60,247 nt of DNA from Myxococcota bacterium (GTDB lineage Bacteria; Myxococcota_A; UBA9160; JAFDET01): assembly GCA_028278065.1 (NCBI GenBank), contig JANQFA010000215.1:1-60247 (forward strand), in the 5' to 3' direction. The notes below the pieces were generated by a model. It was given only the letters and a program-made list of their open reading frames with translations. It was not told the origin of the DNA and did no database searches. Both the position numbers and the translations under genes were made by a program. Below are positions 1 through 60,247 of this stretch, one piece after another. Position 1 is the first letter of the stretch, and each line of letters opens with the position of its first letter.

Positions 1-102
1 CGCGCCTTCGACCTCCCCGCCGAACGCGTAGTCGCCACCTCCGCCACCACCAACTTCGGAATCGACGCCCTCTGGTCGGTACTCGATCCGCTGATCACCT
101 AG
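1..102 (+). CDS. 3' end of a truncated CDS, possibly a GTPase C-terminus (EngB/YsxC-like)
   Basis: Frame 1 reads RAFDLPAERVVATSATTNFGIDALWSVLDPLIT* to a TAG at 100-102; 'SAxxxxGIDxLW' resembles the G5/C-terminal region of small GTPases. Confidence 0.45.
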   Translation, partial: RAFDLPAERVVATSATTNFGIDALWSVLDPLIT

Positions 103-176
103 ACCAGCCCGAGGCCCGAGCTCGCACGGCACGCCACCGCCCTCTGCAGAAGCCTGCGCGCTACCCGTCTCCCGAC

Positions 177-923
177 CTACCGGAAGAGGTCGTTGGACGG
201 GTCGCGGAGGATGGAGCGGAGGGGGGCATCGCCCTCGATGGCCACGCCCTCGATCCAGACGGCCGGGATGCCGGCGGCCTTGTCCATCAGCAGGCCGGCG
301 GCTGCGGCGAGCTGGTCGGCGGTGGCGGTGGTGGTCACCTGGAGCTCGCGGCCGGACAGGTCGCTCTCGCCGCGGGCGTCCCGGATGGGCGCCATGCCTG
401 CGCAGCCCAGTGCGACGTCCACGAGACCCTCGCGCCAGGGGCGACCGAAGGTGTCCGAGACGATCACGCCGAGGCGGGCGTCGCGCGGTGCGAGGGCGTC
501 GCGCAGGCGCCGCGCGGAGGCGTCCGGGTCCTCGGGCAGGAGCACGGCCATGTCCTCGCCGGGTGCGTTCGAGAGGTCGATCCCCGCGTTGGCGCAGACG
601 AAGCCGTGGCGCGTCTCGGCGATGAGGACGCCGTGTCCGCGCCGCACCAGCCGCGCGCTCTCGCGCAGGACCAGCTCCACCTGGCGGGGGTCCTTCTCCT
701 CCTCGGCCGCGATGCGGCGAGCCTCGGGGCCGGGCTCGACCTCGGCCAGGGCCACCACGCGGCCCTCCGCCTTGGAGACGACCTTCTGGCAGACCACGAG
801 GGCGCCGTCGCGCAGGCTGATCCCCGCCCGCTCCGCAGCGGCGGCCAGGAGGGCGGCGAGGTCGTCGCCGGGCGCGACCAGCGGCACGCCCCGGAGCGGG
901 GTCAGCCGGATCGCCGCGCTCAT
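177..923 (-). CDS. cofE: Coenzyme F420-0:L-glutamate ligase (CofE/FbiB N-domain family)
   Basis: Translated motifs TPLRGVPLVAPGDDL, VVCQKVVSKAEGR, SDTFGRPWREG typical of CofE; adjacent to cofC and cofD. Confidence 0.93.
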   Translation of the reverse strand: MSAAIRLTPLRGVPLVAPGDDLAALLAAAAERAGISLRDGALVVCQKVVSKAEGRVVALAEVEPGPEARRIAAEEEKDPRQVELVLRESARLVRRGHGVLIAETRHGFVCANAGIDLSNAPGEDMAVLLPEDPDASARRLRDALAPRDARLGVIVSDTFGRPWREGLVDVALGCAGMAPIRDARGESDLSGRELQVTTTATADQLAAAAGLLMDKAAGIPAVWIEGVAIEGDAPLRSILRDPSNDLFR

Positions 924-1603
924 CGCCGGCCCCAGCCCAGCTCGGCGAGCAGGGCCCGGGTGCGTGCGCCGGCGCCGGGCGCGGCCAGGAACGCGTCCAG
1001 ATCCTCGGCGCTGTCCAGATCCAGCGCCAACGAGGGCAGGGCCAGCTCGCGCAACGGCGCCCGCGCCGCGCGCGCCAGGGCGCGATGGCGCGCCGCGCTG
1101 TCCGGTCCGAAGGCGTTCGGAATGAGGTCGTGGGGTGCGCGCAGCAGGGCGGCGCTGCCTCCGTCATCGCTCGGTGCGAGCACGACGCCGCGGCCGCCCA
1201 GGTCGTCGCGGGCCTCGAACAGGCGAGCCAGATCCGCGGGGGTGGCGCCCGCGACGTCCCCCAGCAGGACGAGGAGGGCGGCGAGACCCTCGCCGGCCAG
1301 CTCGTTCGCGGCCGCGTCCAGGGAGGGGTTGAGTCCCGCCTCGGGCCGGAGGAGCGCCCGGGCGCCCGTCTTCTCGGCCACGCTCGCCGTGTGCTCGTCG
1401 CCGGTGACCACGGCCACGACGTCGACGGCCGGCACCGCGCGCAGGGCTCCGATCACGTCCTCGAGCATGGCCCGGGCCAGGGCCTCCGGAGCCCCGCTGG
1501 GCAGGGGGGTGCGCAGACGGCTCCTGGCGTCGCTGGACAGGGCCGCACGCAGGCGGCTCTTGGCGTCCCCGAGGCCCCTCACCGGCACGAGCGCTGCGAT
1601 CAT
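920..1603 (-). CDS. cofC: 2-phospho-L-lactate guanylyltransferase (CofC)
   Basis: MIAALVPVRGLGDAKSRL...AMLEDVIGALRAVPAVDVVAVVTGD; ATG read at complement of 1601-1603; overlaps cofD stop. Confidence 0.9.
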   Translation of the reverse strand: MIAALVPVRGLGDAKSRLRAALSSDARSRLRTPLPSGAPEALARAMLEDVIGALRAVPAVDVVAVVTGDEHTASVAEKTGARALLRPEAGLNPSLDAAANELAGEGLAALLVLLGDVAGATPADLARLFEARDDLGGRGVVLAPSDDGGSAALLRAPHDLIPNAFGPDSAARHRALARAARAPLRELALPSLALDLDSAEDLDAFLAAPGAGARTRALLAELGWGRR

Positions 1604-2559
1604 CGCAGGCTGCGGGCCAGGTCCAGGCTGGCGCGGGCGAGCTCCGCGGCCGCAGCCGCGTCGCGCATGATGGTGTCGACCACCGCCGCGCGCAGGCCGA
1701 GCGCCTCGACGTCGGCAGCCTGCGCGGCATCGCGCCGATCGAGCACGAATCCGTCCACCCAGTCGGCGTAGAGGCCGGCCACCCCGCGCGCCGAGACCTC
1801 CACCCCGACGCCGCGCAGGAGCTGGGCCGCGGGGCCCTTGATCGGTGCGCCCCCCACGATGGGCGAGACGGCCACCACGGGCGCCTGGGACGCCGCCAGC
1901 GCCTGGCGGATCCCCGGCACCGCGAGCACCGGCCCGATCGAGACCACCGGATTGCTCGGACAGACGAGCACCACCTCGGCTCCGGCCAGCAGCTCGGGCA
2001 CCGCCGGCGCCGGATGGGCGCAGCGCGCCGCCGAGAGGTCGACGTCCAAGACCTCGTCCGGGGCGCCGTCCCGCGCGAGGTACTCCTCGAAGTGGACACG
2101 TCGACCGCCCTCGAGAGTCACGTACGTCGGGCAGGGGTCCTCCGACATGGGGAGGATGCGCGTGGCCACGCCGTAGGCGCGCCGCACCTCGTCGGTCACG
2201 TCGGCGAGGCCCGCCCCCTCGGCCAGACGCAGGGTCCGGTGCAGGGCGGTGGCCAGATCCGTGTCGCCCAGCCGGAACCAGGTCTCGTGGCCGAGACGCG
2301 CCAGGGCGTCGACCACCCGAAAGCCGTCGTCCTCGAGGCCGTAGCCGCGCGTCCGATCGACCCGGTCCGCCAGGGTGTAGGTGACGATGTCCAGGTCCGG
2401 CGAGACGTGCACGCCGTAGAAGACCTTGTCGTCTCCGGTGTTGACGATCGCAGCGACGTCGCCCGGCGGGACCACCTCCACCAGGCCGCGCAGGAAGCGC
2501 GCGGCGCCCACCCCGCCGGCCAGGGCGACGACCGAGGCGCGCTCGGAGGGATCCGACAC
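1600..2559 (-). CDS. cofD: 2-phospho-L-lactate transferase (CofD)
   Basis: ALAGGVGAARFLRGL, IVNTGDD, SEDPCPTYV, VCPSNPVVSIGPVLAVPGI motifs of CofD/YvcK family; neighbours are cofC/cofE. Confidence 0.95.
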   Translation of the reverse strand: MSDPSERASVVALAGGVGAARFLRGLVEVVPPGDVAAIVNTGDDKVFYGVHVSPDLDIVTYTLADRVDRTRGYGLEDDGFRVVDALARLGHETWFRLGDTDLATALHRTLRLAEGAGLADVTDEVRRAYGVATRILPMSEDPCPTYVTLEGGRRVHFEEYLARDGAPDEVLDVDLSAARCAHPAPAVPELLAGAEVVLVCPSNPVVSIGPVLAVPGIRQALAASQAPVVAVSPIVGGAPIKGPAAQLLRGVGVEVSARGVAGLYADWVDGFVLDRRDAAQAADVEALGLRAAVVDTIMRDAAAAAELARASLDLARSLR

Positions 2560-2568
2560 GGCGACGCC

Positions 2569-3210
2569 TTACGGCGTTCCTTCGAGGCGGCGGCGCTCGG
2601 CCCGCAGGGTCGCGATCTGCGCCTGGAGCTTCGGGAAGCGCCGTGCCAGCTCCTCGAGCTCGGGCATGCCGTAGAGCGGCGCCGGCTGACCCTCGACCTG
2701 GCGCGCCTGGCTGATCAGCTGCTTGAGCCTCAGCTCGTCCTCGGCCAGCTCCGCCTCGAGGTCGGCGATCTGCTGGTCGATCTCGTTGCGGCGCGCCACC
2801 ACCGCGGGGTCGGGAGAGGGATCCACCGTCCCGAGATCTCCGTCCCCGAGCGGGTCCTCGCCTTCCTGGAAGCCGCCTCGCGTGACCCCGCTGCCCGCCA
2901 CCCCGCTTCCCAGCTCGTCGGCGTCGCGCACCGAATAGAGGTCGTAGCGGCTGGGCGCCGTCGCGGCGGCGGCGCTTCCGCCGCCCGCGGCGCCTGCCGC
3001 GGCCTGCTCGGCCTTCACCTCGTCGAGACCGCGGATCTTGTTGCGGAGGTTGCGGGGGATGCGCTTGCGATCGGTCGTGTAGTGGGCGATGCCGTTCTCG
3101 TCGACCCACTTGTAGATGGTGGGACGGCCCGTGTCCTCCGCCGCGACGCCACGACCCGCGGTCAGGAGGAGTGCGATCGCCAGTGCCGCCCGTGCGGCCG
3201 TCCGTCCCAT
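2569..3210 (-). CDS. DUF4124 domain-containing secreted protein with coiled coil
   Basis: Signal peptide then PTIYKWVDENGIAHYTTD (DUF4124-like) and a Glu/Leu-rich coiled-coil region. Confidence 0.75.
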   Translation of the reverse strand: MGRTAARAALAIALLLTAGRGVAAEDTGRPTIYKWVDENGIAHYTTDRKRIPRNLRNKIRGLDEVKAEQAAAGAAGGGSAAAATAPSRYDLYSVRDADELGSGVAGSGVTRGGFQEGEDPLGDGDLGTVDPSPDPAVVARRNEIDQQIADLEAELAEDELRLKQLISQARQVEGQPAPLYGMPELEELARRFPKLQAQIATLRAERRRLEGTP

Positions 3211-3218
3211 GGGCGGCG

Positions 3219-3247
3219 AGTGTCGAGAACACCGTCGGGAGCGTCAA
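3219..3247 (-). promoter_or_regulatory. Sigma70-type promoter for the DUF4124 gene / cofDCE (candidate leaderless)
   Basis: Minus strand TTGACG-N17-GACACT, then cgccgccc directly before the ATG at 3210. Confidence 0.6.
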
Positions 3248-3431
3248 GCGCGCGGGCTCCCCACGGCGGCGTGGACCCGGATTCTCGGGAGGGCTGCGGC
3301 CGCGCCTCCACGGCGTACGGGTCCCGGGGGCGCTCGGCGCCCCGCCGGGCGTGGCACGCCGCTTGCTCCTCCGGGCGCAGTGCCGACCCGTCTCGTCTCT
3401 CCGCTCGCCGTGCTGGTCGCGATCGTCGCGA

Positions 3432-4867
3432 TGGCTCCTTCGGAAGCCCCCGGAGAAGCCTGGACCCGGGTTCCGGGCCCGGCGCGGAGCGCCGCGCTCG
3501 TGGCGGTGGCCGGCGACGTGGATGGGTCGCTCGCGGCGGCCTCTGCGTCGGGCGTCTGGCTGCGACGGGGCGCGGGCTGGACGCGTCACGCGGTCCACGG
3601 AGAGGTGCGCGACGTCGCCTTCGACGCCGACGGGGCGCTCTGGATCGGCGCTGCGCGCGGAGTCTGGCGGCTGGATGCCGGCGGCCGCATGGAGCCGGCT
3701 CATCCGGGCGCCGGCGAGCGCGATCGCGACGTGCAGCGCCTCGCCTCGGGCGCAGGGCACATCGTGGCGGCTGCCCGGGGAGGCCTCTTCCTGCGCGGCC
3801 CCGGCAGCGGCTGGACGCATCTCTCGGAGGGTCTTCCCTCTGGATCGCCGGACGCGATTTCCATCCGTGGCACAGGGACTTCTGAAGGATCCTTTGAGGT
3901 CTGGGCGAGCTTCGGGCGGCACCTGTATCGGATTGGCGTGGAGCCGGGCGGCGAGGCGCCGCGTCCGGCTCGCGCACTGCGCGTGGCGCTGGAGGGCGCC
4001 GGCGGCAGCGCGGTCGATCTGGCCGTCGGGCCGGACGGGCGGGTCGTCGCGCTGGGAGCGGGCTGGCTCGCGCACGAGGAGGACTGGGTGCGGACGCGTC
4101 TGACTCTGCCGCCGGGCGTCCAGGCGCGCCGCATCCTGTATGCGGAAGGGCGCCTGCGCCTGGCCACCGATCGGGGCCTGTTCGAGGCCGAGGGCGGCGA
4201 GGTCGGTCTGCAGCGCGTGGATGCGCCCTTCGGGCGTGCGGCCGTGAACGGCCTGGCCGCGGCCGGGCGGGTCGTGTTCTCGGCCACTGCGGCGGGACTG
4301 TTCGCGTCCGGCCGGGCGGTCGCGGCTCCCTTCTCCCTCTCGGGACTCGGCGGGCTCGACGATCCGGCGGTGCGGACCGTGCAGCGAGCGGCGCTCGCCT
4401 ACCTGGGTCTGGGGCCCGGACGGATGCGCGAGCTGCGGCGTGGAGTGGACCGGCGGGGCTGGCTGCCGCGTGTCGACCTGCGCGCGAGCCACGACATGGA
4501 GCGGGATCGCAGCCGCGACCGCGACCAGACGTTCACCTCGGGAGAGCTGCGCGAGTTCCTGGATCGCGACGAGAGTCGCGCCCGGGAGTACGGCCTCAGC
4601 TTGACGCTGTCCTGGGACCTGGGCGACGCCGCCTTCCACCCGGAGGCGCTCGACGTCTCGCGTGAGGCGCGCGAGGTGATCGAGCTGCGCGACGACGTCC
4701 TCGACGAGGTGAACCGCCTCTACTTCGAGCGGCGTCGGGTGCTGGCCGGGCTGGCGTCGGCCGCGGGCGACGAGGCGCTGAGCCTCCGCCTGCGCGCCGA
4801 CGAGCTGGCCGCGGGCCTCGACGCCTGGACGGGCGGGTGGTTCTCCAGACACACGGCGGTCCGCTGA
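3432..4867 (+). CDS. Secreted beta-propeller (sensor-domain-like) protein with C-terminal helical region
   Basis: Repeats such as 'DVAFDADGALWIGAARGVWRLDAGG', 'IVAAARGGLFLRGPGSGWTHLSEGLP', 'LATDRGLFEAEGG'; the ORF extends upstream to 3116 but coding-like sequence begins near 3400. Confidence 0.65.
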
Positions 4868-4950
4868 CCCATGACACACGGCGCTCCGCCGACCCGCCCG
4901 CCGACAGAGCACGGCGCACCGCCGACCCGCCTGCCGACGAACGGCCTGCC
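4852..4950. repeat. Irregular direct repeats (~25-33 bp) at the 3' end of the propeller gene
   Basis: CACGGCGnnCCGCYGACCC recurs starting at 4852, 4877 and 4910, followed by a degenerate CGGCCTGCCGATGAC copy. Confidence 0.7.
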
Positions 4951-5041
4951 GATGACGGGCGGCCGGCCGCCCGACTCCGTCCCCGACGGCACCTCGCGGC
5001 ACACCGGCCCCATGCGACCTCACCCCCGAAAGGAGGAACTC

Positions 5042-5671
5042 ATGTGGAAGAACCCGGTCCGGTGCGCCGCCCTGGGGGCGGTGCTCCTGGTCGCTGCGCC
5101 CTCGGCGGCGGCCCTGCCCCTGATCTCGGAGGTCCGCTACGACGCCGCGGGCTCGGACGACGGCCACACCTTCGTGGAGCTCTACGGCACCCCGGGAACG
5201 GTTCTCGACGGCATGCGACTCGAGGGCGTGAACGGGAGCAACGGGGCGATCGGTCCGATCGTCGAGCTCAGCGGCACGATCCCGGTGGACGGGATCTTCG
5301 TACTGGCGGACGAGGCGGCCGGAGGTGGCACCTTCGTCCCCGAGGCCGATCAGGTCGCGCCGTTCGAGCTGCAGAACGGTCCGGACTCGGTGGTGCTGCT
5401 CCTGGGCGAGGGGGTCCTCGACGCTCTCGGCTACGGGAGCTTCGCTGCGGGCGACGTCTTCGCCGGGGAGGGCGCGCCGGCGCCCGATGCCGCGAACGGC
5501 CAGAGCCTGGCCCGGATCCTGGCCGACGTGGACACGGACGACAACGCGCTCGACTTCGCCCTGCTGGACGTGCCCACGCCGGGATCGGCGCCGCTGTCGG
5601 TGCCCGAGCCGGGTGTCGCCTGGCTGGCCGGGATGGGGGCGCTCGCGGCCTTCCGACGGCGCGGCGCCTGA
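5042..5671 (+). CDS. Lamin-tail-like secreted protein with C-terminal PEP-CTERM sorting signal
   Basis: ISEVRYDAAGSDDGHTFVELYGTPGT (LTD-like) and C-terminal VPEPGVAWLAGMGALAAFRRRGA; strong SD AAAGGAGG upstream. Confidence 0.8.
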   Translation: MWKNPVRCAALGAVLLVAAPSAAALPLISEVRYDAAGSDDGHTFVELYGTPGTVLDGMRLEGVNGSNGAIGPIVELSGTIPVDGIFVLADEAAGGGTFVPEADQVAPFELQNGPDSVVLLLGEGVLDALGYGSFAAGDVFAGEGAPAPDAANGQSLARILADVDTDDNALDFALLDVPTPGSAPLSVPEPGVAWLAGMGALAAFRRRGA

Positions 5672-5680
5672 GGCGCTCCT

Positions 5681-5710
5681 GCCGGGGCCGCGGAAAGCCG
5701 CGGCCCCGGC
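5681..5710 (+). terminator. Strong terminator-like hairpin
   Basis: Perfect 13-bp inverted repeat GCCGGGGCCGCGG-AAAG-CCGCGGCCCCGGC; no clear U-tract. Confidence 0.7.
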
Positions 5711-5869
5711 ATTCAGCGCGTCCTCCGTCCCGCCGATACGCCCGGAACGGGCGGAGTCGGTGAAAGACGAGCCGTGCCGGGGCCCATCGGGGCGCAGTTG
5801 CTTGCGCCCGTGGGATCGCTCGCGCACACTCGGCGCCACCGCGTCCGCTTCTGGGGGGGACGGACCCGG

Positions 5870-6352
5870 ATGCTCTCCGGCTTCAACACCAACATCCGAC
5901 ACCGCGGCGTGCTGTTCCACGTGCAGACGGAGGACAGCGGCGTGCGCGCGCCGCACATCATCACGCACCTCTACCACGGCGGGACGATTCTGGCGTCGGA
6001 GAAGAGCGGCTACGAGGAGCTGCTGGACTGCGACGACCGCGAGGCGGGCGTGAAGAGCCGGATGGAGACCCAGCACAAGTCGATGCTGAAGCGTCTTCGA
6101 GGCAACGCCTTCGACGAGATCATCACCCAGGTGCTCGGTGACGTGTTCAGCGACGGCGCGGAGCCCGACGTGACCGGCGCCACGACCCGCCCCGAGCCCC
6201 CTTCCGTGACCGCCGAGCCCACCCCGGTGCCGGCGACGCGGAGCGAGGCCCGTTCCTTCGGCGAAGGCATCGTCAGCGAGAAGCCCCTCGACGAGGTGGT
6301 GCTCGAGTATCTGGTCGACTCCGCGCGCAAGCGCAAGCGCACCGCTTCGTGA
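5870..6352 (+). CDS. Conserved hypothetical protein upstream of ftsE
   Basis: MLSGFNTNIRHRGVLFHVQTEDSGVRAPHIITHLYHGGTILASEKSGY...; intact ORF immediately before ftsEX. Confidence 0.75.
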   Translation: MLSGFNTNIRHRGVLFHVQTEDSGVRAPHIITHLYHGGTILASEKSGYEELLDCDDREAGVKSRMETQHKSMLKRLRGNAFDEIITQVLGDVFSDGAEPDVTGATTRPEPPSVTAEPTPVPATRSEARSFGEGIVSEKPLDEVVLEYLVDSARKRKRTAS

Positions 6353-6368
6353 TCCCGGCGGACCGGGC

Positions 6369-7094
6369 TTGAGCGCCGCGCCGTCGCCCGGTGAGTCCGC
6401 GCGCCGCGACGCGCTGGTGCAGATGTACCACGTCTCCAAGTCGTACCTTCCGGGCACCTTCGCCCTGCGCGACGTCACCCTGGAGGTGGCGAAGGGCGAG
6501 TTCGTGTTCCTCACCGGCCCCAGCGGTGCGGGCAAGACGACCCTGCTCAAGCTGCTGTTCGCCGCCGAGAAGCCGAGCGAAGGTCAGATCATCCTCAGGG
6601 GGCGCAACATCGCGCGCCTGCGCGACTCGGCGATTCCGGGATTGCGGCGGCGCATCGGGGTGGTGTTCCAGGACTTCAAGCTGCTGGCCAACCGCACCGT
6701 CGAAGAGAACGTCGCCGTCACGCTCGAGGTGCTGGGAAGGCCGCCCCGGGAGGTCCGCCGACGGGTCTTCGCGCTGCTGAAGCAGGTCGGCCTGCAGCAC
6801 CGTCGCCACCACTTCCCCCTCTCCCTCTCCGGCGGTGAGCAGCAGCGCGTGGCCCTGGCGCGGGCACTGGCGGGCGAGCCGGAGCTGCTCCTCGCCGACG
6901 AGCCGACCGGGAATCTGGATCCCGAGCTCACCCTCGAGATCATGGACCTGATCGCCCACGCGTCGGTGCGCGGAACCACCGTGATCGTGGCCACCCACGA
7001 CCTGCCGACCGTGGACCGCTACGGGAAGCGGACGCTCCACCTCGAGGCCGGGCGGATCAAGGAGGACCGGGCCGCGGTGGGTGTGCGGCCGTGA
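6369..7094 (+). CDS. ftsE: Cell-division ABC transporter ATP-binding protein FtsE
   Basis: Walker A GPSGAGKTTLLKLL, signature LSGGEQQRVALARAL, Walker B LLLADEPTGNLD; followed by FtsX. TTG start. Confidence 0.93.
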   Translation: MSAAPSPGESARRDALVQMYHVSKSYLPGTFALRDVTLEVAKGEFVFLTGPSGAGKTTLLKLLFAAEKPSEGQIILRGRNIARLRDSAIPGLRRRIGVVFQDFKLLANRTVEENVAVTLEVLGRPPREVRRRVFALLKQVGLQHRRHHFPLSLSGGEQQRVALARALAGEPELLLADEPTGNLDPELTLEIMDLIAHASVRGTTVIVATHDLPTVDRYGKRTLHLEAGRIKEDRAAVGVRP

Positions 7095-7996
7095 GCCGCG
7101 CGGGCGCTCACCTCCGCTACTTCGCGCGCACGTCGCTGCGCGGCCTGCGGGCCAGCCCCGTCACGGCCGCGGTCGGCATCAGCACCATCGGGATCGCGCT
7201 CGTCCTGGTGGGCGCCTTCTCCCTGCTGCTGACCAACATGGAGGGGTTGCTGGATCGCTTCGGCGACGACCTGCGCGTGACCGCCTATCTGGAGTCCGGG
7301 CTGCCCGTCGCCGAGCGGGCGGCCCTGGCCCGCCGCGTGGCGACGATCGAGGGCGTCCTCGAGGTGGACGTCGTGAGCGAGGACGAGGCGCTGGCCCGCT
7401 TCCGCGAGGGGGTCGGCCGGGCCAGCGGCCTGTTGGCCGAGCTGGAGGAGAACCCGCTTCCGGCTTCGCTCGAGATCACCCTCGCCGAGCGGCGTCGCAC
7501 GCCCGAGGGCATGCGGGTGGTCGTCGAGTCCCTGGACGGTCTGCCCGGAGTCTCCGACCTGGCCTACGGCCAGGAGTGGGTGGAGGGGTACGCGCGCGCG
7601 GTGGCGTTGGTGCGCGGGATCGGCGCCGGTGTCGGCCTGGTGCTGGCCCTGGCCACCCTGGCGATCGTCGCGAACACGATCCGACTCGCGGTGTACGCGC
7701 GTCGCGACGAGCTCGAGATCCTCTCGCTGGTCGGCGCGAGCCGCCCCTTCGCCGCTACGCCCTTTCTCGTGGAGGGCGCGCTGCAGGGGGCCGTCGGCGG
7801 TGCGCTGGCCGTCGTCATCCTCTACGGGCTGTTCCGGCTGATCCTGCCCGAGATCGAGGCCGGGCTCTCGATGCTGCTCGGCTTCGCCGAGCCGCGCTTC
7901 CTCACCCCGGGCGGCGTGCTGCGCCTGATCGGCGCCGGTGCGGGCCTCGGGCTGGCGGGCTCGGCCGCCGCCGTCTTCCAGGGGCTGCGCGCGTGA
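7091..7996 (+). CDS. ftsX: Cell-division protein FtsX (permease)
   Basis: Four-TM FtsX-like protein overlapping ftsE by 4 nt. Confidence 0.92.
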   Translation: MSRAGAHLRYFARTSLRGLRASPVTAAVGISTIGIALVLVGAFSLLLTNMEGLLDRFGDDLRVTAYLESGLPVAERAALARRVATIEGVLEVDVVSEDEALARFREGVGRASGLLAELEENPLPASLEITLAERRRTPEGMRVVVESLDGLPGVSDLAYGQEWVEGYARAVALVRGIGAGVGLVLALATLAIVANTIRLAVYARRDELEILSLVGASRPFAATPFLVEGALQGAVGGALAVVILYGLFRLILPEIEAGLSMLLGFAEPRFLTPGGVLRLIGAGAGLGLAGSAAAVFQGLRA

Positions 7997-9138
7997 GGTG
8001 GCGGGTCGGCGTGCTGATCGGGCTGCTCCTGGCTCCCACGGCTCGGGGAGCGGATTCCGACGCGGAGCGGGCGAAGGAGCTCGAGGCGGTTCGTGCCGCC
8101 ATCGAGGAACGACGTGCCCGGGTGGAGGCTTTCGAGCGCCGCGAGCGGGGGCTCCTCGAGACGCTCGAGGAGATCGAGCAGTCGGCCGACAAGCTGGGCC
8201 GCCAGACGGCGCGGGCCCGCGAGCGGGCTTCCGCTGCGCGCGACGCCCTGCGCTCGTTGGAGGGGCGCGAGGAGGAGATCGCCGCCCGCCAGAGCCGCAC
8301 CCGCGATGCCATGGCCCGGCGCGCCGTCGCTCTGTACAAGACCGGCGAGGCCGGACCGGTGCAGGCGCTCTTCTCCTCGGGAAGCCTGCCCGAGTTCCTC
8401 GCCCGCAGCCGAGCGCTGCGGGTGATGCTGGAGCACGACCAGCGCCTCCTGGCACACTACGCCGAGGGCACCGCGGCACTGGCACGCACCCGCGAGGAGG
8501 CGGCCGCCGCCGCCGCGGAGAACGAGCACGCGCTGGCCCTCGCCACGGCGCGCGGCGCGGAGCTCGCCGCGGAGCGCCGCGAGCGGCGCCGCATCCTGGG
8601 CGAGGTCCGCGAGGACCGCGCGGTCGAGCGGGCGGCCCTCCAGGAGCTGGAGGCGGCGGCCGTGGCTCTCGAGGAGACCCTGCGCAGCCTGCGCGGTCGG
8701 CGCGGGTCGTCCGAGGTGCGCGAGAGCCTGATCGACTTCGCGGCGCGACGCGGCGACCTGCCGTCCCCGGTGGACGCACCTCTCGAGCGGGGCTTCGGAC
8801 GCGTGGTGGACGACGAGTTCCGCACGGAGACCTTCCGCAAGGGCGTCGACTTCGGCGGTCGGATCGGCCAGCCGGTGCGGGCGGTGGCCCCGGGTGAGGT
8901 TCGCTTTGCCGGCTGGTTCCGGGGCTACGGACGCATGCTGATCCTGGACCACGGCGGCGGCTACTTCACCGTCCTCGGGCACCTCGACGAGCTCCTGGTC
9001 GACGTGGGCGACGGGGTGGGCGAAGAAGAGGTGGTGGCGACCATGGGGGAGACCGGCTCGCTGTCCGGGCCGCGGCTCTACTTCGAGATCCGGCGCGGGG
9101 CGGAGCCCCTCGATCCGGCCGAGTGGCTGCGGCCCTAA
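7993..9138 (+). CDS. EnvC-like murein hydrolase activator (coiled coil + M23/LytM domain)
   Basis: Signal peptide, long coiled coil, C-terminal FRKGVDFGGRIGQPVRAVAPGEVRFAGWFRGYGRMLILDHGGGYFTVLGHL...; GTG start overlaps ftsX. Confidence 0.88.
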   Translation: MRWRVGVLIGLLLAPTARGADSDAERAKELEAVRAAIEERRARVEAFERRERGLLETLEEIEQSADKLGRQTARARERASAARDALRSLEGREEEIAARQSRTRDAMARRAVALYKTGEAGPVQALFSSGSLPEFLARSRALRVMLEHDQRLLAHYAEGTAALARTREEAAAAAAENEHALALATARGAELAAERRERRRILGEVREDRAVERAALQELEAAAVALEETLRSLRGRRGSSEVRESLIDFAARRGDLPSPVDAPLERGFGRVVDDEFRTETFRKGVDFGGRIGQPVRAVAPGEVRFAGWFRGYGRMLILDHGGGYFTVLGHLDELLVDVGDGVGEEEVVATMGETGSLSGPRLYFEIRRGAEPLDPAEWLRP

Positions 9139-9153
9139 CCATAAGGCAGAATT

Positions 9154-9192
9154 GGGGGAATCAAGCGTGCGGCTCGGCGCACCGATTTCCCC
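9154..9192 (+). promoter_or_regulatory. Hairpin in the envC-ctpA intergenic region
   Basis: GGGGGAATC ... GATTTCCCC outer arms (8/9 pairing) enclosing GTGCG-GCTCGG-CGCAC. Confidence 0.45.
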
Positions 9193-9204
9193 ACCGGGAG
9201 TCCC

Positions 9205-10605
9205 ATGCCTAGGTTCCGCTTCTTCGTCACTTTCGCCGCGGGCGTCGCAGCGGCCGCGCTCGCCCTGAGCTGGCCCGGCAGCCAGGCCCCGTTCGCCGCC
9301 ACGCGCTACGAGGACCTCTCGCTCTTCACCGAAGTCCTGAACCTGGTGCGCAAGAACTACGTCGAGCCGGTGGACCAGAAGGCCCTGGTCCACGGCGCCG
9401 TGAAGGGGATGCTCCAGGAGCTCGATCCCCACTCCTCGTTCCTCGACCCCGAGGTCTACAAGGAGATGCAGATCGATACCCGCGGCGAGTTCGCGGGCCT
9501 CGGCATCGAGATCGCCAAGCGCCGCGACGGCTTCGTCGAGGTCGTCTCGCCGATCGAAGGGACGCCGGCCTACCGCGCGGGGATCAAGGCCCGCGACCAG
9601 ATCGTGGCGATCTGCCCGACCGAGCCTCCGGAGGAGTGGAAGGAGGAGTGCCGCGGCACGAAGAACATGACCCTGGTGGAGGCCGTGCGCCTCATGCGGG
9701 GGCCCAAGGGCACGAAGATCACCATCCGCATCTTCCGCGACGAGTTCGACCGCCCTCAGCCCTACACGATCGTGCGGGACATCGTGAAGATCCGCTCCGT
9801 GGAGGGCCGGATGATCGAGCCGGGCTACGGCTACGTGCGCCTGCGCGCCTTCCAGGAGCGCACGGGGAGCGACCTGCGCCGGCTGCTCGGCGAGCTGCAC
9901 GAGGAGGCCGGCGGGCCCTTCCAGGGCCTCGTGCTCGACCTGCGCGACAACCCCGGCGGACTGCTCGACCAGGCGGTCAAGGTGGCCGACGTCTGGGTCG
10001 AGGACGATCTCATCGTCTACACCAAGGGTCGTCACGAGAGCCAGCGCCAGGAGTTCCGCGGCCAGAGCGAGGGAACCGAGGGCACCTATCCCATCGTGGT
10101 CCTCGTGAACGGGGGCACCGCCAGCGCCTCCGAGATCGTGGCCGGCGCCCTGCAGGACCATCATCGGGCACTGGTGGTGGGAACCCAGTCCTTCGGCAAG
10201 GGCTCCGTCCAGACCATCATCCCGCTGAACGACGGCTCGGGCCTGCGCCTGACCACGGCCCTCTACTACACGCCGGGGGACCGCTCCATCCAGGAGGTGG
10301 GCATCGAGCCCGACATCGTCGTGGAGCAGATCCTCCCGGACGCCGAGGGCGTGCGCGCGCGACGCGTCCGCGAGCGCGACCTCGAGGGCCACTTCACCCA
10401 GGAGGAGGCCGATCCCGAGTCGCCGGCCGACGATCCGAGCGCGGAGCCGGACGACGAGCCGGCGGCGGGCCAGGTCGGCAGCTCCGAGGATCCGCAGCTC
10501 GACCGCGCTCTCGACGTCCTGAAGAGCTGGACCTACTTCGAGCGCCTCAACGCGAGCCGCACGCCGGACGCGGAGCCGGCTGCCCAGACCGCGCTCCAGC
10601 AGTAG
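9205..10605 (+). CDS. S41 family C-terminal processing peptidase (CtpA/Prc)
   Basis: PDZ domain, VLVNGGTASASEIVAGALQDH, GTQSFGKGSVQT catalytic motifs. Confidence 0.95.
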   Translation: MPRFRFFVTFAAGVAAAALALSWPGSQAPFAATRYEDLSLFTEVLNLVRKNYVEPVDQKALVHGAVKGMLQELDPHSSFLDPEVYKEMQIDTRGEFAGLGIEIAKRRDGFVEVVSPIEGTPAYRAGIKARDQIVAICPTEPPEEWKEECRGTKNMTLVEAVRLMRGPKGTKITIRIFRDEFDRPQPYTIVRDIVKIRSVEGRMIEPGYGYVRLRAFQERTGSDLRRLLGELHEEAGGPFQGLVLDLRDNPGGLLDQAVKVADVWVEDDLIVYTKGRHESQRQEFRGQSEGTEGTYPIVVLVNGGTASASEIVAGALQDHHRALVVGTQSFGKGSVQTIIPLNDGSGLRLTTALYYTPGDRSIQEVGIEPDIVVEQILPDAEGVRARRVRERDLEGHFTQEEADPESPADDPSAEPDDEPAAGQVGSSEDPQLDRALDVLKSWTYFERLNASRTPDAEPAAQTALQQ

Positions 10606-10613
10606 CCCGCGGC

Positions 10614-11879
10614 GTGGCGGGCGTCTCGGACCCCTCGGCGGCAGGCGCCCCCCACGTCTACCGCATCAGCGAGGTCCTGGCCGGCCTCAAGGGTCTGCTC
10701 CAGGACCGGGTGGGAAGGCTCTGGGTCTCCGGCGAGGTGAGCAACCTGCGCGTGCCCGGCTCCGGCCACGCCTACTTCACCCTGAAGGACGAAGGGGCGC
10801 AGCTGCGGGCCGTGCTCTTCCGTGGCACTGCCCGGCGGCTGGCCTTCGAGCCGGAGGACGGGCTCGAGGTGCTGGCCTTCGGGGAGCTCACCGTCTACGA
10901 GCCGCGCGGCGACCTGCAGCTGATCGTCGAAGGGCTCGAGCCGCGCGGTCAGGGCGCCCTCCAGCTCGCCTTCGAGCAGCTGCGTCGCCGCCTCGAGGCC
11001 GAGGGTCTCTTCGCGCCCGAGCGCAAGGCTGCGCCGCCCGAGCATCCCCGCGTCGTCGGGGTGGTCACCTCCGCGACCGGCGCGGCCCTGCGCGACGTCC
11101 TCCACGTGGTGGCGCGCCGCTTCCCGGCGCAGCCCCTGCTGCTGGCGGCGGCCCGGGTGCAGGGCGCGGGGGCCGAGGACGAGGTCGCGGCGGCGCTGGC
11201 TGCGCTGGACGTCCAGCCCGACGTCGAGGTCGTTCTCCTGGTGCGCGGGGGCGGGTCGCTCGAGGACCTCCAGCCCTTCAACAGCGAGACCGTCGCGCGT
11301 GCCGTCGCGGCCTGCACCACCCCCGTGGTGACGGGCGTGGGGCACGAGGTGGACGTCACCATCGCGGACCTGGCCGCGGACGTGCGCGCGGCCACTCCCT
11401 CCGCTGCGGCCGCAGCCGCGGTGCCGGATCGGGCGGCGCTGGCGACGCGCCTGGGGCGCGACACCCGCCGGCTGCGCACGGCCGTCGAGCGCGTGCTGGA
11501 GCGCCTGCAGGACCGGCTCGAGGGCGAGGCCGACGCCCTGCGCGTACAGGCGCCGCGCGCACGGCTGGAGGCCCAGCGTGCGCGGGTGGGCGCCGCCGGG
11601 CGCAGCCTGGCGCGGGAGGCGCGCGCCACGCTGGGCGGCGCGCGCGGACGGCTGGGGGTCGCGGCCGGGCGTCTCGAGAGCCTCTCGCCCCTGGCGGTGC
11701 TGGGGCGTGGCTATGCCATCGTGCAGCGCAGTGACGGCGCGGTCGTGAGGCGCGCCGCGGAGGTGGAGCGGGGCGAGGCGTTGCGAGCGCGGCTGGGCGC
11801 GGGCGCGATCGACGTCGAGGTGACCCGGGTTCATCCCAGCGACGAGATCCCGCTGGCGGTCCGTTCCACCGACGACTGA
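10614..11879 (+). CDS. xseA: Exodeoxyribonuclease VII large subunit
   Basis: LWVSGEVSNLRVPGSGHAYFTLKD, VVTSATGAALRDVLHVVARRFP, RGGGSLEDLQPFN, GVGHEVDVTIADLAADVRAATPSAAA; GTG start. Confidence 0.96.
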   Translation: MAGVSDPSAAGAPHVYRISEVLAGLKGLLQDRVGRLWVSGEVSNLRVPGSGHAYFTLKDEGAQLRAVLFRGTARRLAFEPEDGLEVLAFGELTVYEPRGDLQLIVEGLEPRGQGALQLAFEQLRRRLEAEGLFAPERKAAPPEHPRVVGVVTSATGAALRDVLHVVARRFPAQPLLLAAARVQGAGAEDEVAAALAALDVQPDVEVVLLVRGGGSLEDLQPFNSETVARAVAACTTPVVTGVGHEVDVTIADLAADVRAATPSAAAAAAVPDRAALATRLGRDTRRLRTAVERVLERLQDRLEGEADALRVQAPRARLEAQRARVGAAGRSLAREARATLGGARGRLGVAAGRLESLSPLAVLGRGYAIVQRSDGAVVRRAAEVERGEALRARLGAGAIDVEVTRVHPSDEIPLAVRSTDD

Positions 11880-11916
11880 AAGCGCTTTCGTTTCGGCGCC
11901 TTCGGTCGTGGCGCGT

Positions 11917-11945
11917 TTGACGCTCCCGAAGCCGGGATCTAGCAT
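11917..11945 (+). promoter_or_regulatory. Sigma70-type promoter for xseB (candidate leaderless)
   Basis: TTGACG-N17-TAGCAT, 7 nt before the xseB ATG at 11953. Confidence 0.6.
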
Positions 11946-11952
11946 CAGCGCG

Positions 11953-12219
11953 ATGGCCGATGGCGCGCAGGGCTCGAGCGTGGCGCTCGGGGACCTCCCC
12001 TTCGAAGACGCCTTGGAGCGGCTCGAGGCGCTCGTCGAGCAGCTCGAGGAGGGAGAGCTCCCTCTGGAGGCCGCGCTGGCGGCGTTCGAGGAAGGGGTGC
12101 GGCTCACCCGGGTGTGCGCCGGCCAGCTGGACCGAGCCGAACAACGGATCGAGGAGCTCGTCGAAGAAGGTGGCGAGTGGCTGCGCCGCGCCGTCGGCGA
12201 GCTCGGAGAAGAGGACTAG
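11953..12219 (+). CDS. xseB: Exodeoxyribonuclease VII small subunit
   Basis: LPFEDALERLEALVEQLEEGELPLEAALAAFEEGVRL; directly after xseA. Confidence 0.94.
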   Translation: MADGAQGSSVALGDLPFEDALERLEALVEQLEEGELPLEAALAAFEEGVRLTRVCAGQLDRAEQRIEELVEEGGEWLRRAVGELGEED

Positions 12220-13049
12220 TGGACGTCGAGGGCTACCTGGCCGCCAGCGCGGCACGCGTGGACAAGTTCCTGGACGGGGTCCTGCCCGCGATCGAGGAGC
12301 CGCCCACGCGTCTGCACGCGGCCATGCGTCACCTGCTCTTCCCCGGCGGCAAGCGGCTGCGTCCGGCGCTGGCCTTCGCGGGAGCCGAGGCCGTGGGCGG
12401 GACGGCCGAAGCGGCGCTCCCCGCGGCGGCGGCGGTGGAGCTGATCCACACCTACTCGCTGGTGCACGACGACCTGCCCTGCATGGACGACGACGTCGAG
12501 CGCCGCGGGATGCCGACGGTACACGTCGCCTTCGACGAGGCCACCGCCGTGCTGGCGGGCGACGCCCTCCAGGCTGCGGCCTTCGAGGTGCTGGCCCGGG
12601 CCGCGCCGCAGCACGTGCCCGGAGCCCTGGCCGACCTGGCCCGGGCGGCCGGCTCCCGCGAGCTGGTGGGCGGCCAGGCCGACGATCTCGCCTTCGACGC
12701 CGAGGGCGCCGGGCTCGAGGCCGTCGAGTCGGTGCACGCGCGGAAGTCGGCGGCGCTGATCGCCTGCTCGGTGGTGAGCGGAGCCCGTCTGGCCGGGGCC
12801 GACGAGGAGGCGCTGGCTCGCCTGGCCCGTTTCGGGCGCGACGTCGGGGTCGCCTTCCAGATCGCCGACGACCTGCTGGACGCGGACGAGGGCGACCAGT
12901 GCTCGGTCGTCGGTCACCTCGGCGCGGACGGCGCGCTGCGGCGCGCGGAGTCACTGCTGTCGCGGGCGCTCGACGGCCTGGCTCCGTTCGGGTCGGGTGC
13001 GGATGCGCTGCGCGAGCTCTCCCGCTTCGCCGTGCGGAGGGACCGATGA
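12219..13049 (+). CDS. ispA: Polyprenyl synthetase (farnesyl/geranylgeranyl diphosphate synthase)
   Basis: GGKRLRPAL, HTYSLVHDDLPCMDDD (FARM), GGQADDL, QIADDLLD (SARM); followed by dxs. GTG start. Confidence 0.94.
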   Translation: MDVEGYLAASAARVDKFLDGVLPAIEEPPTRLHAAMRHLLFPGGKRLRPALAFAGAEAVGGTAEAALPAAAAVELIHTYSLVHDDLPCMDDDVERRGMPTVHVAFDEATAVLAGDALQAAAFEVLARAAPQHVPGALADLARAAGSRELVGGQADDLAFDAEGAGLEAVESVHARKSAALIACSVVSGARLAGADEEALARLARFGRDVGVAFQIADDLLDADEGDQCSVVGHLGADGALRRAESLLSRALDGLAPFGSGADALRELSRFAVRRDR

Positions 13050-13230
13050 GCCAGGAGCGCGATGCCGTGCGGAGGGACCGATGAGTCAGGAGCGAGTCGC
13101 CGTTGCGGAGGGACCGATGAGCGAGGAGCGAGTCGCTGTGCGGAGGGACCGATGAGCGAGGCGCGAGCCGCTGTGCGGAGGGACCGATGAGCAAGGAGCG
13201 CGTCGCTGTGCGGAGGGACCGATGAGCGAG
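13037..13230 (+). repeat. Tandem 35-bp repeat containing RBS + ATG of dxs (6 starts)
   Basis: GTGCGGAGGGACCGATGAGCnAGGAGCG repeats; ATGs at 13046, 13081, 13117, 13152, 13187, 13222 (spacing 35,36,35,35,35). Confidence 0.95.
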
Positions 13231-15132
13231 GAGAAGTTGCTGGACCGGGTCCGCTCGCCGGAGGATCTGCGCGCCCTGCCTCGCGAGGAGATCCCGCAGG
13301 TCGCCGAGGAGCTGCGCGCGGAGATCGTGGAGCGCGTGTCGCGCACGGGCGGACACCTGGCCTCGAGCCTGGGGGCGGTCGAGCTCATCACGGCCATCCA
13401 CTACACGTTCGACACGCCCAACGACCGGCTGATCCTGGATGTGGGCCACCAGGGCTATCCCCACAAGATGCTCACCGGCCGACGCCTGCTCTTCGACGAG
13501 CCGGGTCGCGAGATCGGCAAGGACGGGGGCATCGGGAAGTTCCTGCGGCGCAGCGAGTCCGACTACGACGCCTTCGGTGCGGGGCACGCGGGTACGTCGA
13601 TCTCGGCGGCTCTGGGGATGGCGCGCGCAAAGCAGCACCTGGGCGACGACGGCATCGCGATCGCGCTGATCGGGGACGGCGGGATGACCGCCGGGATGGC
13701 ATTCGAGGCGCTCAATCACGCCGGCGAGCTGCACCAGCGCAACCTGCTCGTCGTGCTGAACGACAACGAGATGTCGATCTCGCCCAACGTCGGGGCGATG
13801 TCCTCCTACCTCTCGCGCAAGCTCTCGGCGCCGATGGTGCGGCGCATGAAGACGTGGACCAAGGACTTCCTGGGTGGGATGCCCGGAGACATGGTGCACT
13901 GGGCCCAGAAGGCGGAGGAGTCGCTCAAGGTCTTCTTCTCGCCCGGCCTCCTCTTCGAGGCGCTGAGCTTCAAGTACGTGGGGCCCGTGCAGGGCCATCG
14001 CGTCGAGGTGCTCCTCGAGACCTTCGACAACGTGAAGGCGATGCTGGCCGCGGGCGACGGGCCCATCCTGGTGCACGCGATCACGGCCAAGGGGCGCGGC
14101 TATGAGCCCGCGGAGCGGGACCCGCTGAAGTACCACGGTGTCTCCAAGTTCGAGGTGGAGACGGGGAAGATGGCGCCGTCGAAGCCCGGGCCGCCTTCCT
14201 ACACCCGCGTCTTCGCGGAGACCCTGATCGAGCTGGCCGAGAAGGACCCGCGCATCGTCGGAATCACGGCTGCGATGCCGGGCGGGACCGGGCTCGACAA
14301 GTTCCAGCGGCGCTTCCCGGACCGCTTCTACGACGTGGGGATCGCCGAGCAGCACGCGGTGACGTTCGCGGCCGGCCTCGCGACCGAGGGGATGAAGCCG
14401 GTCGCCACGATCTACTCCACGTTCCTGCAGCGGGCCTACGACCAGGTGGTGCACGATGTCTGCGTGCAGGACCTGGACGTGACCTTCGCCATCGATCGTG
14501 CCGGGCTGGTCGGGGCCGACGGCGCGACCCACCAGGGCTTCTACGACGTGGGCTACCTGCGCAGCCTTCCCAACATGGTGGTGATGGCGCCGAAGGACGA
14601 GAACGAGCTGCGCCACATGCTGAAGACCGCGATCGAGCACCCCGGACCGGCGGCGGTGCGCTACCCGCGCGGCAGCGGGGTGGGCGTGCCCCTCGAGCCC
14701 GAGGCGAAGGCCATCCCCGTCGGCGAGTCCGAGCTGCTCCGCGACGGCGACGCGGCCCTGGTGGTGGCGATCGGAAACACCGTGCACCCGGCGGTCGAGG
14801 CCGCGGCCGAGCTGGCCGCCGACGGGACCTCGGTGGCGGTCGTGAACGCGCGCTTCGCGAAGCCGCTGGACACCGAGCGGATCGCGCCCCTGGCCGAGCG
14901 CTGTGGGGTGCTGGTGACCGTCGAGGAGCACTGCGGGAGAGGGGGCTTCGGGAGCGCCGTGCTCGAAGCCCTGGCCGAGGCGGGCGTGGCCGTGCGCGCG
15001 CGCACGCTCTCGATTCCGGACGACGTCGTCGAGCACGGCGACCCCGCCGGCTTCCGCGCCCGCTTCCGGATCGACGCCGAGGGCATCGCGCGCACCGTGC
15101 GCGAGCTCCTCTCCGAACGCGAGGGCTCCTGA
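13222..15132 (+). CDS. dxs: 1-deoxy-D-xylulose-5-phosphate synthase
   Basis: GGHLASSLGAVELITAIHYTFDTPNDRLILDVGHQGYPHKMLTGR, GDGGMTAGMAFEALNHAG, IAEQHAVTFAAGLATEG, DRAGLVGADGATHQG. Confidence 0.97.
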   Translation: MSEEKLLDRVRSPEDLRALPREEIPQVAEELRAEIVERVSRTGGHLASSLGAVELITAIHYTFDTPNDRLILDVGHQGYPHKMLTGRRLLFDEPGREIGKDGGIGKFLRRSESDYDAFGAGHAGTSISAALGMARAKQHLGDDGIAIALIGDGGMTAGMAFEALNHAGELHQRNLLVVLNDNEMSISPNVGAMSSYLSRKLSAPMVRRMKTWTKDFLGGMPGDMVHWAQKAEESLKVFFSPGLLFEALSFKYVGPVQGHRVEVLLETFDNVKAMLAAGDGPILVHAITAKGRGYEPAERDPLKYHGVSKFEVETGKMAPSKPGPPSYTRVFAETLIELAEKDPRIVGITAAMPGGTGLDKFQRRFPDRFYDVGIAEQHAVTFAAGLATEGMKPVATIYSTFLQRAYDQVVHDVCVQDLDVTFAIDRAGLVGADGATHQGFYDVGYLRSLPNMVVMAPKDENELRHMLKTAIEHPGPAAVRYPRGSGVGVPLEPEAKAIPVGESELLRDGDAALVVAIGNTVHPAVEAAAELAADGTSVAVVNARFAKPLDTERIAPLAERCGVLVTVEEHCGRGGFGSAVLEALAEAGVAVRARTLSIPDDVVEHGDPAGFRARFRIDAEGIARTVRELLSEREGS

Positions 15133-15866
15133 CGGCGGGCTCGCGGCTGGACGAACGCCTGGTCGGGCTGGGTCTGGCCGAGAGCCGCACCCGCGCCCAG
15201 GCGCTGATCCGCGCCGGGCGCGTGCTGGTCGACGACGTGCCCGTCGACAAGCCCGGGACCCGCGTGCGCGAGGCCGCCGCGGTGCGGGTTCGCGGCGAGG
15301 AGCGCCGCTTCGTGTCACGGGGCGGGGACAAGCTGGCCGGCGCGCTCGAAGACCTGGGCGTGGACCCGGGCGGGCTGCGCTGTCTCGACGTGGGCGCCTC
15401 GACGGGCGGCTTCACCGACTGCCTGCTCCAGCACGGGGCCACCCACGTGGTGGCCGTCGACGTCGGCTACGGACAGCTCGACCTGCGCTTGCGCAACGAC
15501 GAGCGGGTGACCGTCCTCGAGCGAACCAACGCGCGCCACCTGGAGCCGACTCAGCTGGGCGCAGAGCCGATCGAGCTGGTCACGGTCGACGTCTCCTTCA
15601 TCTCCTCCCGACTCCTGCTGCCGGCGCTGGCGAGGGTGGCGCGCGCCGCGCGCTGGCTGGTGATGGTGAAGCCCCAGTTCGAGGTCGGCCGCGAGCGGGT
15701 GGGGAAGGGCGGCGTGGTGCGCGACGACGCCTTGCGGCGGGAGGCGGCGGACCACGTGGCGGCCGCGGCACGGGAGCTGGGCACCCGGGAGCTGGGCCGG
15801 GTGGACAGTCGGGTGCCGGGCCCCCGAGGGAACCGGGAGGTCTTCCTGCTGCTGGGGCCGGCTTGA
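15129..15866 (+). CDS. tlyA: TlyA-family rRNA methyltransferase / hemolysin A (S4 + FtsJ domains)
   Basis: SRLDERLVGLGLAESRTRAQALIRAGRVLVDD (S4) and FVSRGGDKLAGALEDLG...CLDVGASTGGFTDCLLQHGA. No ATG/GTG/TTG at the expected start; possible CTG overlapping the dxs stop (start uncertain). Confidence 0.9.
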   Translation: MTAGSRLDERLVGLGLAESRTRAQALIRAGRVLVDDVPVDKPGTRVREAAAVRVRGEERRFVSRGGDKLAGALEDLGVDPGGLRCLDVGASTGGFTDCLLQHGATHVVAVDVGYGQLDLRLRNDERVTVLERTNARHLEPTQLGAEPIELVTVDVSFISSRLLLPALARVARAARWLVMVKPQFEVGRERVGKGGVVRDDALRREAADHVAAAARELGTRELGRVDSRVPGPRGNREVFLLLGPA

Positions 15867-15890
15867 CGCTCCCCGCCTCGTGCCTATCCT
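15863..15890 (+). promoter_or_regulatory. Sigma70-type promoter for erpA-iscS
   Basis: TTGACG-N16-TATCCT; followed by GAGGG-GTTGTA-CCCTC inverted repeat at 15901-15916. Confidence 0.6.
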
Positions 15891-15946
15891 GAGCCATCAC
15901 GAGGGGTTGTACCCTCCAGAGCGCCCTACAGCGAGGACACCCACCC

Positions 15947-16279
15947 ATGGCACTGGTCACCGTCACCGATTCCGCCGCCGATCGAATCAAGGGCCTGCTC
16001 GACCGCGAGGACAAGCTCGCGAGCCACGGGCTGCGCATGAAGGTCGTCGGGGGAGGGTGCTCCGGTCTCCAGTACGAGCTGGCCTTCGACGACGCGCTGC
16101 GCGACGACGACCAGACCATCGAGGCGGGCGGCGTCCGCGTCTTCGTGGATCCCAAGAGCGCGCTCTACCTGGCGGGCTCGACCCTCGACTTCGTGGATAG
16201 CCTCCAGGAGTCGGGCTTCAAGATCGAGAATCCCAACGCCAGCACGACCTGCGGCTGCGGCTCCTCGTTCGGCGCCTGA
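15947..16279 (+). CDS. erpA: Iron-sulfur cluster insertion protein (IscA/ErpA/HesB family)
   Basis: [22 protein letters not shown] and C-terminal TTCGCGSSF. Confidence 0.93.
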
Positions 16280-16301
16280 GGGCTCTCCGCCGGGAGACCC
16301 C

Positions 16302-17465
16302 GTGACGGTCTCGCCCCCGGTCTACCTGGACAACCACTCGACGACGCGGGTGGACCCGCGTGTGGTCGAGGCGATGGCTCCGTTCTGGACCGTGGACTAC
16401 GGCAACGCCGCGAGCCACGGGCACGTCTTCGGCTGGCGGGCCGAGGAGGCCGTCGACCAGGCACGCGCGCGGCTGGCCGCCGCACTGGGCGGCGAGGCGC
16501 GCGAGATCGTGTTCACCTCCGGTGCGACCGAGGCGAACAACCTGGCGGTCTTCGGAGCCGCCGAGGCGCGGGGTCGCCGCCGCGATCAGCTGGTGACCGT
16601 GGCCACCGAGCACCCGTCGGTGCTCGATCCGTGCCGCGCGCTGGCGCGGCGCGGCTTCGAGCTGACCGAGCTACCCGTCGACCCCGACGGACTGGTGGAC
16701 CCCGACGATGTGGCCCGCGCCGTCGGCGATCGCACGCTCCTCGTGTCGGTGATGACCGCCAACAACGAGATCGGCGTCCTCCAGCCGCTGCGCGAGATCG
16801 GGGCGCTGTGCCGCCAGCGGGGCGCCCTCTTCCACACCGACGCGGTGCAGGCGTTCGGCAAGGTGCCGGTGTGCGTGGAGGAAGTCGATCTCCTCTCCCT
16901 CTCGGCGCACAAGATCCACGGACCGAAGGGGGTGGGCGCGCTCTGGGTGCGCGCGCGGCGGCCGCGCGTGCGTCTCGAGCCTCGCCTCCACGGCGGGGGC
17001 CACGAGAGGGGACTCCGCTCCGGTACGCTCGCGGTGCCCCTCATCGTGGGGCTGGCGCGGGCTGCCGAGCTCTGCCTCGAGGAGCGCGAAGCCGAGGCCG
17101 CGCGTCTCGCCGGCCTGCGCGACGCCCTGCTCGCGCGCCTCATGGAGGCACTTCCCGGTGTGGCCCTGAACGGGCATCCGCGACAGCGACTCCCCGGCAA
17201 CCTCAACGTCGCCTTCGAAGGAGTGGACGCGGACCAGCTCCTCGTCGAGCTGAAGGACGTGGCGCTCTCCACGGGCTCGGCCTGCAGCTCGGCCACGCCC
17301 GGACCCAGCCACGTGCTGGCGGCCCTGGGGCTGTGCGAGGCGCGCCTCAAGGGCTCCATCCGCATGGGCCTGGGCCGCTTCACGACTGCCGAGGAGATCG
17401 ACTACGTCGCGGAGCGACTGGCAGCCGCGGTGCAGCTCGTGCGCAGCGCCGGATCGGGTCGATGA
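16302..17465 (+). CDS. iscS: Cysteine desulfurase (NifS/IscS family)
   Basis: [76 protein letters not shown]. Confidence 0.95.
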
Positions 17466-17517
17466 TACATGGAACTCTGCTGCGTAGCGCCGGCTCGGGT
17501 CGCTGATACAGGGAACC
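17441..17517 (+). repeat. 41-bp imperfect direct repeat of the iscS 3' end
   Basis: GCGCAGCGCCGGATCGGGTCGATGATACATGGAA vs GCGTAGCGCCGGCTCGGGTCGCTGATACAGGGAA; both copies encode RSAGSGR*. Confidence 0.85.
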
Positions 17518-17547
17518 CCCGCTAACCTCGCCGCCGCCGAAGCACCT

Positions 17548-18174
17548 GTGAGGAATGCGACCGTGAGCGAACCCAAGAGCAGCAACATCGTCTGGCACGA
17601 GGGCCACGTCACCCGGGAGGACCGCCAGAAGGTCCTGCGCCAGCGCAGCGTCACCATCTGGTTCACCGGGCTGTCCGGCTCGGGCAAGTCCACCGTCGCC
17701 GTGGCCCTGGAGAAGGCCCTGCTCGAGCGGGGACACGCGACCTACGTCCTGGACGGCGACAACGTCCGCCACGGCCTGAACGCGAACCTGGGCTTCTCGC
17801 CCGAGGACCGCACCGAGAACATCCGGCGCATCGGGGAGGTGGCCAAGCTCTTCACCGACGCCGGCGTGATCGTGCTCACCGCCTTCATCTCGCCCTACCG
17901 CGCGGACCGCGATGCGGTGCGTGCGTTGATGGCCGAGGGGGACTTCTGCGAGGTGCTGGTGGACGCGGACGTGGCCACCTGCGAGGCGCGCGACCCCAAG
18001 GGTCTCTACCAGAAGGCCCGCGCCGGAGAGATTCCCGAGTTCACGGGCATCTCGGCCCCGTACGAGGCGCCGGAGAAGCCCGAGGTGACCCTGGATACGG
18101 CCGCTCAGAGTGTGGACGAGAGCGTCGCGCAGCTGTTGGGATACCTCGAGGAGAAGGGCTACCTGTCTCGGTAG
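17548..18174 (+). CDS. cysC: Adenylylsulfate kinase
   Basis: [64 protein letters not shown]. Confidence 0.96.
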
Positions 18175-18240
18175 CTCCGGACCGGGCCTCTGCGCCGCGG
18201 GCGCCGAAGAGGCGGGTCTGGACCGAGCGGGACGGGGGGC

Positions 18241-20013
18241 ATGAAGGCCGAGCGAGCCGGAGCGGCGCTGCTGTGCGCGATGGGACTCGCCGTGGCGGGC
18301 TGTGCCGGCACGACGACGCCCGTTCCGTCCGCCCCGGAGCCGCCCGCTCCCGAGTTGCAGGCTCCCGGATCGGCGGAGCTGGACTTCCTGATCGCGCGCC
18401 AGCTGGAGCTGGAGGGCCGCATGCCCGAGGCCCTGGCCGCCTACCGGCGGGCCGCCGCGCGGGACCCCGAGTCGGCCTACCTGCAGCGCAAGATCGCCCA
18501 GATCGCGGCCCGTCAGGGCGAGCTGGGCAGCGCCATCCAGCACGCCGAGCGCGCCTTCGAGATCGACCCCGCCGATCCCGACACCCGCCTCCTGCTCGGC
18601 ACCTTGTACCGGGTGCGCAAGGACACCCCCGCCGCCGAGGGTGTGCTGCGCCGGGAGGACGGGCAGCCCCTGGACGAGCCCGCCGCCTTCCTCCTCTACA
18701 CGATCTACGTCGAGAGCGAGCGCTACCCCGACGCCCTCGAGACGGCCGAGTGGATCGTCGAGAACAACCCGGACTCCCTGCGCGGCTGGTTCGCCGTGGC
18801 CGGCGTGCACGAGCACCTGGACCAGCCCCTCGAGGTGGAGCGCGCCCTGGAGGAGGCGCTGGCCCGCGAGCCTGGAAACCTGGCGGTGTACGGCGCGCTG
18901 GCTCGCTCGCGCCGCAACCGCGGCGATCGCACCGGCGAGGTCGAGATCTACGAGCAGGTCCTGGAGCGCTACCCGCACCACCAGGCGACGCTGAGCGCGA
19001 TGTCCGAGGCACTCAGCGCCCTGGGGCGCAACCAGGAGGCGATCGCGGCGCTCGAGGATCTGGTGGAGCACCACCCGGACGACGCGCGGGCCGCCGTGCG
19101 CCTCTCCCTGCTGGAGTACGACACCGGTCGCTACGAGCAGGCGGCTGCGCGGCTCGAGCGCGTCCTCGATCACAAGCCGGACGATCACGAGGTGGCCTAT
19201 CTGCTCGGCCTCGTGCGCCAGCGGCTGGCCGACCCGGACGGGGCGGCGGCGGCCTTCTCGCGGGTCCCGCCGGAGCATCGACGCTTCGTGGATGCGCGCA
19301 CCCAGATCGCCGTCATCCACGAGAAGCGCGGGGAGTACGCGCTGGCGCTGGAAGAGGTGGAGCGCGCGCGGGCGGTGGCGCCGAGCCGTCCCCTCGATCT
19401 CTACGCCGCGAGCCTGCGGGCCAAGACCGGCGACTTCGACGAGGCGGTGGCGTTCCTGGAGCTGCTGCTCGCCGACTCGCCCAAGGACGACGAGCTGCTC
19501 TACAACCTGGGTGTCCTGCACGGGGAGGCCGGCCACTACGACCGGGCGCTCCTCTACATGCAGCAGGCCCTGGACCTCAACCCCGACAACTCCGCCGCGC
19601 TCAACTACGTTGGCTACACCTGGGCGGAGCGCGGGGAGAACCTGGACGAGGCCGAGCGCTACATCCGGCGCGCCCTCGAGCTGCAGCCCGACGACGGATT
19701 CATCACCGACAGCCTCGGCTGGGTCTACTACATGCGGGCCAAGCCGCTGGTGCAGAGCGCGCGTGCGGCGGATCAGGCCGAGGGACGTCGCCTCCTGCAG
19801 CGCGCGCTCGTGGAGCTGGAGCGTGCCAGTGAGCTGACCGGCGGGGACCCCGTCGTGGTCGAGCACATCGGCGACGTCTACATGCTGCTGGACGACAAGC
19901 CCCGCGCGCTCGAGTCCTACGGCGACGCCATCCAGAGGGAACCGCGCAGCGGCGAGCAGCCGGAGCTGCGCGACAAGTTCGAGCGCCTGCGGCGCGAGCT
20001 CGGGGTGCAGTGA
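18241..20013 (+). CDS. Tetratricopeptide-repeat lipoprotein
   Basis: Lipobox-like AVAGCAGT and many TPRs (e.g. DNSAALNYVGYTWAERGENLDEAERYIRRALELQPDD). Confidence 0.88.
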   Translation: MKAERAGAALLCAMGLAVAGCAGTTTPVPSAPEPPAPELQAPGSAELDFLIARQLELEGRMPEALAAYRRAAARDPESAYLQRKIAQIAARQGELGSAIQHAERAFEIDPADPDTRLLLGTLYRVRKDTPAAEGVLRREDGQPLDEPAAFLLYTIYVESERYPDALETAEWIVENNPDSLRGWFAVAGVHEHLDQPLEVERALEEALAREPGNLAVYGALARSRRNRGDRTGEVEIYEQVLERYPHHQATLSAMSEALSALGRNQEAIAALEDLVEHHPDDARAAVRLSLLEYDTGRYEQAAARLERVLDHKPDDHEVAYLLGLVRQRLADPDGAAAAFSRVPPEHRRFVDARTQIAVIHEKRGEYALALEEVERARAVAPSRPLDLYAASLRAKTGDFDEAVAFLELLLADSPKDDELLYNLGVLHGEAGHYDRALLYMQQALDLNPDNSAALNYVGYTWAERGENLDEAERYIRRALELQPDDGFITDSLGWVYYMRAKPLVQSARAADQAEGRRLLQRALVELERASELTGGDPVVVEHIGDVYMLLDDKPRALESYGDAIQREPRSGEQPELRDKFERLRRELGVQ

Positions 20014-20792
20014 GGGTCCGTCGGGTCGCGGTCGTGACGGCCGCGGCGCTCGTCCTGGGCTGCCGTACGGCGCTCCCGCCGGCCGTCCCGCTCCCGCCGG
20101 ACGACCCGCGCCCCGAACGCCTGCTGGCGGAGCTGGCCGAGCGTGCGCGCCGCCTGGACGCGCTGCGCGGGCTGGCGAAGCTCTCGGTGGACGGGCCCGG
20201 GGGGTCGATCCGCTCGCGGCAGGTGCTGGTGGCGGCTCGCCCTGCGCGGCTGCGCGTCGAGATCCTGGGCTTCCTCTCGCAGACCCAGGCCGTGCTGGTG
20301 ACCGACGGCGCCGAGTACAGTCTCTTCGACGCCCGCGACCACACCTTCGAGTCGGCGCCCCTGCGCCCGGGGCTCCTGCTCCAGATCGCGGGCATCGACC
20401 TGGAGCCCGACGAGGCGGTGCGGGTGCTGCTCGGCGCGCCGGGGCTCGAGGCGCTCTCGCCGCGCCAGGCGGTCCAGCTTCCCGAAGGCGGTCTGCAGGT
20501 GCTGCTGCGCGACGACGACGGCGGAGCGCAGCGCGCCGTCGAGTTCGGGCCGGAGGGGCGCCTGCGCCGCTATGCCGCCTGGGACCCCGACGGTATTCCG
20601 GCCTTCGACGCGCGCTACGACGAGATGGAGACGGTCGGGTCCTTGAGCTTCGCCCACCGCATCGAGATCCAGTTTCCGGTGACCGGCGTCGAGGCGCGGA
20701 TCGACCTCTCGCGCATCGCGCTCAACCCCGATCTGGACCCCGCGGTGTTCGATCTGGACATCCCGACCGGCGCATCCCCGGGGCACGGATGA
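20010..20792 (+). CDS. Outer-membrane lipoprotein-like protein (LolB/DUF4292-like)
   Basis: Signal/lipobox VLGCRT; LRGLAKLSVDGPGGSIRSRQVLVAARPARLRVEILGFLSQTQAVLVTDG; overlaps both neighbours by 4 nt. Confidence 0.65.
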   Translation: MRVRRVAVVTAAALVLGCRTALPPAVPLPPDDPRPERLLAELAERARRLDALRGLAKLSVDGPGGSIRSRQVLVAARPARLRVEILGFLSQTQAVLVTDGAEYSLFDARDHTFESAPLRPGLLLQIAGIDLEPDEAVRVLLGAPGLEALSPRQAVQLPEGGLQVLLRDDDGGAQRAVEFGPEGRLRRYAAWDPDGIPAFDARYDEMETVGSLSFAHRIEIQFPVTGVEARIDLSRIALNPDLDPAVFDLDIPTGASPGHG

Positions 20793-22801
20793 TCCGCGTG
20801 CTCCTCCGGGCGGCGCTCTGTGCGGGGCTCGCGCTGCCGATCGCGTGCAGCAACAACCCGTACCCGGATTCGGACCGGGACGCGGCGGTTCTCTACACCA
20901 CCTTCCGCGAGGCGCCGCGCACCCTCGACCCCGCCGTGGCCTACACCACCTCGTCCCACGCGGTGACGGGCAACGTCTACGACACGCTGCTCGAGTACCA
21001 CTACCTGAAGCGCCCCTACACGCTGATCCCCTCGCTGGCGGTCGCGGTGCCCGAGGGCCGGGTGCTCGAAGACGGTCGCGTCGCCTACCGCTTCGAGCTG
21101 CGCCGCGGTCTCCTCTACCAGGACGACCCGGCCTTCGGCCTGGGCGAGGACGGGCGCCTGACCCGCGAGATCGTCGCAGAGGACGTGGCCTTCCAGCTCA
21201 AGCGCATCGCCGACCCCGCGGTGAACAGCCCGGTCATCGAGCCGTTCCGGGTGCTGGCGGGCTTCGCCGAGTTCGGTGAGGCGCTGGCCGCGCGCCGCAA
21301 GGACGACGCCGAGTTCGCGGCGCTCCCGGCCCACGAGCAGTACGCCGCGCTGGGCCCCGTCGACGGGCTGCGGGTCGTGGACCGCCACACGCTGGAGATC
21401 GTGCTCCGGGAGCCCTCCCCGCAGATCCTCTACTGGTTCGCGATGCCCTTCACGACGCCGGTCGCCTGGGAGGCGGTGCAGTACTACGACGGCAAGGAGG
21501 GACGCCCGCGCTTCGCCGACCATCCGGTGGGGTCGGGGCCCTACCGCCTCGTCCACTACAACAAGCAGGCGCGCATGAGCCTCGAAGTGAATCCCAACTG
21601 GCACGGGGTGCGCCATCCGGAGTGGAAGGCACCCGGTACGCTGTTTCCGTCCGAGGGAGCGCCGGGCGATGCCGAGAAGGGCCTCCTGGATGCGGCCGGC
21701 GAGCCCCTGCCCCGCATCCAGCGCATCGAGTTCCTGCGCGAGAAGGAGAGCATCCCGCGCTTCAACAAGTTCCTCCAGGGCTACTTCGATACCTCCGGCA
21801 TCATCAAGGAGAGCTTCGACAAGGTGGTCGTGGAGGATCGGCTCTCGCCCGAGATGGCGGCGAGGGGCATGAAGCTCGAGAAGTCCGTCGAGCCGAGCGT
21901 CTTCTACATCGGCTTCAACATGGACGATCCGACGGTCGGGGCCGAAGGGGGCGAGCGGAGCCGCAAGCTGCGTCAGGCGATGAGCCTGACCGTCGACGTG
22001 GAGGAGTGGCTGCGCCGCTTCACCAACGGACGCGGGGTCCCCGCCCAGTCGCCCATTCCGCCGGGCCTCTTCGGGTACGACCCCGACTACCTCAACCCCT
22101 TCCGGAAGGTGGACATGGAGCGGGCGCGGGCGCTGCTGAAGGAGGCCGGCTACGCGGATGGCATCGATCCGGAGACGGGCAAGCCCCTCCACCTCACCTT
22201 CGATACCTACCAGACGTCGCCCGATCAGCTTCTCGTGATCCGCTTCTTCGTGGATGCCTGGAGGCGCCTGGGCCTGAACGTCGAGCTGGCGCCCACCAAC
22301 TACAACCAGTTCCAGGAGAAGGTGCGCAACGGCGCCTACCAGATCTACATGTGGGGCTGGATCGCCGACTTCCCGGATCCGGAGAACTTCCTCTTCCTGC
22401 TGTGGTCGGAGCTGGCCCGCTCCAACAGCGGGGGGCCCAATACCTCCAACTTCTCGAACGCGCGTTTCGACGAGCTCTACAAGGCCATGAAGGTGCGTCC
22501 CAACGACGCCGAGCGCCGCGCGATGGTGGCGGAGATGCGCTCCATTCTCGAGCACGAGCGGCCCTGGATCGAGCTCCATCACAGCGAGGACTACGCCCTC
22601 TACCACGGCTGGCTCGACGGGGTGAAGCCCTTCGGCATGTCGTTCCCGATGGTCAAGTATCGCGGCCTCGACGTCGCCGAGCGCGCCGCGAGGCGGGAGG
22701 CCTGGAACGAGCCGCTGGTGTGGCCCGTCTGGGTTCTCCTCGTCGGTCTGGTGGCCGCGGCCGTGCCGGGGGTGGTGACCTTCTACCGGGAGCGTCAGTA
22801 G
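20789..22801 (+). CDS. Oligopeptide ABC transporter substrate-binding lipoprotein with C-terminal TM helix
   Basis: Lipobox LPIACSN; SBP_bac_5 motifs (TLDPAVAYTTSSHAVTGNVYDTLLEY); C-terminal WPVWVLLVGLVAAAVPGVVTFYRERQ. Confidence 0.92.
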   Translation: MIRVLLRAALCAGLALPIACSNNPYPDSDRDAAVLYTTFREAPRTLDPAVAYTTSSHAVTGNVYDTLLEYHYLKRPYTLIPSLAVAVPEGRVLEDGRVAYRFELRRGLLYQDDPAFGLGEDGRLTREIVAEDVAFQLKRIADPAVNSPVIEPFRVLAGFAEFGEALAARRKDDAEFAALPAHEQYAALGPVDGLRVVDRHTLEIVLREPSPQILYWFAMPFTTPVAWEAVQYYDGKEGRPRFADHPVGSGPYRLVHYNKQARMSLEVNPNWHGVRHPEWKAPGTLFPSEGAPGDAEKGLLDAAGEPLPRIQRIEFLREKESIPRFNKFLQGYFDTSGIIKESFDKVVVEDRLSPEMAARGMKLEKSVEPSVFYIGFNMDDPTVGAEGGERSRKLRQAMSLTVDVEEWLRRFTNGRGVPAQSPIPPGLFGYDPDYLNPFRKVDMERARALLKEAGYADGIDPETGKPLHLTFDTYQTSPDQLLVIRFFVDAWRRLGLNVELAPTNYNQFQEKVRNGAYQIYMWGWIADFPDPENFLFLLWSELARSNSGGPNTSNFSNARFDELYKAMKVRPNDAERRAMVAEMRSILEHERPWIELHHSEDYALYHGWLDGVKPFGMSFPMVKYRGLDVAERAARREAWNEPLVWPVWVLLVGLVAAAVPGVVTFYRERQ

Positions 22802-23763
22802 TGCTCGCGTACGTGATCCGCAGACTCTTCTACGGCGCCGGGGTGGTGCTCGGCGTCCTCCTGCTCCTCTTCCTGCTCTTCTTCACGGTGGCCACGCCCG
22901 ACGACGTGGCCCGCCAGGCGCTGGGCGAGAAGGCGCTGCCCGACGTGATCGAGCAGTGGAAGGTGAACCACGGCTACGACCGCCCCCTCTGGCCCTGGCA
23001 GGACTTCGACGACAACCTCTTCTTCGACCACTACCGGCGCATGCTGACCTTCGACTTCGGGCGCAGCGACGCCGACGATACGCCGATCATGGATCGCATA
23101 CGCGATGGGGTGGGGCCGAGCCTCGCGCTGACGGTGCCGATGTTCGTGCTGGGGGTGGTCGCGGGCATCGTCCTGTCCCTCTTCGTGGCCTTCTTCCGGG
23201 AGACCTACATCGATCGGATGGGTGTCTTCCTGTGCGTGCTCGGGATGAGCATCTCCATCCTCCTCTACATCATCGGCGCGCAGTACCTGATCGGGAAGAC
23301 GTTGCGCTGGTTCCCGATCTCCGGATTCGATGCGGACCCGTCCGTGATGCTCCGCTTCCTGGCGCTTCCGCTCCTGGTCGGGGTCGTGAGCGGGGTCGGT
23401 GGAGACGTGCGCTTCTACCGCACGGTCTTCCTCGAGGAGACCGGCCGCGACTACGTGCGCACGGCGCGGGCCAAGGGGGCGGGGGAGGGGCGCGTGATGG
23501 CCCGCCACGTCCTGCGCAACGCGCTCATCCCGATCCTCACGCGGGTGGTGGTGGCGATCCCGTTTCTCTTCACCGGCTCACTCCTGCTCGAGGCCTTCTT
23601 CGGGATCCCGGGCCTGGGGGCCCTCACCGTGGATGCCATCCAGGGCAACGACTTCTCCACCCTGCGCACGATGGTCTTCATCGGGGCCCTCCTCTTCGTC
23701 CTGGGACAGGTGGCCACCGACGTGAGCTACGCGCTGGTGGATCCCCGGGTGAGGCTGGAGTAG
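22801..23763 (+). CDS. Peptide ABC transporter permease (OppB/DppB family)
   Basis: GRDYVRTARAKGAGEGRVMARHVLRNALIPILT EAA loop; GTG start overlaps SBP stop. Confidence 0.93.
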   Translation: MLAYVIRRLFYGAGVVLGVLLLLFLLFFTVATPDDVARQALGEKALPDVIEQWKVNHGYDRPLWPWQDFDDNLFFDHYRRMLTFDFGRSDADDTPIMDRIRDGVGPSLALTVPMFVLGVVAGIVLSLFVAFFRETYIDRMGVFLCVLGMSISILLYIIGAQYLIGKTLRWFPISGFDADPSVMLRFLALPLLVGVVSGVGGDVRFYRTVFLEETGRDYVRTARAKGAGEGRVMARHVLRNALIPILTRVVVAIPFLFTGSLLLEAFFGIPGLGALTVDAIQGNDFSTLRTMVFIGALLFVLGQVATDVSYALVDPRVRLE

Positions 23764-23765
23764 CG

Positions 23766-24800
23766 ATGCCCGAGTCCCACATCGTCTCGAACCTGGTGGT
23801 GGCGCTCCTCTTCGGGGCGGCGATCGCCGTGGGCGCGTTCGTGCGCCGCAACCGCCTGTGGCGCGAAGCGCTCGCAGAGCTGCGCCGGCGCCGCCCGCTG
23901 GCCCTGCTGGTGGTGGGCCTCTACGTGCTGGTGGCGCTGCTCGACTCCGTGGCCTGGGTCGGCGGCTCCGGGGCGGGAGGCGACGCCCTGGCCGCCCACG
24001 AGGCTCGCAGCGTCATCGACCGCGCCTTCAGTGGCGTGCGCGAGCCCCACGCCAGCTACTCGGCCCCGCTGGCGAGCTACGAGTTCTATCCGCCGAAGCG
24101 CCCGCTCACCCAGCCGGGGCGCCACCTGCTGGGCACGGACGTGCTCGGGCGCGACGTCCTCTATCTCTCCCTCAAGGGGGCGCGGGTCGCGCTGCTGATC
24201 GGCGGGCTGACCAGCCTGATCGCCATCCCCCTGGCGCTCCTGCTGGGCATCGCCGCCGGCTACTTCGGAGGCCGCATCGACGACGCGGTCTTCTTCCTGA
24301 TGTCCACCCTGGCCTCGATCCCGGGACTGCTGCTCCTGATCGCGCTCATCATGGTGATGGGGAGGAGCACGCTCTCGGTGTGCATCGCCCTCGGTGTCAC
24401 CAGCTGGGTGGGCTTCTGCCGCATCACGCGGGGCGAGACCCTCAAGCTGCGCGAGCTGGACTACGTGCAGGCCGCCCGCTCGCTCGGGGTGTCGGAGCTG
24501 CGCATCGTGTGGCGACACGTCCTGCCGAACCTGATGCACCTGGTGATCATCACCTTCGTCCTCATGTTCTCGGGCCTCGTCCTCTCCGAGGCGATCCTCT
24601 CCTGGCTCGGGATCGGCGTCGACGGCAGCTGGGGCCAGATGATCGTCCAGGCGCGCGACGAGCTCTCCCGGGAGCCGATCATCTGGTGGAACATCGGTGC
24701 GGCCGGCACCGCGCTCTTCGGCCTGCTCCTGGCCGTGAACTTCGTGGGCGACGCCCTGCGCGACATCCTCGATCCGCGCACCGTGCGGGAGACGCTGTGA
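23766..24800 (+). CDS. Peptide ABC transporter permease (OppC/DppC family)
   Basis: [26 protein letters not shown] and [28 protein letters not shown] loop. Confidence 0.93.
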
Positions 24801-25774
24801 GCGCACTCGAGGTCGAGGATCTGGTGGTGAGATTCCCCGGGGACCGGGAGCCGGTGCAGGTCGTGGACGGGGTGTCGCTGCGCGTCGACCCGGGAGAGGT
24901 GCTGGCGCTCGTCGGCGAGTCCGGCTGCGGGAAGTCGATGACCGCGCTCTCCTGCCTGAGACTGGTGCCGCGTCCGGGCCGTATCCACGCGGGAGGGATC
25001 CGCGTGGCCGGGCGCGAGATCCTCTCGCTCGCCGTCCCCGAGATGCGCAGCATCCGCGGCTCCGAGATCTCGATGATCTTCCAGGAGCCGATGACGAGCC
25101 TGAATCCGGTGGTCGCGGTGGGCGACCAGGTGGTCGAGGCGATCCGGCTGCACGAGCCGGTCTCCCGCGCAGCGGCCCGGGCAAGGACCCTCGAGATCTT
25201 CCAGAAGGTGGGGATTCCCGATCCGGAGGATCGCCTGGACGCCTACCCCCACCAGCTCTCGGGTGGCCTCAAGCAGCGGGTGATGATCGCGATGGCCCTC
25301 GCCACCGTGCCCAGGGTGCTGATCGCCGACGAGCCCACCACCGCCCTCGATGTGACCATCCAGGCCCAGATCCTGGAGCTGATCCGCGAGCTGCGCAGCG
25401 AGTTCGACGTGGGGATCCTGCTCATCACCCACGACCTGGGCGTGGTGAACGAGCTGGCCGACCGCGTCGCGGTCATGTACGCGGGACGCTTCGTCGAGGA
25501 GGGCGCGCGCGTCGAGGTGCTCTCCGGCGGCCGCCATCCCTACACCCAGGGCCTGCTGCGCTCCATCCCCGGCCGGGTGGAGCCCGGGGAGCGCCTGGCG
25601 GAGATCCCGGGCGTGGTGCCCGCTCCCGACGACTGGCCCCCCGGCTGCCGCTTCGCCGACCGCTGCGAGCGCGCCGTCGACGTGTGCAGCGAGCGCTCTC
25701 CGGATGCGACGTCCCTCGGAGACGGACGTCGGGTCTGGTGCCACGTCGTCGCGGAGGAGGAGGCGGCGGGATGA
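24797..25774 (+). CDS. Peptide ABC transporter ATP-binding protein (OppD/DppD family)
   Basis: [33 protein letters not shown]-terminal oligopeptide/dipeptide domain. Confidence 0.94.
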
Positions 25775-26763
25775 GCGCGAACGGCGAGCCGGTCATCCGC
25801 GTGGAGGACCTCTGCACCTGGTTCCCGATCCGCGCGGGCCTGATGCGCCGCACCGTCGGCTGGGTGCGCGCGGTGGACGGCGTCAGCCTCGAGGTGCGGG
25901 CGGGGAAGACCCTGGCCCTGGTCGGCGAGTCGGGCTGCGGCAAGACCACCGTGGGACGGTCGATCCTGCGCCTGGTGGAGCCGCGCTCGGGTCGCGTCAC
26001 CTTCGGCGGACGGGACCTGCTCGAGCTGCCGCCGGAGGAGCTCCGGCCGCTGCGCAAGGACCTGCAGATGGTCTTCCAGGACCCCATGGCCTCGCTCAAC
26101 CCGCGCATGCGGGTGCGCGAGCTGGTGTCCGAGGGGATGCGCTCGTTCGGGATCGGCACGGGCGAGGCGGAGCGCACCGACCGCGTGGCCGCGCTCCTCT
26201 CCCGGGTGCAGCTCGATCCCGACTGGATGTGGCGCTACCCGCACGAGTTCTCGGGCGGGCAGCGGCAACGGCTGGGCATCGCGCGCGCCCTCGCGGTGGA
26301 GCCGCGCATGATCGTGCTGGACGAGGCGGTCTCCGCCCTCGACGTCTCGATCCAGGCCCAGATCCTGAACCTGCTCTCGGACCTCCAGGAGGAGCTGGGC
26401 CTGGCCTACCTCTTCATCACCCACGATCTGGGCGTCGTGCGTCACCTGTCCGACGAGGTGGCGGTGATGTACGTGGGGCAGATCGTCGAGCGCGGCGAGA
26501 CGGCGGCCCTCTTCGAGGATCCCCGGCACCCCTACACCCGCGCCCTCCTCGAGGCGGTGCCCTCGGTCGACCCGCGGCGTCGCAGCGGTGCCGCGCCCGT
26601 GCTGGGCGACGTGCCGTCGCCCGCCGATCCGCCGCCGGGCTGTCGCTTCCACACCCGCTGCCCCGAGGTCTTCGAGCGCTGCTCCCGCGAGGAGCCAGCG
26701 GCCTTCCCGGCGGGCAGCGGCGAGGCCCGCTGCTTCCTGCGCGAGCCGGGCGCGGGGAGCTGA
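25771..26763 (+). CDS. Peptide ABC transporter ATP-binding protein (OppF/DppF family)
   Basis: [46 protein letters not shown]. Confidence 0.94.
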
Positions 26764-26856
26764 GCCGGGCGCATTCCCCGCGGGGGGCCATCTCGAAGGC
26801 CGCCGACCCCTAAGCCTGCAGTCGATGCCCGCCGATGAGAGGGCGGGGAGGAGCGC

Positions 26857-27957
26857 ATGGCGCGCAGACGCAGGCTCGGCGAGATCCTCGTCGACGCGGG
26901 ACTGATCGACGACTTCCAGCTCCGGTCCGCGCTCTCGGACCAGAAGCGCTGGGGACGTCCGCTCGGCGTCACGCTGTTGAAGCTCGGCTTCATGAACGAG
27001 GAGGAGCTGGTGCGCGTGCTCTCGCGTCAGCTCGACGTCCCGATCGTGGATCTCCACGACAAGCGCATCTCGGCCGAGGCGCTCTCGGCGCTCTCGATCC
27101 AGGTCGCCGAGAAGGCGCGCTGCATCCCCCTCTTCAAGCGCGAGGAGCACGGCCGGGCGGTGCTCTACCTGGGGATGGAGGACCCGACGGACCTGTCGGT
27201 GCTGGACGACCTGGCCTTCCGCACCGGGATGGAGATCCGGCCGGTGCTCGTCGGCCCCAACCAGCTCACCGACGCCATCGATCGTCACTACAACACCGTC
27301 GAGTGGGGCGGCGACGACGATCCGGAGCCCGAGATCGGGATGGTCGAGCCGGGCGACACCGCGCCCATGGTCTTCAAGCCCGAGCAGGCGGTGGATCCGG
27401 TCACGCCCCTCGGTCCGGAAGGCCTCGAGCCCGCGGGCTTCGCGGGCGACACCCCCGCGGGCGAGCCCGAGTTCACCTTCGTGGAGTCCGAGCCCGCGAC
27501 GCCGGGCGCCGACCTCCAGGATTTCAGCCACGACGACATGGAGGTCCTGGACGCGGCGGCGGACGCCCCGCGCAGTCTGGGCCCGGAGTTCATCACCGAC
27601 GAGCCCGCGGTGCGCCCGCCGCTGGCCGGCGAGGCGGATCCGACCCCAGAGCACCCCGCTCTGACCCTGGAGCAGCCCGATCCTGCGCTGCAGCAGCCCG
27701 TTCCGGCCCCGCCGCAGCCCGTTCCGGCCCCGCAGCGGCCCGTTCCGACGCCGGAGCACTCACCCGCCTTCGAGCCTCGGCCCGAGCCTGCACCGACCGC
27801 CGCTGCGGATCCCCCCCGAGGCACGGTTCCCTCGGAGGTGCCGTCGAGGACGATCCTGCGCGCGGTGACGAAGCTCCTGGTGGAGAAGGGCGTCTTCGAG
27901 CGCCACGAGCTGGTGGCGGTGATCCGCGAGCTGCAGGAGCTCGACCCGGAGGCGTGA
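26857..27957 (+). CDS. MshEN (GspE/PilB N-terminal) domain protein without ATPase domain; Pro/Gln-rich repeats
   Basis: RRRLGEILVDAGLIDDFQLRSALSDQKRWGRPLGVTLLKLGFMNEEELVRVLSRQLDVPIVDL; no Walker motifs; QPVPAPPQPVPAPQRPVP repeat. Confidence 0.85.
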   Translation: MARRRRLGEILVDAGLIDDFQLRSALSDQKRWGRPLGVTLLKLGFMNEEELVRVLSRQLDVPIVDLHDKRISAEALSALSIQVAEKARCIPLFKREEHGRAVLYLGMEDPTDLSVLDDLAFRTGMEIRPVLVGPNQLTDAIDRHYNTVEWGGDDDPEPEIGMVEPGDTAPMVFKPEQAVDPVTPLGPEGLEPAGFAGDTPAGEPEFTFVESEPATPGADLQDFSHDDMEVLDAAADAPRSLGPEFITDEPAVRPPLAGEADPTPEHPALTLEQPDPALQQPVPAPPQPVPAPQRPVPTPEHSPAFEPRPEPAPTAAADPPRGTVPSEVPSRTILRAVTKLLVEKGVFERHELVAVIRELQELDPEA

Positions 27958-28006
27958 GCGACGGGGCCCCGTCGGGTCTTCCCCGCTCGCCGTCGACAGC
28001 CCGCGC

Positions 28007-28072
28007 GGCGCCCGTCGACCCTCTGTCCGGCGCCCGTCGACCCTCTGTCCGGCGCCCGTTGACACCCTGCGC
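28007..28072 (+). repeat. 22-bp tandem repeat (3 full copies, partial upstream copy)
   Basis: GGCGCCCGTCGACCCTCTGTCC x2 then GGCGCCCGTTGACACCCTGCGC. Confidence 0.9.
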
Positions 28073-28087
28073 GGCGCGGGTCAATCT
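28059..28087 (+). promoter_or_regulatory. Sigma70-type promoter (candidate leaderless)
   Basis: TTGACA-N17-CAATCT, 9 nt before the ATG at 28097. Confidence 0.55.
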
Positions 28088-28096
28088 GCGCCGACC

Positions 28097-28411
28097 ATGC
28101 GCATCGAGTACGAGTTCAAGCTCGACGAGGTCGGGACCCCGCGCTTCGCCGTCGAGGCGGTCGAGGGGATCGGCAAGCTCTTCACCCTGGGCACCCTCGT
28201 TCTCAACGTGCTGGAGACGCGCGCCAAGGCGGAGCTGGTCTTCCACGGCCTCAATCCCGAAGACCCCGAGCGCAAGATCGCGGCCTTCCGCGAGATCGTG
28301 GAGAGCTCGTCCACGTCGCCGGAGCTGGTCTACCAGCGCGGCAACGGCGGCCAGGTGCAGGGCGCGTCCAGCTACTACCAGTGGGTCACCGTCCGCCGCA
28401 AGGACGGCTAG
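28097..28411 (+). CDS. Small conserved hypothetical protein
   Basis: MRIEYEFKLDEVGTPRFAVEAVEGIGKLFTLGTLVLNVLETRAK...; own promoter. Confidence 0.65.
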   Translation: MRIEYEFKLDEVGTPRFAVEAVEGIGKLFTLGTLVLNVLETRAKAELVFHGLNPEDPERKIAAFREIVESSSTSPELVYQRGNGGQVQGASSYYQWVTVRRKDG

Positions 28412-28417
28412 GTCCGG

Positions 28418-28487
28418 GCGGCCCTCCAGGACGGCCAGCTCCGCGCGTTCCGGCGGCCCTCCAGGACGGCCGGGTCTCCGCGCCTGG
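28418..28487. repeat. 35-bp direct repeat in convergent intergenic region
   Basis: GCGGCCCTCCAGGACGGCC at 28418 and 28453 (spacing 35) with related flanks. Confidence 0.85.
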
Positions 28488-28505
28488 AAAGGCCCCCAGG
28501 GCCGC

Positions 28506-30035
28506 TCAGCCCCCCGCGTCCGAGCAGCCCGCGCCGCTCCAGCGATGGCGCCGCGCCAGGCTGAGCCGCACGATCGTGCGACGCGCCTCGGACGCGCCGC
28601 ACGAAAAGGGCAGGGCTGCGGCGTAGCGCGCAAAGGCCTCGCGGCGCGCGGCGGCCGGGAAGCGGTCGGGGAGGGAGCCGTTCAGCTCGGCCAGGGCCTG
28701 CAGGCGGGGCCCGTCGTCGAGCCGGCCCAGGAAGCGCACGCCGTCCAGGTCCAGGAGGCGCGCCTCGACGGTGCCGTCGGCGGCCGCGTGCACGAACACG
28801 TGGCTGGCCTTGAGGTCGCCGTGGTCCACGCCGCGCTGGTGAAGCGCCCGAGCGATCCGGGCGCAGGCACCCACCACGATGTCCGGGGGGAGGCGGGTGC
28901 AGGTGTCGGCCGGCTCGGCGGGCCGCAGGTCGTCCATGACCAGGAGCGACGCGAGCGGGAGTCCCCAGCTCCCGCGCTCGAGGAACGCCAGCGGCCGCGC
29001 GGCTCCGACGTCGCGGGCCGCCAGGCCGTGGCCGCCGAGCCAGGCGCGTCGCGCGGCGCTCCCGCGCAGCACGTCGGCCAGGGCCCGGCCGGCGCCCCGG
29101 GGCGGCGACTCCTTGACCACCACGGTCCCCCCGACGTCGAGGGCGGTGATGCGGGAACGCCCGTCGTCCTTCAGCACGCGGGCGTCGCCGCGCGCCAGCG
29201 CTTCCGCATGCTCCGCCAGGACCGCCGCGAGCCGGTCCGCATCGACGTCGCGGACGCGCATGCCGCGCCAGCCGTCGCAGGCGGCGCGCGCGTACAGGCG
29301 GCCGGGGCGCAGGCTGCGCCGCGTGCGGCTGCGCGCGTGCTCCTCGGCGCGGTTTGACGCCTCCCGGCCCACCCGGCGCAGGCGCTCGCGTCCGTCGCGC
29401 CAGGGGCGCTGCAGGCCCAGCGCCGCGGCTCGCACGCGCAGGCGATCGCTCTGCGACGTGAAGCGCCACAGCGAGTAGTCGAGCCAGCCCAGGTCCCGGA
29501 GGCGGTCGGCATCGCCGCCCTGCGCCGCACGCTGCACGTCGAGCAGCACGATGCGCTCCTCCCTGACCAGCACGTTGCCTGCATGCAGGTCGCGGTGCAC
29601 CAGCCCGGTGGCGTGCAGGGCGCCGACGGCGGCTCCCAGCTCGGCCAGGAGCGCGCGGCGCACGGAGGGCGCGGCCTGCAGCGCCTCGCGCAGCGGGGCT
29701 CCCGCCACGAAGGCCATCGCCACGAGGCGGTCGCCGTTGTCGATCTCGCCCCGGGCCAGGGGTTCCGGGACGGGGACGCGCGCCTCGTGGAGCAGGCGCA
29801 GGGCGCGCCACTCCCGGTCGGCGGGTGCCGCGCCCAGGCGAGCCTTCAGGCGCCCGCGTGCGCCTGCCTCGCGCCGGAAGTGCTTCACCAGGACCGGGCC
29901 GATCCCCTCCACCTCGAGGCGCAGGATGCGACGGCGGCCGTTGTCGCGGAGCTCGAGGGGCGCGCCGGAGCCGGCGGCCAGCGCCTCCAGGGCGCGACAC
30001 ACGTCCGGGTCGCCCTGGCTGCGTTGCAGCCTCAA
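28506..30035 (-). CDS. Protein with two tandem lipopolysaccharide-kinase-like (Kdo/WaaP-InaA) kinase domains
   Basis: N-domain GLVHRDLHAGNVLVREERIVLLDVQRA; C-domain GVDHGDLKASHVFVHAAADGTVEARLLDLDGVR. TTG start overlaps the glycosyltransferase stop. Confidence 0.8.
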   Translation of the reverse strand: MRLQRSQGDPDVCRALEALAAGSGAPLELRDNGRRRILRLEVEGIGPVLVKHFRREAGARGRLKARLGAAPADREWRALRLLHEARVPVPEPLARGEIDNGDRLVAMAFVAGAPLREALQAAPSVRRALLAELGAAVGALHATGLVHRDLHAGNVLVREERIVLLDVQRAAQGGDADRLRDLGWLDYSLWRFTSQSDRLRVRAAALGLQRPWRDGRERLRRVGREASNRAEEHARSRTRRSLRPGRLYARAACDGWRGMRVRDVDADRLAAVLAEHAEALARGDARVLKDDGRSRITALDVGGTVVVKESPPRGAGRALADVLRGSAARRAWLGGHGLAARDVGAARPLAFLERGSWGLPLASLLVMDDLRPAEPADTCTRLPPDIVVGACARIARALHQRGVDHGDLKASHVFVHAAADGTVEARLLDLDGVRFLGRLDDGPRLQALAELNGSLPDRFPAAARREAFARYAAALPFSCGASEARRTIVRLSLARRHRWSGAGCSDAGG

Positions 30036-31138
30036 GTCGCGACCTCGCGGTAGAGGGCGCGCAGGGCCTCGACGTGCGCGTCCCAGGACAGGCCCTCCGC
30101 CACGTCGCGGGCCGCCCGGCCCAGGCGCTCGCGCTCGGCCGCGTTCTCGAGACGGTCGATGGCCGCGGCGAAGCCGGCCACGTCGTCGGGATCGTCCACG
30201 ATGACGGCGCCCCGGGCGAGCACGTCCGCCGCTCCGTTGGCGCCGCTCGTCACCACGGGGAGCCCGCTGGCGGCCGCCTCGAGGGTGGCGTTGGCGAAGG
30301 CGTCGTAGCGCGTGGGCAGGAGCAGGGCGTCCGCTCCGGCGTAGACGGCCTCCACGTCGCCCCGCGCCCCGAGCATGCGCACCCGAGACCCCACGTCCAG
30401 TCGCGCGGCCAGCTCGCGCCAGGGTTCGGGCCGGTCGCGACCCGCGATCCAGAGCTCCGCCTCGCGCGACTGCGCGGCGGCCAGGGCGCGGATCGCCGTC
30501 TCCGCGCCCTTGCGGCGCAGGCCCGATCCCACCAGCACGAAGGTCGGGCGCCCGCGGGCGCCGAGGTCGGCGCGCAGGCGCCCGCCTTCGGAAGCGCGGC
30601 GCTCCGGGCTGAAGCGCTCCAGATCGACGCCGTTGTGGATCACGCGCAGGCGAGGGGCGGGCACGTCGTAGCGGGCCGCGATCTCGTCGCGGACCATGGC
30701 CGAGTTGCACTGGACGAGCTGTGCGGGGTCGTCGAAGACCCGGCGCTCGATCCCGAGCAGCACCCGGTGGCGGGGGGAGGCCAGGCGCAGCCCGCGACCC
30801 AGCGGACCGTGGCTGCGGCGCAGGTAGTCCGCATGGCTGCCGCCTCCGGCGCGGTACACGTCCTGATGTCGGGTGCGCGAGAAGCTGTGCACCACGTCGC
30901 AGCCCAGGGCGCGCGCCGCCTCGCCGGCGGCGCGGGAGAAAGCCAGCACCCGCAGCGGCTGCCACGCGGTCGGCACGGCCACGGTGTGGAGACTCAGAGC
31001 CGTCGACGACGCCACGCGACGCGCGACCACGTGGACCTCGTCCCCGGCCCGCGCCAGGCCGTGGGCCACGGTCCAGGCGACGCTCTCTGCGCCCCCGGTG
31101 CCGGGCTCGAAGCGTTCGATCACGAGGGCGATCTTCAA
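30032..31138 (-). CDS. Glycosyltransferase family 4
   Basis: IERFEPGTGGAESVAWTVAHGLARAGDEVHVVAR, VIHNGVDLERFSPERR, LLPTRYDAFANATLEAAASGLPVVTS; TTG start. Confidence 0.92.
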   Translation of the reverse strand: MKIALVIERFEPGTGGAESVAWTVAHGLARAGDEVHVVARRVASSTALSLHTVAVPTAWQPLRVLAFSRAAGEAARALGCDVVHSFSRTRHQDVYRAGGGSHADYLRRSHGPLGRGLRLASPRHRVLLGIERRVFDDPAQLVQCNSAMVRDEIAARYDVPAPRLRVIHNGVDLERFSPERRASEGGRLRADLGARGRPTFVLVGSGLRRKGAETAIRALAAAQSREAELWIAGRDRPEPWRELAARLDVGSRVRMLGARGDVEAVYAGADALLLPTRYDAFANATLEAAASGLPVVTSGANGAADVLARGAVIVDDPDDVAGFAAAIDRLENAAERERLGRAARDVAEGLSWDAHVEALRALYREVAT

Positions 31139-31239
31139 GGGGGGCCGGGTCGTCGGGGGCGGTTTCCGGAGGCGCGAGGCCGCACGCGCAGAGGGTATCT
31201 CGCGGCCCCGGGAGGCCGCCACGCGCCGTCTGCGGGCCG

Positions 31240-31269
31240 TTGACGAGGCGCCCGGCCCGTTCCTATATT
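31240..31269 (+). promoter_or_regulatory. Sigma70-type promoter for the TetR/ABC operon
   Basis: TTGACG-N18-TATATT about 50 nt upstream of the TetR start. Confidence 0.65.
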
Positions 31270-31315
31270 CCGCCGCGCTCCGATTCCCGATCTTCCTGGA
31301 ACCTCTTCCGAGCCG

Positions 31316-31972
31316 GTGGTGACCGTTCCCGAGACGACCGAAACCCGACGCGGCACGCGGCCCGACAAGCGCGAGCTGATCCTCGACGCCGCGATCCGGG
31401 TGTTCGCGCGCAACGGCTACCACGGCTCGCGGATCTCCGACATCGCGCGCGAGGCGGGCATCGCCTACGGGCTCGTCTACCACTACTACAAGAACAAGGA
31501 GGAGATCCTCCGCTCGATCTTCGAGCAGCGCTGGAGCGGCTTCCTGGAGGCCCTCGAAGGGATCGCCGCGGAGGAGACCCCGGCCCAGGAGCGCCTCCTG
31601 TCGGTGGCGGCCCTGATCCTGAACGCGTACCGGGCGCGGCCCGAGTGGGTGAAGGTGCTCGTGATCGAGATCCAGCGCTCGGCCCGCTTCGCCGAGCCGG
31701 GCCAGCTCGATGCCTTCGCCCAGCTCTTCGACGTGGTCGGCCGCATCGTCCGGGACGGGCAGGAACGCGGCGAGCTGCGCCGCGACATCGACGCGAATAT
31801 CGCCTGCACGATCTTCGTCGGAGGGCTCGAGCTGGCGATCACCAGCCTGGTGCTCGGGGTCGCCGAGGCGGACGAGGGCGACGATGGGGGGCGCGCCTAC
31901 TACATGCGCGTCGCGCGCACCGTGCTCGACGTCTTCCTGCACGGGATCGGAGAAGGGGAGCGGGGGGAATGA
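31316..31972 (+). CDS. TetR/AcrR family transcriptional regulator
   Basis: KRELILDAAIRVFARNGYHGSRISDIAREAGIAYGLVYHYYKNKEEIL HTH. Confidence 0.93.
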   Translation: MVTVPETTETRRGTRPDKRELILDAAIRVFARNGYHGSRISDIAREAGIAYGLVYHYYKNKEEILRSIFEQRWSGFLEALEGIAAEETPAQERLLSVAALILNAYRARPEWVKVLVIEIQRSARFAEPGQLDAFAQLFDVVGRIVRDGQERGELRRDIDANIACTIFVGGLELAITSLVLGVAEADEGDDGGRAYYMRVARTVLDVFLHGIGEGERGE

Positions 31973-32724
31973 TCGAGGCCCGGGAACTCTCGAAGCGCTA
32001 CGGCGAGCTCCGGGCGGTGGACGAGGTCTCGTTCACCGTCGAGCGGGGGGAGGTGGTCGGCTTCCTCGGGCCGAACGGCGCCGGCAAGACCACCACCATG
32101 CGCATGATCACGGGATTCCTGCCGCCCAGCGACGGCACCGCCGTGATCGACGGCGCCGACATCTTCGCCCAGCCTCTCGACGCGCGGCGCGCCGTCGGGT
32201 ACCTGCCCGAGACGCCGCCCGTCTATCCGGAGATGGACGTCTCCGGCTACCTCCGCTTCGTCGCCTCGCTCCACGACGTCCCGCGCCGGGAGCGGCGCGA
32301 GGCGGTGGACCGGGCCATCGAGCGCTGCGGGCTCAGCGAGGTGCGCAGGCGCGTGATCGGCCAGCTGTCCAAGGGCTACAAGCAGCGCGTGGGGATCGCC
32401 CAGGCCATCGTGCACAGCCCGCCTGTCCTGGTCCTGGACGAGCCCACCGTGGGGCTCGACCCGATCCAGATCGGCGAGATCCGCCAGCTGATCTCGGAGC
32501 TGGCCTCGCCCCGAGACGGGGAGTCGGCCCACACGGTGATCCTCTCGACCCATATCCTGCCCGAGGTGGAGGCGATCTGCCGGCGGGTCATCCTCATCAA
32601 TCGCGGCCGGAAGGTGCTGGACCAGCCCCTGGCCGAGCTCACGGCCGGCGGTACCCGGCTGGAGGAGGTCTTCGCGCGCGAGACCTCACGGGACGAGGCT
32701 CCGGCCGGGGAGGCCTCGGCGTGA
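31969..32724 (+). CDS. ABC transporter ATP-binding protein (GldA/ABC-2 type)
   Basis: GPNGAGKTTTMRMITGF, LSKGYKQRVGIAQAI, VLDEPTVGLDP. Confidence 0.93.
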   Translation: MIEARELSKRYGELRAVDEVSFTVERGEVVGFLGPNGAGKTTTMRMITGFLPPSDGTAVIDGADIFAQPLDARRAVGYLPETPPVYPEMDVSGYLRFVASLHDVPRRERREAVDRAIERCGLSEVRRRVIGQLSKGYKQRVGIAQAIVHSPPVLVLDEPTVGLDPIQIGEIRQLISELASPRDGESAHTVILSTHILPEVEAICRRVILINRGRKVLDQPLAELTAGGTRLEEVFARETSRDEAPAGEASA

Positions 32725-33518
32725 GGCACGTCGGTACGATCGCGGGGCGCGAGATCCGCTCGCTCTTCGTCTCGCCGGTGGCCTACGTCGTGCTCACCCT
32801 GTGGGCCGTGCTGGGCGCCGTCTTCTTCCTCTCCAGCCTGGCGCAGTTCCTCGAGGGGATCGCCCGGCTGCAGCAGTTCCGCGCCTTCGACCAGCTGCGC
32901 GAGGTGAACCTGAACCACGATCTCATCGAGCCGTTCTTCGGGACGATGTGGATCCTGTTCATCTTCAGCATCCCCGCCGTGACCATGGGCCTCTTCACCT
33001 CGGAGAAGCAGAACCGCACGGAGGAGCTGCTCCTCACCAGCCCGGTCACCATCTGGGAGATCGTGATCGGGAAGTACCTGGCGGTGGCCGCCTTCGTGAC
33101 CCTGCTGGTGGGCCTGGTGGCCTTCTTCCCGGGGCTGCTCTTCGTCTACGGCGATCCGGAGCTGGGGCGCACCCTCACGGGACTCCTCGGCCTCTTCCTC
33201 GTGAGTCTCACCTATGCGGCCATCGGCTCCTTCGCCTCTTCGATCACGAGCAACCAGATCATCGCCTTCTTCATCGGGCTGGTGATCCTGATGGTCTCGC
33301 TCATCCTGCCCCTGGCCGCGGAGCTGGGCGCGGCGTCCGGCTTCCTCGGCAGCGAGAACCTGATGGCCGACCTGCTGCGCTGGATGGCCACGGCCGAGCA
33401 CGTGCAGCCGCTCCTCGAGGGCCTCGTCGACACCCGGAACCTCGTCTACTTCGCGGTCATGGCCGGGAGCTTCCTGCTCCTCACCAAGGCCGCGGTGGAG
33501 TCGGTGCGGTGGCGCTAG
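32721..33518 (+). CDS. ABC-2 type permease (GldF-like)
   Basis: Six-TM permease, GREIRSLFVSPVAYVVL, MGLFTSEKQNRTEELLLTSPVT; GTG start. Confidence 0.9.
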   Translation: MRHVGTIAGREIRSLFVSPVAYVVLTLWAVLGAVFFLSSLAQFLEGIARLQQFRAFDQLREVNLNHDLIEPFFGTMWILFIFSIPAVTMGLFTSEKQNRTEELLLTSPVTIWEIVIGKYLAVAAFVTLLVGLVAFFPGLLFVYGDPELGRTLTGLLGLFLVSLTYAAIGSFASSITSNQIIAFFIGLVILMVSLILPLAAELGAASGFLGSENLMADLLRWMATAEHVQPLLEGLVDTRNLVYFAVMAGSFLLLTKAAVESVRWR

Positions 33519-33528
33519 GGGGACGGAC

Positions 33529-35115
33529 GTGAGGGGCTGGACCGCACTCGTCGGCGCGCTGGGCTTCACGGCCCTGCTCTTCGCGCTCCTCTCCGTCCTG
33601 CTGCTGATCTTCTTCGGGCCGGGCTACGCCGACCTCCTCTTCCTGTGGGGAAATCTGGGCGTCGGCCTGGTGCTCGTGGGGATCGCGTTCTTCTCCAGCC
33701 TCGACGGGATGCGGGAACGGATGCGATCCGGAGAGGCACGCCGGGTCGGGAAGTACGGAACCAGCGCGGTGCTCTCGACGGTGCTGGGGATCGCCATCCT
33801 GGGCATGCTCGGCTACCTGGGCGCCCGGAACAGCGTGCGCTGGGACTTCTCGGAGGCGGGGGTCCACTCGCTCTCCGACCAGACCGGGAAGGTGCTCGCC
33901 AACCTCGAGCGCGATGTGGAGGTGACCGCCTTCTACACGCCGGTGGATCGGGTGCCCGTGCGGGCGCTGCTCGACAAGTACGTCTACGAGAGCGAGCGCT
34001 TCCGCGTGACCTGGGCCGATCCCACCTCGCGGCCGGACCTGGTCGAGCAGCTCGGGATCACCCGGGAGCAGCTCGCCGGCGGCATCCTGCACGTGACGCT
34101 GGGCGAGGAGTCCACGGCCCTCACCGACGTGGACGAGGAGCGCCTCACCAACGCGCTCGTCAAGCTGACGCGCAGCGCCGACAAGAAGGTCTACTTCCTG
34201 ACGGGCCACAACGAGCGCCCGGCGACGGGGGAGGCCGCGTCGGAGGAGGGCGGCTTCGGCGCTGCGGCGGACGCGCTGCGCAACGAGAACTACCGGGTGG
34301 CCGACCTCGTGCTCGCCACGGTGGGCGACGTGCCCCAGGATGCCGACGTGGTGATCATCCCCGGTCCCACGCGCCCGTTCCTGCCCGAGGAGCACAAGGC
34401 GCTGCAGCGCTACGTGGACCGGGGGGGCTCGCTGCTGGTGATGGTCGACCCGATGGCCAAGACGGATCTCTACGAGGATCTGGAGCGCTGGGGTGTGAGC
34501 CTCGGCGACGACTTCATCATCGACCAGATGCAGGGTCTCTTCGGGAGGCCCGCCACGCCGGTCGCCAACGGCTACAGCCGTGAGCACCCCATCACCGAGA
34601 GCATGCGCGAGGTCACGATCTTCCACCTGGCGCGCAGCGTCGAGCTCGCCGAAGAGGCGCGCTCGCGCTTCACTCTGCTCGTCTTCACGGGCGAGAGCTC
34701 CTGGGCCGAGTCCAATCTGGAGGCCCAGCCCGAGCTCGGCGCCGACGACCTGCGCGGGCCCGTCCCGATCGCGGCCGCCGGCCACCCCATCCTGCCGGAT
34801 GTGGACGGCGAGCAGCCGGCACCCGACCCGGAGACCTCGGCGCGTCTCGTGGTCTTCGGGGACTCGGACTTCGCGACCAACGAGCTGATCGACGCCTACC
34901 GCAACCGGGACCTGTTCGTGAACGCCGTGAACTGGCTGCTGGGAGACGTGGAGGCGATCTCGATCCGGCCCAACACCTCGCGCGCGTCGCGCGTGCAGCT
35001 GACCTCGGAGCAGTTCGGGCGCATCCGCTACTTCTCGCTCTTCGTGCTGCCGGAGGTGCTCGCCATGCTGGGCGCGCTGGCCTGGTGGCTGCGCCGTCGC
35101 GCGCCCGGGCGCTGA
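33529..35115 (+). CDS. GldG-like ABC auxiliary protein
   Basis: N-terminal TMs, SVRWDFSEAGVHSLSDQTGKVLANLERDVEVTAFYTP, long periplasmic domain, C-terminal TM followed by RRR. Confidence 0.88.
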   Translation: MRGWTALVGALGFTALLFALLSVLLLIFFGPGYADLLFLWGNLGVGLVLVGIAFFSSLDGMRERMRSGEARRVGKYGTSAVLSTVLGIAILGMLGYLGARNSVRWDFSEAGVHSLSDQTGKVLANLERDVEVTAFYTPVDRVPVRALLDKYVYESERFRVTWADPTSRPDLVEQLGITREQLAGGILHVTLGEESTALTDVDEERLTNALVKLTRSADKKVYFLTGHNERPATGEAASEEGGFGAAADALRNENYRVADLVLATVGDVPQDADVVIIPGPTRPFLPEEHKALQRYVDRGGSLLVMVDPMAKTDLYEDLERWGVSLGDDFIIDQMQGLFGRPATPVANGYSREHPITESMREVTIFHLARSVELAEEARSRFTLLVFTGESSWAESNLEAQPELGADDLRGPVPIAAAGHPILPDVDGEQPAPDPETSARLVVFGDSDFATNELIDAYRNRDLFVNAVNWLLGDVEAISIRPNTSRASRVQLTSEQFGRIRYFSLFVLPEVLAMLGALAWWLRRRAPGR

Positions 35116-35127
35116 CGGGAGGCGGGC

Positions 35128-36567
35128 GTGAATCCGCGCAACACCCTCATCCTGGCTGGCGTGGCGGCTGCCCTGGGCGTGTTCGTATGGCTCTACCAGG
35201 TTCGCGGGGGCGAGGAGCGGGCCGCGGCCGAGGCGGAGTCGAAGCGTCTCTTCGCCGGTGTGGAGGCCGAGGCGGTGACGGCCATCGAGCTGGCCACCAA
35301 CGACGGGTACGAGGCGCGCGTGGAGCGGAGCGACGGTGTCTGGTCGCTCGTGAAGCCGCTCGTCTTCCCCGGCGACGAGACCACCCTGTCGGGGATGGCC
35401 TCGACCCTGGCCCAGCTCACCAGCGAGACCGCGCTGGAGGACCCCCAGGGCCTCGAGGTCTACGGCCTGGGCGAAGGGGCGCGGGAGGTGCGCTTCGAGG
35501 TGGGCGACCAGCTCCACTCGGTGCGGTTCGGGAAGAAGACCCCGATCGACTACAACACCTACGTCACCGTCGACGGGGCAGAGAAGGTCTACACGGTCGG
35601 GAGTCACCGCTCGAGTGCCTTCGACCGCCCCCTCCTCGACCTGCGCGAGCGTCGTGTGCTGCGCTTCGACCGCAACGCCGTGGAGCAGGTCTCGGCCCGC
35701 TGGCCCGGCGGCGCCGTGACCCTGGAGAAGAGCGGCGACGCCTGGCGACTGACCTCGCCCCTGGAGGGGCCCGCCGACCAGCGCACGGTCGACGACCTGC
35801 TGGCGGATCTCTCGTTCCTGCGCGCCGACGGGTTCATCGACGAGCCGGGCGCCGACGAGGAGGACGGCTTCGTCGAGCCTGCCTTCAGGGCGACGATCCG
35901 GCTCGCGCCCGGGGCCGAGGGTGGCGAGGCCCGCGAGCTCACCATGACGGTGAGCAGCGCGCTCCCCGGTGCGCGTCGGGCGGTTCGCGCGGCCGAGGCC
36001 TCCCTGTACGAGATCGGCAGCGAGCGTCTGGACGACTTCCCGCGGCGGCTGGGTGCCTACCGCTACCGGACCCTCGCCGAGTTCGCCGCCAGCGACGCAC
36101 GCAGCGTCGAGATGACCTTCCCGGATGCCGGCGGTGTGCCCGTGGTGATCCGCGCCAGCCACTCCGAGACCGGCTGGTCGTCGGAGCCCGAGGCGGTGGC
36201 CGCGGGGCGCCTGGCCCGCATCGTGACCGAGCTCTCCTCGCTGCGCGCCGAGGACGTGGAGGCCGAGTCGGCGGGCGCCGCCGAGCTGATGGCCCTGGGT
36301 CTGGAGCCGCCGCGGGCACGCTTCGTGGTGCGCGGCGCCGATCCCGAGGCGGCCCCCCTCGCCCAGGTCGAGCTCGGCGAGTTCGACACGAGCCGGGGAA
36401 TCCTCGCGCGCAGCGGCGAGGTCCCCACGCTCTACCGCCTGGACTACGGCCTGGCCGAGCACCTGCCCGTGTCGCTCGATGCCCTGCGCAACCGCTTCCT
36501 CTCCCAGGAGTCCGAGGAGGAGCCCGAGGAGGAGGGGGCCGGTCTTCCCGAGCTCGAGCTCGACTGA
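35128..36567 (+). CDS. DUF4340 domain-containing protein
   Basis: Single N-terminal TM then repeated DUF4340-like units (VTAIELATNDGYEARVERSDGVWSLVKPL...). Confidence 0.85.
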   Translation: MNPRNTLILAGVAAALGVFVWLYQVRGGEERAAAEAESKRLFAGVEAEAVTAIELATNDGYEARVERSDGVWSLVKPLVFPGDETTLSGMASTLAQLTSETALEDPQGLEVYGLGEGAREVRFEVGDQLHSVRFGKKTPIDYNTYVTVDGAEKVYTVGSHRSSAFDRPLLDLRERRVLRFDRNAVEQVSARWPGGAVTLEKSGDAWRLTSPLEGPADQRTVDDLLADLSFLRADGFIDEPGADEEDGFVEPAFRATIRLAPGAEGGEARELTMTVSSALPGARRAVRAAEASLYEIGSERLDDFPRRLGAYRYRTLAEFAASDARSVEMTFPDAGGVPVVIRASHSETGWSSEPEAVAAGRLARIVTELSSLRAEDVEAESAGAAELMALGLEPPRARFVVRGADPEAAPLAQVELGEFDTSRGILARSGEVPTLYRLDYGLAEHLPVSLDALRNRFLSQESEEEPEEEGAGLPELELD

Positions 36568-36569
36568 CG

Positions 36570-36632
36570 CCGGCTACCGGCCGATCCGGCTACCGGCCGA
36601 CCCGCCACCGATCCGGCTACCGGCCGACCCGG
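36570..36632. repeat. Short direct repeats (CCGGCTACCGGCCGA x3) overlapping the suhB 3' end
   Basis: Copies start at 36570, 36586, 36613. Confidence 0.8.
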
Positions 36633-37414
36633 CGCAGCACGTCGAGCATCGCGTCGTGGATGTGCCCGTTGCTGGCCACCACCTCGTCGCCGTCGTGGAA
36701 GCGGTCTCCGCCCGAGGCGTCGCTGACCCGTCCTCCGGCCTCGCCGACCAGCAGGGCGCCGGCCGCCACGTCCCAGGGCTTGAGACGCATCTCCCAGTAG
36801 CCGTCGAAGCGCCCGCAGGCGACGCTGCAGAGGTCGAGCGCGGCGCTGCCGTCGCGTCGCACGGCGCGGCCGGCGCGCAGGAACGCCTCCATCTGGGCCA
36901 GGCTCGGTCCGGGGTCGTCACGCCGGTCGTAGGCGAAGCCGGTGGCCAGCAGGCTGCTGCCCAGGTCGGCCTCGCGGGATACGCGGATGGGCTTTCCGTT
37001 GCGGAACGCCCCGCCGCCGCGCAGGGCGTGGTAGAGCTCGTCGAGGATCGGGTCGTAGACCACCGCCACGCTGGCCTCGCCCGCGCACGTCACTCCGATC
37101 GAGACGCAGAAGCAGGGGTAGCCGTGGGCGTAGTTGGTCGTCCCGTCGACCGGGTCGATGACCCAGCGCCAGGTGGCGCCGGGGAGATCGCGGCCGCCCC
37201 CCTCCTCGGCGAGGATCGCGTCGTGCGGCCGCGCGGCCTCGATGCCGCGCACCACGGCCTCCTCACAGGCGCGGTCCACGTCGGTGACCAGGTCGACCGG
37301 GCTCGACTTGGTGTCGATCTCGAGCTCCGACTCCCAGCGCTCGCGCTGGATCGCACCGGCCTCCCGCGCCAGGCGTACGGCCAGCTCGAGGATCTCGCGC
37401 GCCTCGCCGCTCAC
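36617..37414 (-). CDS. suhB: Inositol monophosphatase family protein (SuhB-like)
   Basis: ILAEEGGG, WVIDPVDGTTNYAHGYP, WDVAAGALLVGEAGGRV motifs; GTG start. Confidence 0.93.
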   Translation of the reverse strand: MSGEAREILELAVRLAREAGAIQRERWESELEIDTKSSPVDLVTDVDRACEEAVVRGIEAARPHDAILAEEGGGRDLPGATWRWVIDPVDGTTNYAHGYPCFCVSIGVTCAGEASVAVVYDPILDELYHALRGGGAFRNGKPIRVSREADLGSSLLATGFAYDRRDDPGPSLAQMEAFLRAGRAVRRDGSAALDLCSVACGRFDGYWEMRLKPWDVAAGALLVGEAGGRVSDASGGDRFHDGDEVVASNGHIHDAMLDVLRRVGR

Positions 37415-38232
37415 GCCGGGTCCCCCGGCTCGGGCAGGCGGAAGAGGCGGCGCGCGTTGCGGGAGGTGACCTCCGCCACGGCCTCCGGGGCGAGGCCCTG
37501 CACCCGGGCCAGCACCTGGCCCACCTCGACCACGTGGGCGGGCTCGTTGCGGCGGCCGCGAAAGCCCTGGGGAGCCAGCAGCGGGGCGTCGGTCTCCACC
37601 AGGAGCCGGTCGAGCGGCAGGGCCGCGGCGACGTCGCGCAGGCCGCGGTCCTGCTTGAAGGTGAGGATTCCGGAGAAGGAGACCAGCAGGCCCAGCTCGA
37701 GAGCGCGGCGCGCGTAGGCCTCGCTGTGGGTGTAGCAGTGGAGCACGCCCTCGAGCGTCCCGCCGCCCTCGCCCCGCCAGATGTCGAGGAGCTCCTCGTA
37801 GGCATCCGCTTCGCGGTCGCGCACGTGGATCGAGACCGGCAGGTCGCGCTCGCGGGCGATCGCGAGCTGGTCCGCCAGCGCCCGCCGCTGGGCCTCGCGC
37901 GGCGAGTTCTCGTACCAGTAGTCGAGACCGCACTCGCCCACCGCCACCACGCGGGGCCGTTCCAGGCAGGCGCACACGCGATCGGCCGCCTCCGGGCTCC
38001 AGAGCCGCGCGTCGTGGGGATGCACGCCGGCGCTGGCGAAGATGCGCGGGTCCGAGGCGGCCAGCTCGGCCGCGCGCTCGGCATCCTCGATCCCGTAGCC
38101 GGCCCCGATCGCCAGCATGACCGCCACGCCCGCGTCGCTCGCCCGGGACAGCACGGCCTCGCGGTCCTCGTCGAACTCGGAGGCCGTCACGTGGCAGTGG
38201 CTGTCGATCCAGAAGGGACCTGCCTGCGTCAC
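37411..38232 (-). CDS. tatD: TatD family DNase
   Basis: WIDSHCHV, AVGECGLDYWYENS, SFSGILTFK, LLVETDAPLLAPQGFRGRRNEP. Confidence 0.93.
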   Translation of the reverse strand: MTQAGPFWIDSHCHVTASEFDEDREAVLSRASDAGVAVMLAIGAGYGIEDAERAAELAASDPRIFASAGVHPHDARLWSPEAADRVCACLERPRVVAVGECGLDYWYENSPREAQRRALADQLAIARERDLPVSIHVRDREADAYEELLDIWRGEGGGTLEGVLHCYTHSEAYARRALELGLLVSFSGILTFKQDRGLRDVAAALPLDRLLVETDAPLLAPQGFRGRRNEPAHVVEVGQVLARVQGLAPEAVAEVTSRNARRLFRLPEPGDPA

Positions 38233-39107
38233 CGCGCCGCCGCCTCCCGCAGCGCGAAGAGCGCGCGCTCGGCCACCATCTGCGGGTTCGCGTTGCGTTG
38301 CACCAGCGCCTTGCGCGCCTGGGCGAGGGTGCGGAACGCCTCGAGGGAGGGCGCGGGATCGCCGCCGCCCGCCACGGCGGCGTCCTTCGCCCGGGCGTGG
38401 AGCCACGCGGAGCCCACCGCGAGGAGCCGTGCCACGTCGTCCGCCACCTGGGCGCGCGCTCCGCGGAACTCCTCGGCGAAGTCGAGGATCTCCGGCACCT
38501 GGGCCGTGGCCAGACCCTCGAAGCGGGCGATCCACGCGCGCGCGTCCTCGTCGTCCAGCGCGTCGGCCGCCGCCTGCGGCCACACGGCGCGCTGACAGCG
38601 CGAGCGCACCGTGGCCAGCAGTCCCGAGGCGCTCGCGGCGACGAGGATGAGCGACGTCTCGTCCGGCGGCTCCTCGAGGAGGCGCAGCAGGGCGTTCTGG
38701 GCCTCCTGGTTCAGCCACTCGGCGTCGGCGATCACCGCGGCGCGTCGGCCGCCCTCGGTCGTGCGCAGGCGCAGGCGCGCCTGGAGCTCGCGCACCTGCC
38801 CGATGCGCACGCGCGTGTCGTCGGGACCGCGCTCCACCCAGAAGAGGTCGGCGTGGTCGCCGATGTGTCGGTACAGGGGTCCCTTCTTGCCCGCGCCGTC
38901 GATCTCGGGCTCGTCCGGTCGGGGCGCCGAGCGCAGGCAGTCGCTGCACGCCTCACATGGGCGCGCGCCCGCGCCTCGACACAGCAGGCCGCGCGCGAAG
39001 CCCAGGGCGGCCGCGCGCGTCTCCTCGCTCGGGCCGGCCAGCAGATAGGCCGAGTGGACTCGCCCGCTCTCGAGGGCGTCGTGCAGGAGGGCATCGGGCC
39101 GGGACAT
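38229..39107 (-). CDS. holB: DNA polymerase III delta' subunit
   Basis: HSAYLLAGPSEETRAAALGFARGLLC, CEACSDCLR zinc motif, EAQNALLRLLEEPPDETSLILVA. Confidence 0.88.
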   Translation of the reverse strand: MSRPDALLHDALESGRVHSAYLLAGPSEETRAAALGFARGLLCRGAGARPCEACSDCLRSAPRPDEPEIDGAGKKGPLYRHIGDHADLFWVERGPDDTRVRIGQVRELQARLRLRTTEGGRRAAVIADAEWLNQEAQNALLRLLEEPPDETSLILVAASASGLLATVRSRCQRAVWPQAAADALDDEDARAWIARFEGLATAQVPEILDFAEEFRGARAQVADDVARLLAVGSAWLHARAKDAAVAGGGDPAPSLEAFRTLAQARKALVQRNANPQMVAERALFALREAAAR

Positions 39108-39155
39108 GGGCGCGCAGTCTAGCAGCGCTTCGGGACGCCCCCGGGTGCCGAAGCC

Positions 39156-39260
39156 GGGCCGCGTGCCGACGCGGGTCGGCCGTTGCTGTCGGGCCGCTTG
39201 CCGACGCGGGTCGGCCGTTGCTGCTGGTCCGCTTGCGGACGCGGGGTCGGGCGTTGCTGC
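39156..39260. repeat. 35-bp tandem repeat x3 with internal hairpin
   Basis: GGGCCGCnTGCCGACGCGGGTCGGCCGTTGCTGnn at 39156, 39191, 39226; GCCGAC-GCGG-GTCGGC inverted repeat in copies 1 and 2. Confidence 0.92.
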
Positions 39261-39266
39261 AGCCCC

Positions 39267-39284
39267 GCGTGACGACCGTCACGC
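39267..39284. promoter_or_regulatory. Perfect inverted repeat upstream of bactofilin
   Basis: GCGTGAC-GACC-GTCACGC. Confidence 0.5.
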
Positions 39285-39372
39285 AACCATGGCAGCCCCG
39301 GGGGAAGGACTTCGAGCCTCAAGTTGCCGGTCGCTGAGGCCGATGGTCCGGGGCACGAGAAGGAGGGTCTCA

Positions 39373-39834
39373 ATGGCGTTCGGAAGAAGGGGTCGAGGGG
39401 ACGAGGGGAGCGTGCCGGCGGCGGCGCCCGCCGGGAATGCGGGCGGACTGACCGCATTCATCGATCAGGGCTCCGAGTTCGAAGGGAAGCTCTCGTTCAA
39501 GGACACGGTTCGCATCGACGGCCACTTCCGGGGCGAGATCGCCAGCGAGAACACCCTCATCGTGGGCGAGGCCGGCGAGGTCGACGCCTCGATCCGCTCG
39601 CGCACCGTGGTGGTGAGCGGCACCGTAAACGGTCCCATCGACGCCGCCAGCCAGCTCGTGCTGCACAAGAGCGCCGTGGTCAACGGCGACGTGCAGACCT
39701 CCGACCTGGTGGTGGAGAGCGGCGCCACCCTGAACGGGTCGGTCACGATGCGCGCCGGCGAGGCGAAGGCCAAGGCGTCCCTCAAGGCGGCGGAGAGCGA
39801 CGACTCCGGATCGAAGGAGCCGTCGCAGTCCTGA
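39373..39834 (+). CDS. Bactofilin family cytoskeletal protein
   Basis: GSEFEGKLSFKDTVRIDGHFRGEIASENTLIVGEAGEVDASIRSRTVVVSGTVNGPI beta-helix repeats. Confidence 0.93.
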   Translation: MAFGRRGRGDEGSVPAAAPAGNAGGLTAFIDQGSEFEGKLSFKDTVRIDGHFRGEIASENTLIVGEAGEVDASIRSRTVVVSGTVNGPIDAASQLVLHKSAVVNGDVQTSDLVVESGATLNGSVTMRAGEAKAKASLKAAESDDSGSKEPSQS

Positions 39835-39854
39835 GCGAGCGGTTCGGGCTTCCC

Positions 39855-39917
39855 GGGAGGTCGCCCGGACGTCCTGGGAGGTCGCCCGGACGTCCTGGGA
39901 GGTCGCCTGGACGTCCT
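39855..39917 (+). repeat. 21-bp tandem repeat x3
   Basis: GGGAGGTCGCCYGGACGTCCT repeated three times after the bactofilin stop. Confidence 0.93.
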
Positions 39918-39928
39918 GCGAGGGAGGT

Positions 39929-40174
39929 CTAGACGGCTACGACGGCCGCGATCTCCGGGATCGCCTCCCGCAGCTGGGCCTCGATCCCGTAGCGCAGGGT
40001 GGCCGCCTGGGCGGGACAGCTGGCGCACGCGCCCTGGAGGGCGACGTGCACCGTTCCGTCCTCGTTCACGTCCACCAGCTCCACGTTCCCGCCATCGGCG
40101 ATGAGGGCGGGCCGCAGCGCGTCGAGGGCGCGCTCCACGCGGCGGTGCAGGGGCCGGACGAGCTCCGAAGCCAT
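39929..40174 (-). CDS. NifU C-terminal-domain Fe-S scaffold protein
   Basis: [48 protein letters not shown]; CxxC. Confidence 0.92.
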
Positions 40175-40204
40175 GTCCCTCCATCGGCGGGCCGCGGGGG
40201 CGCA

Positions 40205-40233
40205 TTGAGGGCGTACCAGGCTCGGGGTAGCTT
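40205..40233 (+). promoter_or_regulatory. Sigma70-type promoter (candidate leaderless) for moaD-moaE fusion
   Basis: TTGAGG-N17-TAGCTT, 9 nt before the ATG at 40243. Confidence 0.5.
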
Positions 40234-40242
40234 GCCGGTCCG

Positions 40243-40908
40243 ATGCGTGTGCGCGTGCTTCTCTTCGGGTCGATCCGCGAGGCGCTGGGCGCCAAGGAGC
40301 TGGAGGTCTCCCTGGCGGACGGAGCCTCGCTGGCGGACCTGCGCGTCCTGCTGGCCGTCGATCACCCGATCTTCGAGCAGTTCGGGGAGCGCCTCGCCGT
40401 GGCGGTGAACCACGAGACGGCGCAGGCCTCGGCGCCCCTCGCGGACGGGGACGAGGTGGCCTTCCTGCCGCCCGTCTCCGGCGGCGCGGTGAGCGGCCTC
40501 ACCAGCATCTCGGACCGTCCCCTCGACGTGGGCGAGGTGGTCGCCCGGGTCGCCGGTCCCGACAGCGGCGGGATCGTGACCTTCGTGGGCGCCGTGCGGG
40601 ACCACTCGCGGGGCCACGACATCCGCCATCTCGAGTACGAGGCCTACCCGGCCATGGCCGTGCGCGAGATGGACAAGATCGCCGCCGCGGCCGCCGAGCG
40701 CTGGGCGGGGGTGCGGGTGGCGATCGCTCACCGGCACGGGCACCTCGAGATCGGCGACCTGGCCGTGGTGGTGGTGGCCGCGGCCCCGCACCGCGCCGAG
40801 GCCTTCGCGGCCTGCCGCTTCGCCATCGACACCCTGAAGGAGACGGTCCCGATCTGGAAGAAGGAGGTGGCGACCGACGGCGAGTACTGGGTGGACGAGC
40901 ATCCGTGA
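40243..40908 (+). CDS. Fused molybdopterin synthase MoaD-MoaE
   Basis: N-terminal MoaD-like [22 protein letters not shown]...[10 protein letters not shown]-terminal Moa[28 protein letters not shown]...ETVPIWKKE. Confidence 0.94.
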
Positions 40909-40933
40909 GCGGTCGCGCCGAGGACGCCCGCGC

Positions 40934-41467
40934 GTGAGCGATCACTCCGGTCTGCACCGTCACCGGGAGGACGCCCGCGCCGCCGTGCCCACCCTGGTGG
41001 TCACGGTCAGCGACACGCGCACCCTCGAGACCGACACGGGCGGTGCCCTGGCCGAGTCCCTCCTGGCCGAGGCGGGGCACCCGGTCGTGCGGCGCCAGAT
41101 CGTCCCGGACGAGCCGGAGGCCATCGAGGCGGCGCTGCGCGCGGGGCTCGCCGAGCAGGGCGTCTCCGCGCTGCTCTTCACCGGCGGCACGGGAGTGGCG
41201 CCGCGCGACGTCACCCCCGATACCGTGGAGCCCCTCCTGGAGCGCACCATTCCCGGCTTCGGCGAGATCTTCCGCGCCCTCTCCTACGAGGAGATCGGCT
41301 CGGCAGCGCTCCTCTCGCGGGCGCTGGCCGGGATCGCCGGGGGCCGGGTGGTCTTCGTGCTGCCCGGCTCGCGGGGCGCCGTGCGGCTCGCCCTCGAGAA
41401 GCTGGTCCTCCCCGAGCTCGGCCACCTGGCCGCCGAGGCGGTGAAGACGCGGCCGACCGCAAGCTGA
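40934..41467 (+). CDS. Molybdopterin adenylyltransferase / MoaB-MogA family
   Basis: VSDTRTLETDTGG, LFTGGTGVAPRDVTPDTVEPLLERTIPGFGE, LPGSRGAVRLALEKLVLPELGHL. Confidence 0.93.
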   Translation: MSDHSGLHRHREDARAAVPTLVVTVSDTRTLETDTGGALAESLLAEAGHPVVRRQIVPDEPEAIEAALRAGLAEQGVSALLFTGGTGVAPRDVTPDTVEPLLERTIPGFGEIFRALSYEEIGSAALLSRALAGIAGGRVVFVLPGSRGAVRLALEKLVLPELGHLAAEAVKTRPTAS

Positions 41468-41493
41468 CCGCGGGTTCGGCCGAAGAGGGGAGG

Positions 41494-42768
41494 GTGAGGC
41501 TTCCCCCCGCAGCAGCCCTGGCCTGCCTGCTGGTCTGCGCCGCTCCGGCGCTGGCCGAGCTCTATACCTGGATCGACGAAGAGGGCCGCACCCACGTCAG
41601 CGACGATCCGGAGGCCGTGCCCGAGGGCCAGCGCGCCGGATCGGGCGAGGGCGACGTGAGCGGCCTGTGGCGCGACGGGCTGACCGGACCGCCCCTGCGC
41701 GAGGCGCCGGGATCGAGCAGCAGCGAGGCCGACCGGACCGTCCGCCTGCTGCGCGGCGCGGTGGACGACCTGCGCCGCGGAGAGACGGCGCGGGCCACGG
41801 CGGCCCTGCGCAGCGTGCTCTCGCTCGAGCCGGGCCGGCCGGAGGCCCACTGGTACCTCGCGCTCCTCGAACGCCAGCGTGGCCGTTTCGGCTCCGCCGA
41901 GGCCCATCTGCGCGCGTTCCTCGCCGGTGCCGGCGACGACCTCGAGCCCTGGCGCGCCTCGGCCGAGCGGCGCCTGGCGGAGCTGGCCGACGAGGCCGCC
42001 CTGGCGGAGACGCCGGACGGGGAAGCCCTGCGCATGGTCCGCACCCGCTCGCCCCACTTCGAGATCCTCTTCGACGCCGCCCTGGGCGAGGTGCGTCCGG
42101 ACTACCTGCGCACGGTGACCGGCTATCTGGAGGAGGCCCACGACCGCCTGGAGGCGCGGCTCGGGGTGACGCCGAGCGAGCCGACCCGCGTCCTCTTCTA
42201 CGGCAAGGGGGCCTATACGCGTGCCCACCGCCACCGCTTCTCCTTCCGCACGGTGGGCTTCTTCGACGGTCGCATCCACGTGGCCTCCGCGGCACACCCG
42301 GGCGGCGAGATGCGCTCCCTCCTGCACCACGAGTACACCCATGCGCTCTTCCGCGAACGGGTGGGGAGCGACCGGCCGATGTGGCTGAACGAGGGCCTCG
42401 CGGAGCTGGCCGAACGCGCCTCGCGCGGACAGCCGCCGCTCTCGCGGGGCGAGCGCTTCCACCTGCGCGAACGCATCAGCCGGCGCGCCTGGATCCCGCT
42501 GGAGCGCCTCGGTCCCGGCTTCGGCGGGCTCGGCAATCGCGATGCGCGCACCGCCTATCTCCAGTCGACCGCCGCTGCGCTCTGGATCGAGGCGCGCACG
42601 GACCGGGCCGCGCGCGCCCGCATTCTCACCCTGCTGGGCGAGGGCAGCGACGCGGACGCCGTGCTGCGCGCGGTCGTCGGCGTGGACGTCGCGGGCCTGG
42701 AGCGGGCGCTCCAGAAGGAGATCCTCGCCGAGTTCCCGGCCGTGGCGCCCGCGGCTCCGGCCGACTGA
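41494..42768 (+). CDS. DUF4124 + peptidase MA-like (gluzincin) metallopeptidase
   Basis: LYTWIDEEGRTHVSDDPEAVPEG (DUF4124-like) and LLHHEYTHALFRERVG...WLNEGLAEL (HEYTH...E). Confidence 0.85.
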   Translation: MRLPPAAALACLLVCAAPALAELYTWIDEEGRTHVSDDPEAVPEGQRAGSGEGDVSGLWRDGLTGPPLREAPGSSSSEADRTVRLLRGAVDDLRRGETARATAALRSVLSLEPGRPEAHWYLALLERQRGRFGSAEAHLRAFLAGAGDDLEPWRASAERRLAELADEAALAETPDGEALRMVRTRSPHFEILFDAALGEVRPDYLRTVTGYLEEAHDRLEARLGVTPSEPTRVLFYGKGAYTRAHRHRFSFRTVGFFDGRIHVASAAHPGGEMRSLLHHEYTHALFRERVGSDRPMWLNEGLAELAERASRGQPPLSRGERFHLRERISRRAWIPLERLGPGFGGLGNRDARTAYLQSTAAALWIEARTDRAARARILTLLGEGSDADAVLRAVVGVDVAGLERALQKEILAEFPAVAPAAPAD

Positions 42769-42778
42769 TCCCGGCGGC

Positions 42779-43066
42779 TCAGCGCACCGAGAAGCCGCTC
42801 TCGCCGCGGGGCTCCTCGTCGAAGACCTCGAGCCCCTCCACGCGCGCCCATTCGGGCCCCGTCCGGCAGAAGGCCAGCATGTGCTCGACGGCCGCCGGGT
42901 GGCCCTCGAAGACCGCCTCCACGGTGCCATCGGGCCGGTTCCGCACCCAGCCGTCCACGCCCCGTTCGCGGGCGTGCTCGCGGGTGGAGCCGCGGAAGAA
43001 GACCCCCTGGACCCGGCCCTGGACGATCACCCGGCAACGCACCCTGCCCGCGTCTACACTCGTCAC
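42779..43066 (-). CDS. acyP: Acylphosphatase
   Basis: VIVQGRVQGVFFRGSTREHARERGVDGWVRNRPDGTVEAVFEG. Confidence 0.95.
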   Translation of the reverse strand: MTSVDAGRVRCRVIVQGRVQGVFFRGSTREHARERGVDGWVRNRPDGTVEAVFEGHPAAVEHMLAFCRTGPEWARVEGLEVFDEEPRGESGFSVR

Positions 43067-43097
43067 TCCCACCAGCCTGCCTCGGCGCGGAGGATCC

Positions 43098-44294
43098 ATG
43101 CAAGACCTGCTCGAGCGCCTCACCGAGGGAGCCCGCGCGCTGCTCCCGGAGATCACCGACCTGCGCCGCCGCCTGCACGCCGAGCCCGAGCTGGGGCTCG
43201 AGCTGCCGGCGACCCAGGCCAAGATCCTCGAGGCCCTGGATGGCCTCGAGCTCGAGGTCGCCACCGGCGGGTCGACCAGCGCCGTCGTGGCCACCCTCGA
43301 GGGCGGTCGCCCGGGTGCCACCGTCCTGCTGCGGGCCGACATGGACGCACTCCCGATGCACGAGGACACCGGGCTGGAGTTCGCCTCGCGCCACGAGGGC
43401 CGCATGCATGCCTGCGGCCACGACGCGCACATGGCGATGCTGGTCGGCGCGGCCCGGATTCTCTCGGAAAAACGAGAAGATGTGCCTGGAACCGTGAAGC
43501 TCCTGTTTCAGCCTGGGGAGGAGGGCCACGCGGGTGCCCGCATCCTCATCGAAGAGGGGCTCCTCGAGGGCGTGCCCGCGGTCGAGGGCGCCTTCGCCAT
43601 CCACGTCGACCCGACCCTCCCGCCCGGCGCGGTGGCCACGCGTCCGGGGCCGATCCTGGCCGCGACGGACGTCTTCTCGATCGAGATCACGGGCAGGGGA
43701 GGCCACGCCTCCATGCCCCATCACACCCACGACCCGATCCCCGTGGCGTGCGAGATCGTGACGGCGCTGCAGGCGCTGATCACCCGGCGCATCGATGCCT
43801 TCGACCCGGTCGTGCTCACCGTGACGAAGATCGAGGCGGGTACCACGCACAACGTGATCCCGGAGATGGCGCGGATCCTCGGCACCACGCGCGCCGTGTC
43901 GGAGCGCTCGCGCAAGAAGGCGCGCGAGGGGATCGAGCGCGTGGTCGCGGGGATCGCCGCCGCGCACGGCGTGGACGGCAAGGTGTACGTGCTGCCCGGC
44001 TACCCGGTCACGCGCAACGACGCGGGCTTCGCCGACTTCGTGCGGGGCGTCGCCTTCGACCTGGTGGGCGAGGACCGGGTGATCGACATGCCGGCGCCGA
44101 TCATGGGCGCCGAGGACTTCTCGTACATCCTCGAGCGCGTGCCCGGCGCGATGGTGTTCCTGGGCATGCGGCCCGGCGACGGTCCTGCCGCGCCGATCCA
44201 CTCGAATCGCATGCTGATCGATGAGGAAGTGATGGCCACCGGCGCGGCGCTGCACGCCGCCGTCGCCCTGCGCTGGCTCGAGAGCCGGACCTAG
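43098..44294 (+). CDS. M20 family amidohydrolase (peptidase)
   Basis: LRADMDALPMHEDTGLEFAS, MHACGHDAHMAMLVGAA, FQPGEEGHAGARILIEEG. Confidence 0.94.
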   Translation: MQDLLERLTEGARALLPEITDLRRRLHAEPELGLELPATQAKILEALDGLELEVATGGSTSAVVATLEGGRPGATVLLRADMDALPMHEDTGLEFASRHEGRMHACGHDAHMAMLVGAARILSEKREDVPGTVKLLFQPGEEGHAGARILIEEGLLEGVPAVEGAFAIHVDPTLPPGAVATRPGPILAATDVFSIEITGRGGHASMPHHTHDPIPVACEIVTALQALITRRIDAFDPVVLTVTKIEAGTTHNVIPEMARILGTTRAVSERSRKKAREGIERVVAGIAAAHGVDGKVYVLPGYPVTRNDAGFADFVRGVAFDLVGEDRVIDMPAPIMGAEDFSYILERVPGAMVFLGMRPGDGPAAPIHSNRMLIDEEVMATGAALHAAVALRWLESRT

Positions 44295-44453
44295 GGCGAA
44301 TTCGCCTGGAAAAGCAGCTGGGTTCGGCCACATCGGTGAAGCGTCTTCTCGCCCTCCCGTCTCGGCCGTGCGCTGGCGGCTCTTCGACCGGTGCCTCCTT
44401 TGCGGCCGGCCTGCCGGGAAGCGCAAGCGCCGCGAGGGGCGGAGGCGTCTCGC

Positions 44454-46199
44454 CTAGCCCCCCAGCCGGTGCAGGCGGGGCTCGCCTTCGTGGTAGACGA
44501 AGACCCAGGCGGAGCGATCGGGGAAGCGGCGCTGCCAGAAGGCGCGGGCGCGCTGCGGGCCGTCCTCGCCGTGGGGGATGCGCACGAAGATGCGCGGGTC
44601 GGTGAGGTCCGGGGACGGGTTGGGCGGGAAGTACGCCCAGGAGGCGGGCGCCGCTCCGTCCACCATCCGGTCGGCGAAGACCAGGGCGTGGTGCGCGCCA
44701 GCCTCGTCGAGCAGGCGGTTGGCGGTCTGCCAGGCGCCGCCCGAGCGGCGCAGCTCGCGCACCTGGAGGGGGGCGAAGGTCAGGGCGGCGAAGGCCACGC
44801 TCGCCATGGCCACGGCGGCGACCGCAGCCTGGGCCCGCTCGCGCGCGAGGCCGAACGCGGCCAGGCGCCCGGCTGCGTTCGCTGCCCCGCTGGCGCTGAG
44901 GAGCGCGAGGAGGGGCACCGCCTCGGCGACGTAGACCGGGCCCGTCGAGGCCACGACCGTCTTGGGCAGGATCACCCGATAGCTGTAGAGGGCGATCACC
45001 ATGGCCCAGAGGAGGCCCGCCCGGCCGTGGCGGCGCGCGAAGGGCAGGAACAGGAACGAGATGGGCCAGCCGAACAGCCAGAAGTTCTGGCGCAGCAGCG
45101 CGCCGCCGAGCGACCCCGCGATCCAGTCTCCGCGGAAGAAGCCCCGATAGGCCCCACCGTGATAGACGTCGTAGCTCGACTTCCCGAGCTCGCTGGTCTG
45201 CGCGAGCTGGGTGGCGAGGAGCACGAGGCCGCAGAAGGCCATGGGAGCGAGGCCCGCGACGAGGCGGCGGGCCTGCCGAGCTGCCGGCTCGTCCTGGTAC
45301 CGGATCAGCACCCAGATGCCGGCCGTGGCGATGAACAGCACGCCGGGCAGGGGGCGCGCCAGGGCCCCGAATCCCAGTGCGGCACCCGCCAGGGCGGCGT
45401 GGCCGAGGCTTCCGCCGTCGTCCATGCGCAGCAGCGCCCAGAGGCCGAGGAGCAGACACAGACCCGACGTCAGCTGGGAGAGCTCGGTGGCGCCGGTGAG
45501 GAGGAACTGCGGCGAGACCAGCAGGAGACCGGTCCCGAGGAGCGCCTGCTGCGCTGGCAGCACCCGGCGTCCCACGGCGAAGCTGAGCAGCAGGGTCAGG
45601 GCACTTAGGATCGAGGGCACCAGTGCCCGCAGATGCAGCGCCTCTCCGACCGCGAGGACCAGGGGATGTCCGATCGGGTACTTCCCGTACCAGCGCTCTC
45701 CGTCGAGGATCACGAACTGATTCCGGAAGAAGGCGGCGTCCTCCGGCGCCGGGTTGACCAGGCGCCCCTCGAGGAGCGTGCGTGCGATGAAGACGTACGT
45801 GGACTCGTCGTCGGCCACCGGTGCGAATCGCAGCACGGACGCACGGGCGGCGAACACGATCCCGATCACGGCGACCGCGGCCAGTCCCACCGCCGCCGGT
45901 CGCGCGCCGAGCCGTCTCAGTGCGGCGAGGGCGCGGCCGGGCAGCGCTGTCGCCAGCAGGGCTGCGGCGCCGAGGGCGACCCCCGCAATCCCGAAGAGGA
46001 GGTACCAGATCCAGACCACCAGCTCCGCGGGATGGATCTGCTGGACTCCGAGGCCGTAGGGGATCTCGAAGCCTCCGTACAGGCCACCCATCGCCCAGAA
46101 GCCCAGCGCGCAGAGCGCGGCGCCGAGGCCCAGCAGGGCGGCGCGAGACGGGTCGCCGGCGGGTCGGGCGTCGCGATCCACGCCCACCCCATCGGCCAC
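44454..46199 (-). CDS. Multi-pass membrane protein, GT-C glycosyltransferase-like (family 39/ArnT-like)
   Basis: Many TMs; FAPVADDESTYVFIARTLLEGRLVNPAPEDAAFFRNQFVI...WYGKYPIGHPLVLAVGE lumenal-loop motif; GTG start. Confidence 0.78.
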   Translation of the reverse strand: MADGVGVDRDARPAGDPSRAALLGLGAALCALGFWAMGGLYGGFEIPYGLGVQQIHPAELVVWIWYLLFGIAGVALGAAALLATALPGRALAALRRLGARPAAVGLAAVAVIGIVFAARASVLRFAPVADDESTYVFIARTLLEGRLVNPAPEDAAFFRNQFVILDGERWYGKYPIGHPLVLAVGEALHLRALVPSILSALTLLLSFAVGRRVLPAQQALLGTGLLLVSPQFLLTGATELSQLTSGLCLLLGLWALLRMDDGGSLGHAALAGAALGFGALARPLPGVLFIATAGIWVLIRYQDEPAARQARRLVAGLAPMAFCGLVLLATQLAQTSELGKSSYDVYHGGAYRGFFRGDWIAGSLGGALLRQNFWLFGWPISFLFLPFARRHGRAGLLWAMVIALYSYRVILPKTVVASTGPVYVAEAVPLLALLSASGAANAAGRLAAFGLARERAQAAVAAVAMASVAFAALTFAPLQVRELRRSGGAWQTANRLLDEAGAHHALVFADRMVDGAAPASWAYFPPNPSPDLTDPRIFVRIPHGEDGPQRARAFWQRRFPDRSAWVFVYHEGEPRLHRLGG

Positions 46200-46256
46200 G
46201 TCGGCTCGAAACCTGAGTGCAGATGGGACCCCAAGGGCCCGTCCCGAAAAGGCTTG

Positions 46257-47048
46257 TCAGCGGCCCTCGAACTCGGGGTCACGGCGCTCCAGGAAGGCCT
46301 TCACGCCCTCCTTGAAGTCGTCGGAGCGCATCAGTGGGAGCAGCTGCAGGTACACGTGGTGGACGTTCGCCTCGAAGGTCTCGGAGAGGCCCAGACGCAT
46401 CATGCGCTTGGTGGCCTGCACGGCGAGGGGCGCGTTGGCGGCGATCTCGCGCGCCATCGCCAGGGTCTCCTTCAGGCACACGTCGGCCGGGACCACCCGG
46501 CTCACCAGACCCAGCTCGAGGGCCTCGTCCGCCAGCACCGTGCGGCCCCGGAAGGCGATCTCGCATGCCTTCTCCCAGCCGACCAGGCGCGGCAGGAGCC
46601 AGGTTCCGCCGGACTCCGGGATCACGTTGCGCCGGGTGAAGGCGGCGGCCAGCTTGGCGGTCTCGCTGGCGATGCGGATGTCGCAGCCCAGGGCGAGGTC
46701 GAGGCCGTAGCCGGCCGCGGCCCCGTTCAATGCGCAGAGGGTGGGCTTGTCGGTCTCGTGGAGCACCACCGGCGGGGCGTGGCGCAGGTCGAACTTGGTG
46801 GGCAGCGCCCCCCCGCCGCCCGAGCCGATCCCGGTTCCCGCGGCTACGTCCTTCAGGTCGAGGCCGGAGCAGAAGCCTCTGCCGGCGCCCGTCACCACGA
46901 TCGCGCGCACCTCGGGGTCGGCGTCGGCGGCGACCAGCGCCTCGGAGAAGGCCGACAGCATGGGTCCGCTGATCGCGTTGAGGCGCTCGGGGCGATTCAG
47001 GGTGATGACGGCGATCGGGCCGTCGCGCTCGACGAGAAGATCGGACAC
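46257..47048 (-). CDS. Enoyl-CoA hydratase/isomerase family protein
   Basis: DGPIAVITLNRPERLNAISGPM, GAGRGFCSGLDLKD, KPTLCALNGAAAGYGLDLALGCDIRIAS; GTG start. Confidence 0.93.
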   Translation of the reverse strand: MSDLLVERDGPIAVITLNRPERLNAISGPMLSAFSEALVAADADPEVRAIVVTGAGRGFCSGLDLKDVAAGTGIGSGGGGALPTKFDLRHAPPVVLHETDKPTLCALNGAAAGYGLDLALGCDIRIASETAKLAAAFTRRNVIPESGGTWLLPRLVGWEKACEIAFRGRTVLADEALELGLVSRVVPADVCLKETLAMAREIAANAPLAVQATKRMMRLGLSETFEANVHHVYLQLLPLMRSDDFKEGVKAFLERRDPEFEGR

Positions 47049-47094
47049 GGGGGCTCCTCCCAAGGCGGTCGCCCGAGGCTAGCATGGGCGCGCC

Positions 47095-47436
47095 GTGCCC
47101 ATGCTGTCGCCCCGGAACGCTCGCACCTTCTACAACGCGGCCGACGCCCTGGCGCCCGAGGCTGCCGAGATGGACCTCGCCCCGGCGCTGGAGGCGCGCC
47201 TGGCATCGGGGTCGCCTGCGGCGGCGCGGATCTTCCTGCGCGGCCTGTCCCGGCTGGAGCGCGCGCCGCGCTGGCGCCTGCGCGGCGGATTCTCGTGGCT
47301 GGAGCGCGCGGAGCGCGCCCGGATCCTCTCCCGCTGGGACGACAGCTGGCTGGCGGGGCGCCGCCGCGTGGCGCGCAGCCTGGCCCGACTGGTCGACGAT
47401 CTCGTGCGCGAGGCTCAGTCCCGGGACGGGGCGTAG
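47095..47436 (+). CDS. Small hypothetical protein (gluconate 2-dehydrogenase subunit 3-like?)
   Basis: GTG ORF LSPRNARTFYNAADALAPEA...GGFSWLERAERARILSRWDDS; TAGCAT -10-like box 9 nt upstream. Confidence 0.5.
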   Translation: MPMLSPRNARTFYNAADALAPEAAEMDLAPALEARLASGSPAAARIFLRGLSRLERAPRWRLRGGFSWLERAERARILSRWDDSWLAGRRRVARSLARLVDDLVREAQSRDGA

Positions 47437-48356
47437 TACTCGAAGTCCACCAGCTCCGACTGCAGGTGCTCGCGCAGCCGGTCCACCACCCCGGCCTCGA
47501 GCTGGCGCACCCGCTCCCGGGTCAGGCCCAGGGCGTCGCCCAGCTGCTGCAGGGTCTGGGGATCGTCGGCCAGGATGCGGTCGCGCACGATGCGTTGCTC
47601 GCGCTCGTCGAGGGTCTCGAGGAAGTCGTGGACCTTCTCCAGGAAGACCCGGCGCAGCTGATCGTCGGCCAGCGCGCCCTCGGCCGAGTCGGTGGAGGCA
47701 GGCAGGGTGTCGCCGAAGGTGCGCGACCCGGGCTCGTCCGAGCGCACCGGAGCGTCGAAGGAGAGCTCTCCCTGGGCGAGGCGCTGCTCCATGTCGACCA
47801 CGTCCTGCTCCTTCACGTCGAGGCGTTCGGCCAGCAGGGCGGGCTCCGCGCGGAAGCCCTGGGCCTCGAGCGCGCGCTTCTCCTTGTTGAGCCGGAAGAA
47901 GAGCTTGCGCTCGGCGCGAGACGATCCCATGCGGACCAGGCGGATGTTGTCGATCAGGTACTTGAGGATGTACGCGCGGATCCAGTAGACCGCGTAGGAG
48001 GAGAGCTTCACGCCCTGGTAGGGATCGAAGCGGCGGACCGCCTGCATCAGGCCGACGTTCCCCTCCTGGATCAGGTCGAGCACGTTGGTCCAGGCGCGCC
48101 GGTAGTCCATGGCGATCTTCACCACGAGGCGCAGGTTCGCCATCACGAGCTGGCGGGCCGCGTCCAGGTCGCCCTCTTCCACCCAGCGCACGGCCAGCGC
48201 GTGCTCCTCCTCGCGCGAGATCGGCGCATGGTGGCGCAGCTCCGCCATGTAGGCGCCGAGGGCGTCCGGGCGATCGAGCGCCTTCTCGCCTGCGGCGTCG
48301 GCCGGCGCCGGAATCGGCAGGGCGGGCTGGTCGGCGTCGGGGTCGCGGGGGGTCAC
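47415..48356 (-). CDS. rpoH: RNA polymerase sigma factor, RpoH (sigma-32) type
   Basis: NLRLVVKIAMDYRRAWTNVLDLIQEGNVGLMQAVRRFDPYQGVKLSSYAVYWIRAYILKYLIDN...RLVRMGSSRAERKLFFRL; sigma4 HTH. Confidence 0.92.
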   Translation of the reverse strand: MTPRDPDADQPALPIPAPADAAGEKALDRPDALGAYMAELRHHAPISREEEHALAVRWVEEGDLDAARQLVMANLRLVVKIAMDYRRAWTNVLDLIQEGNVGLMQAVRRFDPYQGVKLSSYAVYWIRAYILKYLIDNIRLVRMGSSRAERKLFFRLNKEKRALEAQGFRAEPALLAERLDVKEQDVVDMEQRLAQGELSFDAPVRSDEPGSRTFGDTLPASTDSAEGALADDQLRRVFLEKVHDFLETLDEREQRIVRDRILADDPQTLQQLGDALGLTRERVRQLEAGVVDRLREHLQSELVDFEYYAPSRD

Positions 48357-48405
48357 GCGCGTCTCCGCGGGAGTCGGACGCGGGACACCGTAGCAGAGGA
48401 AGCGG

Positions 48406-48433
48406 GCGGGTCGCGGCGCAGGCCGCGACCCGC
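48406..48433 (-). terminator. Terminator-like hairpin downstream of the cytochrome c gene
   Basis: GCGGGTCGCGG-CGCAGG-CCGCGACCCGC, perfect 11-bp arms. Confidence 0.65.
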
Positions 48434-48441
48434 CAACGGAG

Positions 48442-48813
48442 CTACTGCTTCAGGCTGCGGATGAAGGCGATGACGTTGTCGATGTCGCCGTCCGACAGCG
48501 TCGGCCAGGGGGCCATGAGCGCAGAGCCGCCGAAGGCAGCGGCGCCCTTCTGGATCACCAGCTTCAGGTCCGCGTCCTCGCCGGGCGTGCCGCTCTTGTC
48601 GGCATCGAACTTGAACGAGCCGGCCGAGAAGTCGCGCGGCTTCGGATTGAGGGCGGCACCCACGGGCCCGTCGCCCTTGCCCGAAGGGCCGTGGCACGAG
48701 GAGCAGTTGGTGTCGTAGACGGTCTTGCCGGCCGCCGCGTCTCCCGCCTGGGCGCTTCCGGCGCTGACGACGAGGGCGAATGCGGCGATCGCGAGGGTCG
48801 TGACGAGCTTCAT
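48442..48813 (-). CDS. Mono-heme c-type cytochrome
   Basis: Signal peptide, CSSCHGPSGKGDGP heme motif, C-terminal DNVIAFIRSLKQ. Confidence 0.93.
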   Translation of the reverse strand: MKLVTTLAIAAFALVVSAGSAQAGDAAAGKTVYDTNCSSCHGPSGKGDGPVGAALNPKPRDFSAGSFKFDADKSGTPGEDADLKLVIQKGAAAFGGSALMAPWPTLSDGDIDNVIAFIRSLKQ

Positions 48814-48896
48814 CGAGATCCTCTCCTCCTCTGCGGGCGCAACCCGCAGGATGCGGCGGGGCGAGCCCGCGAAATGCGCTCGGAATCTACCGTTCC

Positions 48897-50423
48897 CTAG
48901 CCCTTTCGCCAGCTCTGAAGCAGCTCGATGAGCAGCCGCACGCCCACTCCGGTGGCGCCCGGCGGCTGGTAGGGACCACCCTTTCCGGTCCACGCGGTAC
49001 CGGCGATGTCGAGGTGCGCCCAGGAGGTGTCACCGACGAACGCCGCCAGGAAGGCGGCGGCGGTGGCGGAGCCGGCCTCGCGACCTCCCGTGTTCTTGAG
49101 GTCTCCGACCCGACTCTTGATGGCGTCCTTGTGCCCCTGCCAGAGCGGCATGGGCCAGACGCGTTCGGCGCTGGCCTCGCCCGCCTTGCGCAGCCGCTCG
49201 AGCAGGTCGTCGTCGCTCCCGTAGGCACCGGAGCACCAGGATCCGAGGGCGATCACCATCGCCCCCGTGAGGGTCGCCAGATCGACGATCGCATCGGGCT
49301 CGTACTCGGTGTTCGCGAAGTGCAGGGCATCGGCCAGTACGACGCGTCCCTCGGCATCGGTATTCAACACCTCGATCACCTTGCCCGAGGCGCTCCGCAC
49401 GAGGTCTCCCGGTCGATAGGCGGTCCCGCTGGGGAGGTTCTCGGCCGCGCCGACGATGCCCACCACGTGGAGCGGCAGCTTGAGCAGCGCGACGGCGCGC
49501 ATGGCGCCGATGACGGCTGCGGCGCCCGACATGTCGTGCTTCATCTCGTCCATGGCGGCCGACGGCTTGATCGAGATCCCGCCCGAGTCGAAGGTGACCC
49601 CCTTGCCCACCAGGCACACGGTGGGTCGGCCGCGGCGCGCACCGCGCGCGCGCCGCTTGCCGTGCTCCATCACGACCAGGCGCGGAGGGTTCGCACTGCC
49701 GCCACCCACCGCGAGAATCGCGCCCATGTTGCGCCGCTTCAGCTCGGTGGGTCCGAAGACCCGGCAGCGCAGGCCCACCGCACGCGACATCTTCTGCGCT
49801 TCGCGCGCGAGGGCGGCGGGCGGCAGCGCATTGCCGGGCAGGTTGGACAGCTCGCGGGCGAGGTTCTGCGATTCGGCGATGGCGGTGCCCTCGGCGATCG
49901 GGCGCCGCACGCCGCGCGCGTCCGCCGTCCTGTCGTAGAGGAGCGTGACGTCCGTCACACCTTTGCCCGCGTCCGGATCCTCCTCGCGCCAGCCCTCGAA
50001 GCGGTAGCTCGCGAGGAGTGCGCCCTCGGTCAGCGCGCGCGCCGCCGGCGCGTGCCGCACGCGCCGCGAGGAGGGCGCCAGCACGACGAGTCGCTCGGCC
50101 TTGCGACCGGCAGCGGCCTTCAGCGCGGTTCCGGCGGCCCGGCGCAGTGCGTCCGCATCGGCCTTGGACTCGTCGCCCAGGCCCACCAGGACGATGCGCG
50201 TCGGACCTTCCTCACCGTCGGGGTAGACGGTGGAGGTCTCTCCGGGGCGGCCGCGGAAGTCGCCGGTGGCGACCAGGCTCTCGATCCGGCCGCCCAGCGC
50301 CGCGTCGACCCGGCGCAACCGCGCCGGAAGCTCGGGCGCCTGCGCGTCCAGCGAGAAGAGCGGCACGGCCAGCACGTCGGCGGCGACGCGGGCCGGGTCT
50401 CCGGAGGCGGCGCGGACCTTCAT
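48897..50423 (-). CDS. pepA: Leucyl aminopeptidase (M17)
   Basis: VGKGVTFDSGGISIKPSAAMDEMKHDMSGAAAV, NTDAEGRVVLADAL signature. Confidence 0.96.
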   Translation of the reverse strand: MKVRAASGDPARVAADVLAVPLFSLDAQAPELPARLRRVDAALGGRIESLVATGDFRGRPGETSTVYPDGEEGPTRIVLVGLGDESKADADALRRAAGTALKAAAGRKAERLVVLAPSSRRVRHAPAARALTEGALLASYRFEGWREEDPDAGKGVTDVTLLYDRTADARGVRRPIAEGTAIAESQNLARELSNLPGNALPPAALAREAQKMSRAVGLRCRVFGPTELKRRNMGAILAVGGGSANPPRLVVMEHGKRRARGARRGRPTVCLVGKGVTFDSGGISIKPSAAMDEMKHDMSGAAAVIGAMRAVALLKLPLHVVGIVGAAENLPSGTAYRPGDLVRSASGKVIEVLNTDAEGRVVLADALHFANTEYEPDAIVDLATLTGAMVIALGSWCSGAYGSDDDLLERLRKAGEASAERVWPMPLWQGHKDAIKSRVGDLKNTGGREAGSATAAAFLAAFVGDTSWAHLDIAGTAWTGKGGPYQPPGATGVGVRLLIELLQSWRKG

Positions 50424-50447
50424 GGAATCTCCTTTGCGTTCGGGGTC

Positions 50448-50476
50448 TTTGTCGTCGGGGCGCGGTGTCCTAGACT
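50448..50476 (+). promoter_or_regulatory. Possible promoter for tol-pal operon
   Basis: TTTGTC-N17-TAGACT in the pepA-tolQ divergent region. Confidence 0.4.
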
Positions 50477-50493
50477 TCCGCGACCCCCAAGTC

Positions 50494-51249
50494 ATGGGAG
50501 GGTATCCGTTGTTGATCGCGGGGTCGGCCATGGGGGGACGACTCGCGGGCCTCGACGTACTCGACCTGGTGTTCCAGGCCGGGTGGCTCGTTCAGCTCGT
50601 CCTCCTGCTTCTCCTCGGATTCTCGATCGTCTCCTGGGCGTTGATCGTCACCAAGTGGCGCGAGCTGCGACGGGCGACCCAGGATAGCGAGGCGTTCCTC
50701 GAGGTCTATCAGGACGGCTCGCTCGACGCCGCGTACGAGGCCGGCCGTGCCTACGACCGCAGTCCGCTCTCGGCGATCTTCGTCGCCGGCTACGCGGAGC
50801 TCCACCGCATGGCCAAGCTGTCGGGAACGCGCGCCGGACGGGACCTCTCCGACTCGCAGCTGCAGGCACTCGACCAGCACGTTCGCTGGGCGGCGTCGCG
50901 CGAGGTGCTGCGTCTCGAACGCGGGCTCAACTTCCTGGCCACCACGGGAAGCTCGACCCCGTTCATCGGGCTCTTCGGAACCGTGGTCGGCATCATCGGC
51001 GCGTTCGAGGGGATCGGTCGTGCGGGCTCCGCCAGCCTGGCGGTGGTGGCTCCCGGCATCGCGGAGGCGCTCATCGCCACCGCCGTGGGACTCCTGGCCG
51101 CCATCCCGGCGACGATCTTCTACAACCACTTCGTCGGGGAGATGCGTCAGGTGACGGCCACCCTGGATCTCTTCGTGGCCGATCTGGGCAGCGACTTCCG
51201 GCGGGTCACCGGCCCGGCCGAGGAGTCGGCCCGGGCGGCGAGCGGCTGA
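50494..51249 (+). CDS. tolQ: TolQ (MotA/ExbB-type proton channel)
   Basis: LATTGSSTPFIGLFGTVVGIIGAFEGIGRAGSASLAVVAPGIAEALIATAVGLLAAIPA. Confidence 0.95.
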   Translation: MGGYPLLIAGSAMGGRLAGLDVLDLVFQAGWLVQLVLLLLLGFSIVSWALIVTKWRELRRATQDSEAFLEVYQDGSLDAAYEAGRAYDRSPLSAIFVAGYAELHRMAKLSGTRAGRDLSDSQLQALDQHVRWAASREVLRLERGLNFLATTGSSTPFIGLFGTVVGIIGAFEGIGRAGSASLAVVAPGIAEALIATAVGLLAAIPATIFYNHFVGEMRQVTATLDLFVADLGSDFRRVTGPAEESARAASG

Positions 51250-51255
51250 TCGGGC

Positions 51256-51669
51256 ATGGCGGCCTCGGGCTCTGGCAACCAGTTCGGGCGGCCCATGTCC
51301 GAGATCAACGTCACGCCCTTCGTGGACGTGATGCTGGTGCTGCTGGTCATCTTCATGGTGACTGCACCGCTGATGCAGACGGGTGTCGAGGTCGACCTGC
51401 CCGAGACCAAGACGCAGCCCATGCGCATGAAGGACGAGCCCCTCGTCCTCACGGTGAAGAAGGACGGCGCGGTCTTCGTCGGAAGAACCGAGGTGCCGAT
51501 GGAGGAGCTCGCCACCAAGCTCGAGGCCATCTTCGAGGGCCGCGACACCAAGGAGCTCTTCCTGCGCGCGGACAAGGAGGCTCCCTACGGACAGGTGGCG
51601 AAGGCCATGGCCGCAGCCCGCGAGGGCGGCGCCGGGAAGCTCGGCATGGTGACCGAGCCGGAGGGCTGA
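51256..51669 (+). CDS. tolR: TolR/ExbD
   Basis: MSEINVTPFVDVMLVLLVIFMVTAPLMQTGVEVDLP. Confidence 0.95.
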   Translation: MAASGSGNQFGRPMSEINVTPFVDVMLVLLVIFMVTAPLMQTGVEVDLPETKTQPMRMKDEPLVLTVKKDGAVFVGRTEVPMEELATKLEAIFEGRDTKELFLRADKEAPYGQVAKAMAAAREGGAGKLGMVTEPEG

Positions 51670-51687
51670 TCGCTGCCGGCCGAGGCA

Positions 51688-52449
51688 TTGCAGTGGGTCA
51701 CGGCCCTCGATGAGGCCCGTCGTCGCGAGATGCGCCGCGTGCTGGTGATTTCGCTGGTGGGGCACGTCCTGGCGATCGGCCTCTTCGTGTGGACCCCGAA
51801 GCCGCGCGCGTCCCTGCCCGCGCTGCCGGGCGGGGTGGTCTCCGTCGAGATCGTCTCGGCGCCGCCGGGCGCCCGGCCCGCCGCTCCGAAGGCGGTGTCG
51901 CGCCGGGCGCCGAAGAAGACCGTGGTGCTGCCCGACGAGGCCAGCGCGAAGCCGATGCCCAAGCCCAAGCCGGCCGCGCGCAAGGAGAAGCCGCGGCCCA
52001 AGGCCCCGCCGCCGCGGCAGAAGACGCTGGCCGAAGCGATGGCCGAGCTGGAGAAGAAGGCGGGCGCGGCCGACGAGCTGGCCGCCGCCCCGCGGACGAC
52101 CCGGGCTGCTCCGGCGGGCGCGGCGACGGGAGCGGTCGGCGTCGCAGCCGGAAGCGGGCCGCGACGAGTGGACGCCGAGACCGCCGGCTGGCTGCGCCGG
52201 GCGCGCATCCACGTGCGCCAGAGCTGGGTGCTGCCGCCGGGCTTCCGCACGCAGGATCTCGAGACGCACGTGAGCGTCCGTCTCGACGGTGGCGGTCGCG
52301 TCGTCGGCGAACCCCGGGTGACGCGGCGATCCGGCAATCCCTGGTACGACGACTCGGTGGTGCGGGCCCTCGAGAAGGCCAGCCCGCTCCCGGCTCCCCC
52401 GGACGCCGGCGAGTGGCCCTTCGTGTTCCGACCCGAGGACATCCTGTGA
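51688..52449 (+). CDS. tolA: TolA/TonB C-terminal domain protein
   Basis: N-terminal TM, Lys/Pro/Ala-rich linker, C-terminal IHVRQSWVLPPGFRTQDLETHVSVRLDGGGRV; operon position. Confidence 0.88.
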   Translation: MQWVTALDEARRREMRRVLVISLVGHVLAIGLFVWTPKPRASLPALPGGVVSVEIVSAPPGARPAAPKAVSRRAPKKTVVLPDEASAKPMPKPKPAARKEKPRPKAPPPRQKTLAEAMAELEKKAGAADELAAAPRTTRAAPAGAATGAVGVAAGSGPRRVDAETAGWLRRARIHVRQSWVLPPGFRTQDLETHVSVRLDGGGRVVGEPRVTRRSGNPWYDDSVVRALEKASPLPAPPDAGEWPFVFRPEDIL

Positions 52450-53768
52450 GGCGGCTCGTCTGTGTCGTCGGGCTGCTGCTCGCGTCCCTTCCCGCGGCAG
52501 CCCAGAACCGCCCGCCGGTGGTCGTGACGGATCCCAACGCGCGCACCTTCAAGGCCGCCATCCAGCGCTTCGCCGACAACCAGGCCGTGCCGGATGCGGC
52601 CCGGATCACCGGCCTGCGCGAGGGCATCGGCAGCGCCCTGCAGCTCTCGAAGGTCTTCGAGGTGATCGACCCGCGGGCCTTCCTGGGGCCCGACGAGACC
52701 GTGGCCCTGGAGGGGGTGCCCCCGCCGCTGTGCCCCGACTGGTCCCAGATCGGTGCCGACGCCCTCGTCGAGGGGACGGTGATCACCGAGCCGCGGGGGC
52801 TCGCCGTGCAGTTCCGGATCTGGGACGTGGTGCGCTGCCGTCGGCTCAAGCTGAAGCGCTACTTCGGGAACCCGAGCGACGTCGACGTCATCGCACGGCG
52901 CATCGCCGACGACGTGGTGGAGGCCTTCACCGGTCGCCCGGGCATGGCCAGCTCCGAGATCGCCTTCGTCTCCGACCGCAGCGGGCGCAAGGAGATCTAC
53001 GTGATGAACGCGGACGGCAGCGAGGTCCGGGCTGCCACGCGCAATCGCTCGATCAACGCCTTCCCGGCCTGGGCGCCCAACGGCAGCGAGATCATCTACA
53101 CCTCCTACCGACTCGGCGGGCAGCCCACGCTCTTCCTGCTCACCCGCGGGCGCCGCAAGCCGGGCCGGCTGCTCTCGAAGGTGGACGAGAGCGTGCCGAT
53201 CTACCGCGGTCGCTTCGACCCCGCCGGCAAGCGCCTCGCCTTCGTCATGTCGGTGAACGGGGCGCCCGAGATATTCACCTCGCGGCGCGACGGGCGCGGC
53301 ATGAAGCAGCTCACGCGGCATCGCGCCATCGATATCTCGCCGAGCTGGTCGCCCGACGGACAGCGCCTCACCTTCGTCTCGGATCGGGCGGGCTCGCCCC
53401 AGATCTACGTGATGAATGCGGACGGCGGAAACGTGCGTAGAATCACGTTCGACGGGACGTACAATACGAGCCCCGTCTGGTCTCCGGACGGCGCCTGGAT
53501 CGCCTACGAGACCCGGGTGGGGGGGCAGTTCGACATCTGGATCACCGATCCCGACGGGCGCGTGAAGGCGCCGCTGGTGACGCATCCGCGCAGCGACGAG
53601 ACGCCGAGCTGGTCGCCCGACGGGCGCTGGCTCGCGTTCTCGTCGGCACGGCGCGGACGCAACGACATCTACGTCATGGGGATCGACGGCAAGAACCTGC
53701 GCCGGCTGACCGGCGGAGAGGGGAACAACACGAGCCCGGCCTGGGGACCGGCGCCGGGCGCTCGATAG
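52446..53768 (+). CDS. tolB: Tol-Pal system protein TolB
   Basis: WD40-like beta propeller SDRSGRKEIYVMNADGSEV, WSPDGQRLTFVSDRAGSPQIYVMNADGGNVRRIT. Confidence 0.95.
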   Translation: MRRLVCVVGLLLASLPAAAQNRPPVVVTDPNARTFKAAIQRFADNQAVPDAARITGLREGIGSALQLSKVFEVIDPRAFLGPDETVALEGVPPPLCPDWSQIGADALVEGTVITEPRGLAVQFRIWDVVRCRRLKLKRYFGNPSDVDVIARRIADDVVEAFTGRPGMASSEIAFVSDRSGRKEIYVMNADGSEVRAATRNRSINAFPAWAPNGSEIIYTSYRLGGQPTLFLLTRGRRKPGRLLSKVDESVPIYRGRFDPAGKRLAFVMSVNGAPEIFTSRRDGRGMKQLTRHRAIDISPSWSPDGQRLTFVSDRAGSPQIYVMNADGGNVRRITFDGTYNTSPVWSPDGAWIAYETRVGGQFDIWITDPDGRVKAPLVTHPRSDETPSWSPDGRWLAFSSARRGRNDIYVMGIDGKNLRRLTGGEGNNTSPAWGPAPGAR

Positions 53769-53799
53769 GGTGGACGCACGGAAGGGAGGGTCCGTTCGC

Positions 53800-54345
53800 A
53801 TGATGATCCGTAATTCGACTGGGGGCATGCGCCTCCTCATGGTCGCTGTGCTGGCTCTGGGGTTGGCCTGCTCGAGCGACGAGGGTCCGGACGCCGAGTC
53901 CGCTCGCGGCGGGAGCACGGGCTCCACCGGCTGGGACGATCCGGTGACCGGACAGGACATGGACGGCGACATCGCCGGCCGTGGCCCGGAAGGTGCCGCC
54001 GCGGCGCGCCGCATGGGCCTCAAGACGGTCTACTTCGACTACGACCGCTCGGCCATTCGCGAAGACGGGCGCGCCGCGCTGCGCGCCAACTACGAGATCC
54101 TGCGCGGACGCCCGGACGTCCGGGTCGAGCTGCAGGGCAACTGCGATGAGCGCGGCAGCGCCGAGTACAACTTCGCGCTCGGGGAGCGTCGGGCCAAGGC
54201 CGTCCGCGACTACCTGGTGCGGCTCGGCGTGTCGCCCAACCAGCTCACCACGGTCTCGTTCGGCGAGGAGAATCCGTCCGTGGTGGGCCACAGCGAGTCG
54301 GCGTGGTCGCGCAACCGCCGCGTGGACTTCGCCGTCCTGCCGTGA
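53800..54345 (+). CDS. pal: Peptidoglycan-associated lipoprotein (OmpA family)
   Basis: Lipobox LGLACSS; VYFDYDRSAIREDGRAALRANYEIL...LQGNCDERGSAEYNFALGERRAKAV. Confidence 0.95.
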   Translation: MMIRNSTGGMRLLMVAVLALGLACSSDEGPDAESARGGSTGSTGWDDPVTGQDMDGDIAGRGPEGAAAARRMGLKTVYFDYDRSAIREDGRAALRANYEILRGRPDVRVELQGNCDERGSAEYNFALGERRAKAVRDYLVRLGVSPNQLTTVSFGEENPSVVGHSESAWSRNRRVDFAVLP

Positions 54346-55151
54346 GGCGCGTAGCGCTCGGGCTGGCACTGGTCGGCCTTCCGGTCCTGGCCGGGGGCTG
54401 TGTGACCCAGTCCGAGTTCCGTCAGCTCCAGAACCAGGTCCACAAGGTCTCGGGCGGGGAGGTCGGCGCGCAGACGCGCGCGGAGCTCGCCGACCTGTCG
54501 GCCCGGCTCGAGACCCTGACGAGGGAGATCGACGAGCTGCGCGGCCAGCTCGAGGTGGTGCAGCACAGCGCCGACCGGGCCCTCGAGGAGGCGGAGCGCG
54601 CCCGCCTCGAGGCCAACGAGGGGGGTCGGCCGGCCTCGGTCGCGCCCGCCGCGGACCTGGGGCCCGGGGCGGACGCTGCGGGGGGCCTGGACGGTACCTC
54701 CGGGGGCCCGGACGGCACCTCCGGGGGCGGGGTGGACTCCAGCCCGGGGGCGCTCTCGATGTCCTCCGAGGAGATGCGCCAGTACCGGGCCTCCTACGGG
54801 GCCTGGCGGCGGGGGGAGGTGCAGGCCTGCATTGAAGGGTTCCGGGACTTCTTGCAGACTTACCCGTCCTCGGATTTTGCGGACGACGCGTTGTACTGGA
54901 TGGCGGACTGCTACTACAAGCAAGGGGACCACGAGAAGGCGATCCTGCGCTTCGCCAAGGTCGTGGAGATGTATCCCACCGGCAACAAGGCACCCGATGC
55001 CCTCTTCCGGCAGGGTGAAGTTCTCCAGAAGCTGGGTCCCAGCTATGACAGTGCGGCGCGCGATGTCTTCCAACGCGTGCTATCCGAATACCCCGATTCG
55101 CCCCGAGCGGCGGAGGCCCAGAGACAGCTGGACCGCCTGGGGGCGGGCTAG
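54342..55151 (+). CDS. cpoB: Tol-pal system protein CpoB/YbgF
   Basis: Lipobox-like AGGCVT, coiled coil, C-terminal TPRs (FLQTYPSSDFADDALYWMADCYYKQGDHEKAILRFAKVVEMYP). Confidence 0.92.
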   Translation: MRRVALGLALVGLPVLAGGCVTQSEFRQLQNQVHKVSGGEVGAQTRAELADLSARLETLTREIDELRGQLEVVQHSADRALEEAERARLEANEGGRPASVAPAADLGPGADAAGGLDGTSGGPDGTSGGGVDSSPGALSMSSEEMRQYRASYGAWRRGEVQACIEGFRDFLQTYPSSDFADDALYWMADCYYKQGDHEKAILRFAKVVEMYPTGNKAPDALFRQGEVLQKLGPSYDSAARDVFQRVLSEYPDSPRAAEAQRQLDRLGAG

Positions 55152-55176
55152 CGGCGAACGGCAGTGGAGTGAGACG

Positions 55177-55539
55177 TTGAGAAAGCGAGACCAGGAGCGG
55201 TTCCGGAAGATCCTCATCGCCCAGCGCGACGCCCTTGCGAGGAACGCGCAGAGCGCGACGGGCGGCGACATGAATCTCGATCCGGACGATCTGCCGGACG
55301 AGATCGACACGGCCTCCTCCGACATGGGTCTCGCCTTCATCGGGCGCCTTCGCGAGCGCGAGCGCGGGCTGATGAACAAGATCCTCGGCGCCCTCGACAA
55401 GATCGACGAGGGGATCTACGGGGAGTGCGAGATCTGCGGCGAGGACATCGGGACCAAGCGCCTCGAGGCGCGCCCGGTGGCCGAGCTCTGCATCGACTGC
55501 AAGTCGCAGCAGGAGAAGCTCGAACGCGGGATGGGCTGA
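55177..55539 (+). CDS. DksA/TraR C4-type zinc finger protein
   Basis: IDEGIYGECEICGEDIGTKRLEARPVAELCIDCKSQQEK; TTG start. Confidence 0.93.
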   Translation: MRKRDQERFRKILIAQRDALARNAQSATGGDMNLDPDDLPDEIDTASSDMGLAFIGRLRERERGLMNKILGALDKIDEGIYGECEICGEDIGTKRLEARPVAELCIDCKSQQEKLERGMG

Positions 55540-55546
55540 GCCCGGT

Positions 55547-56593
55547 GTGCCGGTGACGCCCCCGCACCTCGTCCTCGGGATCGAGAGCTCGTGCGACGAG
55601 ATGGCCGCGGCCCTGGTGCGCGGCGGCGACGAGATCGTGGCGAGCACGATCCGCGCGCAGGTGGAGGTGCACGAGCCCTACGGGGGCGTCGTGCCCGAGC
55701 TGGCGTCGCGCGATCACCTGCGCGGCGTGGTGCCGGTGGTCGAGGCCGCGCTGTGCGAGGCGGGGATCGTGGCCGAGGAGCTGACCGCCGTGGCGGCGAC
55801 GGCGGGCCCGGGACTGGTGGGCTCGCTCCTCGTCGGGCTCTCCTTCGGGAAGGCGCTCGCCTACCGTCTGGAAGTACCCTTCGTCGGCGTGCACCATCTC
55901 GAGGGCCACCTGGTCTCCGCCGAGCTCGCCGACCCGCGTCTGGAGCGACCCTACATCGGGCTCGTCGTTTCGGGTGGGCACACGGCCCTCTACCGGATCG
56001 AAGACGAGGACACCCCGCCCCGGCTGCTGGGAGAGACGCGCGACGACGCGGTGGGCGAGGCGTTCGACAAGGTGGCCAAGCTCCTCGGGCTGCCCTTCCC
56101 GGGCGGTCCGGCCCTCTCGCGCGCGGCCGAGAAGGGCGATCCCGCCGCGGTGGACCTGCCCCGGCCCCTGTCCCAGTCGCCCGGCTACGAGTTCTCCTAC
56201 AGCGGCCTGAAGACGGCGGTCCTGCACGAGGTGGAGCGCCGACGGCCGCTCGGGGACGGTGACGTGGCGGACCTGGCCGCCTCGTTCGAGGCCGCCGCCA
56301 CCGACGTCCTGGTCGCCCGCGCGCGGCGGGCCCTGCGCGAAGAGGGGATGGGTCGTCTCGCCGTCGTCGGCGGAGTGGCCGCGAACGCGCGTCTCCGCGC
56401 GGAGATGGGGCGAGCGGCCGAGCGCGACGGCTTCCTCGCCGTCTTTCCTCCCGCAGCGTTCTGCACGGACAACGCGGTGATGGTCGCGGCCGCCGGCGCC
56501 CGCATGCTGAGTCGCGGGGTTCGCCACGACCTCGACCTCGAGGCCTTCTCGCGCCTGCCCCTGGGAGAGAGCGCCGCGGGGCGGGCTCGGTGA
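55547..56593 (+). CDS. tsaD: tRNA N6-adenosine threonylcarbamoyltransferase
   Basis: LGIESSCDEMAAALV, GVVPELASRDHLR, GPGLVGSLLVGLSFGKALA, GVHHLEGHL. Confidence 0.97.
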   Translation: MPVTPPHLVLGIESSCDEMAAALVRGGDEIVASTIRAQVEVHEPYGGVVPELASRDHLRGVVPVVEAALCEAGIVAEELTAVAATAGPGLVGSLLVGLSFGKALAYRLEVPFVGVHHLEGHLVSAELADPRLERPYIGLVVSGGHTALYRIEDEDTPPRLLGETRDDAVGEAFDKVAKLLGLPFPGGPALSRAAEKGDPAAVDLPRPLSQSPGYEFSYSGLKTAVLHEVERRRPLGDGDVADLAASFEAAATDVLVARARRALREEGMGRLAVVGGVAANARLRAEMGRAAERDGFLAVFPPAAFCTDNAVMVAAAGARMLSRGVRHDLDLEAFSRLPLGESAAGRAR

Positions 56594-57447
56594 GCGGAGC
56601 GGGGGTGCGCGCGCTCCTCGAGCGCCGCGGGCTCCGCCCCCGCAAGGATCTCGGCCAGAACTTCCTCGTCGACGCCGCCCTGGCCGAACGCCTGGCCGAG
56701 CGGGCCGGCGTTCGTGCCGAGGACGCGGTCATCGAGATCGGGGCCGGCCTGGGTGTACTGACGCGCGCCCTGGCCGCGAGGGCCCGGCGCGTGGTCGCCC
56801 TGGAGGTGGACGCGGGCCTGGTCCGCCTCCTCGAGGAAGAGTCCGTCCTGCCCCCGTCCGTGGAGCTGCGGCATGTGGATGCCCTCCAGGTGGACCTCGC
56901 TGCGTTGGCCGCGGAGCTCGAGCCGCCCGTGCGCGTCGTCGCGAACCTGCCCTACGTGGCGTCGTCGCGACTCCTGCGCGCTCTGCTCAGGGCGCGTGCG
57001 GCGCTGGTCGACTGGTCGGTTCTGCTGCAGCGTGAGATGGCGCTTCGGGTCACCGCTGCCCCCGGCTCGCGCGACTACGGCTCGCTCGCCGTCCTGCACG
57101 CCCTCAGCGTGACCGTCCAGCGCACCGGTGATCTGCGCCCGGGCTGCTTCCACCCGCGTCCCAAGGTGCTGTCGACCGCGCTGTGCATCGAGCCCCGGCG
57201 CGATTCGCCCCTGCGCCAGACAGGAGAGGGCGACGAGCTGGACGCGGTCGAGCGCGTGGCGCGCGCCGCGTTCGCAACCCGGCGCAAGACCCTCGCGAAC
57301 GCCCTGCGCGGGAGCGGGGTGCTGGGTGACACCGACGTGGTGGCGCTGCTCGAGGGCGCGTGTCTCGATCCGGGGACCCGCGCCGAGCGCGTCCCGCCCG
57401 AGGGCTTCCTCGCGTTGGCCCGGGCCTGGGCGGGAGCGGCAGTGTGA
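56590..57447 (+). CDS. rsmA: 16S rRNA dimethyladenosine transferase
   Basis: RPRKDLGQNFLVD, VIEIGAGLGVLTRALAARARRVVALEVD, VVANLPYVASS. Confidence 0.95.
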   Translation: MSGAGVRALLERRGLRPRKDLGQNFLVDAALAERLAERAGVRAEDAVIEIGAGLGVLTRALAARARRVVALEVDAGLVRLLEEESVLPPSVELRHVDALQVDLAALAAELEPPVRVVANLPYVASSRLLRALLRARAALVDWSVLLQREMALRVTAAPGSRDYGSLAVLHALSVTVQRTGDLRPGCFHPRPKVLSTALCIEPRRDSPLRQTGEGDELDAVERVARAAFATRRKTLANALRGSGVLGDTDVVALLEGACLDPGTRAERVPPEGFLALARAWAGAAV

Positions 57448-57519
57448 GTCCCTTGCAGAGGACCTGCGCCGGAGCGGCCGGGTGAGTCCTTTGCAGAGGA
57501 CCGGCGCCGGAGCGGGAGC
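57444..57519 (+). repeat. 38-bp tandem repeat of the rsmA 3' end / next RBS
   Basis: GTGAGTCCYTTGCAGAGGACCnGCGCCGGAGCGG at 57444 and 57482. Confidence 0.92.
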
Positions 57520-57801
57520 ATGAACCCTCTGGAGCTGCGCGACGCCCTGGCCGAGCTGGCGCGCGAGCTGGGGATCGATGTACGCGTGGTCACCGGCGCG
57601 AGCGAGCTGGAGCCGGGGATTCCGGTGCGCAGCGGCAGCTGCCGGGTTCGAGACGAGGTGTGGGTGATCCTCGTCTCGGGTGATCCCCTGGAGGAGCACA
57701 TCGCGATCCTCGCCGATGCGCTTCGCGAGCATGCCGGGGACGCGCTCGAGAGCCGCTTCCTGCCCCCCGCCGTGCGGGCGCGCCTCGACGGGGATTCCTG
57801 A
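57520..57801 (+). CDS. Small hypothetical protein
   Basis: MNPLELRDALAELARELGIDVRVVTGASELEPGIPVRSGSCRVRDEVWVILVSGDPLEEHIAILADALR; RBS-like GGAGCGGGAG upstream. Confidence 0.7.
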   Translation: MNPLELRDALAELARELGIDVRVVTGASELEPGIPVRSGSCRVRDEVWVILVSGDPLEEHIAILADALREHAGDALESRFLPPAVRARLDGDS

Positions 57802-57815
57802 GCCCCGGGCTCGGC

Positions 57816-57844
57816 TTGACCGCGCCCGGGCGGCCCCTTACCCT
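57816..57844 (+). promoter_or_regulatory. Sigma70-type promoter of the panBCD leader
   Basis: TTGACC-N17-TACCCT. Confidence 0.7.
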
Positions 57845-57850
57845 TTCGAC

Positions 57851-58094
57851 CGTCGAGGGGAATCGCACGGTGCGATCTCCATCGCCACTACATAGGCCCG
57901 GGTCGCTCCGCTGCGGAGCTCCACGGGAAACGAAAGCGTCGCATCACCTCGAGCCCAGACATCTGCTCGTATCCGCCACGGCGGAGCGAGACGGGGGCAG
58001 ATCGGGTGAATCGGCAAGGGTGGGCGGGCCAGCGGCCCGACCGTCGCGTCGAGGAACCGCGCCTCCGGATCATCGGACGGCGCGCTTTTCTTTT
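57851..58094 (+). ncRNA. Candidate structured 5' leader (riboswitch/attenuator) upstream of panB
   Basis: Four strong hairpins (57857-57880, 57905-57919, 57961-58002, 58025-58039) between a promoter and an intrinsic terminator; no coding-like ORF. Confidence 0.6.
58058..58094 (+). terminator. Intrinsic terminator just upstream of panB
   Basis: CGCGCC-TCCG-gatcat-CGGA-c-GGCGCG stem then cTTTTcTTTT. Confidence 0.8.
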
Positions 58095-58142
58095 CTGGAG
58101 CACGGAGCGGGAGCCACCCCGGGCAAGGCCGGGAGGGCCGTC

Positions 58143-58970
58143 ATGTCGACCGTGAACGCCGCCTCCGTCCGCGAGCATCGGACCACCATCCGCTCGCTCG
58201 CCCGCAAGAAGAAGAAGGGTGAGCGCTTCTCGATGCTCACCGCCTACGACTTCACCTTCGCCCGGATCTTCGACAGCGCGGGCATCGACGTCCTGCTGGT
58301 CGGCGACTCGCTGGGCAATGTGGTCCAGGGGCAGGACACCACGCTGCCGGTCACCCTCGACGAGACCCTCTACCACACCCGCATGGTGGCCCGGGGCGCG
58401 GCCCGCGCCCTCGTCGTCGCCGACATGCCCTTCGGGAGCTACCAGGTGTCGGCGGAAGAGGCCGTGCGCGCGGCCATCCGGCTCGTCAAGGAGGGCGGGG
58501 CCCAGGCGGTCAAGCTCGAAGGCGGAGAGGACGTGGCCGAGGCCATCTCGCGCATCGCCGCCGCCGGGATCCCGGTGATGGGTCACGTCGGCCTCACTCC
58601 GCAGTCGATCCACAAGATGGGCGGGTTCCGCGTCCAGGGCCGCAGCGAGGCCGGCCGCAGGCGGGTCCTCGCGGATGCCCGCGCGGTCCAGGAAGCCGGC
58701 GCGTTCGCCGTCGTGCTCGAGGGCATGCCGGCGCCGCTGGCCGCCGAGATCACGGCCACGCTGAGCATCCCCACCATCGGGATCGGCGCCGGGGTGGACT
58801 GCGACGGACAGGTCCTGGTCATGCACGACATGCTGGGCCTCTCCGACTGGACGCCTTCGTTCGTGAAGCAGTACGCCGATCTCGGCGCGCTGGCCTCCCG
58901 CGCGGCGCGGGCCTTCGCCGAAGAGGTGGCCGACGCGAAGTTCCCCGCCGACGAGCACACCTACCGCTAG
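58143..58970 (+). CDS. panB: 3-methyl-2-oxobutanoate hydroxymethyltransferase
   Basis: SMLTAYDFTFARIFDSAGIDVLLVGDSLGNVVQGQDTTLPVTLDETLYHTRMV, GHVGLTPQSIHKMGGFRVQGR. Confidence 0.97.
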   Translation: MSTVNAASVREHRTTIRSLARKKKKGERFSMLTAYDFTFARIFDSAGIDVLLVGDSLGNVVQGQDTTLPVTLDETLYHTRMVARGAARALVVADMPFGSYQVSAEEAVRAAIRLVKEGGAQAVKLEGGEDVAEAISRIAAAGIPVMGHVGLTPQSIHKMGGFRVQGRSEAGRRRVLADARAVQEAGAFAVVLEGMPAPLAAEITATLSIPTIGIGAGVDCDGQVLVMHDMLGLSDWTPSFVKQYADLGALASRAARAFAEEVADAKFPADEHTYR

Positions 58971-58972
58971 CC

Positions 58973-59866
58973 ATGCAGGTGATCGAGGAGACGCGCCGCC
59001 TCCAGGAACGGGCCGACCGGGTCCGTGGCGAGGGGCGCACCATCGGCCTGGTGCCGACCATGGGCGCGCTCCACGAGGGCCATCTCTCGCTGGTGGACGC
59101 GGCCCGCTCCAAGGCGGACGAGGTCTGGGTCACGATCTTCGTGAACCCCACCCAGTTCGGTCCGGACGAGGACCTGGACCGCTACCCGCGCCCGCGCGAC
59201 GCAGACCTGCGCCTGTGTCGCGCGCGCGGCGTGGACCTGGTGTTCGCACCGGACGCGTCATTCTATGCGGGGGGGCATGAGACCTGGGTCGACGTCGCGG
59301 ACCTGACCCGTCCCCTGTGCGGCGCGGGACGCCCCGGCCACTTCCGCGGCGTCACGACCGTGGTGACCAAGCTCTTCCTGGCCGCCAAGCCGCACGTGGC
59401 GGTCTTCGGCGAGAAGGACTTCCAGCAGCTCGCGGCCCTGCGCCGCATGGCTCGCGACCTCAACTTCGACGTCGAGGTCGTGGGCGCACCCATCGTACGC
59501 GAGCCGGACGGCGTGGCGCTGTCGAGCCGCAACCTCCTGCTGCGCAGCGACGCTCGTGCCCAGGCCCCCGCACTCGTGCGTTCGCTGGACGTGGCCGAGC
59601 GCCTGGTGCGGGATGGCATGCGCTCTCGCGAGGAGATCCTGGCGCGTGTGCGGGCCGAGCTGGCCCGCGCCGACCTGGGCTGCGTCGAGTACGCGGAGCT
59701 CCGCGAACCCGAAGGCCTGGCTCCCGCTCCCGACCTCCTCTCGGGCCCGACGCTCCTCGCGCTGGCCGTTCACTTCCCCGCTTCGGCGGGAGAGGGTGCG
59801 ACCGTTCGGCTGATCGACAATCGCGTCCTGTACGCGACCAACCCCTCCCAGGAGACCCCCCGATGA
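58973..59866 (+). CDS. panC: Pantothenate synthetase
   Basis: [60 protein letters not shown]. Confidence 0.97.
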
Positions 59867-60210
59867 CCCGCAAGATGCTCAAGTCCAAGATCCACAGGGC
59901 GACCGTGACCGAGGCGAACGTCGAGTACGAAGGCTCGGTGACGATCGACTCCGAGCTGCTGCAGGCGGCCGACATCCTGCCCTACGAGGAGGTGGACATC
60001 TGGAACTGCTCCAACGGGGCGCGCCTCTCGACCTACGTGATCGAAGGTGAGCCCGGCTCCCGCGAGATCTGCGTGAACGGCGCCGCAGCCCACCTGGTGA
60101 AGCCCGGCGACCTCGTGATCATCGGAAGCTGGGCCATGGTGCCCGAGGAGAAGGTGCACGGCTGGGAGGGCATCCGGATCTTCGTCGACCACAACAACGA
60201 GATCCGCTAG
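59863..60210 (+). CDS. panD: Aspartate 1-decarboxylase
   Basis: [46 protein letters not shown] processing site; ATGA overlap with panC. Confidence 0.97.
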
Positions 60211-60247
60211 ACGCCGCGTTCAGCGCCATGGCGGAAGACCAGGAAGC

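Follow-up and report, generated by a model that had tools for sequence, protein, structure and literature searches.

A divergent tandem pan RNA as a probable transcription attenuator of the panBCD operon in an order of Myxococcota

Introduction

The exchange between a terminator and an antiterminator is a general mechanism of attenuators and riboswitches. The target recognized by TRAP, for example, is an array of short trinucleotide repeats. Less is understood about the pan RNA motif (Rfam RF01749), which is found before panB, panC and panD and usually consists of tandem stems, each with two bulges 5 bp apart (Weinberg et al., 2010; PMC2864571). In the main text of that description, the simple dimeric structure of the motif was read as the binding site of a dimeric protein, and no mechanism for pan is given either there or in the literature searched, a coverage outside which many journals fall. 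An RF01749 element has also been reported in the 5' UTR of the panB–panC operon in a Paenibacillus transcriptome (PMC5670726). In addition, a 2022 review lists CoA among the cofactors without a known riboswitch (PMC9971707). Here, the leader of a panBCD operon from a Myxococcota bacterium is compared with these systems, and we conclude from sequence comparison that it is very probably a tandem pan RNA, in a divergent and elaborated form, through which transcription of the operon is attenuated.

Organization of the panBCD leader

The features of the leader and of the operon are collected in Table 1, with the coordinates of the window, that is, the whole stretch of 60,247 nt that was analysed. 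An earlier note on this DNA had described a promoter at 57816-57844, a hairpin with a bulged A at 57857-57880, further hairpins at 57905-57919 and 58025-58039, a GC-rich stem plus TTTTCTTTT ending at 58094, and the panB ATG at 58143, and every one of these elements lies exactly where it had been placed. The promoter is moreover conserved: 61 of 68 relatives have an exact and correctly placed TTGAC, and the distance from the end of the -10 box to the first hairpin (P1) is 10-15 nt, and 18 nt in one case, among all relatives scored. By this conserved promoter, transcription is predicted to start at about 57851, not more than a few bases from the foot of P1. A simple consensus scan of the leader for promoters and terminators, which is too strict for a leader of this kind, made no call; since composition alone gives no proof, the reality of the leader rests on its conservation. 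The leader RNA folds better than 200 dinucleotide shuffles of it (z = -2.48).

Table 1. Coordinates of the leader and operon features in the window
Feature	Position	Strand	Basis
Sigma-70-type promoter TTGACC-N17-TACCCT (boxes 57816-57821 and 57839-57844, spacer 17 nt)	57816..57844	+	Sequence read; -35 and spacing kept in relatives
Leader RNA, 243 nt if terminated	57852..58094	+	
P1, first pan hairpin, UCGA-GGGGA-[A57862]-UCGC..GCGA-UCUCC-[A57881]-UCG	57852..57886	+	10/14 pairs with two-sided changes, 75 sequences
Linker, conserved 3' half GGAAAC..GAAAGCGUCGC, lineage-specific hairpin 57905-57919	57887..57952	+	Alignment A1
P2c 5' strand GCCC, partner 57995-57998 in the pan (putative OFF) fold	57953..57956	+	4/5 P2c pairs with two-sided changes
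P2, second pan hairpin, UG-CUCGU-[A57971]-UCC..GGA-GCGAG-[A57991]-CG	57964..57993	+	99% of cells paired; 7/10 pairs with two-sided changes
Switch strand CGGGGGC	57992..57998	+	Pairs with 57953-57956 (P2c) or terminator 5' arm 58061-58067
Intrinsic terminator, hairpin CGCGCCUCCGG..CGGACGGCGCG then UUUUCUUUU	58058..58094	+	Terminator in 61/70 order leaders
Terminator 5' arm CGCCUCCG, antiterminator partner (pairing 58061-58067)	58060..58067	+	
Shine-Dalgarno GGGAGGG of panB	58131..58137	+	Sequence read
panB, ketopantoate hydroxymethyltransferase	58143..58970	+	PF02548, E 5.5e-117
panC, pantoate-beta-alanine ligase	58973..59866	+	PF02569, E 7e-91
panD, aspartate decarboxylase	59863..60210	+	PF02261, E 2.5e-48

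Some features of the surrounding DNA deserve mention in their own right. A 384-aa frame running from TTG 57816 into panB was rejected as an open frame of GC-rich DNA, as the PanB relatives align from ATG 58143. Just before the leader lies a 93-aa open frame (57520-57801) without Pfam match, and several relatives show LPPAVRARL-like C-terminal ends before the leader that resemble the end of this frame. Finally, a near-perfect direct repeat of about 34 bp (GTGAGTCCYTTGCAGAGGACCKGCGCCGGAGCGG) is located at 57445-57520 of the window, between a ksgA-like gene and the 93-aa frame.

Conservation and covariation of the two hairpins

When 61 relatives were searched at the DNA level with the leader, many families of the order proved to have short, highly similar blocks immediately before panB. 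R1, a covariance model, was built from a plain MAFFT alignment of 33 panB upstream regions (A1), all from this order only, and 75 matches fitted to R1 constitute a second alignment (A2). The R1 element is present in 73 of 80 genomes of the order, with about one strong element per genome, and it stands upstream of panB wherever both share a contig; the copy of the window scores 105.4 bits (E 5e-23). Beyond the order, the rest of 378 genomes, from the same phylum, gave five weak and mostly partial matches. A minus-strand match of R1 in the window (57804-57886) is simply the palindromic P1 read in reverse. Two further loci of the order can be recorded here: one genome has, besides the element before panB, another R1 match at the very end of a contig (G013:C8:2-90), and a different genome has kept P1 alone, directly before the panB Shine-Dalgarno sequence (L152; G025:C7:15492-15550), as a single-stem version.

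The conserved pairings are those of P1, P2 and the helix P2c at the base of P2. In A2, 92.9% of cells are paired, compared with 39-51% for slid versions of the structure, and two-sided changes occur at 21 of the 29 base pairs, with none of 500 shuffles equalling any of the five measures used. The same kind of result has been obtained with A1 (15 of 29 pairs two-sided, 0/500 shuffles), and the independent RNAalifold prediction returns the same P1, P2 and P2c. For P2c, a comparison of own with permuted pairing energies was not significant (463/5000). A helix closing around P2 (P3, GACGCC/AAGGC), attractive by eye, is not claimed, given its permutation result (3972/20000). Both P1 and P2 carry one bulged nucleotide per strand, the two being 5 bp apart. 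In P2 these are A in all leaders read (70/70 and 71/71); in P1 the 3' bulge is A in 68 of 71 leaders, and the 5' bulge is A in 53 and C in 20.

The check on panB upstream regions proposed in the earlier note thus came out in favour of a conserved RNA, with some revision of the hairpins that it had listed. These are all real in the sequence; those at 57905-57919 and 58025-58039, however, fall in variable spacers and are not conserved, and the long hairpin closed by ATCTGC/GCAGAT at 57961-58002 gives way to a different conserved pairing, namely P2. Similarly, A57862 had been seen as a bulge; its counterpart across the stem, A57881 in the 3' strand, and both bulges of the second pan hairpin had been missed.

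Read as DNA, the loop-proximal part of P1 in the window (ATCGCAC-G-GTGCGAT) forms a perfect palindrome and might be taken for the operator of a repressor acting near +1, the remainder of the leader being incidental. This is scarcely credible: P1 often contains G-U pairs (in 43 of 71 leaders at one pair), and these would not be retained in a symmetric DNA site; the bulges are asymmetric, the architecture recurs in P2 about 110 nt further downstream, and the same geometry is found in other phyla.

Relation to the pan motif

An RNA reading of the leader raises its relation to the Rfam pan family, for which the earlier note had left four options (pan itself, a divergent relative, a new class or an sRNA). 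A scan of the window at the Rfam gathering cut-offs found no family, and the covariance search with RF01749 that the earlier note had suggested gave no match in the window, nor in the whole genome at E <= 10. With a gathering cut-off of 36.2 bits, RF01749 exceeds this value in none of the 80 genomes of the order; nevertheless, 30 of its 34 sub-threshold matches in these genomes, by a count of overlaps made by hand, lie inside R1 elements. A permissive Rfam scan of the leader also returned PrrB_RsmZ, HBV_epsilon and rydB below cut-off, which were rejected as chance.

In other respects the two are alike. In the RF01749 consensus both hairpins have two bulged A's around a 5-bp helix, the same geometry as here, and a P2 core of about GGAUC..GACCGnGAC (also given as GGAUCC..GGACCGnGAC) is common to RF01749 and to the order. 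The recognition is reciprocal. The Rfam model has matches in the panB leaders of two Desulfuromonadales loci (L060 and L062), and when R1 was run against 73 unrelated panB loci its best matches included the P2 of these same two leaders and of other deltaproteobacterial loci; the top match (L077) is inside panB and was taken as chance. Of 80 loci that had been gathered by means of RF01749 from Desulfobacterota and Chloroflexota, R1 also matches 70 at E <= 0.1, mostly by P2 alone. The arrangement in tandem is likewise kept, with P1 and P2 both matched in most of the 75 sequences, and the element stands directly before panB–panC–panD in the window and before panB in the relatives. Bulge geometry, P2 core and mutual recognition by the models support the view, drawn from sequence, that the leader is descended from the pan motif or has closely converged on it. 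Since it misses the RF01749 cut-off, it is filed as a divergent relative, chosen among the four options on the bulged-A geometry, tandem layout, gene context and mutual recognition, and not as an Rfam-defined member. The order form differs in its longer, diverged P1, one bulge of which is C and not A in roughly a quarter of the leaders, and in having a long structured linker with conserved nucleotides (57887-57952, outside the Rfam pan consensus), the P2c base and a GC-rich switch strand.

Terminator and alternative pairing

The terminator that the earlier note had located at 58058-58094 is present, and of 70 leaders of the order 61 have an intrinsic terminator in the interval from P2 to panB. 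The 3' flank of P2, which we call the switch strand, is complementary both to the P2c 5' strand and to the 5' arm of this terminator. Pairing of switch strand and arm reaches 94% of cells over 62 relatives, as against 52-60% for slid versions. When arms were located independently of the flank, own flank/arm pairs were more stable than permuted ones in the order (0/20000) and in the Desulfobacterota pan loci (0/20000), in permutations that ignore phylogeny; an earlier permutation in the order, with a consensus-guided arm, was not significant (625/5000). Most variation of the switch strand within the order is one-sided, the strands being so conserved, and compensations include a UG at f4-a5 in L153 and, by eye, GGAGAG/CUCUCC in L029. 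In two related genomes (L135 and L151) the antiterminator is weak.

Further compensation is found in Desulfobacterota, where 52 of 53 pan elements are followed by a terminator. In these bacteria the flank is typically CGGAAGG and the 5' arm CCUUCUG or CCUUCCG, with 6 or 7 of the 7 flank/arm pairs formed in 43 of 52 loci. Five loci with unusual flanks (L226, L227, L228, L246 and L267) keep the pairing via matching changes in the arm, and the compensatory pairs of separate lineages comprise CGAAAGG/CCUUUCG, CAGAGGG/CCUUCUG, CCAGAA/UUCUGG, CGGACGG/CCGUCCG and CUCAA/UUGAG. Such compensations in several lineages lessen, and do not remove, the concern about phylogeny in the permutation tests. In Chloroflexota the flank itself is not paired with the terminator arm (5468/20000); the P2 3' strand, however, pairs with the arm better than with letter-shuffled arms (0/200), in an exploratory comparison with arms picked by eye, and complementarity there seems to have shifted onto the P2 3' strand itself.

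Variants without a terminator also occur. In genus g8 (L013 and L146; G009 and G022) no terminator was found, and the P2 3' flank (AGAGG/GGAGG) is the panB Shine-Dalgarno sequence, 8 nt before the start codon, which fits a translational version of the same switch and suits a logic in which folded means OFF. Another leader (L149; G020) is without recognisable terminator, and its flank GGGAGCG has a downstream complement, CGCUCC. As to gene context, one locus (L073:1960-1999, the same as L219, G381:C59) has a pan element plus terminator before a gene that by eye is Rossmann-fold reductase-like, panB being about 1 kb further on, and several pan elements of Chloroflexota (among L271-L296) stand before genes that by eye are Rossmann-fold reductase-like or DmpA-type peptidase-like, and not before panB.

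With a promoter and a terminator of its own, the 243-nt transcript could alternatively be a stand-alone sRNA acting in trans and unrelated to panB control. We consider this highly improbable, as the element adjoins panB throughout the order, its switch strand overlaps the panB Shine-Dalgarno sequence in g8, and the alternative pairing of the terminator is conserved. The attenuator reading, already advanced in the earlier note, is instead backed by conservation of the terminator and by covariation in the antiterminator pairing.

Proposed mechanism and effector

The promoter, both pan hairpins, the terminator and the two alternative pairings have been shown by comparison of related sequences. 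From these elements, the following attenuation scheme may be proposed. RNA polymerase would start at about 57851 and make, in order, P1, the linker, P2 and the terminator. With P2 and P2c folded, positions 57992-57998 would be occupied, the terminator would form and transcription would stop after about 243 nt (OFF). With the base of P2 open, the same strand would pair with 58061-58067, preventing the terminator, and panBCD would be transcribed (ON). We infer that the pan fold is the OFF state and that control follows a feedback logic, in which a recogniser of both bulged stems would keep the leader in the pan fold and so switch the operon off; this recogniser would most likely be an end product of the pathway (pantothenate or CoA) or a dimeric protein reporting it. 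The scheme has in common with other terminator–antiterminator attenuators and riboswitches a strand shared by the sensor fold and by an antiterminator that competes with an intrinsic terminator, and differs from them in that the sensor is a pan RNA. The minimum-energy fold of 57852-58094 is the pan fold plus terminator (-113.4 kcal/mol), and enforcing P1 together with the antiterminator gives a best fold of -105.3 kcal/mol, a loss of 8 kcal/mol in stability. Because of this difference, the leader alone is calculated to favour OFF at equilibrium, and the modelled ON state would need kinetics, the absence of an effector during transcription or an activating factor.

Two versions of this explanation differ in the effector. 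The first, to which we would give an even chance, is a protein-bound attenuator, in which a dimeric RNA-binding protein would bind both P1 and P2 and, by stabilising the pan fold, lead to termination. Such a ligand agrees with the presence of two similar stems that share their pair of bulges and the fixed 5-bp distance between these, and it is also the one proposed by the authors of the motif in their main text (PMC2864571). What is conserved in this leader, two stems with bulges, differs from the trinucleotide-repeat array of TRAP targets. A protein that brought about termination by stabilising the fold of the leader would nevertheless make the system resemble TRAP attenuation of the B. subtilis trp operon (PMC3913778).

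The second version, possible and on balance unlikely, is a metabolite riboswitch, whose tandem bulged stems, possibly with the order-specific linker, would bind pantothenate, CoA or another compound of the pathway directly. It would account for the position before a vitamin operon, the transcriptional expression platform, the tandem layout and the invariant bulged A's of P2, and the mutually exclusive folds of a metabolite riboswitch are indicated here, on comparative evidence, by the conserved and compensated flank/terminator complementarity; a CoA riboswitch is, in addition, a conspicuous gap (PMC9971707). On the other hand, each pan stem has a conserved part that is small by the standards of aptamers, the conserved nucleotides of the linker are missing from the pan consensus of other phyla, and the main text of Weinberg et al. 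took the dimeric structure for a dimeric-protein site (PMC2864571). More tentatively still, the pan family as a whole, together with the elaborated branch described here and its conserved linker, might be the missing natural riboswitch class for CoA or for a compound of the pantothenate pathway, with the tandem bulged-A stems binding the ligand directly.

Concluding remarks

Since its description in 2010, the pan RNA has remained an orphan. A whole order of bacteria is now seen to carry a form of it that Rfam misses, and the family gains a specific switch, supported by covariation, in which the 3' strand of the second hairpin or its flank would compete with a terminator. The question of what pan senses may thus be turned into a simple termination assay in organisms that carry pan, B. 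subtilis included, the outcome of which would bear on the existence of a CoA or pantothenate riboswitch.
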